From: Candidatus Hydrogenedentota bacterium | GTDB taxonomy: Bacteria > Hydrogenedentota > Hydrogenedentia > Hydrogenedentales > SLHB01 | Assembly: GCA_029552745.1 (NCBI GenBank) | Contig: JAKPDK010000152.1 | Location: 1-64,000, forward strand | Direction: 5' to 3' | Length of the DNA stretch: 64,000 nt | Part shown: positions 1 to 64,000 of the stretch, one piece after another | How positions within the stretch are numbered: position 1 is the first letter of the stretch | Layout: every line of letters starts with the position of its first letter | Notes under the pieces: model-generated | What the model saw: only the letters and a program-made list of their open reading frames with translations | Database searches by the model: none | Told to the model about the DNA's origin: nothing | Translations under genes and position numbers: made by a program

Positions 1-132
1 CTCAAGGAATTCAATAGGAAACTCGCTCAATGGTTACTGGCATACAATACCGTCCTCCCCCATCATTCCCTTAACGGACATTCCCCTCTTCAATTCCTCA
101 TCCAACAGAACAAAAAGTGCCAAAGGTACTGA
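1..132 (+). CDS. Transposase, C-terminal end of the integrase core (partial)
   Basis: The reading frame is open from base 1 to TGA at 130-132 (43 codons). It contains FNRKLAQWLLAYNTVLPHHS followed by LNGHSPLQFL. This is the usual end of a DDE (rve-type) integrase core: a W..YN..RPH-like motif and a P..FL tail, as in IS3 and IS481 family transposases. The beginning lies outside the window, so the catalytic D-D-E residues are not visible. It ends inside the IS terminus. Confidence 0.7.
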   Translation, partial: LKEFNRKLAQWLLAYNTVLPHHSLNGHSPLQFLIQQNKKCQRY

Positions 133-141
133 ACTTATACA
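1..141 (+). mobile_element. Right end of an IS3/IS481-like insertion sequence
   Basis: The first 141 bases hold the 3' end of a transposase gene followed by the IS terminus. The terminus reads AGTGCCAAAGGTACTG then AACTTATACA, ending in CA as IS3- and IS481-type elements do. A closely related terminus recurs, in the same orientation, at 46093-46119. The left end lies outside the window, so length, target duplication and activity cannot be judged. Confidence 0.7.
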
Positions 142-165
142 CAATATCAATAGAAAGGTTTAGCT

Positions 166-1374
166 ATGTCGGACGTTATTAGAGAAATCCTGCAAACAAC
201 CGCGTTTCGAAAATTGGATGTGGAACATCTACTAGATTCTTCCTGTCCGTCTTGGGTCAGGTTCGATACGGAACTGGGCTATGTGCCTAATTCCATCGTT
301 ATGCGCGACGGAATTGATGACTCGTTTTCGACATATACGTACCAACCCACGGGCGAAAGAAAGATGATCAACTATGTTGATATGCCTTGCAGGATTAGTA
401 CCTATGGAAACAGTTTCACCCAATGTCAACAAGTTAGCGACGATGAAACCTGGCAAGAGCGGCTGGCAGCCCACTTTGGTGAGCCGATACGCAATTTTGG
501 TTCAGGAGGTTATGGCGTTTATCAGGCTTACCGCAGGGCATTGCGGGTCGAACAGGGGGCATTATCTGTGGCTAACATCATTTTGAATATTTTTTCTGAT
601 GACCATATACGTAATCTGGATGCAGCGCGGTGGATACGGACGGCATGGTACGAGAAGGACTGGCCAAAAGAAAGAGCCCACCAGCTCCATGGGCTTCCGT
701 GGGCTCATGTGCGCTACGATCTAGAAAAGAACGACTTCGTCGAAAAGCCCGGGCTTTGTTCAAGCCAGGAGGAACTGCTTGCCTTGTGCGACCCTGAATA
801 TTTCTATGAAGTATTTCGCGATGATCAAATTGTCCGACTATTTGCGCACGAGGTCGGTGGCGAAGCCGACTGCGAAGACCTTCAGGAGCTTGCCGAGAGG
901 TTTGGCTTAAAAGTGAATCTGAAAGATCCAAGCACGCGTCGGGAAGATGCTTACCGTTTGCATAATGAATACGGCCTTCGTTCGACGATGTTCATTCTGG
1001 ACAAAATGCGACAATGGTGTAGACAAAACTCGAAGCGCTTGTTTGTAATTCTGTCTTACGGGACTTATTCCGTACCGGGTATGACCGGACTTGTTGATTA
1101 CTTAAGCCGGCAGATACGATGGGACTTGTCTCTGATTGAGTATCTTCGCCAGCATGACGTTCCCTATGTCGACTTACTCGACAAGCATATGGAAGATTTT
1201 AGGCAACATAATTTGTCCGTTGAGGAGTACTTGGCTAAATACTTTGTTCGTCCGGCAGAGGCGGCTGTTTTTGGACATTACAATCCGCTAGGCAATCTTT
1301 TTACGGCTTTTGCAGCGAAAGAAGCGCTAGTGAGTTGGTTGGAACCGAAGCCACCAGCTTACCGTAAGACATAA
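166..1374 (+). CDS. SGNH/GDSL-type hydrolase-like protein
   Basis: A 402-residue protein with the block layout of the SGNH hydrolase superfamily (esterases and O-acetyl hydrolases). Block I is YGNSFTQ near residue 86, with the candidate nucleophile Ser. A Gly block follows (NFGSGGYGVYQAYR, about 108-121). A candidate oxyanion Asn lies in NIFSDDH (about 140), and a C-terminal GHYNPLGN (about 375) would supply His. The usual GDS is GNS here. There is no signal peptide or membrane segment, so it is probably cytoplasmic. The start has only a weak AAAGG ribosome site. It stands alone directly downstream of the IS end. The substrate cannot be told; modification of a glycan or secondary metabolite is possible. 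Confidence 0.65.
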   Translation: MSDVIREILQTTAFRKLDVEHLLDSSCPSWVRFDTELGYVPNSIVMRDGIDDSFSTYTYQPTGERKMINYVDMPCRISTYGNSFTQCQQVSDDETWQERLAAHFGEPIRNFGSGGYGVYQAYRRALRVEQGALSVANIILNIFSDDHIRNLDAARWIRTAWYEKDWPKERAHQLHGLPWAHVRYDLEKNDFVEKPGLCSSQEELLALCDPEYFYEVFRDDQIVRLFAHEVGGEADCEDLQELAERFGLKVNLKDPSTRREDAYRLHNEYGLRSTMFILDKMRQWCRQNSKRLFVILSYGTYSVPGMTGLVDYLSRQIRWDLSLIEYLRQHDVPYVDLLDKHMEDFRQHNLSVEEYLAKYFVRPAEAAVFGHYNPLGNLFTAFAAKEALVSWLEPKPPAYRKT

Positions 1375-1474
1375 CTACTTCTATGGTGAATACAAACGTG
1401 TTGTCATGAACGCTACGGTAGTCTGTGCCGCGCTGATTGGGTGAGTTGATCATCTTTGGGAAAGCTAAAACAAT

Positions 1475-3967
1475 TTATCTCAACACAGTGATAGGCGATT
1501 GAGTATCGGTGTGTTGGGATGCTTCTTCAATGATCTTTTTCCTGCTGGACAGTTCTTCTTGGGTCGCTTGACGTTTCTCGGCTTCTGCAAGGTAACCTCG
1601 TGCTGTGGTGAAGTCTTTCTCCGTCAATGCCACGTCGCAAAGTTTCAGCCACGGCAAGGCAGCGTCGGGATTTTTTTCGGATGCTTGTTTGAAATAGTCC
1701 TTTGCTCGGGCAGTCTGCGTGAGTTGTACAGCGATATCGCCCAGGGTGATCAAAGGTGAAGGAATCTCTGGAGCAGCTTGTGGGCTGCTTAAATAAGTCT
1801 CTGCCAGATCCCATTTCCCATTGGCGGCGCAGACTTGTGCCAATTGAATATATACCGAAGGTTTGTCGCCTTCCTGCTGTTGAGGCGCTGGCCATTCGTT
1901 CAAAAAGCCATCCGCGGCGCCCATGATCCCTTTTGCTAATCCGCCCATGATCCATGCGTTTACGTCATTAGGACGCTGTGCCAAATACATATCCATCAAA
2001 TACGCGACATGCAGGATCTTCTTCCGTGCCGCGTGAAGTTCTGCCTCACGCATCAGTACTTCTGGGTCGCGCGCACTTCGTCCCTGCTTGACCTGGGTCA
2101 ATTGCTGTTCCATCTTTTTCAAATATTCGACGGTTTGTCGCAGTTGATCAGCTTGCATTCTTATAACGTCGATGTTTTGAGAGGGTACACCTTGTTGTTC
2201 CATTTCGGCGATGGAGGCCGCCAGCAATGCATATGCCTTTTCAAATTCTCCGAACGCAACCAGTACACGGGCATAGTTCGAGCGGGCGAGCAAGGGCAGT
2301 GTCCCCAGCGATTCAGCATAGCGATAGTATTCTAAGGCATGCATCAGGTCAGCCTGGGAGTTCTCTTGAGTAGCTTTTTGTTGATATGCCGTTCCCAGCT
2401 GGAGGGCTGCCTCTTGGCGAGACAGGTCGAGCAGGAGGGCTTTGTAAAGCGTCTCGATAGCCTCGTCCGCTTTGCCTTGTCCTTCCAGGCTGTTACCCAA
2501 GAGTAAAAGCGTGTGTGCGTTTTGAGGTCTTAGATCGTCGGCATTCCTAAGGTATTTTTCCGCCTTGCCATACAATTCTTTAATTTGTTCCATATGAATA
2601 TTTCGGGTCGCAGCGTCTAAGCGGGACGCATTTTGGAGAAGCGAGGCCATTTTCGCGTTCGCTTGTTGAAGAATTAATGAACCGATCTGCTCTTGGACAT
2701 ACGCTGAATCTGGCGCTTTTTGTGCTGATTCCGTCCACATTCCCAAGGGGTCGTTCCATTGGGAAATTCGGGCAAAACTGCCAACTCCTGCGGCTACTAG
2801 TAAAAGGATGGCACCCAACGATGCGGCTTTCTGTACAATTCCTTTTTGCACCAATGGGAGAGTGAATAGCCAAGGAAGAACTAAGACAGCGCCTACAAGA
2901 GGTAAATACAGTTTTCTTTCGGTTAGTACCGAGGAAGATTCCCCGGTGATCATGAAAGAAAGCAGCGTAGCCAGAAAAAGAATCAACGCAAAGCCCAGGG
3001 CAGACCGCCGCTTCAGTAACACTAACGCTAAGAAAATGAAGATTCCAAATACGCCTGCTGCCGAGAGGAATGCAGGATTTGCGACATTTTCTGATGTTGG
3101 TTGAGGGTGGACAAGGCTTAAGCCTGTGCCTTGAATGGCTAGCGTAAGATAGTGGGGGAAAGCCAAGACCAGTTGAGAGACGGAAACGGTTGTTCCAGCC
3201 ACGCGAAAACCGTTGGTAGCAAAAAACACGGTCAAAGCCATGAGCGCCATGATCCAGTAGGGGGCCTGAAACCTATAGAATCTTTTTTCCCATGTTTCTG
3301 GGGCGTTCGTAACCCAGTCGGCTGCAAATACAAGGGCCGGAAACACTAGGAGAGCAGCACTCGCGCTCCAACTCAGTAAAAAGGAACACAAGGAAATCGA
3401 TAAGAAGACAATGGAGGGTTTTTCCTCATTCTGAGTAGCGCAAAGGTATCCGTAAAGAGCAAGAATACCAAAGAGGGTGGCGAGGAGATACTCCCGTGCT
3501 GGAAGATAGACGATGGTCTCTGACGTGACCGGATGCAAAGCAAATAGCAAACCTCCAGCCACAGCGACGGGCTCAGGGATACGATTGCCAAAAAGTTTGC
3601 GGCAAAACAGATAAACCATTATAGACGTTAGAATATGAAGGGCAAGGTTGAACGTTCGGAAACCACCGGTATCCGCACCAGCGATTGCCCGATTCAACCA
3701 AAAACTGAGCTTAACAATTTCGCCTTGATTTGTCTGAGAATCAGCGCTTTTGGGGTTCGCTATTTGCTGAATCAGGTTTTGTTCCTGTTCGTAGAGGGGG
3801 ACGGTGGAAACATTCAGGTGGGCAATAATTCCCGCGCCTGCAATAATGGCAATACCCAGTGAAAGCCAACCCAACTGACTGACGAATCTCTTACCAAGTG
3901 CTGCGAACGTTTCAGAGATTTGTTGATTCTTAGGTTCCGATAACTGCATTTCTGACACGGCATTCAT
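1475..3967 (-). CDS. Multi-spanning membrane protein with C-terminal TPR repeats (TMTC/PMT-like)
   Basis: The N-terminal half has about 10-11 hydrophobic segments and the loop motif LHPVTSETIVYLPAREY, resembling TMTC/PMT-type glycosyltransferase membrane domains. From about residue 400 the protein is a chain of tetratricopeptide repeats (for example LLLGNSLEGQGKADEAIETL and LLARSNYARVLVAFGEFEKA). Proteins of this layout sit in the inner membrane, and many are assumed to transfer sugars from lipid donors; that activity is inference here. The frame extends up to a TTG at 4018 without a visible ribosome site. I chose the ATG at 3967 (830 residues), although its GGAG lies unusually close. The gene is followed by the SGNH gene in convergent orientation. 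Confidence 0.7.
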   Translation of the reverse strand: MNAVSEMQLSEPKNQQISETFAALGKRFVSQLGWLSLGIAIIAGAGIIAHLNVSTVPLYEQEQNLIQQIANPKSADSQTNQGEIVKLSFWLNRAIAGADTGGFRTFNLALHILTSIMVYLFCRKLFGNRIPEPVAVAGGLLFALHPVTSETIVYLPAREYLLATLFGILALYGYLCATQNEEKPSIVFLSISLCSFLLSWSASAALLVFPALVFAADWVTNAPETWEKRFYRFQAPYWIMALMALTVFFATNGFRVAGTTVSVSQLVLAFPHYLTLAIQGTGLSLVHPQPTSENVANPAFLSAAGVFGIFIFLALVLLKRRSALGFALILFLATLLSFMITGESSSVLTERKLYLPLVGAVLVLPWLFTLPLVQKGIVQKAASLGAILLLVAAGVGSFARISQWNDPLGMWTESAQKAPDSAYVQEQIGSLILQQANAKMASLLQNASRLDAATRNIHMEQIKELYGKAEKYLRNADDLRPQNAHTLLLLGNSLEGQGKADEAIETLYKALLLDLSRQEAALQLGTAYQQKATQENSQADLMHALEYYRYAESLGTLPLLARSNYARVLVAFGEFEKAYALLAASIAEMEQQGVPSQNIDVIRMQADQLRQTVEYLKKMEQQLTQVKQGRSARDPEVLMREAELHAARKKILHVAYLMDMYLAQRPNDVNAWIMGGLAKGIMGAADGFLNEWPAPQQQEGDKPSVYIQLAQVCAANGKWDLAETYLSSPQAAPEIPSPLITLGDIAVQLTQTARAKDYFKQASEKNPDAALPWLKLCDVALTEKDFTTARGYLAEAEKRQATQEELSSRKKIIEEASQHTDTQSPITVLR

Positions 3968-4048
3968 GCTCCGCTTTTTTGAGATGGTAGGATACCAATT
4001 ACATGTGCCTCGCGGCAATATGATACGCGTTTGCGAGGTAAGACTTTA

Positions 4049-7000
4049 TCAAGTCTCAGCTGCTTTTTGCTCTGGGGTTGGCGAAGGACTTTTCGAAGTC
4101 AGCCGCTTATTCTGGATTGCGAGAGTTACTGAGGCATAGAGACTATACAATGTCGGAACGACGACTAGAGTCAACATTGTAGCGAAACTTAATCCAAAAA
4201 TCACCGCGATTGCCATAGGCCCCCACCATTGGCTGCTCTCACCGCCGACACTCCAAGTGAAATGACGAAAATCAAAACTCACACCGAGTGCCATGGGGAA
4301 CAAGCCGGTCACGGTGGTGATAGCAGTCAGTAATACGGGACGCAGTCGAATCGTGCCTGCCTGGACGATGGCTTCTTCGGTGGGCAAGCCTGTGGCGCGG
4401 AGTTCATTGATAAATTGCAAGAGTACAATCCCATTGTTTACAACTACGCCCGCCAAGCTGATGCACCCGATGCCACTCATGAGCACCCCGAAAGGCATTT
4501 GGCATATCAAATACCCCAGAAACACACCCACCAGAGAGAGAACTACCGTAGTCATAATAATGAGTGACTGAAACACAGAATTGAACTGTGCTACGAGAAC
4601 GAGGGTGACAAGAAGAACCGCAATAAGAAATGCCTTCATCAAGAATGCTTGAGTCTCTTCGTTTTCTTCGTTTTGGCCTGTGTAAGCGACTGTGTAACCC
4701 GAAGGCAAGTTCACTTCCTTTGATATGATCTGCTGGACATCGCGCAAGACTTCGGGCGGTCTTCTTTCGCCCTCCACTTCGGCAGAAACGGTCACAGTTC
4801 GTTTGCGATTGATCCGCTTGATGCTTCCTAAGCCTACTCCCTGTTCTACTTTTGCTACGGCAGAAAAAGGCACGGCTTTGCCCGCGAGATTGATCAATTG
4901 CATATTCTGTAGGTTACTAAGATCCTCTCGAAATTCGCGGGGAAATCTTACCGTCACATCGTATTCATTGTCACCTTCACGAAAATCTGCCGCTTTACGT
5001 CCGTTGATTGCTGCTTTGACTATTTCGCCGATAAGTCGAGTGCTCAAGCCCGTTTTCCAGGCTTGTACGCGATCGACGATGACTCGGACCTCTGGTTTTC
5101 CCCGATTGTAATCGTCCCGAAGATCGACAAGATTCGGCACGTTTTTGATTTTTTCACGTACCTCTTTTGCGAGACGAGCCAGAACGCCGTAATCATCACC
5201 ACTCAGCTCAATATTTATGGGCGGGCCCGACGGAGGTCCCATACCCATTTTTTCAACCTGTATTTCGGCGCCCACAATCTCTTGAAGTCTGGGGCGTACG
5301 GTTTCAAGAATCTTCGACGGCAATACTTTTGCCTCCGACAATTTTGGAAAGTCTAATGTGACGCGACTCAAGTGGCTTGTGGTTCCTCCGCCGTTCGCGC
5401 CCACATCCCCTCTGCCGCTTGCCTGCGAACCCACACTGGCAATCACATGCTCTATATTCTCGCGGTAGGGACGGAAGATGTCTTCGATCTGACGTACTAC
5501 ATTATCGGAAGTTTGCAGGTTTGTCCCTTCGGGGCATTTGACAATGATCTGGGCTTGAGGCGGTTCGATCTCGGGAAGGAATTCAGTTTTTCCGTAGATC
5601 CCGAAAATGCTCAAGACAACGAATAAGGTAGTGAACGCCAAAGTGATAGTTAGTGGGCGATGTCTAATAGCTTGCCGTAGAACTTTTTCGTATAGAGAGG
5701 TAAAAATGTGTTTCCTTTTTTTTCTTTCCGGGTGAACACGCAGGAACAGTGCGGCCAAACTGGGGTTGATGACCAGCCCGATGAAAAGGGACGTTGTAAG
5801 CGAAATGCATACGGTCATGGGCAGGTAGATCATGAATTCGCCCCAGATACCAGGCCAAAAGAACATGGGGATGAAAGCGGCAACAGTCGTTGCGGTAGAA
5901 CCGATGATGGGGAGAGCCACCTCGGCGGCTCCTGTTTTTGCCGCTTGCTCTGGGGGAAGGCCATTTTGGACGTTACGGTAAATGTTTTCTACGACAACGA
6001 TCCCATTGTCAACGAGCATACCAACCGCGAGGATCAGGCTAAATAAAGAAACCATGTTCAGCGTTACGCCGCTGAAATATAAAAAGATAAAAGTGATCAG
6101 CATAGATAGGGGTATTGCCAGCGATACCAGCAAGGCGTTCACAAACCCCATGGACAGGAAAATGACCATCAGGACAAGCACCATACCGCTCAGAATATTA
6201 TTTTCCAACTCAGAGACCATGTCGCGGATCCACACGGACTCATCCCACGTCAAACCGATCTCTACCCCTAGGGGAAGGCGACGGCGTATTTCATCCAATG
6301 TCCGATTTACTTGATCGGCAACTTGAATAATGTTAACCCCAGACCGTTTTGATAAGGTCAGCGTAATAGAAGGTTTGTCATTTACACGCGATAGGGTGCT
6401 GGTCTCTTTAAATCCATCCCGGACGATGGCAAGGTCTCGAAGATAAACGGTTCCTTTTTCACCGACTCGTACGACGAGGTTTTCCAGTTCTTCAGGAGTT
6501 TTGAATTCTCCCGGCGTTCTCATGAGGTATTTGCCTTCACCCAATTCCAAAGCGCCGCCAGGCGTATTCACGTTTTCTAAACTGACAACGCTGATAAGAT
6601 CTGAAAAAGAGACGCCATACGCAGCCACACGATCCGGATCCACTTCAATTTGGATCTCACGCTCTACACCTCCGATGATGGACACATCCAGTACCCCCGG
6701 GATGCTTTCCAATCGGTCTTCCATTTCTTCTGCGAGTTCATTTAGAACAGCCAATGGGTAATTCCCTGTCAAGCACATAACCATAATGGGGAATTCAGAA
6801 AAATTGACTTCGAAAACGGAAGGGTCGTCGGCATCAGCTGGCAAGTCTTGTTTAGCCTGATCCACTTTATCTCTGACTCGTTGTAAGGCGTCTTCAATTT
6901 CCACGTCAGGTTGAAATTCAATACTTACCGTTGACATGCCTTCTGTGCTGGTCGAAGTAATTTCTTTTACACCCGAAAGACCGGTAAGTTTACGTTCGAT

Positions 7001-7198
7001 GGGAACCGTCACTAGCGACTCCATATCCTCTGGAGAGACTCCTTCGTAACTTGTTGTGACGAAAATGTAAGGAATCACTACTTCCGGACTGGATTCTCGT
7101 GGCAACTCAATATAACTGTAAATGCCAACGATGAGAATAATAGTTGTCAAAACTAGGACGGTAGTGCTGCGATTTACCGCGAGATCAACTATTTTCAT
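4049..7198 (-). CDS. RND family efflux transporter permease (AcrB/HAE1-like)
   Basis: Inner-membrane proton-driven pump subunit of 1049 residues, the normal size for AcrB/MexB-type proteins. It has the duplicated RND layout: TM1 at residues 9-30, a large periplasmic loop, a TM block around 335-540, a second loop and a second TM block around 850-1020. The proton-relay helix reads AVGMLVDNGIVVVENI (about 395-410), so AcrB Asp407 is kept but Asp408 is Asn. The matching helix in the second half is GVVVNNGIVLLQF. Its ATG overlaps the end of the adaptor gene by 4 bases, so the two are translationally coupled. No TolC-type channel is in the window. The substrate is unknown. Confidence 0.93.
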   Translation of the reverse strand: MKIVDLAVNRSTTVLVLTTIILIVGIYSYIELPRESSPEVVIPYIFVTTSYEGVSPEDMESLVTVPIERKLTGLSGVKEITSTSTEGMSTVSIEFQPDVEIEDALQRVRDKVDQAKQDLPADADDPSVFEVNFSEFPIMVMCLTGNYPLAVLNELAEEMEDRLESIPGVLDVSIIGGVEREIQIEVDPDRVAAYGVSFSDLISVVSLENVNTPGGALELGEGKYLMRTPGEFKTPEELENLVVRVGEKGTVYLRDLAIVRDGFKETSTLSRVNDKPSITLTLSKRSGVNIIQVADQVNRTLDEIRRRLPLGVEIGLTWDESVWIRDMVSELENNILSGMVLVLMVIFLSMGFVNALLVSLAIPLSMLITFIFLYFSGVTLNMVSLFSLILAVGMLVDNGIVVVENIYRNVQNGLPPEQAAKTGAAEVALPIIGSTATTVAAFIPMFFWPGIWGEFMIYLPMTVCISLTTSLFIGLVINPSLAALFLRVHPERKKRKHIFTSLYEKVLRQAIRHRPLTITLAFTTLFVVLSIFGIYGKTEFLPEIEPPQAQIIVKCPEGTNLQTSDNVVRQIEDIFRPYRENIEHVIASVGSQASGRGDVGANGGGTTSHLSRVTLDFPKLSEAKVLPSKILETVRPRLQEIVGAEIQVEKMGMGPPSGPPINIELSGDDYGVLARLAKEVREKIKNVPNLVDLRDDYNRGKPEVRVIVDRVQAWKTGLSTRLIGEIVKAAINGRKAADFREGDNEYDVTVRFPREFREDLSNLQNMQLINLAGKAVPFSAVAKVEQGVGLGSIKRINRKRTVTVSAEVEGERRPPEVLRDVQQIISKEVNLPSGYTVAYTGQNEENEETQAFLMKAFLIAVLLVTLVLVAQFNSVFQSLIIMTTVVLSLVGVFLGYLICQMPFGVLMSGIGCISLAGVVVNNGIVLLQFINELRATGLPTEEAIVQAGTIRLRPVLLTAITTVTGLFPMALGVSFDFRHFTWSVGGESSQWWGPMAIAVIFGLSFATMLTLVVVPTLYSLYASVTLAIQNKRLTSKSPSPTPEQKAAET

Positions 7199-8268
7199 TG
7201 TGATGCCTCACGGACATTCACGGACTCACCATCGCGGACGTCAAATTGTCCTTTCACAATTAGCAGGTCGTTTTCGGAAAGCCCCGAAAGTACTTGGACA
7301 GTTCCTCCTTGCACAATACCTGTCGTTATGGGACGTATTTTGGCTTTGTTCTCTTCGACAACGGCGACAAACCGTTGTTCGTCGAGCAAGAAGGTGCTGA
7401 AAATAGGTACTAAGATCGAATCAGGATAGACTGCTCGTACAAGGTCTACGCGGGCAATCATACCGGGTTTCAGCTTTTGGTCGGGATTATCGACCTCAAT
7501 TTCTGTTAAAAAAGTGCGAGTTGATGCCTCAGCAGAAGTCGAAATGCGGTGAATGATGCCTTTGAAAGATTCTCCCGAAAAAGCATCGCATCGGACGTAG
7601 GCTTGACCGCCTACTTTAAAAGAGGAAATATCGCGTTCGGGTATACTGACCTCCACCTTGAGTTTATCCGTTTGAATAATCCTCGCCAGGGGAGTACCCA
7701 CTTCGACAAATTCATTTTCTTCGCGGAAACACTTGTCGATAATGCCTTCGAACGGAGCTTTCAGTACACTTTTCTCTAACTGAATCTGCACGGTTCTGAC
7801 TTCTGCTTCCGCAACATCTTTTGCGGCAAGGGCGTTGTCAAGGTCTCTTTCTGCACTAACACCTTTTGAAGTCAGACGTTGGGCGCGTTCATATTCTTGG
7901 TTAGCCAAACGAGCTTGGGCCTGGGCTTGCGCGAGACGGGCTTGCAGAGTCTGGGTATTGATGCGGAAAAGTTCCTGCCCTTGTTTTACCCGGTCACCTT
8001 CGTTTATGGGGCGTGCTTCAATTTTACCGCCCACCTCGGCGCTCAATGTGGCTGTTTTCCATGCCGCCACCGTTCCCGTAATTGTTAGCTTATCTTCCAA
8101 GGTCGAACTTTTTATGCGAAGGCATTCCACAGTGGGTACAGGTATTTCGGGGACCGTCTTAGCCTGCGAAGTTTTTCCAGAAACCAAATTGGCGACAAAA
8201 ATGATGCCAATTCCCACTGCAATAACACCAAGGCAAAGTACCAACTCAAAATATCGTCTTCTTTTCAT
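7195..8268 (-). CDS. RND efflux periplasmic adaptor subunit (membrane fusion protein)
   Basis: 357-residue adaptor that would bridge the RND pump to an outer-membrane channel. An N-terminal membrane anchor (about 8-28) is followed by a split lipoyl/biotinyl domain: GKIEARPINEGDRVKQGQ before the hairpin, and KAPFEGIIDKCFREENEFVE after it. Between them lies a short alpha hairpin of the form QARLAQAQAQARLANQEY. A beta-barrel and a membrane-proximal domain follow, ending with GLSENDLLIVKGQFDVRDGE. It starts 202 bases downstream of the preceding gene, so it may have its own promoter. It overlaps the pump gene by 4 bases. Confidence 0.92.
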   Translation of the reverse strand: MKRRRYFELVLCLGVIAVGIGIIFVANLVSGKTSQAKTVPEIPVPTVECLRIKSSTLEDKLTITGTVAAWKTATLSAEVGGKIEARPINEGDRVKQGQELFRINTQTLQARLAQAQAQARLANQEYERAQRLTSKGVSAERDLDNALAAKDVAEAEVRTVQIQLEKSVLKAPFEGIIDKCFREENEFVEVGTPLARIIQTDKLKVEVSIPERDISSFKVGGQAYVRCDAFSGESFKGIIHRISTSAEASTRTFLTEIEVDNPDQKLKPGMIARVDLVRAVYPDSILVPIFSTFLLDEQRFVAVVEENKAKIRPITTGIVQGGTVQVLSGLSENDLLIVKGQFDVRDGESVNVREASQ

Positions 8269-8469
8269 GCAACGAGCCTCTTGTGATACTGAAGTTTAGC
8301 AACTCTCGAGATCTTGAGTCGGTTCGGCAACTCAAAACATATGGATATCTTGGCTTTTGCGAAATACAAAAGTCACTCGTGTTCTTTTCTGTTTTTCCTA
8401 GACACGTCTTAATGGTGATAAACCATTCACTATTCCAGAATAGTCCGACAGTAACTCTCCGTATTAATG

Positions 8470-9843
8470 TCAGTAGCTTTTGCCGAGGAAACGGCAAGTC
8501 CATTCCTGGTTAGCGGCCCAACCCACTTTGGTGGATTCCCAAGCCGAGTAGAAAGACAGGGCGATTAGAAAGGACATGAAAATCCAGTGCCAACGTTTTC
8601 GGAACGACGCGAGTACCGGTGTCCCCATGAGGAGAAGAACAGGCATCGCGGGAATGTACCATCGAAACCCGTACGCTTCTCCACCATAATTATTCGTTTT
8701 GAAAAGGTAATACAGGGATAGAATGGCGAAAGCACCAAATCCAGAAAGAATATGAGACCGATACGGATAAGACTTTTTTCGAAGTGCTTGAAACGCGGAG
8801 ACTATTCCCATAAACAATACCGGATATAACGAGAATAAGCCATTTCGACCAAAGGTCATATTGAAGAAATAAACGGATTTAGGTTCGTTCAGGGCGTCCA
8901 CCTGAATCGGTTGTCGCCAATAAGAGGACTCATACCAGTACCACGCTTTATGGGACTGCGCGGGAAGAATGCTTCCCGTTACGGCGTATTCGATCCCAAA
9001 ATGCGTAATTAGAGGCAACAAGCTCCCCGCAAATACCCATAAGAGAGTCTGTTTGGGAAACTTAAGAAAAACAAAAAGTAGGGCAAACACCACAAATATC
9101 GTCGCTGGCATTTCTATGGTAAACACAAATGCCGAAGCCATGCCCAGCCCAAAGAAGCGCCAGGGGTGCGGCTGCAGTTTTCCCTCTGTCAATCCTAGGA
9201 CAAGATATAGGGCAATGATCAAGGCACATGTCCCGGGGACGTGATTATTGAACAACGTACTGTATCCCCACAACTGTGTACAGAATGCTACACAAAACAC
9301 GAGTATAGACGTTGTCAGGGGGTCGGCTCCCAACATGCGAAGGATACGGCTGAAAAAGAAGATAGTTAGTACATACGACAAGCCCACCAGCGAGATAGTC
9401 ATCCAAAGGAGAATCTTGTCGATGTCCTTTGACTCTTCAAGAGTCCATCCCAAAAGCGAACGCATAACGAGGTATTCGCCTGTCATAAAGAGAGGCAAGA
9501 TAGGAGGTTTACTTGAAATCAGGCGGCCATTTTTGACTGCCGGGCCGACACGCTCTCCTTTTACCATGACTTTATCAATAGTGCGCTGCTCGAAAAAATT
9601 CGGAGGTTCATTAAGAGGGGCATCGATGTAGAACGTACCTCTGTGTACCAGGCTATAGACGGTTGCCAGTCTGCTGTATGCGGGGTCAGCTCCGGACCGA
9701 TGATAAGCCCCTAAAACGCAAAACACAGTCGCTGTTGCGATCACGATGTAAACGAAAACACGTCCCATCATGCTCGATGGACGTTCCACCGGGGGTTTCA
9801 CCAGGTAAGCGGGGTAATCTGGGGGAGTAGTTGGTGCGTTCAA
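8470..9843 (-). CDS. Polytopic membrane protein, GT39/PMT-like
   Basis: 457 residues with about 10-11 transmembrane segments after a proline-rich cytoplasmic N terminus. The first long extracytoplasmic loop (about residues 50-115) contains SSKPPILPLFMTGEYL, like the KPP motif in the first loop of ArnT/PMT-type glycosyltransferases. The acidic DE pair typical of active GT39 enzymes is not obvious in that loop. Its start overlaps the end of the ABC ATPase gene by 4 bases, so it belongs to that operon. A role in envelope glycan or lipid modification is inference from fold alone. Confidence 0.6.
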   Translation of the reverse strand: MNAPTTPPDYPAYLVKPPVERPSSMMGRVFVYIVIATATVFCVLGAYHRSGADPAYSRLATVYSLVHRGTFYIDAPLNEPPNFFEQRTIDKVMVKGERVGPAVKNGRLISSKPPILPLFMTGEYLVMRSLLGWTLEESKDIDKILLWMTISLVGLSYVLTIFFFSRILRMLGADPLTTSILVFCVAFCTQLWGYSTLFNNHVPGTCALIIALYLVLGLTEGKLQPHPWRFFGLGMASAFVFTIEMPATIFVVFALLFVFLKFPKQTLLWVFAGSLLPLITHFGIEYAVTGSILPAQSHKAWYWYESSYWRQPIQVDALNEPKSVYFFNMTFGRNGLFSLYPVLFMGIVSAFQALRKKSYPYRSHILSGFGAFAILSLYYLFKTNNYGGEAYGFRWYIPAMPVLLLMGTPVLASFRKRWHWIFMSFLIALSFYSAWESTKVGWAANQEWTCRFLGKSY

Positions 9844-10601
9844 GCTTCTTCTTCGCCCTCGACCGTACCTACTTCGATGTCCAGCTCTTCGCGACGCTCA
9901 ATTTTGTCGACCAAGCCGTCGCGGATCCAAATGATACGATCGGATACATCCAGCATCTTAAGATCATGCGTGGCGCTGATAATTGTTACGCCCTTTTCTT
10001 TGTTCAGTTTGCGAAGTAATTCGATGATTTCTTTCCCCGTCTTGAGGTCCAGGTTTCCGGTGGGCTCGTCGGCAAGAATAATAGTCGGATCATTGGCAAG
10101 TGCCCGTGCACAAGCAACGCGTTGCTGTTGTCCCCCTGAAAGCTCCAATGGTTTGTGGCGAATGCGCTCGCCCAACCCGACTAACTGAAGCAACTCGGCA
10201 CCTTTATCCATCGCATCTTGTGTGGTCATTCCGGCAAATATCATCGGCAAAGTCACGTTTTCCAACGCGGTCATTACGGGTATGAGATTAAAGGTTTGGA
10301 AGATATAGCCGATCTTTCTGCAGCGGAGCCATGCCAACTCATAAGCATCTAGTCCGGAAATGTCCACCTCATCGATGTAGACTTTGCCTTGACTGGGCTT
10401 GTCCAATCCTCCAATCATGTTGAAAAGAGTGGACTTGCCGCTCCCCGAAGGTCCCATAATGGAAATGTATTCTCCGGTACGAATCTCGAGGTTGATACCT
10501 TTCAGAGCCCGAAGGGTCTCCTTGCCCATTACATATTCTTTAATGACATTGACCGTTTTCACCGCGTATTCCGTCGTTTGCGGTTCTGCAACTGTGTTCA
10601 T
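9840..10601 (-). CDS. ABC transporter ATP-binding protein, LolD/MacB type
   Basis: 253-residue ATPase of the MacB/LolD/FtsE group that powers FtsX-like permeases. Walker A is GPSGSGKSTLFNMIGG, the signature is LSGGQQQRVACARAL, Walker B is IILADEPTGNLD, and the H-loop is ISATHDL. The C terminus is acidic. An upstream ATG at 10610 touches a GGGAG. The ATG at 10601 has that same GGAG at a proper 9-base distance, so I use 10601. It follows the mini-permease gene by 42 bases and overlaps the next membrane protein gene by 4, which makes the permease at 10644 its natural partner. Confidence 0.93.
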   Translation of the reverse strand: MNTVAEPQTTEYAVKTVNVIKEYVMGKETLRALKGINLEIRTGEYISIMGPSGSGKSTLFNMIGGLDKPSQGKVYIDEVDISGLDAYELAWLRCRKIGYIFQTFNLIPVMTALENVTLPMIFAGMTTQDAMDKGAELLQLVGLGERIRHKPLELSGGQQQRVACARALANDPTIILADEPTGNLDLKTGKEIIELLRKLNKEKGVTIISATHDLKMLDVSDRIIWIRDGLVDKIERREELDIEVGTVEGEEEA

Positions 10602-10643
10602 CCGTAACATCTCCCTACCCGTTGGAAACGGACATCACCTAAA

Positions 10644-11282
10644 TCATATTTCTGTTCGCATAGCGTCCGCTGGGGGCATCTTACCTGCGCGTCGCGCCGG
10701 GTAGACCGCTCCCAAGACAGCGATCACCCCTCCGACGAGAATGGCGCCCAATATACCTGAGAAAATCTGCCCCCAAGGCAACAAAGCGAAGACAGTGCCT
10801 CCATGTTCCACAAACGATACAAAAATGGAGGCGAGTGCCCCCAAGATGGCGCCTAAAATGCTTCCTATTAGTCCTTGAAAAAGTGCTTCTATCAGAAATA
10901 ATTTTATTACGAACCAGTCTAAAGCACCTAGACATTTCATCGTACCTATTTCACGATATCTTTCGGTGACGCTCATCAGCATGGCGTTGGTGATCCCTAC
11001 GAAACAAACCAAAAGTGATATGCCAATTAACCAATACTGTCTCGTGTTGTCTTGCGCTGCAGTTACGGCAAGTTCCCCTTTTTCAAAAGGGATAGCAGCA
11101 TTTATGTATCCCGAAAGGATCACGTAGGTTAGAAAAGCAATAGTAAGTACAATCCCCGAAATCGTTATCATAGAACGCCAAAAACGAATCTTAATGCTTC
11201 GTAAGGCGATCTTTAGAGCTTCTCTGTTAGGGAGTTTGATTTGACGACGGATAGTAGAACGGGATTCTTGATTACGCGACAT
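10644..11282 (-). CDS. Miniature FtsX-family ABC permease
   Basis: 212 residues, about half the usual length of MacB/LolC/E-type permeases. TM1 (about 34-58) is followed by only about 25 residues before the three-helix FtsX core. The large periplasmic MacB-PCD domain is therefore missing. The core holds the family signature: TNAMLMSVTERYREIGTMKCLGA (about 99-121), in which an amphipathic coupling helix contacts the ATPase. The C terminus ends with VYPARRAGKMPPADAMRTE, the normal FtsX ending. The gene is intact, starts 2 bases after the PqqD-like gene, and precedes the cognate ATPase. Without a periplasmic domain it may be a minimal lipid or peptide extruder, or an ATPase-driven regulator like FtsEX. 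Confidence 0.8.
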   Translation of the reverse strand: MSRNQESRSTIRRQIKLPNREALKIALRSIKIRFWRSMITISGIVLTIAFLTYVILSGYINAAIPFEKGELAVTAAQDNTRQYWLIGISLLVCFVGITNAMLMSVTERYREIGTMKCLGALDWFVIKLFLIEALFQGLIGSILGAILGALASIFVSFVEHGGTVFALLPWGQIFSGILGAILVGGVIAVLGAVYPARRAGKMPPADAMRTEI

Positions 11283-11284
11283 TC

Positions 11285-11665
11285 TTAATCTTCCAAAGTC
11301 TTTTGCAATTCAAGCGCCACAATTTTGCGTTGCCCCAACATCGCTAGAAAACGAAACAGAGCACGTTCGATTTCCTCGTTGCACAGCCGCAGCTCTGCGG
11401 CTAAACCATCGATAATTTCTTGCACCGTGTGATTGCCGTCGATTTGCTGGGCAACACGAGCCCCCAGATCGTCCAGCATCACTTGTCTCAATTCAGAGCT
11501 TGGCACCATGAACTTCAGTAATCGTTCCCAAGAACTCACGCTTTTCCGATATGATACCAAACACCCCCCGGAATCAAGCTTCTGGACTTGGGCTTCCGAG
11601 ATGAAAAATGGTTTGGCGTTCAACAGTTCCTCTCGTGTGATGGTTTGGCGTTGCTTATTCCACAC
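11285..11665 (-). CDS. PqqD-like protein (RiPP-recognition-element fold)
   Basis: 126 residues. The C-terminal 75 match the PqqD pattern: LDDLGARVAQQIDGNHTVQEI, then IDGLAAEL, then EEIERALFRFLAMLGQRKIV. PqqD folds bind leader peptides of ribosomally made, modified peptides, but many stand-alone PqqD-like proteins have no known role. The N-terminal 45 residues are not recognisable. The start is GTG and lacks a clear ribosome site, so the exact start is uncertain. It is 2 bases upstream of the mini-permease, so the two are surely co-transcribed, and 85 bases downstream of a possible 54-residue peptide gene. Confidence 0.75.
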   Translation of the reverse strand: MWNKQRQTITREELLNAKPFFISEAQVQKLDSGGCLVSYRKSVSSWERLLKFMVPSSELRQVMLDDLGARVAQQIDGNHTVQEIIDGLAAELRLCNEEIERALFRFLAMLGQRKIVALELQKTLED

Positions 11666-11750
11666 TAGACGAACTCAGACTGCTTTCTGCCACTTTTCTC
11701 TACGAAGACTACACTAAATACATACCCAAAACAAATGTTGAAACTTTCCC

Positions 11751-11915
11751 TCAGCTCGACGTTTGGGTTTCTGCTTTGAAGCGGATCAATAGGATAAAGG
11801 CGTTAAAAAACGACGTGATCACTTCAATCAACCCTGTGATAGAAGGTACATTGGGGGTCGTGTCGGTAGCGCCAAGACTTGGTTTCTGGCACGTAACTCT
11901 TTTAATGTGTCGCAT
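11751..11915 (-). CDS. Possible small hydrophobic peptide (54 residues)
   Basis: ATG at 11915 to TGA at 11751-11753. The peptide begins MRHIKRVTCQKPSLGATD and has one hydrophobic stretch (LIEVITSFFNAFILLI, about 29-44) followed by a polar tail ending QTSS. An AGGAG lies about 13 bases upstream, farther than ideal. It falls between the lipoprotein gene and the PqqD-like gene on the same strand, 27 bases after the lipoprotein stop and in the same frame, so it could also be read-through sequence. It could be a small membrane protein or a peptide handled by the PqqD/ABC genes. It could also be chance: the evidence is only an open frame, composition and position. Confidence 0.3.
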   Translation of the reverse strand: MRHIKRVTCQKPSLGATDTTPNVPSITGLIEVITSFFNAFILLIRFKAETQTSS

Positions 11916-11942
11916 AGTCTTTTGATGACTCCTGTGAACGGA

Positions 11943-12569
11943 CTACTTTCCAAAGACCGTAGACCAAATCCTTCCAAGAACTCCTTGCTCCTTTTGTCCT
12001 TTCGCAAAGACTTCGGTTTTCTTTTCCTGCACCGGGGTCCATTGACCGCCCGCGAATTCTTCAGTCTTTTCTGACTCAAAACGGCTTCCGGAGTTGATCC
12101 ATCGCCCATTCTTAAATCGGTAATACAGCGTCTCCACGCCTGTCTGGCGCAGGAAGTGATTGTCGGCTTCAGCGTCTGCCCGTTTTCTTTTCATTTCTGT
12201 CACGAAAAGGACTTTGTTCACTCGCACAATGGCGGCATAAGGCTCTGTTAGTGAGTCCGTTTCCCTCATTTCGACGTCAAATTCTTTGTTTGGGTACACA
12301 GCCACTTCCTTGTAATAATATGGCCGCGAGTAGATAAGGCGGGCATTTTGAGGAGGCGTTTGTACGGAGACAGAATCAGCTGCTTGCAATTGTTTTTGGA
12401 CGGTGGCGCGTAATGCTTGCTCCATATCACTCCCAGGGGTGACGAATTCTCCTTGAGGGGGTCTGCGACTATCGGAGGGCTGTCTTCCCCGAAATAGGGT
12501 ACAACTTGGCAAAACCGTTAAGACAAGAATCGAAATGGCGCACCAAACAGCAGTTAACGTTTTTTTCAT
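11943..12569 (-). CDS. Putative lipoprotein of unknown function
   Basis: 208 residues from the ATG at 12569, which is preceded by AAGGGG. The N terminus is a lipoprotein signal: MKK, a hydrophobic core, then the lipobox LPSC, so the mature protein would carry lipid on Cys23. The frame extends upstream, but those residues do not look like a signal peptide. The mature part is polar, with YYYKEVAVYPNKEFDVEMRE and ETLYYRFKNGRWI, suggesting beta structure. I do not recognise a family. It lies between the zinc-ribbon membrane protein and the PqqD/ABC cluster, all on one strand. Confidence 0.65.
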   Translation of the reverse strand: MKKTLTAVWCAISILVLTVLPSCTLFRGRQPSDSRRPPQGEFVTPGSDMEQALRATVQKQLQAADSVSVQTPPQNARLIYSRPYYYKEVAVYPNKEFDVEMRETDSLTEPYAAIVRVNKVLFVTEMKRKRADAEADNHFLRQTGVETLYYRFKNGRWINSGSRFESEKTEEFAGGQWTPVQEKKTEVFAKGQKEQGVLGRIWSTVFGK

Positions 12570-12688
12570 GTTTGCAATCGCCCCTTTTTCCTTAAGCATG
12601 AAAGATGCGATGTCGTCACATTTTACGACATTCCCCGTCATTTACCAAATTGGCCGATCGGCAACCCTATAAAAATGGTTTCATACTC

Positions 12689-13789
12689 TCAGAATCGAGT
12701 GATACCCGTTGCCTTATTGCAACGCAGTTTCCGATTGTACAAGGTATCGATCAAACAAACCTCATCACGCTTCACCAGAGTCAGTTGAAACCGGTTCTCG
12801 CAAAAAAAATCGCCTTCCTTAACGGTGACATGAATCTCTTTGGTGTCAGGCCCTACAAGCGAAAACTCAGCGACCGGTGGTTTTGACTCCACATCTGTAT
12901 TTAATAACATTGCCCCGTACAAGCGTACTTCAGCTGATACCTTATTCTTGAGTTCAAGCAAGTCTTCTGAAGGACAGTAATTATATGCTTTCGATGCCTT
13001 TTCCCAAGCTTTCGATAGGTTGTTTTGGTCAAAAGGATTCTGGGCAAGTAATTCTTCGATATGTCTTTTTACCTTGTTCTTTATGTCCTCTAGCGTTGCC
13101 CTGCTTTCAGGGTTGTCGTATTTTCGCTGGTGCTTGACAGCAACATCTAGCACTTCGACCAAATCTTCCCCCGATTCGAGAAGGGAAATTGCGGGGTTCG
13201 GTGGCATAAACTGGTTTTCGTTTTGGGATGAGATCATTGCCCGGATTTTTGGGGCGCTTTTAATTCCGGCAAAGGCAATAACCGCTATAACTATCGCCGA
13301 GAAGATAAAAATAGCAGCCGACCTGTACCAGTCAGGAAGCCCGCCATCTCGAAGTTTCCGTTTATATGGGGAATAGCTTTTTACTGGAGGCGGCGCGACA
13401 CTCGCTGCCAACGAACGACTATATGCATCCAAGGGTGGAAGCTTCGTCTCCGGAATCTCGGATGTATCTTCTTTTTCCTCAGAAATGCGATGACGTCCGA
13501 AAATGCTTGGTTTCTTTTTGGCTTCGACTGCGGCTCTGGATTTTCGGAAGGATTCCTCAGAACGGAATGCTTCAAGCGCTTCCATAACGCTATTGGAAGG
13601 CGCATAATGCTCTATTGTTTCGCCCCCCAAATCTTCGATCGTAAGAGTCCGCTGTTCTTCCCGTGGACGTCCTACCTCTTCACCGCAGAACCGGCATTTC
13701 GTAGCAAGGACGCTGATCTCCATCCGACACGTCGGACACAGACGTGTCTTATCTTGCGGCCGTCCTTCCGTAGAATCGTGCGAAGGCAC
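12689..13789 (-). CDS. Zinc-ribbon single-span membrane protein of unknown function
   Basis: 366 residues starting at GTG, with AAGGA 9 bases upstream. Residues 18-40 form a double CxxC zinc ribbon (CPTCRMEISVLATKCRFCGE). A disordered charged stretch follows, then one membrane helix (about 160-182, AAIFIFSAIVIAVIAFAGI) and a C-terminal domain of about 180 residues with a helical part (VKHQRKYDNPESRATLEDIK) and a final beta-rich part. The layout, with a cytoplasmic zinc ribbon and an external domain, is common for uncharacterised envelope proteins. Nothing points to a definite function. It may be the first gene of the run that leads to the PqqD/ABC genes. Confidence 0.6.
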   Translation of the reverse strand: MPSHDSTEGRPQDKTRLCPTCRMEISVLATKCRFCGEEVGRPREEQRTLTIEDLGGETIEHYAPSNSVMEALEAFRSEESFRKSRAAVEAKKKPSIFGRHRISEEKEDTSEIPETKLPPLDAYSRSLAASVAPPPVKSYSPYKRKLRDGGLPDWYRSAAIFIFSAIVIAVIAFAGIKSAPKIRAMISSQNENQFMPPNPAISLLESGEDLVEVLDVAVKHQRKYDNPESRATLEDIKNKVKRHIEELLAQNPFDQNNLSKAWEKASKAYNYCPSEDLLELKNKVSAEVRLYGAMLLNTDVESKPPVAEFSLVGPDTKEIHVTVKEGDFFCENRFQLTLVKRDEVCLIDTLYNRKLRCNKATGITRF

Positions 13790-13995
13790 TCGGTTACGTC
13801 CTTGCGGTTATCAAATCCGCATTAGTTCTTGCCCGTACAACGCAAAAGACAAATTCCCAACTAAACAGAATTTATCATATAGCATCTGTGCAATTATCTC
13901 AACTACCAAAAGAATACCACACCTGTCAGGGTTTTCAAAAGTAAGAACTAGGCTAAAAATGCGTAAGTGGGTGAAGATAAAACACGGGGCAACAA

Positions 13996-14661
13996 CTATT
14001 CTTCAAGTTTATAGAGTTTTGTTCCACCACCGTAGCGTTCGTGGGCAGCGTGAAGCTTTTCAACTTCTTCGGTAGACAAGGCAGGAATTTCGCCATACCC
14101 ACGCGCCAACAAAATTGTCCGCGCCGCGTGTTCCAACTTTTCCAGGTTGAAGTAGGCGGCAAATACATCATGTCCCACAGTAATTGTCCCATGGCGGGAA
14201 ATGATGAGTGCGTCGCACCGACGAATGGTATCTCGAATGACTTCGGCGCCTTCTTTTCCAGCTGGAGTCGCGTATTCTACTGTTGGTATCCCACCTAAAC
14301 TCATGACCACTTCGGGAAGGATAGCATCGGTAAGCGAAATCCCAACCAACGTGCAGGCGATGGCGTGGACGGGATGTGCATGACATACCGCGGAAATATC
14401 CGGACGTTCTTCGTAGGCAGCCAAATGCGTGAAGAACTCTGATGTGACCTTACCTGTGCCGGCGATTTTGTTGCCTTTATCATCCGCAATCAATAGGTCG
14501 TCCGGTTTCATAAAGCCTTTGGAAATTCCGCTGGGTGTGCACAAAAAACGATCAGGCGCAAGCCGAATGCTTATGTTTCCATCGGTTGCGGATACGAAGC
14601 CGTTTGCATACATTCGCCGCCCAACTTCACATATGGCTTCACGTAAATCCTCTTGGTTCAT
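13996..14661 (-). CDS. Class II aldolase/adducin family protein (FucA-like)
   Basis: 221 residues from ATG 14661, the usual size of L-fuculose-phosphate aldolases. The frame continues to a TTG at 14718, but the ATG start fits family length better. Zinc ligands are visible: CHAHPVHA (about 89-96) gives two His, and SRHGTITVG (about 149-157) gives the third. The base Glu is likely in TSEFFTHLAAY (about 70-80). It would cleave a phosphorylated deoxysugar, or act on a related sugar phosphate, to give DHAP or glycolaldehyde plus an aldehyde. The substrate cannot be told from sequence. It is 64 bases upstream (in map order) of ilvE on the same strand. Confidence 0.88.
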   Translation of the reverse strand: MNQEDLREAICEVGRRMYANGFVSATDGNISIRLAPDRFLCTPSGISKGFMKPDDLLIADDKGNKIAGTGKVTSEFFTHLAAYEERPDISAVCHAHPVHAIACTLVGISLTDAILPEVVMSLGGIPTVEYATPAGKEGAEVIRDTIRRCDALIISRHGTITVGHDVFAAYFNLEKLEHAARTILLARGYGEIPALSTEEVEKLHAAHERYGGGTKLYKLEE

Positions 14662-14781
14662 GTTATGCTGTGCTCTATGTAGTCTGGGGAAGTAACCTTG
14701 TTGCTTTTCAAAAGTCAATCTCTATCTGTCAGACAACGTTGCAGAATCTGGAACCGTTTGTGCGGCATCTAAAGGTTTTGC

Positions 14782-15717
14782 CTAGTGTTTGTAAACAGGA
14801 GTGCACCAGTGACGATATTTGGGAACTTTCCCCATAACTACGTCAAAATACAGGGACTGCAGCCGTTTCGAAATAGGCCCCGGCTGTCCGTTGCCAATAA
14901 CACGCCGGTCGATCGAGCGTACCGGGGCAACCTGTGCACCCGTACCGCAGAAAAACACCTCGTCGCAGATGTACAGTTCTGTCCGAGCAATTGGACGTTC
15001 TATGGTCTCAAGCCCCAATTCCTCTCGCGCGAGCTGCAACACCGTGTTTCTTGTTATCCCTACAAGAATGTCAGAATTAGGCGGTGTTGTTATCAGTTTT
15101 CCGTTCATGACAATGAAAATGTTCATGGCGCTGCCTTCCGCCACCGTACCGTCTTCCCGCAGAAAAACGGCTTCATCAAATCCGGCTTGTTTGGCTTCGG
15201 TGGCAGCAAGAGCGGAGTTGATATAACTACCTGTGGCTTTTGCCCGTGTGGGAATGGCGTTGTCGGAAAGTCGGCGCCAGGAGCTTACTGCGACATCCAA
15301 CCCAGATTGCGTGTCTACATAATCTCCCAACTTGATCACATAGCAACACAAACTACTCTCCACCCCACGAACTTTTGGTCCCAGACTCAGTTCGCTTTTA
15401 TAGCATATAGGCCGTATGTATACGCCCTCACGGAATCCGCTACGTCGAACGACCTCAATACAAATGTTCTCAATATCTTCGGCCTTTTCCGGGATCTCCA
15501 TGCATAGAATATTGAAATTTCGGACCAACCTATCAACATGTTCTTTGAGGCGGAAAATTAGGATATTATCTTCCTCCTGAGAGTAATATCCTCGTATACC
15601 CTCAAAAAGTCCAGTGCCGTAGTTAAAGGCATGAGTCATGATGCTGATTTTTGCTTCCTGAATAGGTACGTATCTCCCCTCGAAATAAGCGATAGGTCCC
15701 GGTTGCATCGTTGCCAT
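14782..15717 (-). CDS. ilvE: Branched-chain amino acid aminotransferase
   Basis: 311-residue PLP class IV aminotransferase, which reversibly moves the amino group of Leu, Ile or Val to 2-oxoglutarate. The N terminus FEGRYVPIQEAKISIMTHAF and YGTGLFEGIRGY are typical. The PLP lysine is in TRAKATGSYINSALA, and the cofactor-binding Glu is in VAEGSAMNIF. Starting ATG has GGAG 8 bases upstream. D-amino-acid aminotransferases and aminodeoxychorismate lyases share the fold, but the GIRGYY and KATGSY pattern favours IlvE. Confidence 0.93.
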   Translation of the reverse strand: MATMQPGPIAYFEGRYVPIQEAKISIMTHAFNYGTGLFEGIRGYYSQEEDNILIFRLKEHVDRLVRNFNILCMEIPEKAEDIENICIEVVRRSGFREGVYIRPICYKSELSLGPKVRGVESSLCCYVIKLGDYVDTQSGLDVAVSSWRRLSDNAIPTRAKATGSYINSALAATEAKQAGFDEAVFLREDGTVAEGSAMNIFIVMNGKLITTPPNSDILVGITRNTVLQLAREELGLETIERPIARTELYICDEVFFCGTGAQVAPVRSIDRRVIGNGQPGPISKRLQSLYFDVVMGKVPKYRHWCTPVYKH

Positions 15718-15910
15718 GATTATTCTCCTTTTCCCAAAAAAGTCGCGGTGAGCCGGTAGGGCTTTTATCTATGTCTACTTATGCGCATGGAATGTAATAG
15801 GTTGCTTCGTCAAGCGAAGCGCCCAAACCTTGTATTCATTCTAACAGTATCTATAAATTGCCTTAAAGGTTGCAAATCTAAAGGCTGTGGATACCTTCTG
15901 TGTGACTTGA

Positions 15911-15916
15911 TATACT
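15911..15916 (+). promoter_or_regulatory. Extended -10 promoter candidate for the DegT operon
   Basis: TATACT preceded by TGA (extended -10 form), 53 bases before the DegT ATG. No good -35 box is seen 17 bases upstream. Confidence 0.4.
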
Positions 15917-15968
15917 CGTAATGTTCGCCGGTTCATGGTCGCGCAAACTGTTCAGAGGAGAGCTTCTC

Positions 15969-17180
15969 ATGGAGATCATTTCCAAAGAAAAACTTGCTCT
16001 TTTCGGGGGAGAACCTGTTCGCTCTCGGGAAAAGAAATGGATGACATGGCCTATATACGGGGAGGAGGAGAGAAGGGCTTTAAATGAGGTATTGGAAAGT
16101 GGGAAATGGTGGTACGGAGACCGAGTTAAAACCTTCGAGCAAGAATACGCTGCTTTTCAGGACGCACGCCATTGCATCACGGCATCCAGCGGCACGACGG
16201 CTCTAGAGGTCTGTCTTCAAAGTCTGGGATTGGAACCAGGCGATGAGGTTATCGTTCCCGCATATACCTTCATTGCGACCGCAAGTGCCGTGGTGCGTAG
16301 TGGAGGGATTCCAGTCTTTGTTGACGTCGATGAAACTTGGAACATCGACTTAAAAGCCGTGGAAAAGGCCATGACGGCGAAAACACGAGCAATCATACCA
16401 GTGCATTTTGGCGGAAGAATCTGCGATATGGATGCTTTGAGACAGCTTGCTTCCGAGAAGGGGATTTCCATTATCGAAGATGCATGCCACTCATGGGGAG
16501 GAAAATGGAAGGGGAAAGGGACCGGTGCACTGGGGCTGGGCGGGGTCTTTAGTTTTCAAATGTCAAAAAATATCACTTCTGGGGAGGGAGGGGCGATCAC
16601 GACGGATGACGATGCGTTTGCGGAAACAGTGCGCTCCATCACAAATTGCGGGAGAGGCGGAGATGGGGTCTGGTATGGACATGTGCGCGTTGGAACGAAC
16701 GTCCGAATGACGGAATTTCAAGCGGCGATTCTAAGTGCTCAATTGACGCGGCTAGAGGCGCAGACTCTGCTGCGGGAACGGAATGGAAAGATCCTGGATG
16801 AAAACCTCAGCAAGATAGAGGGTCTCACTGTGCAACCGGGCGACCCTCGTATCACAAGACGCGCCTACCATTTGTATTGTTTGCGCGTGGACGCGGACCG
16901 TTTTGGGTGCTCTCGGAAGAGACTGGTTGAGGCAGCGCAAGCCGAAGGACTTCCATTGAGCGTAGGTTACGGTATGCCTTTATATAAACAACCAGCCTTT
17001 TCTCAAAGTAAGAATGCAGAACGGTATGCACATTGTTCATGTCCGGTGGCTGAAGACCTGTGCTACAAGAGCGGTATGTGGTTATTTCATACGATTCTGC
17101 TCGGTACCGAACAGGATATGCAAGATATCGTGAACGTTTTTGCCAAGATAAAGGAAAATGTTCGTGAATTGGCGGAGTAA
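15969..17180 (+). CDS. DegT/DnrJ/EryC1/StrS family PLP aminotransferase
   Basis: 403 residues from ATG 15969, which has AGAGGAG 9 bases upstream; the frame extends 16 codons farther but without a ribosome site. Family signs: TASSGTTALEVCLQSLG (PLP phosphate binding), PAYTFIATASAVVRSGG, EDACHSWGGKWKGK with the Asp that pairs with the PLP nitrogen, and the internal aldimine Lys in FSFQMSKNITSGEGG. These enzymes transaminate keto-sugars (as nucleotide sugars) or aminocyclitol precursors. The GH4 enzyme follows 16 bases downstream, so a sugar or inositol-like substrate is plausible. Confidence 0.9.
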   Translation: MEIISKEKLALFGGEPVRSREKKWMTWPIYGEEERRALNEVLESGKWWYGDRVKTFEQEYAAFQDARHCITASSGTTALEVCLQSLGLEPGDEVIVPAYTFIATASAVVRSGGIPVFVDVDETWNIDLKAVEKAMTAKTRAIIPVHFGGRICDMDALRQLASEKGISIIEDACHSWGGKWKGKGTGALGLGGVFSFQMSKNITSGEGGAITTDDDAFAETVRSITNCGRGGDGVWYGHVRVGTNVRMTEFQAAILSAQLTRLEAQTLLRERNGKILDENLSKIEGLTVQPGDPRITRRAYHLYCLRVDADRFGCSRKRLVEAAQAEGLPLSVGYGMPLYKQPAFSQSKNAERYAHCSCPVAEDLCYKSGMWLFHTILLGTEQDMQDIVNVFAKIKENVRELAE

Positions 17181-17196
17181 AGAAAAGGGGTAACAA

Positions 17197-18630
17197 ATGG
17201 CGATAAAAGTGGCGCTCATCGGGGCGGGGAGTATTGGCTTCACCAGAAAACTCATTCACGATATTTTGAGTGTACCCGAGCTTCAAGACACCCATTTCGC
17301 TCTAACGGATATTGACAAGACGGGCTTGAGCCGGATGGCACGATTGGTTAAGCGTGACATCGAAGCAAACAAGTTACCTGCAAAGGTGACTGCCACCACA
17401 AATCGTCGAGAGGCTTTGACCAACGCGAATTATGTGTTTTCCGTGGTGCGGGTTGGCGGGTTAGAGGCTTTTCGCCACGACATTGAAATTCCACTGAAAT
17501 ATGGGATTGACCAGTGCGTCGGCGATACACTCTGCATCGGGGGCATTATGTATGCCCAGCGCGGCATTCCAGTACTCTTGGACTTTTGCAAGGATATTCG
17601 TGAAGTTTCGGCGCCGAATTGCTTATTCATGAATTACTCCAATCCGATGGCGATGCTCACATGGGCATGTAACGTTTATGGCGGTGTAAGAGCCGTAGGA
17701 CTCTGTCACGGCGTGGAAGGCGGTTGGCGGCAAATCGCCGAGGTCCTAGGTGTCAAAAAGGAAGAGTTAGACATTATCTGCGCCGGCATAAATCATCAAA
17801 CCTGGTACATTTCTGTCAAGTACAAAGGCAAGGAAATGGCGGATAAACTTCTCGAAAAGTTTGAGAAACATCCCATTTATAGTAAGACGGAAAAAGTGCG
17901 TATTGACATGATACGGCGATTTGGTTATTACACGACGGAGAGTAATGGCCACGTTTCTGAGTATGTACCTTGGTACCGAAAACGACTGGAAGAAATTCGA
18001 GATTGGGTCGATTTGAGTTCCTGGATCAATGGCGAGACGGGAGGGTATCTGCGTCATTGCACGGAAGAGCGCAAACGTTTTGAAACGCAGTATCGGCAGT
18101 GGCTTCAAGAGCCACCCAAACGTATCGCTCCCGAAAACCGTTCGGGAGAACACGGTAGCTACATCATCGAGGCGTTAGAGACAGGCCGCGTCTACCGAGG
18201 CCATTTCAACGTGGTCAACCGCGGTTGTATCACGAATCTGCCCAGCGATTGCATTGTGGAAGTACGTGGTTATGTTGATAGGAATGGTATCAGTATCCCC
18301 ATCATCGGGGATCTGCCTCTTGCCTGTGCGGCAACATGTAATGCGAGTATCCAGGTCCAACGAATGGCTATGGAGGCCGCAGTGCACGGCGATGTTACTC
18401 TCTTGAAGCAGGCAGCTCTTCACGACCCATTAACTGCGGCGGTTTGTAACCCCCCGGAGATTTGGCAGATGGTGGATGAGATGCTCGTGGCACAGGCGAA
18501 ATGGCTGCCACAGTATCGAAAAGAGATCCCTAAAGCGCGTAAGCGACTCGCGCAAGGAAAATCCCTTGCCCGATTTCCTAATGCGCGCGGTGCGGCGCGT
18601 CTTGAGATTCGGGTGCGCGGGGACAGGTGA
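17197..18630 (+). CDS. Glycoside hydrolase family 4 (MelA-like alpha-glycosidase)
   Basis: 477 residues, typical for GH4, a family that hydrolyses glycosides by NAD-dependent oxidation-elimination with a divalent metal. Rossmann motif VALIGAGSIGFT at 5-16. Metal ligands are Cys170 in GLCHGVEG and His200 in AGINHQTWYI. SNPMAMLTWA at 148-157 is the conserved substrate loop, and VGDT at 108-111 carries the usual Asp. GLCHG rather than a phospho-sugar motif suggests a non-phosphorylated alpha-galactoside, alpha-glucoside or glucuronide. Cytoplasmic; it shares a transcript with the DegT gene 16 bases upstream. Confidence 0.9.
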   Translation: MAIKVALIGAGSIGFTRKLIHDILSVPELQDTHFALTDIDKTGLSRMARLVKRDIEANKLPAKVTATTNRREALTNANYVFSVVRVGGLEAFRHDIEIPLKYGIDQCVGDTLCIGGIMYAQRGIPVLLDFCKDIREVSAPNCLFMNYSNPMAMLTWACNVYGGVRAVGLCHGVEGGWRQIAEVLGVKKEELDIICAGINHQTWYISVKYKGKEMADKLLEKFEKHPIYSKTEKVRIDMIRRFGYYTTESNGHVSEYVPWYRKRLEEIRDWVDLSSWINGETGGYLRHCTEERKRFETQYRQWLQEPPKRIAPENRSGEHGSYIIEALETGRVYRGHFNVVNRGCITNLPSDCIVEVRGYVDRNGISIPIIGDLPLACAATCNASIQVQRMAMEAAVHGDVTLLKQAALHDPLTAAVCNPPEIWQMVDEMLVAQAKWLPQYRKEIPKARKRLAQGKSLARFPNARGAARLEIRVRGDR

Positions 18631-18650
18631 GATTTCGAGGTGGTTTCCCC

Positions 18651-18836
18651 ATGAGTCAAGGTAGGATTCAGAACAAACGTCGCGGAAAGATAAACGACAA
18701 CACGAAGACCTGTTTCCATTGTCGCTACGAGTATCCCGCCGAGTTAGAACGGTGCAGCATCTGTGGGTATCCTTGGCCTTGGATAAAAGATGATCTATCC
18801 AAAAAACGCAAAACGCAGCCTAAATCCAACGGATAG
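18651..18836 (+). CDS. Small zinc-ribbon protein
   Basis: 61 residues starting at ATG 18651, with GAGGTGG 8 bases upstream. Two CxxC pairs, CFHCRYEYPAELERCSICGY at residues 20-39, form a zinc ribbon, flanked by basic tails. It lies between the GH4 gene and pilT on the same strand. Function is unknown; the size and charge would suit nucleic acid or protein binding. Confidence 0.55.
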   Translation: MSQGRIQNKRRGKINDNTKTCFHCRYEYPAELERCSICGYPWPWIKDDLSKKRKTQPKSNG

Positions 18837-18924
18837 AAGGATGCAAAAGTGAAAACCGGCTCGTTGCGGAGTAAAATTCTGGAGTACATCTGCTGGAACG
18901 AGAAGTAACTACGGGAGCCTCTTT

Positions 18925-20025
18925 ATGCTGTCTTTGCAGAAGATTTTAACTTATGCAGTCAAAAATGGTGCTTCGGATATTCATCTCGCTGTTGGAACAC
19001 CGCCGGCGGTTCGCATCGACGGTGTCATTCGGGTCATTCCCGATGTTGAACCCTTGGTGACGGAACATATGGATGAGTTCTTGTCTACGATTATGTCGCC
19101 CTCGCGGAAAGCACGATTTCTGGAACGAGGCGACGATGACCTTGCCTACAGCCTTCCCGGGGTGGGCAGGTTCCGTGTGAACTGCTTGATGCAACGCGGC
19201 ACGGTGGGCATTGTCATGCGTTATGTCAAGAACAAGATATTCAGTTTTGCCGAACTCAACTTGCCGCCCTCGCTGGAAACGATTTGTCAGATGCAACGTG
19301 GGTTGGTGCTAGTTACGGGAACTACCGGAAGCGGGAAGTCTACTACGTTGGCTGCAATCATCGATCGCATCAATGAGAACCGGCGTTGCCATATCGTTAC
19401 CATCGAGGACCCGATTGAGTACCTTTATAAGAACAAGAAAAGTATTGTGACACAGCGGGAGGTCAACATCGATACTCAAGACTTCCATACCGCGTTGCGT
19501 GCGGTCATGCGCGAAGATCCCGATGTCATTCTCATTGGAGAAATGCGTGACGCGGAGACGTTTCAGGCATGTATTTCTGCCGCCGAAACGGGACACCTGG
19601 TATTGAGTACGTTGCACACGACCAATGTCATGATGACGGTAGACCGTATTTTGGACATGTTTCCGACCAATCAGCACCAGCAGGTACGTTCTCAGTTAGC
19701 TCTGCAATTGCGTGCATGTATTTCACAGCGACTGCTCCCAGCCGCGGATGGTCAAGGACGTGTGCCCGCTGTCGAGGTCATGTTCAACAATCCGGGTATA
19801 GCCCAACTCATTCGTGAAAACAATGTGAAACAAATCCCCAATGCCATTGCCGGCGGCAAGGAAGAGGGAATGCAAACCTTCAACATGAGCCTTGTGGATT
19901 TGGTGAAAAAGCGTCTTGTCACCCGGGAGGAGGCGGAACTCGCTTCCGACAACCCAGAAGAACTGAAGATGAACCTTCAGGGCATTTTCTTGAGCCAGGG
20001 GCGTGGCGGCATTTTGAAACGGTAA
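18925..20025 (+). CDS. pilT: Type IV pilus retraction ATPase PilT
   Basis: 366-residue hexameric ATPase that depolymerises type IV pili (twitching). The N-terminal PAS-like domain begins with NGASDIHLAVGTPPAVRIDG. Walker A is GTTGSGKSTT (about 132-141), the Asp box is IVTIEDPIEYL, Walker B is DPDVILIGEMRD, and the His box is GHLVLSTLHT. The PilT-specific AIRNLIRE-like helix is only loosely matched by the LRACISQRLLPA region. CGGGAG stands 7 bases before the ATG. The pilMNOPQ operon is 27 kb away in this window, and no pilB or pilC is visible. Confidence 0.93.
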   Translation: MLSLQKILTYAVKNGASDIHLAVGTPPAVRIDGVIRVIPDVEPLVTEHMDEFLSTIMSPSRKARFLERGDDDLAYSLPGVGRFRVNCLMQRGTVGIVMRYVKNKIFSFAELNLPPSLETICQMQRGLVLVTGTTGSGKSTTLAAIIDRINENRRCHIVTIEDPIEYLYKNKKSIVTQREVNIDTQDFHTALRAVMREDPDVILIGEMRDAETFQACISAAETGHLVLSTLHTTNVMMTVDRILDMFPTNQHQQVRSQLALQLRACISQRLLPAADGQGRVPAVEVMFNNPGIAQLIRENNVKQIPNAIAGGKEEGMQTFNMSLVDLVKKRLVTREEAELASDNPEELKMNLQGIFLSQGRGGILKR

Positions 20026-20055
20026 GCTGGGCTGCTATCTGTGTTCACTAGTGCA

Positions 20056-21345
20056 TTACGCGTGTCGAGGTTCGACGTGCGGGTGACTATCGTATACGAT
20101 ATTCACCATGTCCCCGTCGCGAAGTATCGACATCCGAGCAGCTTCTGTCACTAACTCATTCACATTGGAATTCGCCGGCGTTGCAATGATTCCTTTCTCA
20201 TCGATCTCTCGGATCATGCGGCGGCGCATTTCTAGGGCATCCGCCTCGGGGAGTTTGGCAACAGCGTTTTCGATTGCATGGATTCTTCCAATAATGTTCG
20301 CAACAGAGTCATATCCGTACCCGATAGGTTCATAACCGGGACCGTGCCATGGCACCAACTGGAAAAAGTCAGGACTGACAAAGTTGTGAATCGAGCCGGC
20401 ACAACCAATGCCTTCAAGATAGGAATGCGTGACGCCACGGAACTGGTCGTCATGTTTTATCAATCCCGTCTTTCCATTCCCTTCGCAGAACATCTCGAGG
20501 CATTGTTCATTGCTGCCAGCACCGTCATCCGGATAGCCCAAGCCGTCTGTCACTGATAGAATTGCCCCGTTTTCAAAGATTACCCTCCCGTTTGCCCAGA
20601 AATAACCCACTTTACCGTTCGGGAAGGTACCTTTGATCCCATTAACGCTCACAGCCACTGGACGCAATCCGGTGATGAAACATACCAAGTCGACGTAATG
20701 GCATCCGACATAGACAAAGGGATCTGTGTTCTCACACGTAAACCAGTTCTGAAAATTCGACAGACGATAATAATACGGTTCGATCATCTTCGCTTCACCG
20801 ATGATGAATTCCCCAAAATGTCCTTCGGCATAATGCCGTTTCGCTAACAAAGCACGACGATCAAAACGTTTGTGGTATTCCACGCCGACAAAAAGTCCCT
20901 TTTCTCGAGCGATAGCCTCGATTTCCACGGCGTGGTCATACTTAAGGACCAGAGGTTTTACGCAAAGCACATGTTGATAGTGTTCCAAAGCCGCTTTGAC
21001 CACGGGATAGTGTAGAGGATCCGGCATAGCCACCACGACTGCTTGACGCGGTTTCATCGTCTTCAAGCATTCCAAATATAGGTCTGGATGGTTTTCTGAT
21101 TCCGGCGTGTCAAACCCAGGATGGGGCGTGAAACTTTGACCTGGGAATGCCTGTTGAATCATCTTGCTGTCGCGCAACGCTTTTAGAGGGGAGGAATTCA
21201 ATGCACAAATGTCAATAGCATTAACAACACCCTGTCGTTGCAAGTGGTAGATGCAGGGTAACAGCAAATCGTGAGTAATCATGCCGCCACCGATAATTAA
21301 AACGTCTATAGCATGACCGTGACTGCCCGTTTGTGCTGGCGTCAT
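20056..21345 (-). CDS. Gfo/Idh/MocA family oxidoreductase
   Basis: 429-residue cytoplasmic NAD(P)-dependent oxidoreductase-like protein. N-terminal Rossmann motif DVLIIGGGMITHDLL (about 15-29). The sugar-binding catalytic Lys is in CVKPLVL, where the family normally has EKP; the change of Glu to Val is notable. EYHKRFDRRALLAKR and YVGCHYVDLVCFITGLRP continue the pattern, the latter carrying the usual D-x-x-H-like residues. GGAGG is 9 bases upstream of the ATG. Substrates in this family are sugars, inositols and their derivatives; the neighbouring sugar genes fit but do not identify it. Confidence 0.85.
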   Translation of the reverse strand: MTPAQTGSHGHAIDVLIIGGGMITHDLLLPCIYHLQRQGVVNAIDICALNSSPLKALRDSKMIQQAFPGQSFTPHPGFDTPESENHPDLYLECLKTMKPRQAVVVAMPDPLHYPVVKAALEHYQHVLCVKPLVLKYDHAVEIEAIAREKGLFVGVEYHKRFDRRALLAKRHYAEGHFGEFIIGEAKMIEPYYYRLSNFQNWFTCENTDPFVYVGCHYVDLVCFITGLRPVAVSVNGIKGTFPNGKVGYFWANGRVIFENGAILSVTDGLGYPDDGAGSNEQCLEMFCEGNGKTGLIKHDDQFRGVTHSYLEGIGCAGSIHNFVSPDFFQLVPWHGPGYEPIGYGYDSVANIIGRIHAIENAVAKLPEADALEMRRRMIREIDEKGIIATPANSNVNELVTEAARMSILRDGDMVNIVYDSHPHVEPRHA

Positions 21346-21410
21346 TTTTGCTTACCTCCACCACATGGAAAAAGCATCGATATGCTTGTTAAATGTGATA
21401 CTGTTTGAAA

Positions 21411-22457
21411 CTAAATAGAAGCATCGTTTGTTTTAGCAGGCTCTGAGCCGGGCTCCTGCGGACTCGGGACGCCTGCCGGGGCCTCTTCTGATTTAAGCAA
21501 GATCTCTACCGGTACCGTATCCTTCGATTTGTCTATCAGTTCTTCTAACTGCTCAATCTTTTTCTTACGCAGAAGTACCTCTTTGGCTTTATCATGAATC
21601 TCTTCCAGGGTTAGCGTGCCACGGTTGGAGACTTTCATGATGTGCCAACCAAACTGTGTACGGAAAGGTTGAGATACTTCACCAATCGGCAATTCAAAGA
21701 GCAAGCGGTCGAATTCGGGCACCATCACGCCGCGCCCTACTTTCGTATACTCGCCACCATTTTGAGCCGAACCGGGATCCTCAGAGACCTCCTTTGCTAC
21801 GGCAGCAAAATCTTCACCTTTTGTAATGCGCTCCCGCGCTGCTTCAATTTTTTTCTTTGCGTTTGCATCAGCTTCTGGTGTGGCGTCTCGCACTTGTGCA
21901 AGAATGTGGGAAACGTCGGCAACATCCAATTGGCCAGCTTCTTTGGCACGATTGAACTCCGCAGTGATTTCTTCTTCAGTAACGTCGATATCCTTCGTTT
22001 TTTCCTCAACAAACCTCTGAGTTATCATTTTTTTCTTTACGGTTTCCGCAAATTGTTCTTTCGTTATACCGCGACTTTGAAGGTATTTCTCAAAGGCATC
22101 CGGCGAGGGGGCATGCTGAGTGGCGTTCTCAATTTCCTTTTGAACTTCCTCATCCGATACCGTTATCTTGGCCTGTTTTGCCAGTACATATAGGATTTCA
22201 GTTTTTACCATCTGGTCAAGAATTTGGTCTTTGAACGCCGCATCCCCACCTGGTTGGTCGGGCATGTGGCCCAATGCTTTCAATGTGTCTTCAAACTCTT
22301 TTTGTGTGATCACCTCGTCGCCTACGCGGGCGACAATTGCCTCCGTAGCTGACGCATTCGTCGTAGGCACCTGTGCTGCTTGTTCTTCGCCCCAGGAATG
22401 TCCAGTCAGTAGCATGGCTAATATGCTCAAACCAAAAACAATTTGTCGATAAAACAT
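21411..22457 (-). CDS. SurA/PrsA-like periplasmic peptidyl-prolyl isomerase
   Basis: 348 residues: signal peptide (about 1-22, FGLSILAMLLTGHSWG), a SurA N-like chaperone segment (VGDEVITQKEFEDTLK...ILDQMVKTEILYVLAKQ), then one parvulin domain. That domain is marked by VSHILAQVRDATPE, DFAAVAKEVSEDPGSAQNGG and FRTQFGWHIMKV. A charged helix and a disordered Pro-rich tail follow. Parvulin foldases help outer-membrane and secreted proteins fold. There is one PPIase domain, unlike E. coli SurA with two. GGAG lies 8 bases upstream of the ATG, and a promoter and palindrome lie farther upstream. Confidence 0.9.
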   Translation of the reverse strand: MFYRQIVFGLSILAMLLTGHSWGEEQAAQVPTTNASATEAIVARVGDEVITQKEFEDTLKALGHMPDQPGGDAAFKDQILDQMVKTEILYVLAKQAKITVSDEEVQKEIENATQHAPSPDAFEKYLQSRGITKEQFAETVKKKMITQRFVEEKTKDIDVTEEEITAEFNRAKEAGQLDVADVSHILAQVRDATPEADANAKKKIEAARERITKGEDFAAVAKEVSEDPGSAQNGGEYTKVGRGVMVPEFDRLLFELPIGEVSQPFRTQFGWHIMKVSNRGTLTLEEIHDKAKEVLLRKKKIEQLEELIDKSKDTVPVEILLKSEEAPAGVPSPQEPGSEPAKTNDASI

Positions 22458-22518
22458 GATTTTTCTCCGCTGTAGTTTTGCAGGTGTAGAGCTTTCGCTC
22501 CTTATCTAGCGGCTCGTA

Positions 22519-22530
22519 CACTCGCGAGTG
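22519..22530. promoter_or_regulatory. 12-base perfect palindrome in the surA-like gene leader
   Basis: CACTCGCGAGTG is a perfect 12-base palindrome placed 7-18 bases downstream of the predicted transcription start of the SurA-like gene. The position would suit a repressor operator; no regulator is identified. Confidence 0.35.
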
Positions 22531-22543
22531 AAAAATTTCCAGT

Positions 22544-22572
22544 ATCATACACCTTCCTGGAACAAAAACCAA
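22544..22572 (-). promoter_or_regulatory. Sigma-70-type promoter of the surA-like gene
   Basis: On the minus strand, TTGGTT (22567-22572), a 17-base spacer, and TATGAT (22544-22549). Predicted start near 22537, about 80 bases before the ATG. Confidence 0.6.
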
Positions 22573-22630
22573 TCCCAAGTGTACGGGGTAAAATTCGGAT
22601 AGGTTTGCGGGACGGAATGCAAAATTTTTC

Positions 22631-22659
22631 TTGCAATTTTAGAGGTTTTGTTATATAAA
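22631..22659 (+). promoter_or_regulatory. Promoter candidate for the prepilin-like gene
   Basis: TTGCAA (22631-22636), 17-base spacer, TATAAA (22654-22659), giving a leader of about 220 bases before the prepilin ATG. A second TTGACA at 22825 lacks a proper -10. In the rest of 22458-22889 I see only the divergent surA promoter and palindrome. Confidence 0.45.
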
Positions 22660-22889
22660 TAAGATGTGATAAGAATTGGCTCCATGGTCGGTTACAGGGT
22701 TGCTTAACGAAAGTAGAGTAATTCGCCAAAGACGCGCTGTATTATGTTTTCAATGGCGGGTTGGTTGACAAGAGGGGAGGTGGTTAAGGGCAACCAGGTG
22801 GCAAAAGTTTTGAAATCAAGTTCCTTGACAGTGTGTGTTTTGGTGATGAATCTGTAAATTTCAAAATGCAAAGAGGAGGATGACGAAAA

Positions 22890-23858
22890 ATGAGAAAGAA
22901 AGGGTTTACGCTGATTGAGTTGTTGGTTGTTATCGCAATCATTGCGATTCTAGCCGCGATATTGCTTCCCGCGCTTGCACGGGCTCGTGAAGCGGCACGC
23001 CGTGCCAGCTGCCAGAACAACCTGAAACAAATGGGTGTCATTTTCAAGATGTATTCTGGCGAGAATAAGGATATGTTCCCGCCGATGCATGGAGATGAGC
23101 CCTGGGGTGATGACGCTACCATCGAGAACGACACGGTTGGGTGCACAAACTCGCTGGATGATGCCGATTTTATCTTCAACATCCAAGCGGTTTACCCCGA
23201 ATACCTGACCGACCCAGGCGTCCTTGTGTGTCCGTCTGACCCGGGTGCGGAGGGTAACCGGGATGCGGATTTAATGATTGTTCAGCAGCGCACGACCTCA
23301 ACGAACCGTTGTCCGTGGCTTGGCGCTATCACCCAGGGTGATGAGTCCTACCTCTATTTGGGGTGGGTGTTTGACCGCGTGGAAGATACAAGTCCAATGT
23401 TTGACATGGGGTTGCTCGGTATGGGCTTCCCGTCGGGTACCTTGGCGCCTTCCCAGCTGGTTGGTTGGTTGGTCACTGTTTATCCTTTTATGGATAATGA
23501 CAACAATGCGGATGACATCATTACTTACAATGACTTGACATTCGCAGCGCCCTTCAACACTGCGGGCAACAATGGTGGGAACAAGCTGCTTCGGCTCAAG
23601 GAAGGTATTGAGCGCTTCTTGATTACGGACATTAATAATACCGCCGGTAGCGCAAAAGCCCAGAGCGTGATTCCGATCATGTGGGATACGGTGGGCGCCA
23701 ACTCTGATCCGACTGACCCGACGGGTGTGGCGTTGTTCAACCACATTCCGGGCGGCAGCAATGTGCTCTATATGGACGGTCACGTAGAGTTCCAGCGCTT
23801 CCCCGGCAAGTTCCCAGCAACCAAGACCTTTGCTGTGGTAGCAGGCTTCTTCAACTGA
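22890..23858 (+). CDS. Prepilin-type protein with DUF1559-like features (pseudopilin)
   Basis: 322 residues. It starts [20 protein letters not shown]: a basic leader, the prepilin peptidase site G/FTLIE (cleavage before Phe6), and the conserved Glu at mature position 5. The long hydrophobic helix carries on to [20 protein letters not shown]. The C terminus has the H-x9-DG arrangement ([20 protein letters not shown]) seen in the large pseudopilin families of Planctomycetes and related phyla. It would be assembled by the type IV pilus or a type II secretion machine. AGAGGAGG is upstream. A strong terminator follows 23 bases after the stop, so it is monocistronic and probably well expressed. Confidence 0.9.
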
Positions 23859-23881
23859 TTTAGCGGTTGACCAAAGCGCAG

Positions 23882-23914
23882 AGGGCGCAACTCCACGAGT
23901 TGCGCCCTTTTTTA
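23882..23914 (+). terminator. Strong intrinsic terminator after the prepilin-like gene
   Basis: Perfect 12-base stem AGGGCGCAACTC / GAGTTGCGCCCT around a CAC loop, followed by a T-run at 23908-23914. Confidence 0.92.
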
Positions 23915-24035
23915 TAACGCAAAAAAGGTTCATGTTGCGCGCAAAAGAGCCCGACGCGTCACTGCCGCGCGAAGCCATAGGGTGGGGGATAAGGGTGTCC
24001 TTATTAGGGTCCCAAAAGCCCAGGATGAGTTTTGT

Positions 24036-25412
24036 TTACATGTTGCCGTTCAGTTCGTTGACTTTGTTTTCAAGCAACGAGCGAATCTCTTGCAAGCGTT
24101 CAGGGCTGGCTGCTTCGCAGCGCATCACCAAGACAGGGGACGTATTTGACGCCCTTACCAAACCCCATCCATCGGGAAATTCCACTCGCACTCCATCAAT
24201 GTCGTTCACATTCAGTCTTAACTCATCACGGAAATATTTCTTCGCTTTTTCCACGATGTCAAATTTTTTCGTTTCTTCTGTGGCGATCCGAATCTCCGGG
24301 GTCGAGTACATTTTAGGGACATCCACCAGGTGTTTGCTGAGCGGCCTTTTGCTTTCAGAAAGCAATTCCAAAAGTCGCGCACCTGAATAGATAGCATCAT
24401 CGAAGCCATACCAACGATGCTTAAAAAACATATGTCCGCTCATTTCTCCAGCTAATTCGGCTTTAAACTGTTTCATGGCGGCTTTAATCAAGGAATGACC
24501 TGTTTTCCACATGACTGGTTTTCCGCCGTGTTTGGCAATGTCTTCATACAGGGTGCGGGAACCTTTGACTTCAGAAATGATAGTCGCCCCAGGTTTCTTT
24601 TGAAGCACGGCGCGCGCAAACAGGATCAGCAGTCTGTCACCAAAAATCACGTTACCCTGCTCATCAACGACTCCAATGCGGTCGACGTCTCCGTCAAATG
24701 CAATTCCCAAATCCGCTTTAGAATGTTTCACGGTGTGAGAAAGCGTCCGTAGATTGTCTGGGACGGTGGGGTCAGGGTGATGATTCGGAAATGTACCATC
24801 CACCTCACAGAATAACGGAATCACTTCACACCCAAGTTTTTCGTAAAGCGGCACGGCAACAACTCCGCCCACGCCGTTGCCCGCGTCCACAACAACTCGT
24901 AGCTTCCTTTTTAACCGGATAGTTCGTGCAATGCGAGCAATATACTTTGGCACAATGTCCATACGCGTTATCGTTACTGGTCCGCGGGCGACGGGGAAAC
25001 AATCTTGGTTCGCGATTGCTCCTAGTTTCTGAATCTCTTGGCCGTAAATTGTAGAAGTACCTACCGCGACCTTCATCCCATTGTATTCTTTGGGATTATG
25101 ACTCGCTGTGATCATGACACCCCCGTCTACTTTCAATGTAAATAACCCGAAGTAGAGCACGGGGGTGGGAACTTGACCGATGTCGATCACATTGACACCA
25201 CATTGAGTCAACCCATCAATTAGGGATTGGGACAATGATTTTGACGACAGCCTACCGTCTCGCCCGACACATATAGAATTGTATTTCTTTTTGCCTTTCA
25301 GATAGGCTGCGACCGCTTTACCCAGACGTTCAAATACTTCTTCGTTGAGGTCGGTACCTACGATCCCTCGAATGTCATACTCTCGAAAAATTTGAGGATT
25401 AATCTTTGGCAT
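24036..25412 (-). CDS. Phosphomannomutase/phosphoglucomutase
   Basis: 458 residues, the size and domain order of AlgC-type alpha-D-phosphohexomutases, which interconvert hexose 1- and 6-phosphates for sugar-nucleotide synthesis. The phosphoserine loop is ITASHNPKEYNGMK, the Mg loop DGDVDRIGVVDEQG, the sugar-binding loop GEMSGHMFF, and the phosphate-binding loop of domain 4 is RASNTSPVLVMR. The start MPKINPQIFREYDIRG is typical; GGGAG is 8 bases upstream. Confidence 0.94.
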   Translation of the reverse strand: MPKINPQIFREYDIRGIVGTDLNEEVFERLGKAVAAYLKGKKKYNSICVGRDGRLSSKSLSQSLIDGLTQCGVNVIDIGQVPTPVLYFGLFTLKVDGGVMITASHNPKEYNGMKVAVGTSTIYGQEIQKLGAIANQDCFPVARGPVTITRMDIVPKYIARIARTIRLKRKLRVVVDAGNGVGGVVAVPLYEKLGCEVIPLFCEVDGTFPNHHPDPTVPDNLRTLSHTVKHSKADLGIAFDGDVDRIGVVDEQGNVIFGDRLLILFARAVLQKKPGATIISEVKGSRTLYEDIAKHGGKPVMWKTGHSLIKAAMKQFKAELAGEMSGHMFFKHRWYGFDDAIYSGARLLELLSESKRPLSKHLVDVPKMYSTPEIRIATEETKKFDIVEKAKKYFRDELRLNVNDIDGVRVEFPDGWGLVRASNTSPVLVMRCEAASPERLQEIRSLLENKVNELNGNM

Positions 25413-25604
25413 GGTCTATCTCCCGATGTTTCCTATATTATGAGACTAACAAGACAGATGTAATGGCTTCAATTTGTTATCACGTTCTGACTTTTCGACA
25501 AGTTCAAACCCGGGTTGCGTGGAGTTAAGGATCTTTACTCACATTGACGCCTTTTGGACGTTGTTGGTAGACTGCCCTGTGTTTTTGGTAAAGGATGCTG
25601 TCAA

Positions 25605-26054
25605 ATGAGAGCGGTTGTTCAACGAGTAGCCGAGGCATGCGTGACTGTGAATGGTCGCGCGACCGGGCGAATCGGAAAGGGTCTACTTGTTTTACTTGGA
25701 GTAGAAGAAGGAGACGCTGACACGGATGTCAGCTTGATGGTCGACAAAGTCTCAGGATTACGGTGTTTTCCTGATGAAAATGGAAAATTCAATCGTTCTG
25801 TCATGGAAGTGGGGGGAAGCATCATGGTGGTTTCTCAATTCACCTTGTTGGGAGACTGTCGCAAAGGCAAACGCCCTTCATTTACGACAGCTGCGCGTCC
25901 CGAATTAGCCAATGCCCTGTATCAGCGTGTAGTCGCTGGGCTGCGAGAGCGCGGACTGGCGGTAGAAACCGGTGAGTTTGGTGCGCACATGCGGGTCAGT
26001 TTGGTCAACGATGGACCAGTCACATTGCTTATAGATACAAAGAGGAATTTCTAA
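25605..26054 (+). CDS. dtd: D-aminoacyl-tRNA deacylase
   Basis: 149 residues from ATG 25605, preceded by AAAGGATG; the frame runs 17 codons farther but the family begins with MRAVVQRV. It hydrolyses D-amino acids (and Gly) from mischarged tRNA. Signatures are [20 protein letters not shown], which holds the catalytic SQFTL loop, and the Gly-cis-Pro motif near the C terminus ([11 protein letters not shown]). Its stop overlaps the next ATG by one base (TAATG), so it is coupled to the asparagine-synthase-like gene. Confidence 0.95.
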
Positions 26055-27769
26055 TGGCCTTCATTTGTGGAATCTTAGGCAAGAGCGACAAGGAAATTGT
26101 GCGTAGAATCCTTCGCGAATCGGCGCCCGATGTGAAAGATCTAGCAATATGTGAAGGGAGTACCTACTGTATTGGATCGTCCGACCAGTGTCACGCCTTG
26201 TCGGTATTTGATGGTTTTCCTCGATTGTCGAAGGGCGCGGTAAAGGCGTCGGCTGCGTCCGTGGACTTTGACTCCGCTTCGGGAGGTGCCGTGAGGTCTT
26301 GGCGTGGCGCCTTCGCAGGTGCGTTAGGTTCCGCAGACGGGAGACAGTGGGTGCTTTTGCGGGACCGCATTGGCAGAAGGCCGCTCTATTATTATCAGGG
26401 GCATGGGTATGTCTTGTTTGCCTCTTCTTTGAAGGGACTACTCGCAAGCGGAGTCATCCAGCGACGTCTTGACCTCACTTCGGTGGACTCTTTTTTGGCG
26501 TTGGGATGTGTACCCGGGGCAGCCACGATTCTGCAAGGTATTCGAAAAGTTTTGCCTGGCTCACGCGTGTTCGTAACGGAAGGTATGGTGACCCGTGAGG
26601 AGGTGTTCGCGGATTTTTTGTTTGAGATAAAGACTTACGAGAAAGAATACGCTGCCGCGACCATCAGAATGTTTTTGGAAAATGCTTTACAGTTCTGTGA
26701 GGCAAAAAACCTTCTTTGGTCTGCAGGAATTGACTGTGCCTCTCTCGCCGTCTTGAAGCCGGGTCTTTTGCCTCTATTTGTTACCTTGGAGCGTGGATGG
26801 CAGGACGAGTCACGGACCGCTCGCGAGTCCGCCCGCTGGCTTGGTCTTCCCCTCAACAACGTTCCCGCCCGGCGGCTTACGGAAGAGTTCTTTTTCCGCG
26901 TGGTCTGCGCACTTCAGGAGCCCGTAGCAGATGCCTCTATTCTGCCTTATGCACTGATCTTCGACCGTGTGAAAGACTTCGGTCGCCTCGCGATATCTGG
27001 ACAAGGTGCTGACGAATTATTGGGAGGGTTTCCGCGTTTTCGCTATTTACAAAAAGCGCGAGCTGCTCGTGATCTGGTTCCTACTGTGAAAATGCAGGAA
27101 CTGCTGCCGTCCTTGCCGCCCAATGCTTTTTTGCGCAGGGGAGGCAGATATTTGGCGGCAATTCGAGATAACTCTCAAGCTTATTTAGCTGTCGCTTCGA
27201 TATTCGATTACACAGAGCGAAAAGAACTGTATACAGACGTCATGCGGGTTGCTACGGAAGACAAGGATTGGGCTCATGCGGCTATTCAGGGTTGTTTTGA
27301 AGATACCGATTTGACTCGGAATGTGCTGGCGTTGAACATACGATTTCTGTTGCCCAATCTATTAGTGGCCCCTTCCGTCCGTTTGTCCGAGGCACACGGA
27401 CTAGGCCTAGAATTTCCATACTTGGAAGATGACTTTGTCGATTTTGTTCTGACGGTGTCCCCGTCTATCAAGTTTGGGATGCGTAGCAAACCATTGTTGC
27501 GGGCAGCGATGAAAGGTCTTCTACCTCCGTCAATTCGATTGCGTGCTCAGCGTAGTTTTCGGATCCCGCAAGGAGGACGCTCTGCGGCTCTCATTGATTC
27601 CATTGCTGAAAAGATCATTACTCCGGAACGAGTAGACAGTACGGGCATGTTTCGTTGGAATCAAGTGCAGCATATCATCCGCAGCGCTTCTCATAATGTG
27701 GTTCGCAGGCGACAGTTCTGGGCGTTGCTTCTCTTTTTCGCATGGCATCGCGAGGTCATGGAGTCTTGA
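26054..27769 (+). CDS. Asparagine synthase-like protein with altered active-site motifs
   Basis: 571 residues with the AsnB layout: an N-terminal Ntn amidotransferase-like domain (about 1-190) and a C-terminal ATP-pyrophosphatase domain. AsnB makes Asn from Asp, Gln and ATP. Several key positions differ here. The Ntn Cys is residue 5 (MAFICGILG) rather than residue 2. The PP-loop is SAGIDCA (223-229) instead of SGGLDSS. The conserved Glu of SGEGxDE is Gln (SGQGADELLGG, 315-325). The fold is clear, but Asn synthesis is doubtful; a divergent amide-forming enzyme or a non-catalytic paralogue is likely. It starts inside the dtd stop and ends 4 bases before the fmt-like gene. Confidence 0.8.
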   Translation: MAFICGILGKSDKEIVRRILRESAPDVKDLAICEGSTYCIGSSDQCHALSVFDGFPRLSKGAVKASAASVDFDSASGGAVRSWRGAFAGALGSADGRQWVLLRDRIGRRPLYYYQGHGYVLFASSLKGLLASGVIQRRLDLTSVDSFLALGCVPGAATILQGIRKVLPGSRVFVTEGMVTREEVFADFLFEIKTYEKEYAAATIRMFLENALQFCEAKNLLWSAGIDCASLAVLKPGLLPLFVTLERGWQDESRTARESARWLGLPLNNVPARRLTEEFFFRVVCALQEPVADASILPYALIFDRVKDFGRLAISGQGADELLGGFPRFRYLQKARAARDLVPTVKMQELLPSLPPNAFLRRGGRYLAAIRDNSQAYLAVASIFDYTERKELYTDVMRVATEDKDWAHAAIQGCFEDTDLTRNVLALNIRFLLPNLLVAPSVRLSEAHGLGLEFPYLEDDFVDFVLTVSPSIKFGMRSKPLLRAAMKGLLPPSIRLRAQRSFRIPQGGRSAALIDSIAEKIITPERVDSTGMFRWNQVQHIIRSASHNVVRRRQFWALLLFFAWHREVMES

Positions 27770-27773
27770 GAGA

Positions 27774-28721
27774 TTGCGTATTGCTCTTGCAGGTAGTGGA
27801 ACTCTTGCGACCAGTCTGTTGAATGCCCTTTTGGATTCTTCCCATGAAATTGTCGCGGTTATTCAAAATGGTCGAACCAAAAGGCGGATGATTTTCAATA
27901 GGTTAGCAAATTTCAACTTTATTTTCGCCAGTTATACGGATGTCCGGGAGATCGCCAAAAAGAACCGCATTCCTTTGGTTTATGTGGATTCTATGGAAGA
28001 GAGGGAACTTCAACCTCTTGCTGCTCGCAAGCCGGACATGATTCTGGTGGGAGGGTTTGGCATCATATTCAAAAAAGCTCTCTTGCAGTTGCCGCCTCTG
28101 GGCTGCGTAAATTGTCATGCTTCCCTCTTACCGAAACATCGGGGACCAAATCCCTATCGAGCGGCAATACTTTGCGGCGAAACCCAAACGGGCGTCACTT
28201 TTCATATGATGACGGAGCGTATCGACGCGGGGGATCTCCTGGAACAATATCCCTTCGCGATAACTTCTGAGGACACAGCCGCTTCGCTTCTTGAAAAGGC
28301 GTCGGCGCTTGCCGCCGACCATGTAGCTGGGTTGTGTGACCGCATTGAAAAGGGACAAGTGCGTCCTATCCCTCAGGATGAGAAGCTCGCTACTTACGAC
28401 AAAAACCTCAACGAAGAGGAGCTTTTCGTCCGGTGGGAGGGAAGCGCTTATGATCTAGAACGGAAAGTCCGGGCGTGTTATCCGTTTTCTCCTGTCCGTT
28501 TTCTATGGCGTGGTAGGAAAATCCTTCTCATGAAGTGCCGAGCCGAACCCACGCGTTCTTCAAGGGATCCCGGGACGATTTTGACAGTCAAGCCTAATCT
28601 GAAAATTAGAATGGGCGATGGAGCGATTGTCGTTCACCATGCCGCTTCTTGCAGCTGGCCCTACTTGACATGGCCTATGCTGTGGGACCGTCTGCAAGTG
28701 GGGGAGAACCTCTGCCAATAA
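27774..28721 (+). CDS. fmt: Methionyl-tRNA formyltransferase or related formyltransferase
   Basis: The N-terminal formyltransferase domain uses 10-formyl-tetrahydrofolate. The catalytic triad is present: Asn and His in VNCHASLLPKHRGPNPYRAA, and Asp in ERIDAGDLL. A C-terminal OB-like domain (FVRWEGSAYDLERKVRACYP onward) matches Fmt. From the TTG at 27774 (GGAG 10 bases upstream) the protein has 315 residues, equal to E. coli Fmt; the frame is open farther upstream, so the start is uncertain. Family neighbours ArnA and sugar formyltransferases share the domain. The tight operon with dtd supports a tRNA role. Confidence 0.75.
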   Translation: MRIALAGSGTLATSLLNALLDSSHEIVAVIQNGRTKRRMIFNRLANFNFIFASYTDVREIAKKNRIPLVYVDSMEERELQPLAARKPDMILVGGFGIIFKKALLQLPPLGCVNCHASLLPKHRGPNPYRAAILCGETQTGVTFHMMTERIDAGDLLEQYPFAITSEDTAASLLEKASALAADHVAGLCDRIEKGQVRPIPQDEKLATYDKNLNEEELFVRWEGSAYDLERKVRACYPFSPVRFLWRGRKILLMKCRAEPTRSSRDPGTILTVKPNLKIRMGDGAIVVHHAASCSWPYLTWPMLWDRLQVGENLCQ

Positions 28722-28736
28722 TCGGATAGCTCGCCA

Positions 28737-31118
28737 CTATTTTTGTTCGGTGTGGGCTTCGATTTCTGAGACAACCCACTCACAGTCTGCTGTACCGGTC
28801 TGAATAATCTTAACGACTCGACAAGAGACCGGTTCGAACGTAATTTCCACGGTGCTTCCGGTGGCTTCACCTTTCGCTACAGTTTTACCCTTGTCGCGCG
28901 CGCTGCGAAAAATGACGACTTCATAGGCGCGCGGGAAATACTTTCCGTCGTCGTCTGCGTGTAGGGTCAGCCCTCTTAACGTGACGTCTCTCCCAAAATC
29001 AATAGTAATCCATTGCCGAGGAACCTGGTTGGAGCTTGTTGTCCAAAAAGTTGATAAGTTTCCATCCATGGCGAGTTGAGACTTTTCGGCATTGACTGAA
29101 GCCGAAAGATGTGTAAGCGCCATCTCAACTCGTCGGATAGCCTCTTCTACATCCTTGTCCAATTCTTTTTCCTTTTTATATTTTTTGAGGAGGCGAAGGG
29201 ACTCCGGGTCTGCCAAGTTCCCAAGTCCTGCAATTACCGCCCTTTTTTCATCAACTCCAGTGGCACGTTTAAAAGCTTTGGCGTAACGGTGTACTGTCTT
29301 TGCCGGTTTGGATTCCGAAGGAGTTCCCAGCAAACGAATATATCCCCGCAAAGCAACCGTCCTTAAAGCGGGAGTTGGGGCTGTTCTGGAAAGATAGTCC
29401 AGGTCAGAAAGGACCGTCGGGGACGGCCACCCAGCAAGCGCTCTGAGTGCCGCTTCTTTGACTCGGGGATCACGCTCACGGTAACACGCACGCAAGGCGG
29501 AAAGCGCCGTATCGTTTCCAAGTTCGCCCAAAATCGTCAAAACGGCAATTCTGGCATCAGGTTTATTCTTTGTTTCTTTAAGAACATTGAGAACAACTTG
29601 TGTGCCTGATGCTCCAGGGCATTTCTTAGCCAAGGAAACGGATGCGTCTACAAGTGTCGCCCGCACAGAGTCTTCCGTTTCCTGGAGAAGCTGGGCGAGA
29701 ACCGCGGAAAGGTGTTCAGGTCCCCCTAAGACAGAAACGGCACGAAAAACCTCTGCGCGAACTTTGGGTTCAGGATCCTGGGCGAGTCTCAGGAGAGCAT
29801 CTGTATGAGAGTGGGCGAACCTTCGTGCAAGAGCGGAAGCCGCCTCACACCGAAGAGTTGGGTCAGAATCATTGAGTGTCCGAGCTATCGTTTCATCAAT
29901 GTCCTCTCCTTTCATCCGGTCAATGGCTTTCCGGAAGTGTTTTTGGAGCGGCTCCTGTCCGTGTGCAGCAATAGTTAGCAAATGCGGTACCACAGACTTA
30001 TCCCCCCACCGTGCGGCAATTCCGAAGGCTGCTTGTTGCACGGCCGGTTCGGGTGATTTCAAATAGGGCAATATGTTGGAAACAACGGCGGGGTTGCCGT
30101 TGTCTTCTAGCGCATTCAGCGCAAGTATGAGAGCGCGGTCATGCAAGGAGGCTAGGTGTCCCGGTAATTCTTCGGGTGTCTCGGGTATTTCTCGCAATGC
30201 CTGCGCCGCGGCTGTACATACCTCTTGGTCAATGCTGTTTAGCCCTGATATAACGATGGGAAAAGCACCGCGTCCTTGGATCTTTACGATACCCAACAAT
30301 GCAGCTGCGCGAGTTGCGGCCGGTTCAGAAGGTTCAAACAAAAGGCTGAAGATTTGCAAAGCCTGTTGTGTCTTTCCCTGCGCAAGAAGTCTTTCAGCAC
30401 ATTGGAGAAGGGAATCGTTTAAGACATGGCGCAATGCGGGGGCAACAGCTATTTTCTTACGCAAAAGGGCGTTTGCCGCTTCCAAAGTCCCTATCTTGCC
30501 TAATGCCATTATGGTGGCAGTGGTCGTTTCCGGATCTCTTTCAGAAAGCAATCCGATTAACGTGCCCACAGCTGCAACCTCTCGCCGTTCACCGAGAGAG
30601 TTGATAATTCCAACGCGTTCTTTGCCTTTGGTTTGACTCAAACTGCGCAACAAGACTTCGCCCGCACCCTTGCTGGGCATTCTTTCCAAAACATATCGCG
30701 CGATATCAGCCGTTTCCGGCTCGATTAGTAGTCTCTGGAGAACGGGCAACGTCTCTTCTTTTGCGATGAGATACAGTTGTTTGGCTAGGAATTGTTTCGC
30801 TGCCATGCTGCAATCAGTCGCCAAGAATTCCGCCAACTGTTTTGCCACGGTTTGTCGTCGTGTTGGGTCAGACTGTGCTGCCAGAACGTGTTGAGAAATG
30901 GCTTCCAGGATGTCGTTCTTTTCTCCATACTCGTACGTCTTTAGTTCGGGCAACAAAACCTCCAGCGAGGGTAGTTCCGCCAAGAGTTGTCCTGTTGCTG
31001 GGCTATCTGCCGAACTGGGCGTCATCGAGATACTCGTGATAAAAAGAATAGTCCCGATTGTCGCAAAAAAATCGGCGACGTCCTTTTTGGTATTTACGAG
31101 GGAATTTTTCCTACTCAT
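28737..31118 (-). CDS. Secreted HEAT-repeat protein with C-terminal discoidin-like domain
   Basis: 793 residues. The N terminus has a hydrophobic export signal (about 15-36, ending ...TPSSADS). Residues about 50-640 are HEAT/PBS-like helical repeats, for example LIGLLSERDPETTTATIMALGKIG and RAEVFRAVSVLGGPEHLSAV. The last 130 residues look like an F5/8 type C (discoidin) domain: WTTSSNQVPRQWITIDFG, LRGLTLHADDDG and VKIIQTG. Such domains bind carbohydrate or protein surfaces. The Tat oxidoreductase gene ends just upstream (22 bases), so the two are probably co-transcribed. Periplasmic or surface scaffold is the safest guess. Confidence 0.75.
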   Translation of the reverse strand: MSRKNSLVNTKKDVADFFATIGTILFITSISMTPSSADSPATGQLLAELPSLEVLLPELKTYEYGEKNDILEAISQHVLAAQSDPTRRQTVAKQLAEFLATDCSMAAKQFLAKQLYLIAKEETLPVLQRLLIEPETADIARYVLERMPSKGAGEVLLRSLSQTKGKERVGIINSLGERREVAAVGTLIGLLSERDPETTTATIMALGKIGTLEAANALLRKKIAVAPALRHVLNDSLLQCAERLLAQGKTQQALQIFSLLFEPSEPAATRAAALLGIVKIQGRGAFPIVISGLNSIDQEVCTAAAQALREIPETPEELPGHLASLHDRALILALNALEDNGNPAVVSNILPYLKSPEPAVQQAAFGIAARWGDKSVVPHLLTIAAHGQEPLQKHFRKAIDRMKGEDIDETIARTLNDSDPTLRCEAASALARRFAHSHTDALLRLAQDPEPKVRAEVFRAVSVLGGPEHLSAVLAQLLQETEDSVRATLVDASVSLAKKCPGASGTQVVLNVLKETKNKPDARIAVLTILGELGNDTALSALRACYRERDPRVKEAALRALAGWPSPTVLSDLDYLSRTAPTPALRTVALRGYIRLLGTPSESKPAKTVHRYAKAFKRATGVDEKRAVIAGLGNLADPESLRLLKKYKKEKELDKDVEEAIRRVEMALTHLSASVNAEKSQLAMDGNLSTFWTTSSNQVPRQWITIDFGRDVTLRGLTLHADDDGKYFPRAYEVVIFRSARDKGKTVAKGEATGSTVEITFEPVSCRVVKIIQTGTADCEWVVSEIEAHTEQK

Positions 31119-31140
31119 GTCCTTTGCTCCATTTCGTTGA

Positions 31141-32463
31141 TTAACTTAACGTCCAAGGACTACGCATCGCACGTTGCATCAGTCTCGAAGCTTCCGGGTC
31201 GTCCACAAAATCTTCTTTGACCGGGTCCCAGCGAAGAGGGCGTTTTAACCAATAGGCGATATTTCCCAGATGGCAGACAGTAACTGACCGATACCCAATG
31301 GCTACGTCGCAAATCGGCCGACTCCTTGTTTTGATGCAATTCAGCCAATCCTCATGATGTCCGGGACTTTCGTAAAGATGAATCTCGTTGGGTGTAATGG
31401 GCTCGTGCAGAAGTTCAGGAGGATCCGTTTCCAAGTAGCCACGATTGACCATCACTCTTCCTTCTGTGCCGATGAACTCTACGCCGGCTTTGGCTGCCCC
31501 CCCGCCATGATACATAACAACGCCATTAGCATACTTGTAGGTCAACCTTTGAAATTCCTTGCCGTCTGGGGGATAAATTTCCACGGGTCCCGATTCATCC
31601 ATGCCAAGACCCCACTGCGCAATGTCAAAATGGTGAGCACCCCAGTCGGTCATGGAACCGCCTGAATAATCCCTATACGCTCTAAAATTCGGCCAACCGG
31701 GATAGTCGAGCCCTGGGGCGATGTCTGAATTATACGGGCGCCAGGGAGCCGGCCCGAGCCAGAAATCCCAGTCCAGTCCTTCTGGAACTGGTTCTGCAGG
31801 CAGGTTGCACTCAATGGGAGGGCCTCCGACATTGACATGAACCGTGTGTACTTTCCCGATTCTGCCGTTGCGGACCAATTCACACGCAATTCGAAAGCCC
31901 GCTTCGGACCGTTGCTGACTGCCCGTTTGGAAGACACGGCCATAATTTCTTGCCGTGGCCACCATGGCTTTCCCCTCGTTAATTGTGAGTGTAAGAGGCT
32001 TTTCGCAGTACACATCTTTGCCGTGCTTCATAGCTTCAATTGCCGGTATGGCATGCCAGTGGTCTGGAGTGGCAATCAGTACGGCGTCTATATCGGCTCG
32101 CGCAAGTAGTTCCCGGAAATCATGGTATGTATCGCAGCCTTTGTACGTGCCTCTATCGCTACGTTCCGCATAGAAATCGTTGACTTGCTGCTGGGCTTTT
32201 TCAAGCCGAATTCGCTCGACGTCACATAAAGCCACGACTTGAACGTCGGGTCGGCCCAGCATGGCGCGCAAGTGTGAACGCATCTGTTTGCCCATGCCGA
32301 TAAAGCCCAAGGCAACACGTTCACTTGGCGGTTCGGGCTTTGATTGCGCCCAACTCTTACCTGAAACCGAGACCAAACCCAGTCCTGTCGCAAAGCGTCC
32401 TACAGTCATAACGAACTGTCGTCGGCTTAATCCAGGATAGACTTCTTTGTGATTTGTTCTCAT
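31141..32463 (-). CDS. Tat-exported Gfo/Idh/MocA family oxidoreductase
   Basis: 440 residues from ATG 32463, which has AAGGGG 8 bases upstream. Twin-arginine signal SRRQFVMTVGRFATGLGLV at about 13-31. The Rossmann motif GFIGMGKQMRSHL follows, then ATPDHWHAIPAIEAMKHGKDVY and the catalytic EKP in CEKPLTLTINEGKAMV. The middle has DWGAHHFDIAQWGLGMDESG, typical of the large secreted subfamily common in Planctomycetes and related phyla. It would act on sugars in the periplasm with a tightly bound cofactor carried through Tat. The exact reaction is unknown. Confidence 0.9.
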   Translation of the reverse strand: MRTNHKEVYPGLSRRQFVMTVGRFATGLGLVSVSGKSWAQSKPEPPSERVALGFIGMGKQMRSHLRAMLGRPDVQVVALCDVERIRLEKAQQQVNDFYAERSDRGTYKGCDTYHDFRELLARADIDAVLIATPDHWHAIPAIEAMKHGKDVYCEKPLTLTINEGKAMVATARNYGRVFQTGSQQRSEAGFRIACELVRNGRIGKVHTVHVNVGGPPIECNLPAEPVPEGLDWDFWLGPAPWRPYNSDIAPGLDYPGWPNFRAYRDYSGGSMTDWGAHHFDIAQWGLGMDESGPVEIYPPDGKEFQRLTYKYANGVVMYHGGGAAKAGVEFIGTEGRVMVNRGYLETDPPELLHEPITPNEIHLYESPGHHEDWLNCIKTRSRPICDVAIGYRSVTVCHLGNIAYWLKRPLRWDPVKEDFVDDPEASRLMQRAMRSPWTLS

Positions 32464-32538
32464 ACGCGTTTCCCCTTCTTTGTAGATTGAGCGCACCACT
32501 CTGTTACTTTACTCTCCCTGTTACCTTAATGACAAACA

Positions 32539-32567
32539 TTCTTCTCCACAAGCGACCTGTGTATAAT
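32539..32567 (+). promoter_or_regulatory. Promoter candidate for aroD
   Basis: Consensus -10 TATAAT (32562-32567), 17-base spacer, weak -35 TTCTTC (32539-32544). Predicted start near 32574, 46 bases before the GTG. Confidence 0.5.
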
Positions 32568-32619
32568 CCTTAGAGTAGGTTCAGGCACGCTGGTGGTGTA
32601 TCTCGGAAGGAATAAGTTC

Positions 32620-33636
32620 GTGAAAAGGACATTGATCGCCCTTGCCATTGCGGCAGAAAGTACGCGGGAGGCCCTTCTCGCGATGGAACGACACGTGTCG
32701 CTTGTGGATGTTGCGGAATTGAGAGTCGACTTGATGCACGAGTGCGACCTTCGCGAGATTATGAAGAGCAAACCGCTACCCCTTATTGTTACAAACCGTC
32801 CCACTCGAGAAGGGGGACGATTTTCTGGCGAGGAAAGACTTCGGCTTAAGACATTACGCGAGGCGATCGAATTAGGCGCGGAATACGTAGATTGTGAAGC
32901 GGATTCTTTTCCAGAGTTTGGCAAATCTCGCGTGACGGAGACCAAATTCATCGTATCGCGGCATGATTTTGGGAAAATGCCAAACCTGTTTGAGGTGTTG
33001 GAATCGATCAAAGTGATGATGCCGGATATCGCCAAAGTTGTGGGGATGGCTAAGTCGAGTCTCGATGCCCTACATGCCCTGGAAGTCTTGAAGAGGACAA
33101 ACAGGCACGTGATTTCTTTGGCAATGGGTAGAAAAGGTTTGCCCAGCCGAGTTTTAGCAACCCGATATGGTGCCTATCTTACGTTTGTTAGTCAGAACAG
33201 TCCAGACAAAGGCACCGCGCCTGGGCAGCTTTCCGCAAGTGCTATGCGGGAAACGTATTTGGCACACCTCGTCGACGCAGAAACGACAGTCTTATCCTAT
33301 CTTCTCCCCGAAGAAGTCATCGAAATCAAGGAGATAGCAGAAGCGAACCATTTCTTGCGGTCAAATGCTGAGAACGCCGTGGTTATACCGTTTGAAATGC
33401 ATGAGTCGGAAGTAGGAAAGGTGTTCGATGCCAGTGACTCTCTGGGAATCAATTTGTTTTTGGTACATCCCCGCTCAGTGCAGGCGGTAGCTTCTTTCTT
33501 GGGACAGCCACTGCCTCGTAGTATGAATACGGGTCTTGTCGTGGTGCGCAAGCCGGAAGATTGCCGAACGTACTCCCTAACGGATTTTTCTCTTCTTACG
33601 GCGGTACAGACATTGGATTCGGTTGTATCTTACTAG
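32620..33636 (+). CDS. aroD: Type I 3-dehydroquinate dehydratase with vestigial AroE lobe
   Basis: 338 residues from GTG 32620, with GGAAGGA about 9 bases upstream. Residues 1-220 are a type I dehydroquinase, the third step of the shikimate pathway: Schiff-base Lys139 (DIAKVVGM), general base His115 (IVSRHDFG), substrate Arg177 (MGRKGLPSR) and the closing APGQLS loop. Residues about 246-332 are extra and resemble the substrate lobe of shikimate dehydrogenase: AVVIPFEM, GINLFLVHPRSVQAV (like GVNVTIPHK) and SMNTGLVVVR...SLTDF (like AVNT...NTDG). The start of that lobe and the whole NADP domain are missing and the PxK lysine is lost, so the AroE part cannot be active. The stop overlaps the convergent activase gene stop. 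Confidence 0.85.
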   Translation: MKRTLIALAIAAESTREALLAMERHVSLVDVAELRVDLMHECDLREIMKSKPLPLIVTNRPTREGGRFSGEERLRLKTLREAIELGAEYVDCEADSFPEFGKSRVTETKFIVSRHDFGKMPNLFEVLESIKVMMPDIAKVVGMAKSSLDALHALEVLKRTNRHVISLAMGRKGLPSRVLATRYGAYLTFVSQNSPDKGTAPGQLSASAMRETYLAHLVDAETTVLSYLLPEEVIEIKEIAEANHFLRSNAENAVVIPFEMHESEVGKVFDASDSLGINLFLVHPRSVQAVASFLGQPLPRSMNTGLVVVRKPEDCRTYSLTDFSLLTAVQTLDSVVSY

Positions 33637-36600
33637 ACCGACACTGTGGTGGGCAGTTGTTCCTCGCCTGAAAAAGTTGTTTTCTGCGCCGCTGCCGCCT
33701 CGTGCGGTGGGGATTGCGCCTCTTCCACGGGTTCGGCATTTATTGCCATACGGTTTTCCATCGATTTCAGAAAATAGAAAATAGTTTCGATGCGAATTTT
33801 TAGCGAGCCAGTGGGTTTATTTTCATCGATATCTTTGAAATAAAAGAATGGCTTCCCGGCAGATTCAATTATTTCACGTACTACACTAGAAATAGGGGCG
33901 TCGTGTCCGCATTTGAAATTGGACAGCTCCAAAGGGATCAAGTTGGGGTGGCGGGCTACAAACTTTGCGGCCCATATCTTTCGAGACGAGTTTTCCGAGA
34001 AACTATTTTTCCACACGTCCTCAATAGATAGGGGATGAGATAGGGTTCCGCACTGAATGTCCTCGGCAAAAACAGAATCTAGGGTCTCTTGATCAATCGG
34101 GAGACTGTCCAGCGTGAGAATAGGATAGCCCAACTTTTGGAAAGCCTCCGGAATGCCGTGGTTGATACCGGGGTCATTGTGGTACGGTCTGGCCAGGAGC
34201 GCGATACCCAATTTTTTTCTTTCCGCCAAATCCTTAATAATTCTTTTGCCCAGTTCTCGAAGTTCCGTTTGGAAGTCTTGGAGAGCTTGAAGTCCCGCGA
34301 GCACGGCGTCGTACGCCTCTTCTCTCGTAATTGTAATCTCCTTGTTCCAGTCCTCTGCAAACTGTCGGGCACATAAACCCGGTTTGGCTATACTTAAGAA
34401 CGTCTTTTTAAAAACAATACCTCTTGATTGAAATAGATCGCCTTCTTTAATAAACGCCGCGTGCACGGCCTCCGGCGTAGCCGTTGAGGTCGGGCATGCG
34501 AAAGAATCTTGAGTGTTAACAAGAAAAGAAGGAACGGTTTCTATCATAGGGAAAAAGATATGAGTCAACTGATATTCAGGGTGCTTGACGCGTAGCAGGT
34601 TATGTATATGAGCGATACAAAGTTTGCTAGGAAAACATGGATCGATACTTCCCCGATTTAAGCCTTCTCTATACAGGGCATCGCTGGTTGGATCAGACCA
34701 AACGATATTTTCCTCTGGTACTCCCAGACTCTGAAAAAGACCCATGAAAAAAGGCGCCAACCCGTACATATTAAGCACACGAGGGATACCTATGGTTATA
34801 GACTTTCGGCGTTCCATTCTCTTGCGACGAAGGTTCTTGAAGGCGATAGAGAGGATCCTTGAGACGGAAGAGCGATTCTGGGATTTGTTCAGAGGTGCTG
34901 TTTTAACGGGTTGAAATGCCTTGATAGCGGCGTAATCCGCCAAATTGAGCGTAGCCTTTTTTATGTTTTCTATTTTCTCCTGGACACACCGCATGGTTTG
35001 AACGTCTTCTACGGTTCCTTTCTCGCAATTCGCAATGATAATGCGGCGCACATTACCATGCTCCAAAGGTTTGTGTTCGTGTGGGATCAAATCTTGGGTC
35101 TTTTGGGTTGCCGGTAGAGTGACGTCGATGAAGGTTCTCATGCATTGATTGGCGCAGAATCGGCAGCGGGTTTCTTCGCCTCTAGAAGTTACGTATTGCA
35201 GTTTTTGCGCCGCTTCAAGACCAATGAAGGAAGTCATAAACGGCTTTTCTTCATACATACGTTGCACTTCGAACGCGCATCCTAACGCGCCACTTTCTCC
35301 GCAATGTTCATGCACGATAATGTTCGGTTCAATACCGGTTCCCCTAAAGCGTTCCCAGATGAAGTCTACCTGTGCCTTAACCGCCGCTAAATTACGTTGC
35401 GTGCCCCCCTGAAGAACGAAAACTTGTCCCAACTGAACAAGATTGGGTATCTGGCAAACATACAACCAAATGTTCTTGGGTAAAACTGCAGCTAGTCCAG
35501 CCAGGATTTCATTGGGCTGCCACCCTTGCCGCTGAAAATCGACAATATCCGACTGCAAGAAAACAGCACAGCCGTAACTGAAAGACGGCATATTTGCTGC
35601 TGTGAACGCCACATCGGCGTACTCACTTACCTTTATTCCCAACGACTGCGCCGTGGCTTGTAAATAGTAGCCATTGCCGGCAGAACATTGGGTGTTCAGT
35701 CTGAAATCTTTCACCACGCCATGCTTGAGGAAAAGAATCTTGATATCTTGCCCCCCGACATCGCAGATCACATCTGCATTCGGGTAATACTGCAAAGCAC
35801 CTTTGGCGTGGGCGATGGTCTCCACCAATGCGATATCGGCTCCGATGGCTTCCCGAAGAATATCCTTGGCATAACCGGTAGTTCCAACCCCTAAAACTCT
35901 GAGATTGGTTCCCTGGTCGACAATCCGATGTTCTAACATGCGAAGAACCGTCCGAATGTCCTCTAAGGGATTGCCGCTGGAAAGATGGTACGCCTTTGCC
36001 AGCAATTGTCCGTCGCGGCCGATGAGCACTGCTTTGGTACTTGTAGAGCCTGCGTCGATACCCAGAAAAGCTTCCACTGTTGTCCCCTTCGGCAAAACCG
36101 GCGGAGTCCACGCTGCTTTCCAATACTTCGTTTTGAATGCGGCTAGTTCCTCCTCACTCCGGACCAAAGCTCGGGATTCTGTTCTGAGATGTCGTTTCGT
36201 TCGGTTCCTGTCAATGAACCTGCGAAGTCCGTTTGTGCCGGCGTAAAGTCCAACCAACGGGTTATCTAGCATTTCTCTTTGACCGAATATAATCGCGCCC
36301 AACGCCCCAAAATAATGGGCATTCTCCGGGACCAAGATAAGTTCTTCAGGGGAGAAGCTCTCATGCAGCGTGACGTCGCGGTCTTCCCAAATTTGCCAAA
36401 GTCGTCTACGCCAGCACTCTTGAAGACCTTTTAGAAAAAAGTTCGGGCCGCCCAGCAAAAGTACCTTGGGCAGCAGAGTGTTTCCACGCGTGAGGACAGA
36501 AAGATTTTGTTGGACAATAGACTCAAATAGTGAAGCGACCAGTTCTTCGGCGGGTACCCCTTGTTTTTGAAGACTATTTATGTCTGTCTCAGCAAATACA

Positions 36601-37229
36601 CCGCACTTCCCTGCGATGGGATGAATGCGGACGTTTTCATAACGCATTTGAGATAACTGCTCGCTGGAGATACCCAGTTTTGCAGCAATTTTGTCAATGA
36701 TGGCGCCCGTTCCACTCGCACATTTGTCGTTCATGGTCGCGAATTTTCTAGGCGCCTTCGTTACAGGGTCATTTCTGAAGATAATGACTTTCGCGTCTTG
36801 TCCCCCAAGTTCGATAACGCTACGAGTGTCGGGGTACAATCTTTCAACCGCCAGACTGACCGCATTAACCTCGTGAACGTAATAGCCGCCTATCAAGTGG
36901 GAAAGTGTTGAACCGCCGGAACCAGTCAAGAAAACTCTGCATGGGTATGCCTTAGGTACAAGTGAGGCGACTTCTTCCAAAAACTCCAGACAGGTTTCAG
37001 CCAGTCGTGCATCATGTCGGCGGTAATGTTGCCACAGGACCGCGTCGTTCTCAGAGTTACGCACAACGATTTTGGCGGTAGTGCTGCCGATATCCAGACC
37101 TATTAAGAGAAAAGGGGAAACACAGTTTGAAGCTGCGGGACTATGGGGAGATACTTTTGGTTGCCGTTTGTCATGTTCTATTGTCGAAGGCTTCTTAAAT
37201 ATCGGGAACATGGTTCTTATTCTGTGCAT
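33633..37229 (-). CDS. 2-hydroxyacyl-CoA dehydratase activase-like protein (BadF/BadG duplicated, DUF2229)
   Basis: 1198 residues. Two ASKHA ATPase domains of the HgdC/BadF/BcrA type lie in tandem. The first holds LIGLDIGSTTAKIVV (about 43) and KCASGTGAIIDKIAAKLG. The second holds FLGIDAGSTSTKAVLIG (about 386) and TQCSAGNGYYLQATAQSLG, with the 4Fe-4S cluster Cys in each. Next comes a Cys cluster RCRFCANQCMRTF, then a DUF2229-like domain (IGIPRVLNMYGLAPFFMGLF, DPCFPSKLCIAHIHN). HgdC-type activases use ATP to push an electron into radical 2-hydroxyacyl-CoA dehydratases. Proteins of this large layout are widespread in anaerobes, but their substrates are unknown. Overlaps the upstream gene by 13 bases. 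Confidence 0.85.
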   Translation of the reverse strand: MHRIRTMFPIFKKPSTIEHDKRQPKVSPHSPAASNCVSPFLLIGLDIGSTTAKIVVRNSENDAVLWQHYRRHDARLAETCLEFLEEVASLVPKAYPCRVFLTGSGGSTLSHLIGGYYVHEVNAVSLAVERLYPDTRSVIELGGQDAKVIIFRNDPVTKAPRKFATMNDKCASGTGAIIDKIAAKLGISSEQLSQMRYENVRIHPIAGKCGVFAETDINSLQKQGVPAEELVASLFESIVQQNLSVLTRGNTLLPKVLLLGGPNFFLKGLQECWRRRLWQIWEDRDVTLHESFSPEELILVPENAHYFGALGAIIFGQREMLDNPLVGLYAGTNGLRRFIDRNRTKRHLRTESRALVRSEEELAAFKTKYWKAAWTPPVLPKGTTVEAFLGIDAGSTSTKAVLIGRDGQLLAKAYHLSSGNPLEDIRTVLRMLEHRIVDQGTNLRVLGVGTTGYAKDILREAIGADIALVETIAHAKGALQYYPNADVICDVGGQDIKILFLKHGVVKDFRLNTQCSAGNGYYLQATAQSLGIKVSEYADVAFTAANMPSFSYGCAVFLQSDIVDFQRQGWQPNEILAGLAAVLPKNIWLYVCQIPNLVQLGQVFVLQGGTQRNLAAVKAQVDFIWERFRGTGIEPNIIVHEHCGESGALGCAFEVQRMYEEKPFMTSFIGLEAAQKLQYVTSRGEETRCRFCANQCMRTFIDVTLPATQKTQDLIPHEHKPLEHGNVRRIIIANCEKGTVEDVQTMRCVQEKIENIKKATLNLADYAAIKAFQPVKTAPLNKSQNRSSVSRILSIAFKNLRRKRMERRKSITIGIPRVLNMYGLAPFFMGLFQSLGVPEENIVWSDPTSDALYREGLNRGSIDPCFPSKLCIAHIHNLLRVKHPEYQLTHIFFPMIETVPSFLVNTQDSFACPTSTATPEAVHAAFIKEGDLFQSRGIVFKKTFLSIAKPGLCARQFAEDWNKEITITREEAYDAVLAGLQALQDFQTELRELGKRIIKDLAERKKLGIALLARPYHNDPGINHGIPEAFQKLGYPILTLDSLPIDQETLDSVFAEDIQCGTLSHPLSIEDVWKNSFSENSSRKIWAAKFVARHPNLIPLELSNFKCGHDAPISSVVREIIESAGKPFFYFKDIDENKPTGSLKIRIETIFYFLKSMENRMAINAEPVEEAQSPPHEAAAAQKTTFSGEEQLPTTVSV

Positions 37230-38881
37230 TCTGCCTTGTTTCTTATTGTGGCCAAACGATAAGAAAGGTCATTGCGCATTTTTTCTGCAACAAAGGTAAC
37301 GAAACGAGCGCCCTTCCCAGTGATTTTTTGGTACTTTGGAATTCTCACCAGAGGTTGTTGCCATTCTGGATGAGTCTCCAAATAGCGTCTTATTTCTTCC
37401 TGGGAAAGGTTCCAACGTTGCAAACAATCCTGAAACTCGCGTCGGGCTTTCTCTTTGGCGTCCGTTAACGCCATTTGGACGCGACTATGTGCGTTCACAT
37501 CGCCTTCGCCCGAGGTTTCAATAGGTAGGAAATGGATATCCGGGTAGTCCGCCAAAACGGCGGCTTGTGCCCCGTCGGACTGTGTTGAAGGCAGGCACCC
37601 AAACGGTTTCAGACTGATGACGAGGTGAGCAAGCCGGTTCTGTGAATAATATATCGTCTTAGCGATTTCAAGGTAACCTTCCCCGCCTTTACATTTCCGA
37701 TTGTAGTACTTCTCAGCCAAACGCTGGAGTTCAAATTGATCGGGTTGAGAAAGGGCGATGCCACCTAAGGCGCGTCTGAATCGATTGTATGCGAAGTTAA
37801 CGAGTGTAACAGCAATCCGGAACCTAAGCGCTTTCATGAACGTCTCAGGAAGAGAACATATCCGTTTAAGAATGCCACAGGGGGGTAGCCCGTGCTCGTC
37901 GTAAACACGATTCCAGGCTAAGCATGCTAGGTAGAGGAACCACATCGTCAGAGGTTCTACAAGGACCTCCGCACCCAGAGATTCAAGGTAAGAGAACATT
38001 CGGAAATTACCATCACCTTCAGTCGTTTGTGCCCAAAACTCACCGGTTATTTTGCATATGGGTTTGGGGCGTAGATAGTCCACTTGCAAGCGGTTATTTA
38101 AGTGCTGGGCACATTCTCTCAGGAGATGATGAAGTTCCCTTCCTATCAATACGTGAATCACCTTCTGCATTTCTTCGGGTGATGCTCCTGGAAAGAAACG
38201 CGAAAAAACGTATGCGATCAAGCTTGTCCGCTTGTTGGGCGTGATAGGTTTCTCTAAAAAGCCTGCTATCCGGTTGGTCACTTCGTCCAGTACGAGATCA
38301 GTTTGCCCCTCGATGACTTCATACGGTCTCCATTGATTCGCCATTTCGTTCAGAATATCGGCAAGCATGACGGCGACAAAAAGCGGCAGAAAGACCGTTC
38401 CGTTAAAGACAAGGCCGGTGTGTTGAGATGGTTGGTTCAATTTCTTTTGCTCGAACGTGAGGACGCGAAATCCATCGAAACCACTGTTGCGTAAAGCGAG
38501 TCGGAACTGCGCTTCATACATGCCAAAGCGGCAAGGTCCGCGACTACCTGCAATAACATAAACATATTGGTCAATAACTTCCGCTGGTGATAACCCGTTC
38601 TCTTTTTGAAGTCGCCTCAAGTGGTTTATCAAGGAACCCAAAGTGAAGTACAACGGGCTGCACATGCCGTTGTCGGCGTATTCACGCCCGGTCTGATAGT
38701 CCTGTTTTGTGGGTGTTGGGAGGAAATCTACTTTGTAGCCTAACGATGTGCCGGCGGCACGTAATAAAAAATTGTGTCGCTCAGTGAGTCCTCCGAAGAG
38801 GACCGTTACTTTGTTCTTTTCATCATGGGTGAAAGGACGCTCAGAAGGTCGTCGGTAGTGCCTCCTACTTTGTTGAAACAT
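37217..38881 (-). CDS. 2-hydroxyacyl-CoA dehydratase-like Fe-S protein (HgdB-related)
   Basis: 554 residues related to the dehydratase subunit part of the large activase proteins. GGLTERHNFLLRAAGTSLGYKV opens the fold, DNGMCSPLYFTLGSL holds one conserved Cys, and AGSRGPCRFGMYEAQ holds a second, as expected for a shared 4Fe-4S cluster. Later KPFGCLPSTQSDGAQAAVLADYP carries a third. In many genomes this region is fused to the activase; here it is a separate gene upstream with a 13-base overlap, so the two products should work together. GGGGAAGG precedes the ATG. An oxygen-sensitive electron-transfer or dehydration step is the likely role. Confidence 0.8.
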   Translation of the reverse strand: MFQQSRRHYRRPSERPFTHDEKNKVTVLFGGLTERHNFLLRAAGTSLGYKVDFLPTPTKQDYQTGREYADNGMCSPLYFTLGSLINHLRRLQKENGLSPAEVIDQYVYVIAGSRGPCRFGMYEAQFRLALRNSGFDGFRVLTFEQKKLNQPSQHTGLVFNGTVFLPLFVAVMLADILNEMANQWRPYEVIEGQTDLVLDEVTNRIAGFLEKPITPNKRTSLIAYVFSRFFPGASPEEMQKVIHVLIGRELHHLLRECAQHLNNRLQVDYLRPKPICKITGEFWAQTTEGDGNFRMFSYLESLGAEVLVEPLTMWFLYLACLAWNRVYDEHGLPPCGILKRICSLPETFMKALRFRIAVTLVNFAYNRFRRALGGIALSQPDQFELQRLAEKYYNRKCKGGEGYLEIAKTIYYSQNRLAHLVISLKPFGCLPSTQSDGAQAAVLADYPDIHFLPIETSGEGDVNAHSRVQMALTDAKEKARREFQDCLQRWNLSQEEIRRYLETHPEWQQPLVRIPKYQKITGKGARFVTFVAEKMRNDLSYRLATIRNKAECTE

Positions 38882-38935
38882 TAAAAACCTTCCCCTGCGT
38901 TTTAAATTACCCAGGCAATATCACCGTTTCGCATA

Positions 38936-38941
38936 ATTATA
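38936..38941 (-). promoter_or_regulatory. -10 element upstream of the dehydratase/activase operon
   Basis: Consensus TATAAT on the minus strand, 55 bases before the ATG at 38881; the -35 region is weak. Confidence 0.5.
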
Positions 38942-39054
38942 CCGTGAACTGAACCGAAAGTCTTTATCTCCCAGGCGTGAAGCTCGGTGCATTCAGTACA
39001 ATAGCCATATAAGAGTCGCTACAAGAAGACTTCCCGAACCGAGTTATATAGGCG

Positions 39055-39084
39055 TTGGTAAAATTTTGCCGTTCGTGGTATACT
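39055..39084 (+). promoter_or_regulatory. Flagellin gene promoter (sigma-70-like)
   Basis: TTGGTA (39055-39060), 18-base spacer, TATACT (39079-39084). A sigma-28 reading (TAAA at 39059, 15 bases, then GTATACTA) matches the flagellar consensus poorly. Confidence 0.5.
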
Positions 39085-39103
39085 ATTAAACGGTGAGCGA
39101 TGA

Positions 39104-39118
39104 TTTACCACCGGTAAA
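39104..39118. promoter_or_regulatory. Inverted repeat in the flagellin leader, next to the ribosome site
   Basis: TTTACC / GGTAAA around an ACC loop, ending one base before the GGAGG ribosome site at 39120-39124. It may be an RNA hairpin that affects translation or a protein-binding site. Confidence 0.45.
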
Positions 39119-39132
39119 CGGAGGTATGTACT

Positions 39133-39942
39133 ATGGGGTTGCAAATTAACACAAATCTGCCGGCTCTTAATGTTCAGCGTCTTTTGGCTCAAAATGCGGC
39201 CAAGATGACAAGGGGGTTTGAGGGACTTGCATCGGGGTTGCGTATTAATCGAGCTCGTGATGATGCGGCGGGGCTAGCCATTGCCGAAAGACTTCAGGCT
39301 CAAATACGGCAACTAGATACAGAAGTCAATAATTTGCAATATGGAGTGAACGCCGCTCAAACCGCCGAAGGTGCTATGGGAACTCAAGCGGATGCTTTAC
39401 AAAGGGTCCGGGAGTTGGCTGTTCAAGCAGCCAATGGGACACTTTCCGATGCCGACCGGGCAGCGTTGAACCAAGAAGCACAGCAGCTTTTACAACAAAT
39501 TGACCAGACGGCTCAAAATACTGAATTTAATGGTCTTAAACTTTTGGATGGAAGCCAAACAAACGTGCCCTTGGGTACCGAAGGGAATATGCAGTTGAAT
39601 CTAAACGCTTCAACTACTAATGCTCTGGGTGTAAATGGACTCGATATTAGCACGCAGGCGGGCGCGGCTAATGCGCTGAACACCCTTGATACGGCGCTAC
39701 AGCGTGTCAATCAAAACCGAGCTAGTCTTGGGGCTCAAATAAATCGGTTTGAACGTGGAATTGCAACCCGCCAAAACACTATGGTGAATCAGCAAGACTC
39801 CCAGTCTAGGATAAGAGACCTCGATGTGGCGCGGGCTTTTGTCCAGCAGACGCGAAATCAAATACTTACGCAAGCCGGAGTGGGGGTGTTAGCACAGGCA
39901 AATATGGTGGGTGAAAACGCCCTTCGCCTACTAGGGAGGTAA
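39133..39942 (+). CDS. Flagellin (short, D0-D1 core only)
   Basis: 269 residues. The N-terminal D0/D1 part has LQINTNLPALNVQRLL, ASGLRINRARDDAAGLAI and GVNAAQTAEGAM. The C-terminal part has RASLGAQINRFERGI, DVARAFVQQTRNQIL and LAQANMVGENALRLLGR. The variable D2/D3 region is reduced to about 40 residues, as in the shortest bacterial flagellins. It is exported by the flagellar type III system and polymerises as filament. GGAGG lies 8 bases before the ATG. No other flagellar gene lies in this window; the following gene converges on it with a 12-base gap. Confidence 0.95.
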   Translation: MGLQINTNLPALNVQRLLAQNAAKMTRGFEGLASGLRINRARDDAAGLAIAERLQAQIRQLDTEVNNLQYGVNAAQTAEGAMGTQADALQRVRELAVQAANGTLSDADRAALNQEAQQLLQQIDQTAQNTEFNGLKLLDGSQTNVPLGTEGNMQLNLNASTTNALGVNGLDISTQAGAANALNTLDTALQRVNQNRASLGAQINRFERGIATRQNTMVNQQDSQSRIRDLDVARAFVQQTRNQILTQAGVGVLAQANMVGENALRLLGR

Positions 39943-39954
39943 TAGCTGGACGGC

Positions 39955-40563
39955 TTATTCGGTGCCGGTCGAGGGGTTGTGAGATGGAGGCAAAGGCTCC
40001 TCGCCTTGAAAAGCTATTCGTAGGGGTTCGGAAAGTAACATAAAATCTCCCCGTCCGATTTTGCCCTGAACGAGCGCGACGCTTATTTCCCCATTTCCTA
40101 AAATCTTGCCACTTTTCTCGTATTCGGGAAGTAGTAGGGAGAGTTCTTGCGCGTCGTTAAGTTCTGTTGCGCTCATGAGAACATACCACCACGCACCGAC
40201 ATAGGTTTGGTCGTCTGATCCCACCATAGTGGAATACCAGATTTCTTTTCCCGTGTTCGGGTCGTCTTTGGCAATCGCTGTTTGTGCATATCGCCCAATT
40301 ACTCTCAAGTCAAAGGAGGGAACGACAGAATAGACTACCAAGAAACCAATGGGTTCGGGTTCTGCTTTCCAATCACTCTCTATTCTCTCACATGTGACAT
40401 AAGCTTTGCGATTTTCCACTTTCAAATTGGACAAAACAAAAGCATATCGCTCGGTTTTGGGAACAGTCGAAGAGGATTGAGGGGACTTGTTACATGCCAA
40501 AAAGCATAACTTTGTGCAACCTAGCAAGAAAAACAAAATAAAAAAACCTTTCCAGACCTTCAT
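39955..40563 (-). CDS. Putative lipoprotein of unknown function
   Basis: 202 residues from ATG 40563, which has GGAG 8 bases upstream. Signal: MKVWKGFFILFFLLGC, with a possible lipobox at LLGC (Cys16) or at FLAC (Cys24). The mature protein begins with a Ser-rich linker and has a beta-rich body (RYAFVLSNLKVENRKAYVTC, EIWYSTMVGSDDQTYVGAWW). I do not recognise a family. It is convergent with the flagellin gene. Confidence 0.6.
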   Translation of the reverse strand: MKVWKGFFILFFLLGCTKLCFLACNKSPQSSSTVPKTERYAFVLSNLKVENRKAYVTCERIESDWKAEPEPIGFLVVYSVVPSFDLRVIGRYAQTAIAKDDPNTGKEIWYSTMVGSDDQTYVGAWWYVLMSATELNDAQELSLLLPEYEKSGKILGNGEISVALVQGKIGRGDFMLLSEPLRIAFQGEEPLPPSHNPSTGTE

Positions 40564-40629
40564 AGCAAACTCCAAGAAAACAATTAAGATAGGTTATGCT
40601 AGAAACTAACGCGTTGTCTTGTGAATACG

Positions 40630-41826
40630 TTAGTACTTTCGCTTACGGCACATCCATATTAACAGGAAAGATAGCGCGTAAACGAATCGGCCATCTTTGC
40701 CACAGGAAGGTCTTGCCCCCAGGGTGATTGTCACAGGGGAAACGTTCAAGGAAGTCACCTCTACGGAAGCCTGGGCGGAGGGGTAGCCGTTTGCTGATGC
40801 CGATACCATGTGTGTGCCCGGTGGTACGCTCGCCATGACGAATTTTCCGCTGGTCGGGTCTTGTACTGCAGTAATATTGAGCTCTTGAATAACGCACCGC
40901 GGGTTCCTGCTTGCTGGGATGGCATCTCCTTGATTATCTTTTAACGTAATAACGACCGACCCGGGACCGATAGATTTTCCCAAGAAAGGTTCTACGTCAG
41001 CCGGACCGTTCACCTTTTGTTCCACGTTTGAATCGGAATATACGGACCAATCATTTGCTTCAGCTTTGACCTCTACATTCGTCTCATTGTTTAAGCAGTA
41101 TCCTGAAACATTTCTATACCAATTCAGTCCCGTGTGGTCAGTATCTTCTACCGTTCCCATCAGCGGTACTCTTGTATCATTGGCCTTCAGAAATTGTGTA
41201 GTTACACGAACGGCGTCACCCATGATATCGTTAAAGCCGCACCGGGTAATTGTTGCGCCGGAGTCTACCGTGAGGACCCCGATATCGAGGGTGGAAAAAC
41301 CGCAATCTTTTATCTGGAGGGACGAAGCGGTGCCACCAACGGCGAGTATCCCCACGACGGGGGCAGCGGCGGACTTATCATTGTGTTGTTCCCCGTCAAT
41401 GATGCAACGGCTGATCTCGATGCTGCCAGAATTTCCATAGGCAGCGCTGATAAGCGTGGTGGCCCCCCATCCCTCGATGGTCAACTTGGACAGAACGCAA
41501 TTCCATTCCAAGGTGGTGGTCCCTTCCGTTCGGATCACGGTGGCTCCTGGACCACTGCCAACAATTTCCACGTTGGAACGAATATAAAGGCCATTGGGTA
41601 CTACAAAAACGTTTCCGTCAATGAGCACTTTGCCCCTGACAACTGCTGTTCCCGCCTCATGAGCAGCGTCTATTGCGGTTTGAATGTCTGTAAATGCCTG
41701 TGCCCAAGATAGTCCAGTGGTATTGTCTCCACTTAATGAAACGTAAAATGTGGGTTGGGACGACCATCCGTAAGGTGCTATCAAGTAAAAGAGCGCAACG
41801 CTGGATACTACAAAACGAGAAAACAT
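40630..41826 (-). CDS. Secreted parallel beta-helix protein with C-terminal sorting-like tail
   Basis: 398 residues from ATG 41826, preceded by GGAAAGG. Signal peptide at 1-23. Residues about 25-60 hold YVSLSGDNTTGLSWAQAFTDIQTAIDAA, the standard start of DUF1565/right-handed beta-helix proteins, and beta-helix turns continue to about 210. A carboxypeptidase-regulatory-like Ig fold follows (about 300-370, GTHMVSASANGYPSAQASVE). The last residues are SCGKDG, a membrane helix (FVYALSFLLIWM) and CRKRKY. This Cys, helix, basic-cluster tail resembles CTERM sorting signals such as MYXO-CTERM, so surface anchoring is likely. No sortase-like gene is in the window. Confidence 0.75.
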   Translation of the reverse strand: MFSRFVVSSVALFYLIAPYGWSSQPTFYVSLSGDNTTGLSWAQAFTDIQTAIDAAHEAGTAVVRGKVLIDGNVFVVPNGLYIRSNVEIVGSGPGATVIRTEGTTTLEWNCVLSKLTIEGWGATTLISAAYGNSGSIEISRCIIDGEQHNDKSAAAPVVGILAVGGTASSLQIKDCGFSTLDIGVLTVDSGATITRCGFNDIMGDAVRVTTQFLKANDTRVPLMGTVEDTDHTGLNWYRNVSGYCLNNETNVEVKAEANDWSVYSDSNVEQKVNGPADVEPFLGKSIGPGSVVITLKDNQGDAIPASRNPRCVIQELNITAVQDPTSGKFVMASVPPGTHMVSASANGYPSAQASVEVTSLNVSPVTITLGARPSCGKDGRFVYALSFLLIWMCRKRKY

Positions 41827-42065
41827 ACTGACCTTTCCATTCCCCCGGCATCGTCTGCGCATACCGAAAGAAAAGCGAACATGAAGCAACCGCCTTTCCT
41901 TGCTAGTCAAGCCCAGTACAACCTTTTCGTAAGAGATAAGTCTTTTGGGTTTAGAGCCTTCTCCGTAGGCTTTTTCCGCTCTCTCTTATATTTTACCATA
42001 CAGCGACAAATGGGAATCGTGACAAGAAAGTTTCTGACGTAAAACGGAAGAAAAACTAGGCGGAA

Positions 42066-42671
42066 TCAAAGGAATTTGGCATCTTCAGCTTTCATTTCGT
42101 CAAAGAGACTCATGCCAAGTTTTTTCAAGAGGCAGTCCAATCGAACTATAGGCAGTCCCAAGACATTGTAAAAACAGCCTTCGTAACGTTCTACGAGAAG
42201 ACTGCCTGGCCCGTCCACCGTATAGGCACCGGCTCTATCCAGGGGATTTACAACGTCGACAAAGACGTCAATTTCTTTCGGAGATAGCACTCGAAAAGTG
42301 ACCTTTGTAATCTCATAGTCTGTAAGGATTTGTTTTTTTTCCAAATCACCCACGGCTAGTCCCGTGATAACGGAGTGAGTCTTCCCAGACAAAAAGGATA
42401 ACATTCGTCTCGCTTCTGAAAGGTCTTTGGGTTTGCCCAAAATCTGTGAATCCAAAAAAACCAAGGTATCCGCCGCGATGACCACCGCGGGTTCCGTTGC
42501 CTGTTTGCAGGCAAACTCGCATTTTTCCCGCGCATTTTGTATAGCAATGTCTTGCGGGTTGCCTATGAGTTGCTCTTCTATGTCTGCGGGCAAAACATCA
42601 AAAACCAAGCCTAGCGCAGCTAGTAAAGCTTTTCGCCGAGGGGATGCCGAGGCGAGAACGAGTCTTTTCAT
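42066..42671 (-). CDS. maf: Maf-like nucleoside triphosphate pyrophosphatase
   Basis: 201 residues. The Maf signature ASASPRRKALLAALG stands at the N terminus, followed by AADTLVFLDSQILGKP (catalytic Asp) and DRAGAYTVDGPGSLLVERYEG near the C terminus. Maf proteins hydrolyse modified or canonical dTTP, UTP or CTP to monophosphates and have been linked to septum arrest. Its ATG overlaps the lolA-like stop by 4 bases; it is the last gene of the argA-proC-divIVA-lolA-maf run. Confidence 0.94.
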   Translation of the reverse strand: MKRLVLASASPRRKALLAALGLVFDVLPADIEEQLIGNPQDIAIQNAREKCEFACKQATEPAVVIAADTLVFLDSQILGKPKDLSEARRMLSFLSGKTHSVITGLAVGDLEKKQILTDYEITKVTFRVLSPKEIDVFVDVVNPLDRAGAYTVDGPGSLLVERYEGCFYNVLGLPIVRLDCLLKKLGMSLFDEMKAEDAKFL

Positions 42672-43429
42672 TTGGTTCTTAGCTTATCCGGTTGAGTATC
42701 GCTCGTAGTCTTTAACAAGCTTTCTGGTATGTATTCAACCTCAGTACGGACCGTGCGGACTTTATCGTCATTTTCGATAATTTTCGTGCCCTTCGGGAGA
42801 GTAATTTGGTCCGCGTGTCTTGGAAGGATGGGGTCGACTTTTAGATCGTCAAAATACATAACGGCTTCCGAGTCGGCGTCATTCACAACATGAATTAGGG
42901 TCGGTAAGTAATCCTTATCTCGCAGGTAGACCCGCACGCGTTCAAAAAGCCGACTCCGGTCTTCCATTAAATTTTTAGGAACAAGCATGAGACCTTGGAC
43001 AGCTCTATCAGCCGCATCTCCAGGCTCAAAGAGTTCGATGTCGTAATAGTCTTGAAGTTGTGTTAAGTCACTTTCGAACGCTGAGAAAATCGCCCGCATT
43101 TCACGGTTTTCCCCGAGATCATAAATCTGAAGTTGTTCTATAGACGCGTCGTATTCGTAGACTTTGTTGCTGTCGACCACAAAGACCTGTTTCGCTTCTT
43201 CGTTTTCCCCGTCGAAAATCCTGAAAACTAACCGGTTGGGGCGAATGTACAAAACCGTGCCGCGAGATTCTGTTTTTTGTTCCGGCGTTGTATTTTCCAG
43301 ACGCATTTGAGCGTACAACGTCCCAACGGCAGCCCGTTTGAGGGAGAGCTCCTTAAGAAAGCTTTCGGGCGTCTCATTGGTGGCGGCAAGAAAATAACTA
43401 AGCGTACAGCCAATGAAATAGGCAATCAT
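42668..43429 (-). CDS. LolA-like outer-membrane lipoprotein carrier protein
   Basis: 253 residues. The short N-terminal hydrophobic stretch (IAYFIGCTLSYFLA) is a probable export signal. The body follows the COG2834 pattern: AVGTLYAQMRLENTTPE, GTVLYIRPNRLVFRIFDG, KQVFVVDSNKVYEYDASIEQ, then MYFDDLKVDPILP. LolA-type proteins ferry lipoproteins across the periplasm. Overlaps divIVA and maf by 4 bases each, so translation is coupled. A paralogous lipid carrier is possible, as identity to E. coli LolA is not obvious by eye. Confidence 0.75.
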   Translation of the reverse strand: MIAYFIGCTLSYFLAATNETPESFLKELSLKRAAVGTLYAQMRLENTTPEQKTESRGTVLYIRPNRLVFRIFDGENEEAKQVFVVDSNKVYEYDASIEQLQIYDLGENREMRAIFSAFESDLTQLQDYYDIELFEPGDAADRAVQGLMLVPKNLMEDRSRLFERVRVYLRDKDYLPTLIHVVNDADSEAVMYFDDLKVDPILPRHADQITLPKGTKIIENDDKVRTVRTEVEYIPESLLKTTSDTQPDKLRTK

Positions 43430-44196
43430 CGTGATTCTTGTGCGTCCATTTCTTGTTTTTCTGGAGGTGTCGTCATCAATTCGGTTTCTATTCCGTCGTG
43501 TTCGTCGGTATTTGTTGTAGCGAATGTACTGGTTTGTTCAATACCTTCGTTGGTCTCCATGGTTTCCACCTTTTCGCTGCAGGTACTCTCACTCAATATT
43601 TCCATAGGTGAGTTTGGGGTGGGAGATTCTACCGTTTTTGTCATTTCACTTTCAGAGCTTGTCGTCTCGGTCTCAAAAAAGGCCGCCGGTGTCTGGGTTA
43701 CCTCTTCCGGCACTAGTGTGTCAAGCAATCGGCGGTGTGCGTCAAGAAGGGCGAGCATTTCCTGGCGCATGCGTTGTTTCTGCCGATTCAGCGTCTCCAA
43801 AGTGGTAGCCAGTTGTTCAGGCAGTTTACTGGCTTCAGCAAGGATCTGCTTCTTTTGGAGATTGGCTTCCTCCCGCAACAGTTCCGCTTCCCGTTTGGCG
43901 GCTGCGATAAGATTTTCGCTGAACTGCTGAGAAGATACCAGAGCATTTCGAAGAGTCATCTCAATTTGACGGTATTCTTCCAGTCGTTCTTTTTGACGTT
44001 CTGTTTCCGTTTTCAAATCATGCACATGCGAAATCAGAGTCTCGATGGCATCGGCAGCGCGCTTCAATAAGGAGTCCACGTCGGACCTTTTGTAGCCACC
44101 GAAGAACGAACGACGAAACGGGGGGTGTAACAATTCGCTCGGGCTGATGACCTGGTCTTGTCCGAAAATTTCGGCTAGTAGTTTGTTTAACCGCAT
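43426..44196 (-). CDS. DivIVA domain-containing protein
   Basis: 256 residues. The N-terminal DivIVA lipid-binding motif is clear (SPSELLHPPFRRSFFGGYKR then DVDSLLKRAADAIETL), followed by a long coiled coil (about 60-160: RQKERLEEYRQIEMTLRNAL, AKREAELLREEANLQKKQIL) and an acidic, Thr/Ser/Glu-rich disordered tail. DivIVA proteins mark curved membrane at poles and septa and recruit partners. The gene order proC then divIVA parallels Gram-positive division clusters. A TTG at 44205 is an alternative start. Confidence 0.87.
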   Translation of the reverse strand: MRLNKLLAEIFGQDQVISPSELLHPPFRRSFFGGYKRSDVDSLLKRAADAIETLISHVHDLKTETERQKERLEEYRQIEMTLRNALVSSQQFSENLIAAAKREAELLREEANLQKKQILAEASKLPEQLATTLETLNRQKQRMRQEMLALLDAHRRLLDTLVPEEVTQTPAAFFETETTSSESEMTKTVESPTPNSPMEILSESTCSEKVETMETNEGIEQTSTFATTNTDEHDGIETELMTTPPEKQEMDAQESR

Positions 44197-44232
44197 GATT
44201 GGCAATACCCCAGTTTCCGTTCTTGTATTTGG

Positions 44233-45039
44233 TTATTTCCCCAGTTCTTTGGAACGTTTAGCAGCCGCTTCTATTGCCTTGGCGACAAGTTGGTCGAAGC
44301 CGGATTCCATAAAACATTTTAATGCGGCTTCGGTGGTTCCACCTTTCGAAGTTACCCTGGCACGTAACTGCTCTGCCGATTCCCCCGACCGATCAAGAAG
44401 TAACCCGGCTCCTAATAAAGTCTGAGCGGCAAGGCGGGTAGCCTGAGCCTCTTTTAGTCCATGAGCAACGGCAGCTTTTGTCATGCATTCAACCATATAA
44501 AAGAAATAGGCGGGTCCGCTACCGCTCAATGCTGTTACTACGTCCATTTGTTCCTCTGGGACTACTTCACAAACTCCCACTGCATTGAAGATTTCTTTGG
44601 CGATTTGTTCTTCGGCTTCGCCGCAACCTTGTCCCAAGGCGATTCCAGCGGCACCACTTAGTACCAATGCAGGTGTATTAGGCATTACACGAATGACTCG
44701 GACATTCTCGCCCAAATGTTTTCGAATAAACTCTGTGGAGATGCCCGCTGCAATGGAAATGATAAGGCAGTCATGATTCAAGGCGGGGCGGATGCCTTCT
44801 AACACTTCAGTTATGTTCTGAGGTTTACACGCCACTAAAACAACGTCGGATTCGTCGAGAAGGTCTGCGTAGGTATGTGCGATCTGAAGGCCTAGCGCCT
44901 GCGCTTCCTGCTGTTTCGTTGTATCCGGATCATAGACTTTAATGTGGTTTTTGGGAAAAGTGCCTTTTTGCAAAAGCCCCAAAACTAGGGCTTTGCCCAT
45001 ATTCCCAAATCCTAGAACTCCCATCCTACTCTGTAGCAA
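44233..45039 (-). CDS. proC: Pyrroline-5-carboxylate reductase
   Basis: 268 residues, the normal length. It catalyses the last step of proline synthesis with NAD(P)H. Rossmann motif GVLGFGNMGKALVLGLL at the N terminus; VVLVACKPQNITEVL and RVIRVMPNTPALVLSGA in the middle; the C-terminal signature is VTALSGSGPAYFFYMVECM with VTSKGGTTEAALK. The start is TTG with AGGAG 9 bases upstream, inside the end of argA. ATG 45024 lacks a good site. Confidence 0.95.
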   Translation of the reverse strand: MLQSRMGVLGFGNMGKALVLGLLQKGTFPKNHIKVYDPDTTKQQEAQALGLQIAHTYADLLDESDVVLVACKPQNITEVLEGIRPALNHDCLIISIAAGISTEFIRKHLGENVRVIRVMPNTPALVLSGAAGIALGQGCGEAEEQIAKEIFNAVGVCEVVPEEQMDVVTALSGSGPAYFFYMVECMTKAAVAHGLKEAQATRLAAQTLLGAGLLLDRSGESAEQLRARVTSKGGTTEAALKCFMESGFDQLVAKAIEAAAKRSKELGK

Positions 45040-45045
45040 AGCGAT

Positions 45046-45552
45046 TCACTCCTGTGTATTTTCGTCTTTTGGCCGCAACACTCTGAGCATGGCCGTTTCG
45101 TCACAATCAGGAAACATTGGGCATCGTACGCAATCTCGGAAGACCTTATTGGGTAAAGTGTGTTTATCGATCTCGTAAAATCCCTGCTTGGCGAAGAATT
45201 CCGGGACGCGGGTCAGTGCATAGACTTTCGCAATGTCCAAAGACAGGGCTTCCTGTATACAAGACTCAATCAGGGCAGCCCCAATGCCTTGTCCTTGCAG
45301 TTCTTCCGAGACCACGAGGGACCTGATTTCAGCCAGATCGCCCGTGTCAATGTGCAGAGCACAACAGCCACATACGCTCTCGTCCAACACATAAACATGA
45401 AAATCGCGGAGGTTTTCGTAAAGTTCGGCACTGGTACGCGGCAATAAAGCACCTTTTTTTACTGCGTTGTCGATAAGACGCTTTATACCCTCAACATCAC
45501 TGACTTTCGGTTTACGAATCTCGCCGCGAAATTTCTTCACATTGGTTACCAA
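45046..45552 (-). CDS. argA: N-acetylglutamate synthase, short GNAT type
   Basis: 168 residues. The GNAT core has IRSLVVSEELQGQGIGAALI (acetyl-CoA loop) and VYALTRVPEFFAKQGFYEID. The C terminus, LPNKVFRDCVRCPMFPDC, with its Cys cluster, is characteristic of the short stand-alone ArgA-like proteins that acetylate glutamate to start arginine synthesis. The start is TTG with AAGGAG 8 bases upstream. It is the first gene of the argA-proC-divIVA-lolA-maf transcript. Confidence 0.85.
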   Translation of the reverse strand: MVTNVKKFRGEIRKPKVSDVEGIKRLIDNAVKKGALLPRTSAELYENLRDFHVYVLDESVCGCCALHIDTGDLAEIRSLVVSEELQGQGIGAALIESCIQEALSLDIAKVYALTRVPEFFAKQGFYEIDKHTLPNKVFRDCVRCPMFPDCDETAMLRVLRPKDENTQE

Positions 45553-45596
45553 TTCTTATGCTCCTTATCTCTAGAAAAACAAGAAATCGGGAACAT

Positions 45597-45602
45597 AGTG
45601 TA
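45597..45602 (-). promoter_or_regulatory. Extended -10 promoter candidate for the argA operon
   Basis: TACACT preceded by TGG on the minus strand, 45 bases before the TTG start. No convincing -35 is seen. Confidence 0.4.
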
Positions 45603-45706
45603 CCACAGATTACTGGGAAATTTTCATCTGGTGTCGCTGATTAAGGCCAAACATCGGTGGATATTAGTTTTTGGAGAGAGAATGTGAGAGAATGTTTCCA
45701 AAACTC

Positions 45707-45734
45707 TGCATAAGTTCACAAACTCTTGGCACTG
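45707..45734 (+). repeat. Left terminal inverted repeat of the IS remnant
   Basis: Inverted, imperfect copy of 46093-46119. Shared blocks are TG.ATAAGT, CA and TTGGCACTG. Confidence 0.6.
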
Positions 45735-45769
45735 CGCCGTGGAGTTTTACCTGGACTTATACGGCCGGT

Positions 45770-45920
45770 TGTTATTTCGAGGAGCGAGTCCCCGAGCGAC
45801 GAAGCAATTTCCTCCCTTTTTGTAGGAACGCAACACGTTGCGCCCTTCCCGTCTCCGGGTTTCCCCCGACTTCCTGAGGGGATTGTCACATCGTGCCTGG
45901 CGGCACTCCTCACAATGACA
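45770..45920. repeat. Degenerate long inverted repeat (REP/MITE-like) inside the IS remnant
   Basis: The left arm (about 45770-45815) reads CGAGGAGCGAGTCCCCGAGC then GACGAAGCAATTTCC. The right arm (about 45876-45920) is its imperfect inverse: GGGGATTGTCACATCGTG, then CCTGGCGGCACTCCTCACAATGACA with the same spacing. The arms resemble the widespread palindrome with GAGGAGCGA and GACGAAGCAAT blocks that recurs in many bacterial genomes. About 60 bases lie between the arms. Confidence 0.55.
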
Positions 45921-46092
45921 GGGTGGGAATGCAGCACTAGAGGACGCAGTCCTGAAACGAGTATCTCGCCAATAAACACATCAGGGGGACATAAATAACT
46001 CACATGTATCTCAGGATGCCCCGCGTCGGTGCCCTTTCCTTAAAGACCTTCATGGAAGATGACCCCTTCAATTTCTCATTCTATATAACAAA

Positions 46093-46119
46093 CAGTGCCA
46101 AAGGTAATGGACTTATACA
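46093..46119 (+). repeat. Right terminal inverted repeat of the IS remnant
   Basis: Near copy of the IS end at window bases 114-141 (AGTGCCAAAGGTA and ACTTATACA shared). Its last base is 5 bases from the -35 box of the 6S-like RNA promoter. Confidence 0.65.
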
Positions 46120-46124
46120 AACCC

Positions 46125-46153
46125 TTGACGGTAACCCGGACGTCTGATAGAAT
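46125..46153 (+). promoter_or_regulatory. Promoter of the 6S-like RNA
   Basis: TTGACG (46125-46130), exactly 17 bases, TAGAAT (46148-46153). Predicted start near 46160. Confidence 0.75.
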
Positions 46154-46159
46154 TAAATC

Positions 46160-46386
46160 ACAAAAGGCGTTCACCCTGCGGTGTTCGACCCGGATCGGAA
46201 ACATTGATCCTTAAGAATGAATCATGGAGTCCAATATTTGTGTAGCGGACGACAAGCCCCCTTGAGGGGAAGCCGGTATGCTACCGTGAGGACACCGCCT
46301 TAGTGGGAAGGTTCATTTTGTTTCCAAACCGACGGCATATGCGGGGGGAACATAGAAGAAGCGGGAAAATTTCCCGCTTTTTTATT
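46160..46386 (+). ncRNA. ssrS: Structured RNA, probably 6S RNA
   Basis: No open frame fits here, but promoter, folded core and terminator are all present. The core closes with GCGGTGTTC (near 46179-46187) pairing with GGACACCGC (near 46290-46298), including one G-U pair. The CCCTGCGGTGTTCG block matches what I recall of the 5' closing stem of 6S RNAs. Inside are the short hairpin CGGTA-TGC-TACCG on the 3' side, CCCC-TTGA-GGGG, and GTCC...GGAC. 6S RNA mimics an open promoter and sequesters housekeeping RNA polymerase in stationary phase. The mature ends are uncertain; the core is about 46165-46320. Another structured RNA is possible; no covariance search could be run. Confidence 0.6.
46360..46386 (+). 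terminator. Intrinsic terminator of the 6S-like RNA
   Basis: Stem AGCGGGA / TCCCGCT (nearly palindromic with AAATT between), followed by a T-run at 46378-46383. Confidence 0.85.
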
Positions 46387-46539
46387 TGTTTTGCTAAAAA
46401 TATATAAAAGCTCGAAAAAATGGAGGCTCCGGAGTAATTATTTGTCAATAGTTTACCCGTTATTTCGATTACTTGTAAGCTAACTCGACTTGGCAAAGGC
46501 TTGTGAAGACACTCAAAAAATATGTGAAAAAAAAAGTAT

Positions 46540-46569
46540 TTGACAAGAGATAAGGTTAGAGGGTATGAT
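46540..46569 (+). promoter_or_regulatory. pilMNOPQ promoter, distal
   Basis: TTGACA (46540-46545), 18-base spacer, TATGAT (46564-46569). The sequence around it is strongly AT-rich. Confidence 0.75.
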
Positions 46570-46589
46570 AGATGGTGCTAAGAAAAGTG

Positions 46590-46618
46590 TTGACAAATAG
46601 TGAGATATTTGCTAGTAT
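46590..46618 (+). promoter_or_regulatory. pilMNOPQ promoter, proximal
   Basis: TTGACA (46590-46595), 17-base spacer, TAGTAT (46613-46618); start near 46625, about 30 bases before the leader ORF. Confidence 0.7.
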
Positions 46619-46655
46619 CCTATATAGCTAAAGGCTCAAATGGGGAGTTCATAAG

Positions 46656-46742
46656 ATGGACAAGCAGGGGCTTTATACGCGGTTGGGCAAGAAATGGCCT
46701 GTGAAAACCGCGGGGAGAATCATCTGCCGTGCTTTCGTCTAA
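46656..46742 (+). CDS. Possible 28-residue leader peptide overlapping pilM
   Basis: ATG 46656 to TAA 46740-46742, with GGGGAG 8-9 bases upstream, a better ribosome site than that of pilM itself. The peptide is basic (MDKQGLYTRLGKKWPVK then TAGRIICRAFV). It overlaps the pilM GTG by 14 bases in another frame, so its translation could deliver ribosomes to pilM. It may be a coupling ORF without a working product, or chance. Confidence 0.35.
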   Translation: MDKQGLYTRLGKKWPVKTAGRIICRAFV

Positions 46743-47994
46743 ACCAACAAAGGCCATCGGGCTGGATATCGGTTCGCATTCCGTAAAAGCAGTTCAGATT
46801 TCAAAATCGGGGGATACTCTTCGAGTAGAACACGTTGGGTATGCCGTGATTGATCCAGCGCAGATGACGACCGACCCCATAGAAGCGCAAGGAGCGGCTG
46901 TTCTTTCCGCCCTGGAAGGTTTTGCAACCAAGAACGCAGTTTTTGTCGGGGCTTTACCTGGACAGACGGTTGTGATTCGTTATCCGCGTCTACCCGATAT
47001 GCCTGACGAGGACTTGCGCCAGGCCATAGAACGGGAAGCGGCACAAAACTTGCCTTTCGAGCTTTCTGAAGTTTTCCTTGATTTTGTTGTTCTTGATAGA
47101 GGTGTTGAGAACGAAGAGCAGGTTGCAAAGGTCTTGCTCGTAGCTGCAAAACATGAGCTTATAGACTCTTGTGTTCGTGTGGCTGAAGCGGCAGGCTTGC
47201 AATATGCGATCTTGACTGTTGATGCGTTGGCTTTGGCTGATGCGGCAGAATCGTGCGGGTTTCTGGGCGTCAATGAGACCGTATCGTTGATAGATATCGG
47301 TGCCACGTCAACGATTGTGCATTTTGTCAAAGATGGTATATCGAATTATTATCGTGACGTGAATTGGGGTACAAAGGAATTGGTGCAAGCGATTTGTCGA
47401 GCAAATCGTTGCGAGCCACCTATAGCGGAACAGATCTTAAGAGAATGGGGTAAACGGAGCCTGGCCGATACTGGTTCGGGAGAATTTATTACCGAGAAAA
47501 GTGATATGGTTGTTTCGGATGAGCCAGAACCTTTGTCCGCGGAAGAACCACCGGAGTTTTCTTTGGATGGCGAACTAGGCGATCTTGGTGGATCCCCTCT
47601 GGAACCTTTGGAAGAAGAAAAACCCAAACCTTCTCAAAAAGACCTGCGAAAGTCGAATGTAGCGGAATCATCTGCCACTCAAGAAGGGGAACAACTGATT
47701 CGCATTCCCTTGTCAAACTTCGTCAATGAAATTCGCCGCTCATTTGATTTTTATGAACACCAAATGTACGAACGGCCTGTAGAACGCGTTCTGGTAAGTG
47801 GTGGTGTGAGCGCGGCACCTTTCATCAAAGAGCGTTTGAAGCAAGAACTCGGTCTCGACCAAATTGAGATTGCTAATCCTGCATCAAGCCGCTTGGTTCT
47901 TGGACGTACGGAAGACATAGCGCCCTTGTTAAAACAGCCGGCTCAGTTTATGGTGGCGGTCGGTCTAGCCGCGCGGGGAGCAGCAGAGATATGA
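46729..47994 (+). CDS. pilM: Type IV pilus inner-membrane platform protein PilM
   Basis: 421-residue actin-like ATPase that binds the cytoplasmic tail of PilN. It shows AIGLDIGSHSVKAVQISKSG at 9-28, LPDMPDEDLRQAIEREA at 88-104, and SLIDIGATSTIVHFVKDG at 186-203. VLVSGGVSAAPFIKERLKQE lies near the C terminus. An acidic, proline-rich segment at about 245-322 is inserted before the last subdomain and is not part of ordinary PilM, so the protein is about 70 residues longer than usual. Start is GTG. The TGA stop overlaps the pilN ATG by 4 bases. Confidence 0.92.
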   Translation: MLSSKPTKAIGLDIGSHSVKAVQISKSGDTLRVEHVGYAVIDPAQMTTDPIEAQGAAVLSALEGFATKNAVFVGALPGQTVVIRYPRLPDMPDEDLRQAIEREAAQNLPFELSEVFLDFVVLDRGVENEEQVAKVLLVAAKHELIDSCVRVAEAAGLQYAILTVDALALADAAESCGFLGVNETVSLIDIGATSTIVHFVKDGISNYYRDVNWGTKELVQAICRANRCEPPIAEQILREWGKRSLADTGSGEFITEKSDMVVSDEPEPLSAEEPPEFSLDGELGDLGGSPLEPLEEEKPKPSQKDLRKSNVAESSATQEGEQLIRIPLSNFVNEIRRSFDFYEHQMYERPVERVLVSGGVSAAPFIKERLKQELGLDQIEIANPASSRLVLGRTEDIAPLLKQPAQFMVAVGLAARGAAEI

Positions 47995-48641
47995 TTCGCG
48001 TTAATCTACTTCCGCCGCATCTGCGCCCGATACGAAGAAGCCCTATCCCTTATCTCATCGGGGGTGGCATTTTATTGATTACGCTGGTGGGGATAGTGAG
48101 TGTGTACATTTCGAATCAAGCGGCTATCAGCCGGAAAAAGGCGGAGTTGGAACAACATAAAAAACAACTCGCAGAGCTTGAGCCTATTCGAAAGGAGTCG
48201 GACGAGCTTGAGGCTTTGAAAGCGCGTTTGGCAGATAAGATCAATACAATTGCAGAAATCACCGGTGATAGAATTATTTGGTCAAGGCAGTTATACAATT
48301 TGGCGCGGCTTGCTCCCAAAAATTTCTGGTACAAGAGCATCAGTCTGGAGGAGAAACAGTACCGCGAGCAGCAGCCTGTTTATGATAAACAGACAAAACA
48401 AACCAAGATGCAGACTGTCACCGTTACAAAGCCCATTTTAAAAGTCGAGGGGTATGTTACCGAGGCGGAAGATGGTACGAAGGACGCAAGTTTGCTGATG
48501 CGTGCCACCGAAGCGGATGAGGAATTCTCCAGCATGTTCCAATTGGAACCTCCTTCATTCAAGGATACAGAGTTTGAAGGGGTTCCAGTCAAAAGTTTCA
48601 CATTAGAGTATTTGATTCAACCGAGAAAGACGGGGCCATGA
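47991..48641 (+). CDS. pilN: Type IV pilus assembly protein PilN
   Basis: 216 residues. The cytoplasmic MIRVNLLPPHLRP motif is the PilM-binding INLLP motif. One membrane helix (about 22-42) is followed by a coiled coil (AAISRKKAELEQHKKQLAEL) and a periplasmic ferredoxin-like domain (SRQLYNLARLAPKNFWYKSI). PilN pairs with PilO and links PilM to the PilP/PilQ side. It overlaps both neighbours by 4 bases. Confidence 0.9.
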   Translation: MIRVNLLPPHLRPIRRSPIPYLIGGGILLITLVGIVSVYISNQAAISRKKAELEQHKKQLAELEPIRKESDELEALKARLADKINTIAEITGDRIIWSRQLYNLARLAPKNFWYKSISLEEKQYREQQPVYDKQTKQTKMQTVTVTKPILKVEGYVTEAEDGTKDASLLMRATEADEEFSSMFQLEPPSFKDTEFEGVPVKSFTLEYLIQPRKTGP

Positions 48642-49246
48642 ACACCACGTTGTTTCGCACGACAGTCACACCAAAAGACTGGATGGCCTTTGCGTTTTTG
48701 TTATGCTTGGCTGCACTCTTAGCTGCCTTGTTCTACTTCGTTGTCCATCACGGTCAAAAGACTACGTTGGCATCGTTGGAACAAGAAGACAAACAGGTGT
48801 TGGCTGACTTGATGGAAGCCGAATTAAAACGTTCTACCATTGAAAAACTTCGCCAGGAAATGCAGAAAACAACACAACTGGTCTCAGATTTTGATAGGCG
48901 GCTTCCGTCCACCCGAGAAATTGCTACTCTTGTCACGCGTTTTGAAGAAATGGCAAACGAACTCAATTTGCGGATCAACGTCACCCCGTTGTCTATTCTG
49001 CGCGACGAACGAAAGGAGACTATACCGTACAACATCAAAGCGTATGGCGATTTTCACCAAATCACCTCTTTCATAAACCGTCTGGAACGTTTTGAAAGAT
49101 ACCTTAAGATTTCCGATCTGAAAATTCGTGAGGAAAAAAATGGAGTCAGTGAGGCGGAGTTTACGCTCAGTACATACCGGTTCATTGAGCCTGTGCCGCC
49201 TAACTTGTCTCAAACCGCTCAAGCGGCTTCTGGAGCGGCAAAATGA
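48638..49246 (+). CDS. pilO: Type IV pilus assembly protein PilO
   Basis: 202 residues: short cytoplasmic tail, membrane helix (about 13-36, FLLCLAALLAALFYFVV), coiled coil (LEQEDKQVLADLMEAELKRS), then a periplasmic domain with RLPSTREIATLVTRFEEMAN and YGDFHQITSFINRLERFERY. Forms the PilN/PilO heterodimer of the alignment complex. 4-base overlaps on both sides. Confidence 0.9.
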   Translation: MNTTLFRTTVTPKDWMAFAFLLCLAALLAALFYFVVHHGQKTTLASLEQEDKQVLADLMEAELKRSTIEKLRQEMQKTTQLVSDFDRRLPSTREIATLVTRFEEMANELNLRINVTPLSILRDERKETIPYNIKAYGDFHQITSFINRLERFERYLKISDLKIREEKNGVSEAEFTLSTYRFIEPVPPNLSQTAQAASGAAK

Positions 49247-49884
49247 CCACGGATATCCGAAAAATCGCTATTATTGTTGTTTTAGGCATTGCCTTTGTCA
49301 GTGTGTTATGGTGGCAGCTTCGTCCGAGCGAAGAAGAAAGACGCATTAGGGAAAATTTCGCGAAAAGTCAAACACAGATGGCTCAAGGACAAACACCTGC
49401 GGCAACCACTTCGGCGCCCGCCAACGCGGCCCAGGCTAGCCGCCAGGGTACCGCAACCGCTCCAGCAGCTCCGGCACCGGGCGCTCAACCTGCATCGGCC
49501 AGCCAGCAGTCAAAGTCTGTGTTTAAGAAAAGTAACGTGGATTTGGATGCATTACTCGCCAGTGTCAAAGAAGTAGATTTTGACTACCAAAAAGAGCGTA
49601 CGGAAAGGAACCCGATGAGACCTTTGGTCGGGAAGAACACACCCAGTGTTGTAGCCGCGGGGGGCCGTCCTGTCATGTCTCACGCCGCCGAGGCCATTGT
49701 ACGCGCAATGCGAGTGACGGGTATCGTTTATAACCCCAAAGACCCTCTTGCCGTTATCAACGATCAAGTGGTTCGAAAGGGATACGCTTTTGATTCTAAT
49801 CTTGTCGTGGAAGATATTGAGCCTACACGCGTCTTGTTGCGTGCGAATGACGCCGTGATCCCCATCGAGATGGAGGAGCCGTGA
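49243..49884 (+). CDS. pilP: PilP-like alignment protein (GspC-type HR domain)
   Basis: 213 residues. The N-terminal membrane helix (about 7-25) has no lipobox, unlike canonical lipoprotein PilP. A flexible Ala/Pro/Gln-rich linker (about 40-90) follows, then ERNPMRPLVG and the C-terminal beta domain VTGIVYNPKDPLAVINDQVV...RVLLRANDAVIPIEM, the PilP/GspC homology region. It would connect PilN/PilO to the secretin. It lies in the expected place before pilQ. Confidence 0.75.
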   Translation: MTTDIRKIAIIVVLGIAFVSVLWWQLRPSEEERRIRENFAKSQTQMAQGQTPAATTSAPANAAQASRQGTATAPAAPAPGAQPASASQQSKSVFKKSNVDLDALLASVKEVDFDYQKERTERNPMRPLVGKNTPSVVAAGGRPVMSHAAEAIVRAMRVTGIVYNPKDPLAVINDQVVRKGYAFDSNLVVEDIEPTRVLLRANDAVIPIEMEEP

Positions 49885-49887
49885 AAT

Positions 49888-52800
49888 ATGTTTTCTAAAA
49901 AGCGGTTGTACGTGCTGGTTGTTATTGCCATTTTTTCACAAACGGCTATAGGGTTTGCGTTCTCGGGAGCCGTTTTGGATGCGCGCAAAGAGGACGTACT
50001 TAAAAATATTCTGAAGGAGCTTGGATACACTCAAGACGAAACCACGCTCTTGGAAGCTTCTCAAAGAGCGGCGTCCCTTGTGGACGTTTGCATACACGAG
50101 AGTTCATCCTTGTGCCGTGTTGCCCTCACGATTTCAGGGAAGGTTTTGTATGACTTCGAGCCTTGCAACGCAGAGTCCACAAGGTGGAAATTCGAGCTCT
50201 ATAACACCTTGAGTCTCTACCCAGAAAGAACCATTGCCTCGTCAAAAGGTATCCTTTTAAAGGACATATGGGTAAAGGTCTATGCCATCCAACCTCTTTT
50301 CGTTACAAGGGTGTATCTCGAGACGCGAGAGCCGTCTGTTCTAAAGGTATCCACTACGACACAGGGTTTAGAAATTGCCTTGCACTCTGACAGGTCGTCC
50401 GAAGAGACCGCCAGCCCGCTTGTAGCTACTGCGCGCAAGTTGGGTGAGGAACTAGATCATAGGTTGCGCCAGTTAGAGATTGAAGCTGCAAAGAACACTG
50501 AATATGTCTTACGCGAGGTCGGCCGCAAAGATGCGCACATCCCAGCAAAAGACAAAGAGATTTTGGAAGCCTCTTTGCAAACCCTTCTGGGAGAGGCCTT
50601 AGCTCCGCTCGAGTCCTTAAAAAATGAAGTTACTGTCCAACGCGGGGAACTTATGGACCTCTTACCGAAACTTGAGGCCAGCGTCTCCGCAAATCCTGAT
50701 CTCGAGAATCGGCTTAATGCATTACAAGATAGTCTAAACCAAGAAGCATCGGCACGATCGCAACAGCTTACTGAGGTGGCCTTGAAATGTCAGGAAATCG
50801 TTACTACTGTCAACGCAAAGCTGGAAGCGGCGTCCGTCAAGGGTGAAAAAGAAGTTGTCGTTCCTGATCTCGCTGAATTGGAGCCTCCTACTGAAACAAA
50901 AGGACAAGATACCCTGCGACTTATTGCAAATAATCTAACGACTCAAGGACTCAGACCTGACAAACCATCTAATTCCCGCAACGAAAATCTAACAGCTGTT
51001 TTTACTCCGGTGCCTCTGGCGGATCTTAACATAACAACGAGCATGTATCCTCAGTTTGCCGCTACAGAGGAACCGACGACGTCCAGCCAGGATGCTGGGT
51101 CAGCAGATACAGCATCCCCAGAAACGCCTAGCCCTGAGAATGCTCCAACGCACGAGGCGACGCCTGGCGCGTCTTCTCCCACGTCTCCGCCTGCTCCTCT
51201 GCCACCACCTCAAAAAGAAACGGTTACAGTTTCTACTCCAACGGGGACATTTCTGCCACGCGGGGGTGATGCAAACGTCAGCGCCTCACCCTTTGTCCAT
51301 ACCGGCGCAGAAAAAGAATATCATGGGGATCCTTTGTACAGGCCCGTCACCCTAGACTTTCGTCAAATGGAGCTGACGAATGCCGTTGCTCTCCTGGCAC
51401 AAGCCGCACAAATCAACGTGATTGCAGGCACAGATGTAACCGTGGCAGGGACGGTTACTGCTTACCTAAAAGACGTTCCATTGTTGACAGCTATGGAAAC
51501 TGTGCTCCGCATGAACGATTTGGGGATTGTGGAAGAGGAAGGAATTTTCCGCATCGTTCCTTATGAACAAGCCGTTGCAGCGAAACGAGTCACCCGAATG
51601 GTGCACCTCGAAAAAGGCGATATCAAAGAGATAGAGAAGACGCTACAGGCCATTGGCCAAGCATTTCCCGCAGGCGAACAAGTCACTATAACTTCCAGTC
51701 AAACTACTAATACGTTGCTTCTTTCGGGGCCTGAAAAGCGAATCGCCCAAATGGAGGCAATAGCCCGTGACCTCGACGTAGCGAAGCCGGTCTTACCTAC
51801 AATCACCGAGACAATCAAACTAAATTATTCCGAACCCGATCAACTTGTCAGTGTTGTAAAAGGCATGCTCACTCCTGAAGGGGTAGGGAGTGTCGAGGCG
51901 GATCCTCGCGGAAGACAGCTAATAGTAACGGATATGCCCGTGGTCATCGAACAGGTACGGAAACTCGTTGCAGAACTGGATGTTCCCGTGAAGCAAGTGG
52001 GTATTGAGGCGATGGTAATAGATGCCGTGATGCGCGATAACGCCCAAACAGGGGTGAACTGGCTCCTGGACCTTGTGCGGGAACATCCGAGTCCACAGGC
52101 TAATTTAACGCCGTTGCGGGACAGAGTTAACAGAAGGGGCAATATAATTGGTACAGCTCATGACCTTAACACAGGGGTAGATTTTGTGACGCCTGGCGCT
52201 ACCGCAGGGAATCTTGCGTTTGGCTTGCTAACGGATTCATTTGATTTGAGAGGGGCGATCAGTGCGGAAGTCCTAAATAGGAATGCCCAAATTCTCGCTA
52301 ATCCCGTTGTCGTCACAACGGAGAACAAAGTTGCGACCATAGACATTACGCAAGAGTATCCGTACACGCAGCTAACACAGTCCACTCAAGGCCCGCCCGT
52401 GGCATCGACCGCGTTTAAATCCATTGGCATTACACTGGAGGTGACGCCGCGCGTCACACATAATAATGAGATTGTCGTCGATATAAACACGAAACAAAGC
52501 TCCATCAGCGGTTTTTCTGTGGATAATGTGCCCATAGAAGAAAAGCGGAGCGCAAAAACCACGCTACGGACTACGGACAATCGGACAATTTTCATTGGAG
52601 GGTTGCGCCGTGCCGACAACACGACGGATATTCGTAAGGTCCCGGTGCTGGGCGATGTTCCCGTGTTTAGTTTTCTGTTTAGAAATAACACCATCAACAA
52701 GATCAACACCGAGCTGCTCGTTTTCCTGACATGTCGCGTGATAGATGAGGCACTTCCTCCGCTCACAGACGAACAGCAGGTGGAATATGAGCGTTTAGAC

Positions 52801-52902
52801 AACACGCCGCGGGTGCCAAACTCGCAGCGCGATTTATTCCATTCCCTGGTGAAACCCAAAGAGGTGATTGACCCGTCTCTGAAATGGCGCCGAACTCAGT
52901 AG
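49888..52902 (+). CDS. pilQ: Type IV pilus secretin PilQ (long N-terminal region)
   Basis: 1004 residues, longer than most PilQ (about 600-800). Signal peptide at 1-24. An unidentified region of about 350 residues includes a coiled-coil stretch (about 180-310). A Pro/Ser/Thr linker follows (about 380-450, holding ENAPTHEATPGASSPTSPPA). The recognisable secretin follows. Its STN-like domain is VTLDFRQMELTNAVALLAQA (about 487); the N1-type repeats include LNYSEPDQLVSVVKGML. The barrel holds VQVGIEAMVIDAV-like text, TTLRTTDNRTIFIGGLRR and VPVLGDVPVFSFLF. It forms the outer-membrane pore. GAGGAG precedes the ATG; a terminator follows the stop. Confidence 0.9.
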   Translation: MFSKKRLYVLVVIAIFSQTAIGFAFSGAVLDARKEDVLKNILKELGYTQDETTLLEASQRAASLVDVCIHESSSLCRVALTISGKVLYDFEPCNAESTRWKFELYNTLSLYPERTIASSKGILLKDIWVKVYAIQPLFVTRVYLETREPSVLKVSTTTQGLEIALHSDRSSEETASPLVATARKLGEELDHRLRQLEIEAAKNTEYVLREVGRKDAHIPAKDKEILEASLQTLLGEALAPLESLKNEVTVQRGELMDLLPKLEASVSANPDLENRLNALQDSLNQEASARSQQLTEVALKCQEIVTTVNAKLEAASVKGEKEVVVPDLAELEPPTETKGQDTLRLIANNLTTQGLRPDKPSNSRNENLTAVFTPVPLADLNITTSMYPQFAATEEPTTSSQDAGSADTASPETPSPENAPTHEATPGASSPTSPPAPLPPPQKETVTVSTPTGTFLPRGGDANVSASPFVHTGAEKEYHGDPLYRPVTLDFRQMELTNAVALLAQAAQINVIAGTDVTVAGTVTAYLKDVPLLTAMETVLRMNDLGIVEEEGIFRIVPYEQAVAAKRVTRMVHLEKGDIKEIEKTLQAIGQAFPAGEQVTITSSQTTNTLLLSGPEKRIAQMEAIARDLDVAKPVLPTITETIKLNYSEPDQLVSVVKGMLTPEGVGSVEADPRGRQLIVTDMPVVIEQVRKLVAELDVPVKQVGIEAMVIDAVMRDNAQTGVNWLLDLVREHPSPQANLTPLRDRVNRRGNIIGTAHDLNTGVDFVTPGATAGNLAFGLLTDSFDLRGAISAEVLNRNAQILANPVVVTTENKVATIDITQEYPYTQLTQSTQGPPVASTAFKSIGITLEVTPRVTHNNEIVVDINTKQSSISGFSVDNVPIEEKRSAKTTLRTTDNRTIFIGGLRRADNTTDIRKVPVLGDVPVFSFLFRNNTINKINTELLVFLTCRVIDEALPPLTDEQQVEYERLDNTPRVPNSQRDLFHSLVKPKEVIDPSLKWRRTQ

Positions 52903-52929
52903 TTAAAGGTTCGTCGTAGTTCGCCCTTT

Positions 52930-52960
52930 GCACCTCCTTATAGGAGGTGCAGTTTATTTA
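52930..52960 (+). terminator. Intrinsic terminator of the pilMNOPQ operon
   Basis: 9-base stem GCACCTCCT / AGGAGGTGC with a TAT loop (52930-52950), followed by AGTTTATTTA; the T-tract is broken, so it may be incomplete. Confidence 0.7.
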
Positions 52961-53133
52961 GGTATAGGTGGCTTTCTCACCGCGGCATGAGCCGACATGT
53001 TACGTTTTTGATGGTAGTCTTTGGGTGGTTGCGGGGAACTCTTGGCCGCTTATGAATGATGTAGAGTGACTTTCACTAAAACATGCCGACGTAATAGGTA
53101 TATCCACGCGAAGCAATAAGGAGAAGGCCGAGT

Positions 53134-56100
53134 TCAGTCTGCTTGAATAAGCCGGCAATTTGCATTGTGAGGAAACATCCAATTCAAGGGCGGCGTAATA
53201 TCGGATAGGTCATAGCTTTTTTTGCTCTCTCCTAGATTCTCTAATTTATCTATAATTAGGGCTGCATAATGATCTATAAGTTGTACCTTGCCGCATAAAT
53301 AATAGGGACCCTGAGAATTCAGTAAGCAGCCATATCGTTGATACGTATCGCTGAAAAGTACAGCCTCGAAAATACCGTCTACGTCTTCAAATGTGAGAAA
53401 CTTCATTACCCCGTGATTTGGGACACCGACGCGTCGTTCGGCAATAAGCCAACCCACGACGGTTATATGTTTTCCTGCATAGAGGGGTAAATCACGACTC
53501 GATACGAGTGACGAAGGTTTTGAAAAGGGTAAGAAATATTCCAAAGGATGAGTTTTGAGCAAAAAATCTAACATACTCCATTCTTGTTCCACACGTTTCC
53601 GCCGAGGGTAATTCGGAACGGAAAAGGGGGGCTTTCTTATAAGATGATTTTGGGAAGATAAATAAAACTGCTGGCTATTTTCCCGCACCGATTTGTGTCG
53701 AAAGAAAACCCGTAATTCCCAGTTAAGACGGGGTCGTGGGCAAGACAATCCATCGCACGCGCCAGAGTCGATAAGTGCTTGTGCTTCTTCGTAGGAGAGA
53801 GCGGTGCGAAGACAAAGATCTGTAAGGCTTGAGAAGGCTGCCTCGTTTCGTTTTTTTAAAATGTTTCTTATTGTTTGACGAGACAAATCGCGTATTTCCA
53901 ATAAGCCTGTTCGTATAGCACCGTTTTCAACGGTATACATATAGTCGCTTCGGTTTATATCGGGTGGTAATAGTTCCACGCCCATCCGTTTCGCTTCTTC
54001 AATGTAAACTGGAATATGGTAGAACCCACCGCGATTCGAAAGGACGCTTGCAAAAAACTCTGCTGGGAAATGGGCTTTTAGATACGCACACTGGTAAGCG
54101 AGTTTACCGTAGGTGCATGCGTGGGCTTTACAATATGAGTACTTCGCAAAATTGGCAATTAACTCCCAGATGCGCTCTGCTGTTTGCTTGGCAACACCTT
54201 GCTCTTGGGCTTTTTTGATAAATAGCTTCATAAAGGCGGCAAATTCCTTTAAGTCGCCTTTTTTGGTGATGGAACGACGCAACGAATCAGCCTCTGCCAA
54301 AGATATTCCGGCTATCGCATTGGCAACTTTGAGAATGTCCTCCTGGTACAACATAACTCCATAGGTATCTTTCAAGACTTTTTGAAGAGAGGGATGTAAG
54401 TATTCAACCTTTTCTTTTCCGAGATGTCGCGCAATAAAATATTTCTTCATACCGCTACCGGATGGTCCCGGACGGATTAAGGATAACGTCTTGATCAACA
54501 TGTCCGTATCATTCGCCTGTGTGTTTTGTAACAGGGCGCGCATAGCGGGCGATTCAATTTGAAAACATCCTACAGTGTTTCCGGAACGAAGCAATTCCGC
54601 TGTTAGGGGATCTGGATCAGGAAGGCGATCCAAATCTATGTGTATGCCGTAATTTTTGCTGATGTGTTGTACCGTATCATGAATTACAGTAAGGGAACGG
54701 TGTCCCAGCAAGTCCATTTTTACAAGTCCGAGAGCCTCGATGCCCTCCATATCGTATTGTGTAATGACGATTCCTTTGGCAGCCCGTTGTAAAGGTACAA
54801 AGTGGGTGAGGGTTTCGGGAGCAATCACGAGCCCACCGGCATGAATAGATAAGTGACGAGGAAAGCCGTCAATAAATTCCGCGATCTCGATAGCGGATTT
54901 CAACGGTTCGTTGCCCATTGAGATATCGCGACATTCAGGTAAGCGTTGAATCAACGTTCGAATATCTTTGGCATGATAGTGGGGGATACGTGATACTACG
55001 TGGCTGATTTCTGTTTGGGAAAAGCCCAGTACTTTGGCGGTTTCGCGCAGGGCTGCCCGCGCTTTAAATGTGTTAAAGGTAGCGATCATAGCAACCCGGT
55101 CTGCTCCATAACGGCGGTATACATAGTCAATGATCTCGTCACGTCTACGCCAGCATATATCCAAGTCGATATCTGGACAATCCGAACGATACGGATTCAG
55201 AAATCGCTCAAAATACAGGTCATAACGAATAGGGTCGACCTGTGTAATTCCTAGCGCATACGCGACAATACTATTTGCTGCGGAACCGCGCCCAACTATA
55301 GGAATGTTATGACGATGGGCATACTCCACGATATCTGCGACGATGAGAAAGTAGGGGGCGAATCCCATGCGATGAATAATTTCAAGTTCCATGCGGACAC
55401 GTTTTTGCACGGTTGGAGTTTGCTTGCTGTATTTCTCTCTGATTCCTCTTTCGACCAACGCGTTCAAATAGGAAGCCGGAGTCTCTCCTTTGGGCACTTC
55501 ACAATGTGGAAAGTGTATCTTATTGGTATTAAGTTCCAGCTCGCACTGTTCCGCTATGTTTTCTGTATTCTTGAGCGCCTCCGGAAAGTCGCGAAAGAAT
55601 TGTTTCATTTCCTCTTTTGTAAAAAATCTCTTTTGACGATCAGCAGAAGACGCTGAAAGATCTAAAGTCGTGTTTTTTCGAATGGCATTCAATACCTGGT
55701 AAATTTGAAAATGGGAGGGTTCTAAAAAATAAATTGGGTTGACTGCTACGGCTGTTAATCCGTGGTGCGTAGAAAAATCATTCAGAAACTGGGCTCGGCG
55801 TCGTGATGCGATGTCGCCGTAACACGTCAATGCCACGAGGGGCGATATTCCACGCGCGAGCATCTTGCGAATTAAATGTAAGTTATCCGTTAGAACGAAA
55901 ACGTGACTGTTAATTTCTGTCAACCAATTTGGTAAATCATCAGACAAAGGATGCGTTGAGTTTTTCTCTAATTGATATGCGGTTACGATACGACATAGCG
56001 TGGTATAACCTTTTTGATTTTTTGCTAATAAAACCACATTATCGAGTTCAACGCCGATGATCGGATGTATACCGGCACTTCGCGCCGCTCGATAAAAAGG

Positions 56101-56238
56101 TAATACCCCATACAATCCGTCTGTGTCGGTGAGGGCTATTGCTCTCATTCCTTTTTCGAGACATTTTTGAATAAGAGCCTCGATGGTCGCGGTTCCTTCC
56201 AAAAAGGAAAATATGCTATGTACGTGAAGATGAACCAT
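53134..56238 (-). CDS. dnaE: DNA polymerase III alpha subunit, short form (DnaE family)
   Basis: 1034 residues, about 130 fewer than E. coli DnaE. PHP domain: VHLHVHSIFSFLEGTAT at the start and ALTDTDGLYGVLPF, where the usual DH is DT. Polymerase aspartates: CPDIDLDICWRRRDEII and GLVKMDLLGHRSL. Fingers SRVPH-like SRIPHYHAKDIRTL. Near the C terminus is an OB fold (KHITVVGWLIAERRVGVPNH...FLTFEDVDGIFEAVLF). The tau-binding tail is absent. Length fits DnaE2-type error-prone polymerases or Bacillus-like DnaE. No imuA/imuB neighbours are present, so a replicative role cannot be excluded. The transcript leader is only about 18 bases and shows no ribosome site. Confidence 0.88.
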   Translation of the reverse strand: MVHLHVHSIFSFLEGTATIEALIQKCLEKGMRAIALTDTDGLYGVLPFYRAARSAGIHPIIGVELDNVVLLAKNQKGYTTLCRIVTAYQLEKNSTHPLSDDLPNWLTEINSHVFVLTDNLHLIRKMLARGISPLVALTCYGDIASRRRAQFLNDFSTHHGLTAVAVNPIYFLEPSHFQIYQVLNAIRKNTTLDLSASSADRQKRFFTKEEMKQFFRDFPEALKNTENIAEQCELELNTNKIHFPHCEVPKGETPASYLNALVERGIREKYSKQTPTVQKRVRMELEIIHRMGFAPYFLIVADIVEYAHRHNIPIVGRGSAANSIVAYALGITQVDPIRYDLYFERFLNPYRSDCPDIDLDICWRRRDEIIDYVYRRYGADRVAMIATFNTFKARAALRETAKVLGFSQTEISHVVSRIPHYHAKDIRTLIQRLPECRDISMGNEPLKSAIEIAEFIDGFPRHLSIHAGGLVIAPETLTHFVPLQRAAKGIVITQYDMEGIEALGLVKMDLLGHRSLTVIHDTVQHISKNYGIHIDLDRLPDPDPLTAELLRSGNTVGCFQIESPAMRALLQNTQANDTDMLIKTLSLIRPGPSGSGMKKYFIARHLGKEKVEYLHPSLQKVLKDTYGVMLYQEDILKVANAIAGISLAEADSLRRSITKKGDLKEFAAFMKLFIKKAQEQGVAKQTAERIWELIANFAKYSYCKAHACTYGKLAYQCAYLKAHFPAEFFASVLSNRGGFYHIPVYIEEAKRMGVELLPPDINRSDYMYTVENGAIRTGLLEIRDLSRQTIRNILKKRNEAAFSSLTDLCLRTALSYEEAQALIDSGACDGLSCPRPRLNWELRVFFRHKSVRENSQQFYLSSQNHLIRKPPFSVPNYPRRKRVEQEWSMLDFLLKTHPLEYFLPFSKPSSLVSSRDLPLYAGKHITVVGWLIAERRVGVPNHGVMKFLTFEDVDGIFEAVLFSDTYQRYGCLLNSQGPYYLCGKVQLIDHYAALIIDKLENLGESKKSYDLSDITPPLNWMFPHNANCRLIQAD

Positions 56239-56262
56239 AATACTGAATAAATTATCAGTAAA

Positions 56263-56291
56263 ATTATCTTGAATCCGCCGGAATATGTCAA
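56263..56291 (-). promoter_or_regulatory. dnaE promoter
   Basis: On the minus strand TTGACA (56286-56291), 17 bases, GATAAT (56263-56268). Predicted start near 56256, only about 18 bases before the ATG. Confidence 0.75.
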
Positions 56292-56459
56292 GTAATTTGT
56301 TTCTAAATCGAAAAATCGGGCAAGCTTTTTGACACTTAACCCGATTTGCGTTTCAGAAATTCTTCTCCACCGGAAAAGGGGAAATACGGATGAGTTGACA
56401 TCTGGGGTGTCTAACGCCCAAACTTTCTAATAGTCCACTCATATCGGAGAGACCTGAAA

Positions 56460-57146
56460 ATGCTCATGGAAGCTTGCATTAAGTTTTCTTTGGCGGTATT
56501 TCTAGCAGGGTTGCTTGGCTTGGAACGAGAGCGTCAAGGACGCGCAGCAGGGTTACGTACTCACATCATGGTATGTCTTGGTACGGTTCTTGCCGTGGTT
56601 GCAGGTCAGCAGATCGCTCTTCAATGGGCAAATTCGGAAAGTCGAGTGGTCTTTGATCAGGGGCGGATTGCCGCTGGGGTACTAACAGGCATAGGTTTTC
56701 TTGGCGCGGGTGCGATTATTAATATCGGGAATATTCGTCGAGGCCTTACCACCGCATCTACCATTTGGTTTGTAGCCGCACTTGGGATAGCAATCGGTCT
56801 TGGATTTTATTTAATAGCCCTATGTGCGACTCTATTTGCTTTTGTTGTCGTTGTTGGACTTCGTTACGCGTCGTACGCACTCCGTTCCCATGAAACTATG
56901 ACGCTTGAAGTTCATCTTCAAGGCGGCGTGGGCGAAGTAGAAACGATCGAAAAGGCGCTAGCGCGGTCGGGGTGTAATGTCACGGCTTCTCGGCTTCAAG
57001 CATTTCGGGAAGAGAACCGAGTGATAGCAACGTTCGAGGTTGTCGCCGGGGCACAGCCGGATTTGGAGGAGATGGCGACATCGCTCCAAGGTCAATTTCC
57101 CACTATTCAAAGCATTTCTTTCGAGCGTTGGCGTGTGCACGAATAA
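56460..57146 (+). CDS. MgtC/SapB family membrane protein
   Basis: 228 residues with the MgtC core: LAGLLGLERERQGRAAGLRTHIMVCLGTVL, GQIAAGVLTGIGFLGAGAII-like text (RIAAGVLTGIGFLGAG) and RRGLTTASTIWFVAALGIAIG; four to five membrane segments. A C-terminal ACT-like cytoplasmic domain follows (TMTLEVHLQGGVGEVETIEK onward). MgtC proteins aid survival at low Mg and in hosts, and inhibit ATP synthase in Salmonella; the role in environmental bacteria is unclear. GGAGAG precedes the ATG. Confidence 0.92.
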   Translation: MLMEACIKFSLAVFLAGLLGLERERQGRAAGLRTHIMVCLGTVLAVVAGQQIALQWANSESRVVFDQGRIAAGVLTGIGFLGAGAIINIGNIRRGLTTASTIWFVAALGIAIGLGFYLIALCATLFAFVVVVGLRYASYALRSHETMTLEVHLQGGVGEVETIEKALARSGCNVTASRLQAFREENRVIATFEVVAGAQPDLEEMATSLQGQFPTIQSISFERWRVHE

Positions 57147-57183
57147 ATGCGGATGACTGACTCCGTGGAATTATCCCCAGCAC

Positions 57184-59028
57184 TCATTCTAGCCCTTTGG
57201 TTTGTTGTTTTGCTTGAAGAATGGCAGGGGTTTCCGGCAGGGGGGCATTTCCTATTAAAACCAGTTCTTTTCTATCAAACGGACCAAGAAGCACCTCGTA
57301 AGTCTCTCGATGTGCTGCAAAAGCGACGTCATTTAAGTTCTTTTTACGCAAGAGATAATAATAAGGTTCTTTACCGGCAAGTTTTTCAATGACTTTTTCT
57401 GGAGCGTCTTCAAAGGGAATGGGACGACGGAGGTAGAAAGCAAACGCAGGGTATGGAAAAGGTTGGGTGGAACCCTGGCGTCGCATCGTCTCTAGTAATA
57501 GGCCGCTTTCTACAATATCTCTACACGCTAGCCCTAACCATTTAGGTGAACGGTCAGGTCTTAGTGTCGCGTAACTGCGCCCGACCAGTGTCGTGAGAAT
57601 CAACAACCCGCTGAGCAATGCGATGGCCTTCAGCCGCTCCGAAGGGTATCGACGCATCAGGACAATCACCGCCAACGCAATCCCTAGGACGCATGCTATT
57701 TCCAGTCTCAAAAGGATATGAGTATTTGTCGAGGCAAAGTAACTTGCTACTCCCAAGAGGCCCACAAAAAGAAGAGGTGTGACTGCCTGCTTCCACTTAT
57801 TAAACCAAGTCACATGCCATATAGGCGCGTGATCTTCAGTGACGTCTCGGATTACTTGTCCTATAGTCAACGCCAAGAAAGGAACAGCCGGTAGGATATA
57901 TTCGTATTCCTTCCCCGCAATGGTCGAGAAAAAACCGATAGACAACCAGCCGAAAATTACGCAGAAACGATAAAATGGAGGACGCAATTGCCAAGCATGC
58001 GGAGAGTACTGCAAGGGTAAGAGAAAACTCCAGGGCGCAAACATCCCCATGATGCCTATTAGGTAGTAAAAGGGACTTCCACGATTAATTTCCGAAGCTA
58101 AGTACGTACGCTCCAGCGATTCAGTGCGGAGAAGTGCCACTACGTAATCCCAACTTCGTTGTTTTAACACAGCCGCCGCCCAAGGAGCGACTATCATCCC
58201 ACCTACCAGAAGCACTATAAAGAGAACCATCAAACGCCTTGTCAATTCGTCGGCGCGAAGGCTTAGGAGTCCAACCAAGACCCAAGTGGCAATGAGGACA
58301 GAGAGGGACAAGGGAAACTTGAAAGTCAGCACCCACGACAAGAGGCATAAGCAGCACGCTGCAATAGTCCCCCAAACTGCTATGTTCTTTGTAAGGCGGC
58401 TCGCTTCTCCCCAAATGACCCAACTTGCGATCACGGCTGCGGTGAAGAACAAAAGAGCAGGTGGCCCCTTTAATAGCAATGCCCAACCGAACGCAGCTCC
58501 AGATAACACGGAATAAACCAATGTTAGGATAGGCGGCGCTTTAGCGTTTGCCTGCCAAAAAAATGAAACAGTGAGGACTGTTCCTAACGTGAAAGGAACG
58601 TCTATTTCTGTCCATCTGGCGCGTTCCACAAAATAGGGTGTCGTGAGCAAAATGACAGCACCCCAGCGGGCGGCAATTTCTCCCAATTCCTTTCGAGCAA
58701 CAAGATAGAGGCAAAGTACAGACAAAAGCCCACACAATGCGGTGGGAATACGTGCTGTCCATTCGGATATTGCTCCGATCCATCGGTAAGTTAGGGCTAT
58801 CATCCAATAGAGCGCGGGCGGTTTCGTAAGATAATCTACGCCATTGATGGTGGGGATCACATAATTTCCTGAAGCCAACATTTCGATAGGAGGAGTAACG
58901 CGCTGGCCCTCATTGTCTGTACAGACATCCATACGACCAAGCTCGAAAAAAAACATCACAAGACTACACGCAGTTAGGAAAAATAAAAAAGGCGTAACCC
59001 CAACCTCTTTGGATTTACGCCTTTCCAT
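57184..59028 (-). CDS. Glycosyltransferase family 39/ArnT-like membrane protein
   Basis: 614 residues with about 12 membrane segments. The first periplasmic loop has TDNEGQRVTPPIEMLASGNY, then PTINGVDYLTKPPALYW, which follow the ArnT pattern (DE...MLxSGDW, P..NG..Y..KPP..YW). The DE pair is DN-E here (DNEGQ). ERARWTEIDVPF matches the later conserved loop. ArnT-like enzymes move a sugar from undecaprenyl phosphate to lipid A or proteins. The C-terminal soluble part is about 100 residues. The following gene is 31 bases upstream on the same strand. Confidence 0.87.
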   Translation of the reverse strand: MERRKSKEVGVTPFLFFLTACSLVMFFFELGRMDVCTDNEGQRVTPPIEMLASGNYVIPTINGVDYLTKPPALYWMIALTYRWIGAISEWTARIPTALCGLLSVLCLYLVARKELGEIAARWGAVILLTTPYFVERARWTEIDVPFTLGTVLTVSFFWQANAKAPPILTLVYSVLSGAAFGWALLLKGPPALLFFTAAVIASWVIWGEASRLTKNIAVWGTIAACCLCLLSWVLTFKFPLSLSVLIATWVLVGLLSLRADELTRRLMVLFIVLLVGGMIVAPWAAAVLKQRSWDYVVALLRTESLERTYLASEINRGSPFYYLIGIMGMFAPWSFLLPLQYSPHAWQLRPPFYRFCVIFGWLSIGFFSTIAGKEYEYILPAVPFLALTIGQVIRDVTEDHAPIWHVTWFNKWKQAVTPLLFVGLLGVASYFASTNTHILLRLEIACVLGIALAVIVLMRRYPSERLKAIALLSGLLILTTLVGRSYATLRPDRSPKWLGLACRDIVESGLLLETMRRQGSTQPFPYPAFAFYLRRPIPFEDAPEKVIEKLAGKEPYYYLLRKKNLNDVAFAAHRETYEVLLGPFDRKELVLIGNAPLPETPAILQAKQQTKGLE

Positions 59029-59059
59029 TACGTTGCCTATCGTCTATTGCTGCACAGAG

Positions 59060-59761
59060 CTAAGGTTGAGACCTTTTGGCTAACTTCGTAAAGTCCCCTT
59101 TGCCTTTGGCAATCTTGTTGTTTGTGTTAGCACGTTCACCCAGATAGTGCATTTGGGCTTTTTTAGTTTCTGAAAGCACAGGCTTTCCCGACTCCTCCTT
59201 TTCCTTCTTTCCCCAGTCTGGAACGGGTGTGCAACGGTCCAAGATTTTCTGTCCGGCGAATGACGCGCCTGCGAGCTGCACGGCAGTACCGCTGACGTAC
59301 AGGGATTCCCGTGCCATGGGAATGGCTTCCGGCCGGAGAGGGGCAGAACCTGTGATGAGGCCACTCGCATAGGTCGCTGTCAAGGCATCTGCTGCATTTC
59401 GGAGTAGGAAATCTTCCTCAATATAAGCGTTGGCTTTTCCGGTCTCTTTATAGGGCGCCGTTCTGTTATTAGCGCCGCAAAGGCCCCTCCATTGACTCCT
59501 CTCAAGTTCCACAAGACCCCGACGTAGTCCGCGAAAAGCGTACACGGATCCGACGATGGGAAAATCTCGGTTGCCTTCTTTGAAAGCCGTGCCCGTCTGG
59601 TAGACCAAAGCTGCGAGTCCCCGCGCCAACCATTTGTAAGGGCGAAGGGCAGGCTCTTCCGGATTTCCCAAATGGCCTGTGTAAGCCGGTTCCACAGCAA
59701 ATGCCATGCTGAAAGAACCCGTAACGAGCAGTATTACGGTGAGCTTCGTGTATGCATTCAT
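59060..59761 (-). CDS. Exported protein of unknown function (exosortase-associated-like)
   Basis: 233 residues with a clear signal peptide (MNAYTKLTVILLVTGSFSMA, cleavage near AFA). The centre, RPYKWLARGLAALVYQTG then RGLRRGLVELERSQWRG, is reminiscent of small secreted proteins annotated as exosortase-associated (TIGR04073-like), but the resemblance is weak. The tail is very basic. AGGAG is 10 bases before the ATG. It lies upstream of the GT39 gene on the same strand, so the pair may be co-transcribed. Confidence 0.55.
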   Translation of the reverse strand: MNAYTKLTVILLVTGSFSMAFAVEPAYTGHLGNPEEPALRPYKWLARGLAALVYQTGTAFKEGNRDFPIVGSVYAFRGLRRGLVELERSQWRGLCGANNRTAPYKETGKANAYIEEDFLLRNAADALTATYASGLITGSAPLRPEAIPMARESLYVSGTAVQLAGASFAGQKILDRCTPVPDWGKKEKEESGKPVLSETKKAQMHYLGERANTNNKIAKGKGDFTKLAKRSQP

Positions 59762-59848
59762 GATGTTGAGCTCCTATTGCCGCTAGATGGGTTGGGTTAT
59801 TCCAACAAATAAATCCTAAGACATTCGTAATAAATATGCAACTATTTT

Positions 59849-60670
59849 CTACTCCGCATTGTGGTTTGCATTGGGATTAACACCGAAAAGTCTTATGGCA
59901 TTGTCGTGAGCAATCGTTTTCTTAATGTCGTCTTCAATGTCAAGAAGTTGTATTTTCAAAAATGATGCGGCCGGCGCTTTGAATGGAAAGCCGGTACCAA
60001 ATAAGAGTCTGTCATGACCAAGATTTTTTGCGATATCTCCCAGAGGACTATCGAGACAGCTTGTCATTCGAGATATATCAAAATGGATCCTCACTTGTTT
60101 GAGCCGCTCCCACATGGGGTCATCCGGTTCAGCTTGGAAATAACATTCCGTCAATAAGATAGTGACGTTTGAGTTTCTCTCTGCGAAAGAAATAACTTGG
60201 GATATCGTTACGTCTTGGGATGTATCCATCCAGTGTCTTTGGCGGGCGTCTTCAACTCGACAGGGGATGGACAATATCAGTCCTCGCTCTACTGCGGCGT
60301 CTGCGAGGGCATTAGCGCAAGCCTCTTCCAACGTGTATCCATGATACATGGGATAGATGCGTATTGCGTGAAACCCCAACTCGACGTACCGGTCAAGGTC
60401 CCTTTCCCACCCCGGATAGGCAGGGTTTATGGTGGCATAAATAAAGAACCTTGTAGAGGCAGACCGTGTCATTTCAAATAGCTTTTCATTTGCCGGTTGG
60501 GGATCTCGATGAAGTATGGCGTCTGCAGAGGCGACACAAGCATGGGAAATTCCGAACTGGTTCATCATAGCTAGTAAATCTTGAACTGTGTTACGCCGTA
60601 GGGCGCGAAATGCCCAATTTCCCAGGAATGTGTTGCAGTCTATAGGAGCAAGATTGTCGGGAAACTTCAC
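59849..60670 (-). CDS. Amidohydrolase-2-like TIM-barrel protein lacking metal ligands
   Basis: 273 residues from GTG 60670, which has AGAGG upstream and overlaps the stop of the previous gene (GTGA). Its fold is that of the amidohydrolase-2 family: PIDCNTFLGNWAFRALRRNT, YATINPAYPGWERDLDRYVE, and the end LLFGTGFPFKAP with FGVNPNAN. The HxH metal pair at the start is CNTF here, and the final GTD is GTG. It probably does not bind the usual metal; related proteins with the LGxWPFR motif also lack it. Function unknown. Confidence 0.75.
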   Translation of the reverse strand: MKFPDNLAPIDCNTFLGNWAFRALRRNTVQDLLAMMNQFGISHACVASADAILHRDPQPANEKLFEMTRSASTRFFIYATINPAYPGWERDLDRYVELGFHAIRIYPMYHGYTLEEACANALADAAVERGLILSIPCRVEDARQRHWMDTSQDVTISQVISFAERNSNVTILLTECYFQAEPDDPMWERLKQVRIHFDISRMTSCLDSPLGDIAKNLGHDRLLFGTGFPFKAPAASFLKIQLLDIEDDIKKTIAHDNAIRLFGVNPNANHNAE

Positions 60671-61074
60671 GGCACAGACCTCTTTTGAAGAATTGACAGA
60701 AAGTTTTCTGAAAAGACTTTTTTGCGTTCTTCTTCTGTCAGATCGGCGTCGAGGATTTTTCCCACACCGGCTTCCATAGACATATCCGTGCCGAACAGTA
60801 GCCGGTGAACTCCGAGTTCCTGGATGCATCGGTCAATCATCCATTCGTCAATAACGCTACCGCTGGTATCGACATAGACCGACGGTGCGTCTCGAAGAAA
60901 CTTTAGTGCCCATTCCCAATCGCCTCCTCCCCCAATGTGCGCTTCTATCAGGATGGCTTCCGGGTATCTCTGTGCCGCTGCGGCAAAATGGCTCGCATCA
61001 CTGATTCGGGGTTGTCGCGAACGGGTGGCTTGGTCGGTGGGATGTCCTGCATGTACTAAAATCGGAAATTCCAT
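60667..61074 (-). pseudogene. Amidohydrolase, C-terminal part separated by a frameshift
   Basis: 135-residue open frame starting MEFPILVHAGHPTDQATRSR. It holds the second half of an amidohydrolase-2 barrel: HAGHP (third metal His), EAHIGGGGDWEW, and the final LLFGTDMSMEAGVG with the metal Asp. It overlaps by 19 bases the frame that holds the first half at 61056-61451. Together they equal one ordinary enzyme, so I treat this as a broken gene unless the shift is a sequencing error. GTGA couples it to the next gene. Confidence 0.7.
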
Positions 61075-61451
61075 TCAATGGCTTGTTCGATGATGGGGTC
61101 ACAAACAGGTTCATCTATCCGATACTGGTTGTACAGCTTTATGCCAATGAAGCCCTCATCTCGGACACGTTGCGTAATTTCGTCCAGGGCACGTGGGTCG
61201 CCTGGATTAACAAAACAATAACCTTTATATCGGTTCGGAAATCGTCTTATTGCCTCGAGGACCCGTTCATTTGCGGCGTGGAAATTCTCGTAGCGCAGAT
61301 TTCCGGTGAGTTCCAGATCGGAGATACAAAATACGTCGATTCCCAGATAGTCCCCTGCTTGGATGGTTTGTTCGCAATATTTCAGGTCGAGCGTACCTTC
61401 GGGGGTCTTGCGAACGTGCATGTGACAATCTATTACCATGAGTGAGTCCAT
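61056..61451 (-). pseudogene. Amidohydrolase, N-terminal part separated by a frameshift
   Basis: 131-residue frame starting MDSLMVIDCHMHVRKTPEGT, with the HxH metal motif (HMH), FNPGDPRALDEITQRV-like text (VNPGDPRALDEITQRVRDEG), and an abrupt end EQAIEWNFRF. The next strand should read NFPILVHAGH. Adding one T in the TTT/CC run near 61064 would restore NFPILVH and join it to the 60667-61074 frame. No clear ribosome site precedes the ATG. Confidence 0.7.
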
Positions 61452-61578
61452 TGGAGGTTTATGTTTAAAGAGGGTAACAAAATATTCGGGTTAACTTCAC
61501 GTTATTGGTGAGCACGTTTAAGGCAAGCTGTGTTAGAATCTTTTGGCGCTAGTCGCGAACTACCAGATGGAGTCTTAT

Positions 61579-62784
61579 ATGGGTTTTTTGATTAAAGGTG
61601 TTGAAACGGATGAAGAACTGCGTCTAGCGACCGATTTAATTGCGCGTGTCCATAAGGTTCAAGAACCGACGGCTTTGGACTGGCTCTATCAAGGAAGCCA
61701 ACGGTACCCAAATTTCCGTCGGGAACATACGCGTATTTTAACGGTAAACGGCGAAATTGCTTCGGCTCTGCGATTGACGACAGACGCGATACTCATGGGC
61801 GAATCCCGTTTGAAAATGGGGGGATTAGGGTGGGTATCCACACTAGAAAAGTATCGCGGAAAAGGATTTTGCAGTGCTCTGGTTCGTGACACCATGGACT
61901 ATATGCGGTCCAATAATTACCACGTATCCATGTTGTTCGGAATACCCGAATTCTACGAACGTTTCGGATATTGCACGTGTTTGGTTGATTATTTGGTAGA
62001 AATGGATACGGCCGAGGCGTTGACCTTTGATTCTCCGTTTTCTTTGCGCCTAGCTTGTGCTCATGACATTCCTGCAATAAGTAAAATCCACAACGCAACC
62101 AACGCTGCAATACCTTGTTCTATTTTGCGAACGACCGCTCATTTCAAGAACCGCTGGGATCGTTGGCGCGACTGGTATTGCCTCGCCGATTGTCATGGCA
62201 AGGTGGAGGGGTACTTTATAGCTCATAAGCATGGGACGGTTTTGGAGGTGGACGATGTGGGGATTGCGGAACCGATTTTCTGTGCCGCTGTAGTCGGCGC
62301 TGTTGCGAGAATTGCATCCGAACAGGGGGCAGCCGCCATTCAGTTTTATGTGCCGCCGCAACACGTGCTGGCGCGGTATCTTTTGCAGTTCCGATCACGT
62401 CACGAAATGCGCATCGAACGAAACGCGGGTGGTATGTTGACTTTTGTTAATGTTTTGGAGACGTTTGAAAATCTGATTCCCGAATGGGAAAGTCTTCTGA
62501 CGAATAGTGTGTTTCGCGATGCGAAATGTGAGTTCACGTTCTGTGTGCGAGACGAAGTCTACCGGATTAGGGTCAATCATGGGGCTATTGATGTATCGGC
62601 GTTTCCGGGTAAAAACAAGATAACCATTTCATCGCATGACTTGATGCATTTGATTACCGGGTATCGTTATGCAGAGGATATCTTGACGTTTGCGGGAGCA
62701 AATGTCGCTCCTGAAATTCACAATATTATCATGACGTTATTTCCAAAACGCGCGCCTTATGTCTGGCGTTTCGACAGGTTTTAG
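61579..62784 (+). CDS. Eis-like GNAT N-acetyltransferase
   Basis: 401 residues from ATG 61579, which has GGAG 6 bases upstream; earlier in-frame ATGs lack a site. Length and layout match the Eis family: a first GNAT fold with GLGWVSTLEKYRGKGFCSAL (acetyl-CoA loop) and MLFGIPEFYERFGYCTCL, a second GNAT-like part, and a C-terminal SCP2-like domain (CVRDEVYRIRVNHGAIDVSA). Eis enzymes acetylate amines of aminoglycosides, proteins or small molecules. The target here is unknown. Confidence 0.85.
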   Translation: MGFLIKGVETDEELRLATDLIARVHKVQEPTALDWLYQGSQRYPNFRREHTRILTVNGEIASALRLTTDAILMGESRLKMGGLGWVSTLEKYRGKGFCSALVRDTMDYMRSNNYHVSMLFGIPEFYERFGYCTCLVDYLVEMDTAEALTFDSPFSLRLACAHDIPAISKIHNATNAAIPCSILRTTAHFKNRWDRWRDWYCLADCHGKVEGYFIAHKHGTVLEVDDVGIAEPIFCAAVVGAVARIASEQGAAAIQFYVPPQHVLARYLLQFRSRHEMRIERNAGGMLTFVNVLETFENLIPEWESLLTNSVFRDAKCEFTFCVRDEVYRIRVNHGAIDVSAFPGKNKITISSHDLMHLITGYRYAEDILTFAGANVAPEIHNIIMTLFPKRAPYVWRFDRF

Positions 62785-62880
62785 GTCTGATTTTTCCTCA
62801 TGAGGTGCAATAGGAGAAATTCTCGAACAGGGATACTGACAAAAATAATACTGTAACGGAAGGGGCTTTTAAGTAACGTT

Positions 62881-62910
62881 TTGAATTGGTAGGTTCTCTT
62901 ATTCTATACT
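62881..62910 (+). promoter_or_regulatory. tRNA-Leu promoter
   Basis: TTGAAT (62881-62886), 18-base spacer, TATACT (62905-62910), about 21 bases before the tRNA. Confidence 0.65.
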
Positions 62911-62931
62911 ATCTTCGCGTCGCTGATAAGT

Positions 62932-63018
62932 GCCGGGGTGGCGAAATTGGCAGACGCGCCGGACTCAAAATCCGGTTCCCGCAAGGGAGTGGGGGTTCGA
63001 TTCCCTTCCCCGGCACCA
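62932..63018 (+). tRNA. tRNA-Leu (anticodon CAA), CCA encoded
   Basis: 87 bases including CCA. Acceptor stem GCCGGGG / CCCCGGC, discriminator A. D-loop GGCGAAATTGGCAGACGC. Anticodon stem CCGGA / TCCGG with loop CTCAAAA, anticodon CAA. A variable arm follows (GTTCCCGCAAGGGAGT), as expected for Leu, and the T-loop is GGTTCGATTCC. Confidence 0.96.
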
Positions 63019-63176
63019 TACCCTGATTTTCAATTCCTTTCCCCCAACGCTTTTCCCTTCTTGCGCAGCTCATTAAAGCTATCTGTTTTATCACAACGGG
63101 AAGTCATCGGCGGTTGCGATTTGCCCGTCTGCCTGTCCGTGTCATACTCTTATCTTGTCGCGGTAGGGTTTGCTGA

Positions 63177-64000
63177 ATGATGCCAAGAAAAGGATTTTTC
63201 TTATATTACGAGCGGGCGCTTACCTGGCTGAACTCCAGCCATGTTTTGCCTTTCCACGACGCCGTTCTCCTAATCATTATGACTTGTGCGGGTTTTGCCT
63301 CTTCTGGGGCATTGGTAGTCTTTGCCTATCATTTTATTGTGGTTTCTCCAAAAGACGTCGTTTTCTTGACAAGACTTTTGGCAAAAGTACTCGTTTTTGG
63401 AGGGATCTCCTTCACGGCCGGTTATGTTCTTAAAAGCACTTCCGCTCGTCCGAGACCGCTCGATGTTGTCGAGCCCCGCACCATGAACGGCCGCCGATCG
63501 TTGTTAGTGCAATTTTTTGTCATAGTGTGCCTTGCGGCAGTTTTTGTATTGCCCAACTTGGACAAATATCCATTCCCAGAGCCTGACGAAATGCATCATC
63601 TCATTGTGAGTCGAAATCTTTGCGAATACGGTGAGTATGCTTCCGGGCATCCTGAAACGGGATTCATCAGATTTGACTCCTATGATTCGGTGGGGCCCAC
63701 GCTATTGATCCCTATAGCGGCCTTATTTCGAGTGGCAGGAGTACATCTCAAGACAGCACGTCTTGTTGTAGGTCTTTTTTTCATTAGCTTATGTCTAGTG
63801 TCGGGTGCGTTCGCGAGGAGGTACTGGAACACGAGGTATTTCGTCGTTCCGGTAATTTGCCTGATAGGGGCGATACATTCGGTTTATTTAGGTAGGACGG
63901 TTTACGGCGAAGTGCCGGCACTATTGTTTTTTTTGTTGTCCTTACACTTTTGGGACAAGAGTCAATCAAACACGGCGCCAAGCAAAGTCTTTGCAGTACT
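63177..64000 (+). CDS. GT39/PMT-like glycosyltransferase membrane protein (partial, runs off the end)
   Basis: The frame is open from ATG ATG (63177/63180) to the window end with no stop: at least 274 codons. Membrane segments are visible at about 28-53, 62-85, 110-128, 173-190 and 195-215. The loop after the third segment holds FPEPDEMHHLIVSRNLCEYG, the DE-type donor-binding loop of PMT/ArnT-like enzymes, then DSYDSVGPTLLIPIAALF. A TAGGG lies upstream of the start. It would transfer sugars from lipid carriers at the periplasmic face. Confidence 0.8.
   Translation, partial: MMPRKGFFLYYERALTWLNSSHVLPFHDAVLLIIMTCAGFASSGALVVFAYHFIVVSPKDVVFLTRLLAKVLVFGGISFTAGYVLKSTSARPRPLDVVEPRTMNGRRSLLVQFFVIVCLAAVFVLPNLDKYPFPEPDEMHHLIVSRNLCEYGEYASGHPETGFIRFDSYDSVGPTLLIPIAALFRVAGVHLKTARLVVGLFFISLCLVSGAFARRYWNTRYFVVPVICLIGAIHSVYLGRTVYGEVPALLFFLLSLHFWDKSQSNTAPSKVFAV

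Follow-up and report, generated by a model that had tools for sequence, protein, structure and literature searches.

Does a PqqD-like protein encoded directly beside an FtsX-type permease that lacks its periplasmic domain, with a LolD-type ATPase and a 54-codon open reading frame (ORF) as neighbours, mark a minimal exporter for a modified peptide, as a first-pass annotation had suggested, or is this trio part of something larger? The locus lies in a 64,000-nucleotide stretch (the window) on contig C23 of a Candidatus Hydrogenedentota genome (4.36 Mb, 99.7% complete). Comparing gene order and gene content across genomes, we conclude with moderate confidence that the PqqD-like protein, the half-permease (mini-FtsX) and the LolD-type ATPase belong, as three of six components, to a conserved machine of the cell envelope in the type VII ABC class (MacB/LolCDE/FtsEX). 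With comparable confidence, and judging from sequence, we read the window as carrying one half of a split system. The features concerned are as follows.

4049-7198, minus strand: RND pump; MFP-RND order identical in L013 and L015; synteny in Hydrogenedentota only
7195-8268, minus strand: MFP (periplasmic adaptor), forming a pair with the RND pump; synteny in Hydrogenedentota only
8470-9843, minus strand: polytopic membrane protein, 457 aa; synteny in Hydrogenedentota only
9840-10610, minus strand: LolD/MacB-type ABC ATPase, 256 aa (ABC_tran); adjoins mini-FtsX in nearly all relatives
10644-11282, minus strand: mini-FtsX half-permease, 212 aa, four transmembrane (TM) helices (FtsX PF02687, TM sketch, alignment)
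11285-11665, minus strand: PqqD-like protein, 126 aa, GTG start (Pfam PF05402, AF2, Foldseek, 29-sequence alignment)
11666-11942, minus strand: interval between the lipoprotein and PqqD-like genes; position of PSB, a tandem PsbP/Mog1-fold protein, in close relatives; PSB absent here
11751-11915, minus strand: 54-codon ORF with one hydrophobic segment (ORF list, codon usage, positional relatives)
11943-12641, minus strand: lipoprotein, lipobox LPSC read from the sequence; synteny in Hydrogenedentota only
12689-13789, minus strand: zinc-ribbon protein with a single TM segment; synteny in Hydrogenedentota only

The features named in the annotation were all found at their positions on the minus strand, with the PqqD-like gene 2 bp from mini-FtsX and the ATPase gene next, after a gap of 33 bp. 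The ATPase gene overlaps that of the 457-aa protein by 4 bp, and from this spacing the genes probably form a single operon. The lipoprotein, whose true start is probably an internal MKKTL, had been tentatively grouped with the zinc-ribbon protein and the RND pair in the same envelope unit. This grouping did not hold up: the synteny is confined to Hydrogenedentota, where for the lipoprotein and zinc-ribbon genes it extends to a relative without PqqD (G008), and none of these genes was found around the module in the loci fetched from other phyla. Adjoining the RND gene, positions 1475-4018 of the window encode an 847-aa multi-TM protein with TPR-like repeats, a relative of which stands beside the block in L011.

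Mini-FtsX matches the FtsX domain over residues 85-204 (PF02687, 81 bits) and the ATPase matches ABC_tran (117 bits), so that the type VII ABC signature of an FtsX C-terminal permease domain with a LolD/MacB-type ATPase is present. The LolCDE equivalog cut-offs were missed by both proteins: the best NCBIfam model of the ATPase is LolD (231 bits, under the 308-bit cut-off), and mini-FtsX scores 48.7 bits against a LolC/E cut-off of 362. The permease was correctly described as lacking a periplasmic domain, only about 20-25 residues lying between TM1 and TM2; the large TM1-TM2 domain typical of type VII systems is found not here but in a second permease of about 1500 aa, the giant. Variant arrangements were also seen, including one at L051 (G012:C447), where a 350-aa FtsX whose extracytoplasmic domain is of moderate size is followed in order by LolD, PqqD-like and a second LolD, and two neighbouring LolD genes behind the permease at L016 and L166, where a heterodimeric ATPase is possible. 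An apparent mini-FtsX-LolD fusion at L088 was rejected as a probable overlapping frame, with the permease match and the 487-codon frame in different reading frames.

Genome contigs were scanned with the permease alignment and the best 80 loci taken, spanning Hydrogenedentota, Latescibacterota, Poribacteria, Omnitrophota, Armatimonadota, Lentisphaerota, Planctomycetota, Desulfobulbaceae and others; some phylum labels are those of the MAGs as deposited (‘Nitrospiraceae’ L059, for example, groups with Hydrogenedentota). A PqqD-like gene, recognized with the PqqD profile, directly precedes mini-FtsX in 28 of these best 80 loci, an association of the trio far beyond chance, and the link between PqqD-like protein, permease and ATPase noted in the window thus recurs across phyla. 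Directly upstream of PqqD in 26 of the 28 is PSB, which was at no locus of this set present when PqqD was missing. An arrangement of six genes, in the order giant, OPT-like protein, PSB, PqqD, mini-FtsX and LolD, was found in Omnitrophota (L062), Latescibacterota (L082 and its relatives L078 and L095), a Bacillota-labelled locus (L089), Armatimonadota (L090) and Lentisphaerota (L125); some of these loci are truncated at a contig end, and L065 has the same order minus PSB.

Elsewhere the parts are separated or rearranged. In Hydrogenedentota, DUF6785, giant and OPT-like genes stand apart from PSB, PqqD, mini-FtsX and LolD; in Poribacteria L161, giant, OPT-like, PSB and PqqD genes are followed by a LolD homologue, and mini-FtsX-LolD is encoded at a separate place; in the Phycisphaerae loci L088 and L166, DUF6785, giant, OPT-like, PSB and PqqD genes lie ahead of a mini-FtsX match and LolD genes; and in Desulfobulbaceae L162 about 17 kb contains all parts, arranged differently. 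G008 is without PSB and PqqD and keeps mini-FtsX and LolD. That the set breaks at different points and its parts still co-occur is our main argument for a single functional system. In two further Desulfobulbaceae loci (L101 and L115), mini-FtsX, LolD, giant, DUF6785 and OPT-like genes lie behind glycosyltransferase-28-like and DUF2334 genes, and a glycan link of this block is possible.

Co-occurrence was evaluated in 60 genomes of the order, the source genome included, using hypergeometric p values that ignore relatedness. Full-length mini-FtsX was present in 15 genomes, and the giant and the OPT-like protein in 12 each, both nested within the 15 (p = 3e-10 each, relatedness ignored) and found together in 11. 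A search with the window's PqqD-like protein found a relative in eight of the 60 genomes, the source genome included; the PqqD subfamily (E below 1e-15) was present in nine, all within the 15 mini-FtsX genomes (p = 3e-7, relatedness ignored), and the six genomes with PSB were all among these nine. Mini-FtsX genomes without the giant (G011, G013 and G040) are 80-83% complete. A second set comprised 20 genomes picked for their mini-FtsX loci; most were from other phyla, and chromosome-level assemblies of Poribacteria and Latescibacteria were among them. This set contained the OPT-like protein in 19 genomes, the giant in 19 and PqqD in 18. The sole genome there without giant and OPT-like protein, G078, has the same contig and coordinates as G013, which is 80% complete.

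Whole-genome searches usually placed PqqD elsewhere in the same genome when it did not adjoin mini-FtsX, and we rejected such loci as instances of loss. The core does occur without PqqD and PSB in G008, G030, G032, G058 and G059, and without PqqD in G070 and G071; the source genome itself also lacks PSB. Some lineages thus do without the cytosolic pair. G064-G067 and G074 hold several giant or OPT-like copies, so that a strict one-to-one pairing of partners does not apply.

In the source genome, the half of the system that the window does not carry is probably an operon for DUF6785/6784, the giant and the OPT-like protein (657, 1524 and 692 aa, respectively) at C23:279132-287806 (L133:3133-11807), about 270 kb from the trio on the same contig. 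Pfam domains of the giant are Peptidase_M28 and PA-like domains in the N-terminal part and MacB_PCD and FtsX in the C-terminal part, with MacB_PCD above its cut-off in L101 and weak in three others. Where the active M28 enzymes compared (2ek8, YwaD) have SHHDS/AHYDS, GAnD[DN], EE and HTPND, the giants have AYYDS/AFYDS, GAEQ/GAEN/GADE, HF/HA and GTPND: the histidine of HxD is changed to Y or F, the D before N to Q, N or E, EE to HF or HA and the C-terminal histidine to other residues. With zinc ligands and catalytic glutamate replaced, the M28 domain is predicted to be catalytically dead, which suggests ligand capture, not cleavage.

The permease half of every giant tested (L133:5158-9729, L082:3-4517, L101:9435-14237, L125:2-4492 and L134:2485-7419) matched the PADLOC model CARF_m8--CARF_LolE_TM (PDLC01991) at E ~1e-46 to 1e-56, so this half has been classified before in another context; the likeness is in the permease half, whereas the giant carries a pseudo-M28 domain, not a demonstrated CARF. 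The giant of Poribacteria L161 (7426-14904) is longer (about 2490 aa); it matches LysM marginally, at 21.2 bits for a cut-off of 20.9, a hint that it may touch peptidoglycan.

The OPT-like protein (660-690 aa) may be a distant OPT relative, although the signal is weak. The OPT profile (PF03169) matches its C terminus in four genomes (E 3e-5 to 8e-4); in the source genome the protein stays below the cut-off of 25.8 bits, at 24.5, and among ten members aligned a single one reaches E 2e-7. Profile-profile comparison with three OPT sequences was weak and not convincing, comparison with DUF6785 was suggestive only, and a PDB sequence search gave nothing useful. The protein resembles OPT transporters and DUF6785/6784 in being polytopic, at about 660 aa, and the OPT profile matches its C-terminal part; it differs from OPT transporters in lying around or below the curated cut-off and in its linkage to an ABC system.

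Type VII ABC systems act through mechanotransmission; typically no substrate moves through the membrane, and their partners set the function (PMC12646458). The system described here shares with MacAB-TolC, LolCDE, FtsEX and YbbAP-TesA (PMC12646458) a LolD-type ATPase, the FtsX fold, function-defining partners and a MacB-like periplasmic core, here located in the giant. It differs from them in a proposed permease pair that is grossly unequal (212 versus ~1500 aa), in the pseudo-M28 domain, in the linked OPT-like and DUF6785 membrane proteins and in two cytosolic proteins, one with the RiPP-recognition element (RRE) fold and one with a tandem PsbP fold. On the simplest reading, which we consider rather probable, a LolD dimer would power a heterodimer of mini-FtsX, as the bare half, with the giant, as the half that has periplasmic parts, because a four-helix mini-FtsX lacking a periplasmic domain would find little to pass force on to and the giant, with which it co-occurs, has a MacB-like core and a receptor-like domain. 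The annotation's minimal exporter is not supported as a stand-alone unit: mini-FtsX co-occurs with the giant, its likely partner. The dead M28 domain would then serve as a receptor, not an enzyme, and the OPT-like protein could provide membrane passage or act as a partner. The likely job of such a machine would be ATP-driven handling, by mechanotransmission, of a peptide, lipopeptide or envelope-protein substrate, with peptides, lipopeptides and proteins with a hydrophobic segment as candidates; since type VII systems normally pass no substrate across the membrane, calling it a transporter is uncertain.

Lol-like release, in which mini-FtsX and LolD, perhaps with the giant, extract the neighbouring lipoprotein or a class of lipoproteins while PqqD and PSB act as regulators, would fit the nearest model of the ATPase, the MacB/LolC-like core of the giant and the lipoprotein gene that adjoins the module in Hydrogenedentota. 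We nevertheless consider it unlikely: the permease falls far short of the LolC/E cut-off, in other phyla the lipoprotein gene does not accompany the module, no neighbour resembling LolA turned up, and the OPT-like and DUF6785 partners fit poorly.

The PqqD-like protein scores 31.3 bits with PF05402 (cut-off 23.4) and 27.3 bits with the PQQ-biosynthesis PqqD model TIGR03859, under the equivalog cut-off of 46. Its AF2 model (mean pLDDT 81, 29-sequence alignment) has the complete b-b-b-a-a-a RRE topology, together with an N-terminal helix and strand (18-21) and a short helix (45-50) inserted between strands 2 and 3; the N-terminal motif is conserved, with R11 and P19 invariant in the 29-sequence alignment. 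The top Foldseek matches are TbiB1-leader peptide complexes (TMt 0.82), with PqqD also found, and sequence-profile matches include the lasso PqqD 9x90, 3g2b, 5v1u and 5sxy. On this model the protein has a true RRE fold, and the PqqD-type peptide-binding fold claimed for it is upheld, with RREs holding bound leader peptides as the nearest solved structures. Known PqqD and RRE proteins (PF05402; TbiB1 5v1u/5v1v, PqqD 3g2b/5sxy; PMC12710340) share the complete fold and the small stand-alone form, whereas the protein here has an extra N-terminal motif, an inserted helix and fixed ABC permease and PSB partners, and is without RiPP enzymes or a conserved precursor: no radical-SAM, cyclase or protease gene was found near the window locus or the relatives' loci examined.

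PSB (about 310 aa) lies between the lipoprotein and PqqD genes, near PqqD, in Hydrogenedentota relatives with a readable upstream region. Single-sequence and profile searches did not find it in the source genome, nor was a pseudogene remnant found in the lipoprotein-PqqD gap of the window. An AF2 model of the L053 sequence (pLDDT 89) resembles PsbP (E 3e-5) as well as Mog1 and SciW/EagT6 (prob ~1), and the motif of this fold occurs twice in the sequence, so we read PSB as two PsbP/Mog1-type domains; as it has no hydrophobic signal segment, it is probably cytosolic. A PDB sequence search gave nothing useful and no detectable relation to a solved member. Eag chaperones bind transmembrane helices of effectors before export (PMC7773334). 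Both PSB domains would share the PsbP/Mog1/DUF1795 fold of the Eag chaperones SciW and EagT6 (PMC7773334), but PSB is a tandem single chain, with no sequence relation detected and no type VI link seen; by analogy, it may bind transmembrane helices as they do. In many PSB sequences the first half contains a CxxC-like motif and WHC/CH stands close to the C terminus, a possible metal site that is lost in others.

Tentatively, PSB and the PqqD-like protein would form a cytosolic adaptor pair. The pair would recognize a segment, peptide-like or hydrophobic, in either a substrate or a subunit and would link this segment to the ATPase. Bolder, and more doubtful, is the proposal that the RRE protein and the tandem PsbP/Eag-fold chaperone are the cytosolic recognition arm of a six-part ABC/OPT hybrid with a pseudo-peptidase receptor; such a hybrid would be a new kind of system that uses ATP to handle peptides or membrane proteins in many, mostly uncultured, phyla. 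We give a small chance to the PqqD-like protein being instead a winged-helix regulator or ATPase-binding subunit that binds no peptide, with the core complex functional alone. The RRE fold is related to winged-helix folds that bind DNA (PMC7470986), the core is present in several genomes that lack PqqD, and the conserved N-terminal motif might fill the protein's own cleft, the model having a strand at 18-21; yet the best structural matches are peptide-bound RREs, and the tight pairing with PSB and the place of the gene between those of PSB and the permease point to a subunit or adaptor more than to a DNA-binding protein.

A literature search that covered few subscription papers returned no paper joining PqqD, FtsX and an ABC transporter, none joining an FtsX-like permease with M28 and none on DUF6785, and the six-part system is apparently undescribed. 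It brings into one testable system families that have been studied separately, namely RRE, PsbP/Eag-fold chaperone, bare FtsX, pseudo-M28/MacB-type permease, OPT-like and DUF6785/6784 proteins. If the six-part reading is true, RRE domains have a role in membrane machinery beyond the making of RiPPs, the two permeases of a type VII ABC heterodimer can differ greatly in size, and a shared context emerges for DUF6785/6784 and several ‘hypothetical’ genes of uncultured phyla.

The 54-codon ORF does lie upstream on the same strand with one hydrophobic segment (residues ~26-44), as first described, and its codon usage is coding-like: the score of 0.058 per codon exceeds those of ~98% of the 192 window ORFs of 45-70 codons, and from this place in the top 2% it is probably coding. 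Comparison with relatives, which the annotation had proposed as a check, cut both ways. Similar ORFs occupy the same position in L053 (49 codons, p~4e-4) and L054 (57 codons, p~1.4e-3; block shuffles of ORFs preselected by position); these two are strongly alike, and all three start M-x-H-[IV]-[RK]-x-[IV]-[TS] and have one hydrophobic segment each. The ORF is absent from the Hydrogenedentota loci L055, L056, L057 and L059 (L058 is truncated by a contig end) and was not found in any PqqD locus of other phyla. Kept in three Hydrogenedentota loci and missing in four of seven as well as in all other phyla, it was rejected as a general or conserved substrate.

The peptide-handling reading of the annotation is thus supported in part, by the RRE fold and the linkage of PqqD to permease and ATPase, and fails on the small-ORF substrate, the RiPP enzymes and the minimal exporter. 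A RiPP-type system, in which the PqqD-like protein binds a leader peptide, that of the 54-codon product or of some other precursor, and passes the precursor to a minimal mini-FtsX/LolD exporter, is highly improbable despite the RRE fold and a coding-like ORF with two positional relatives, since PqqD is kept in most loci while the ORF is not, modifying enzymes are missing nearby and the giant co-occurs with the permease. By its sequence, the 54-codon ORF probably encodes a real, small, lineage-specific membrane protein.
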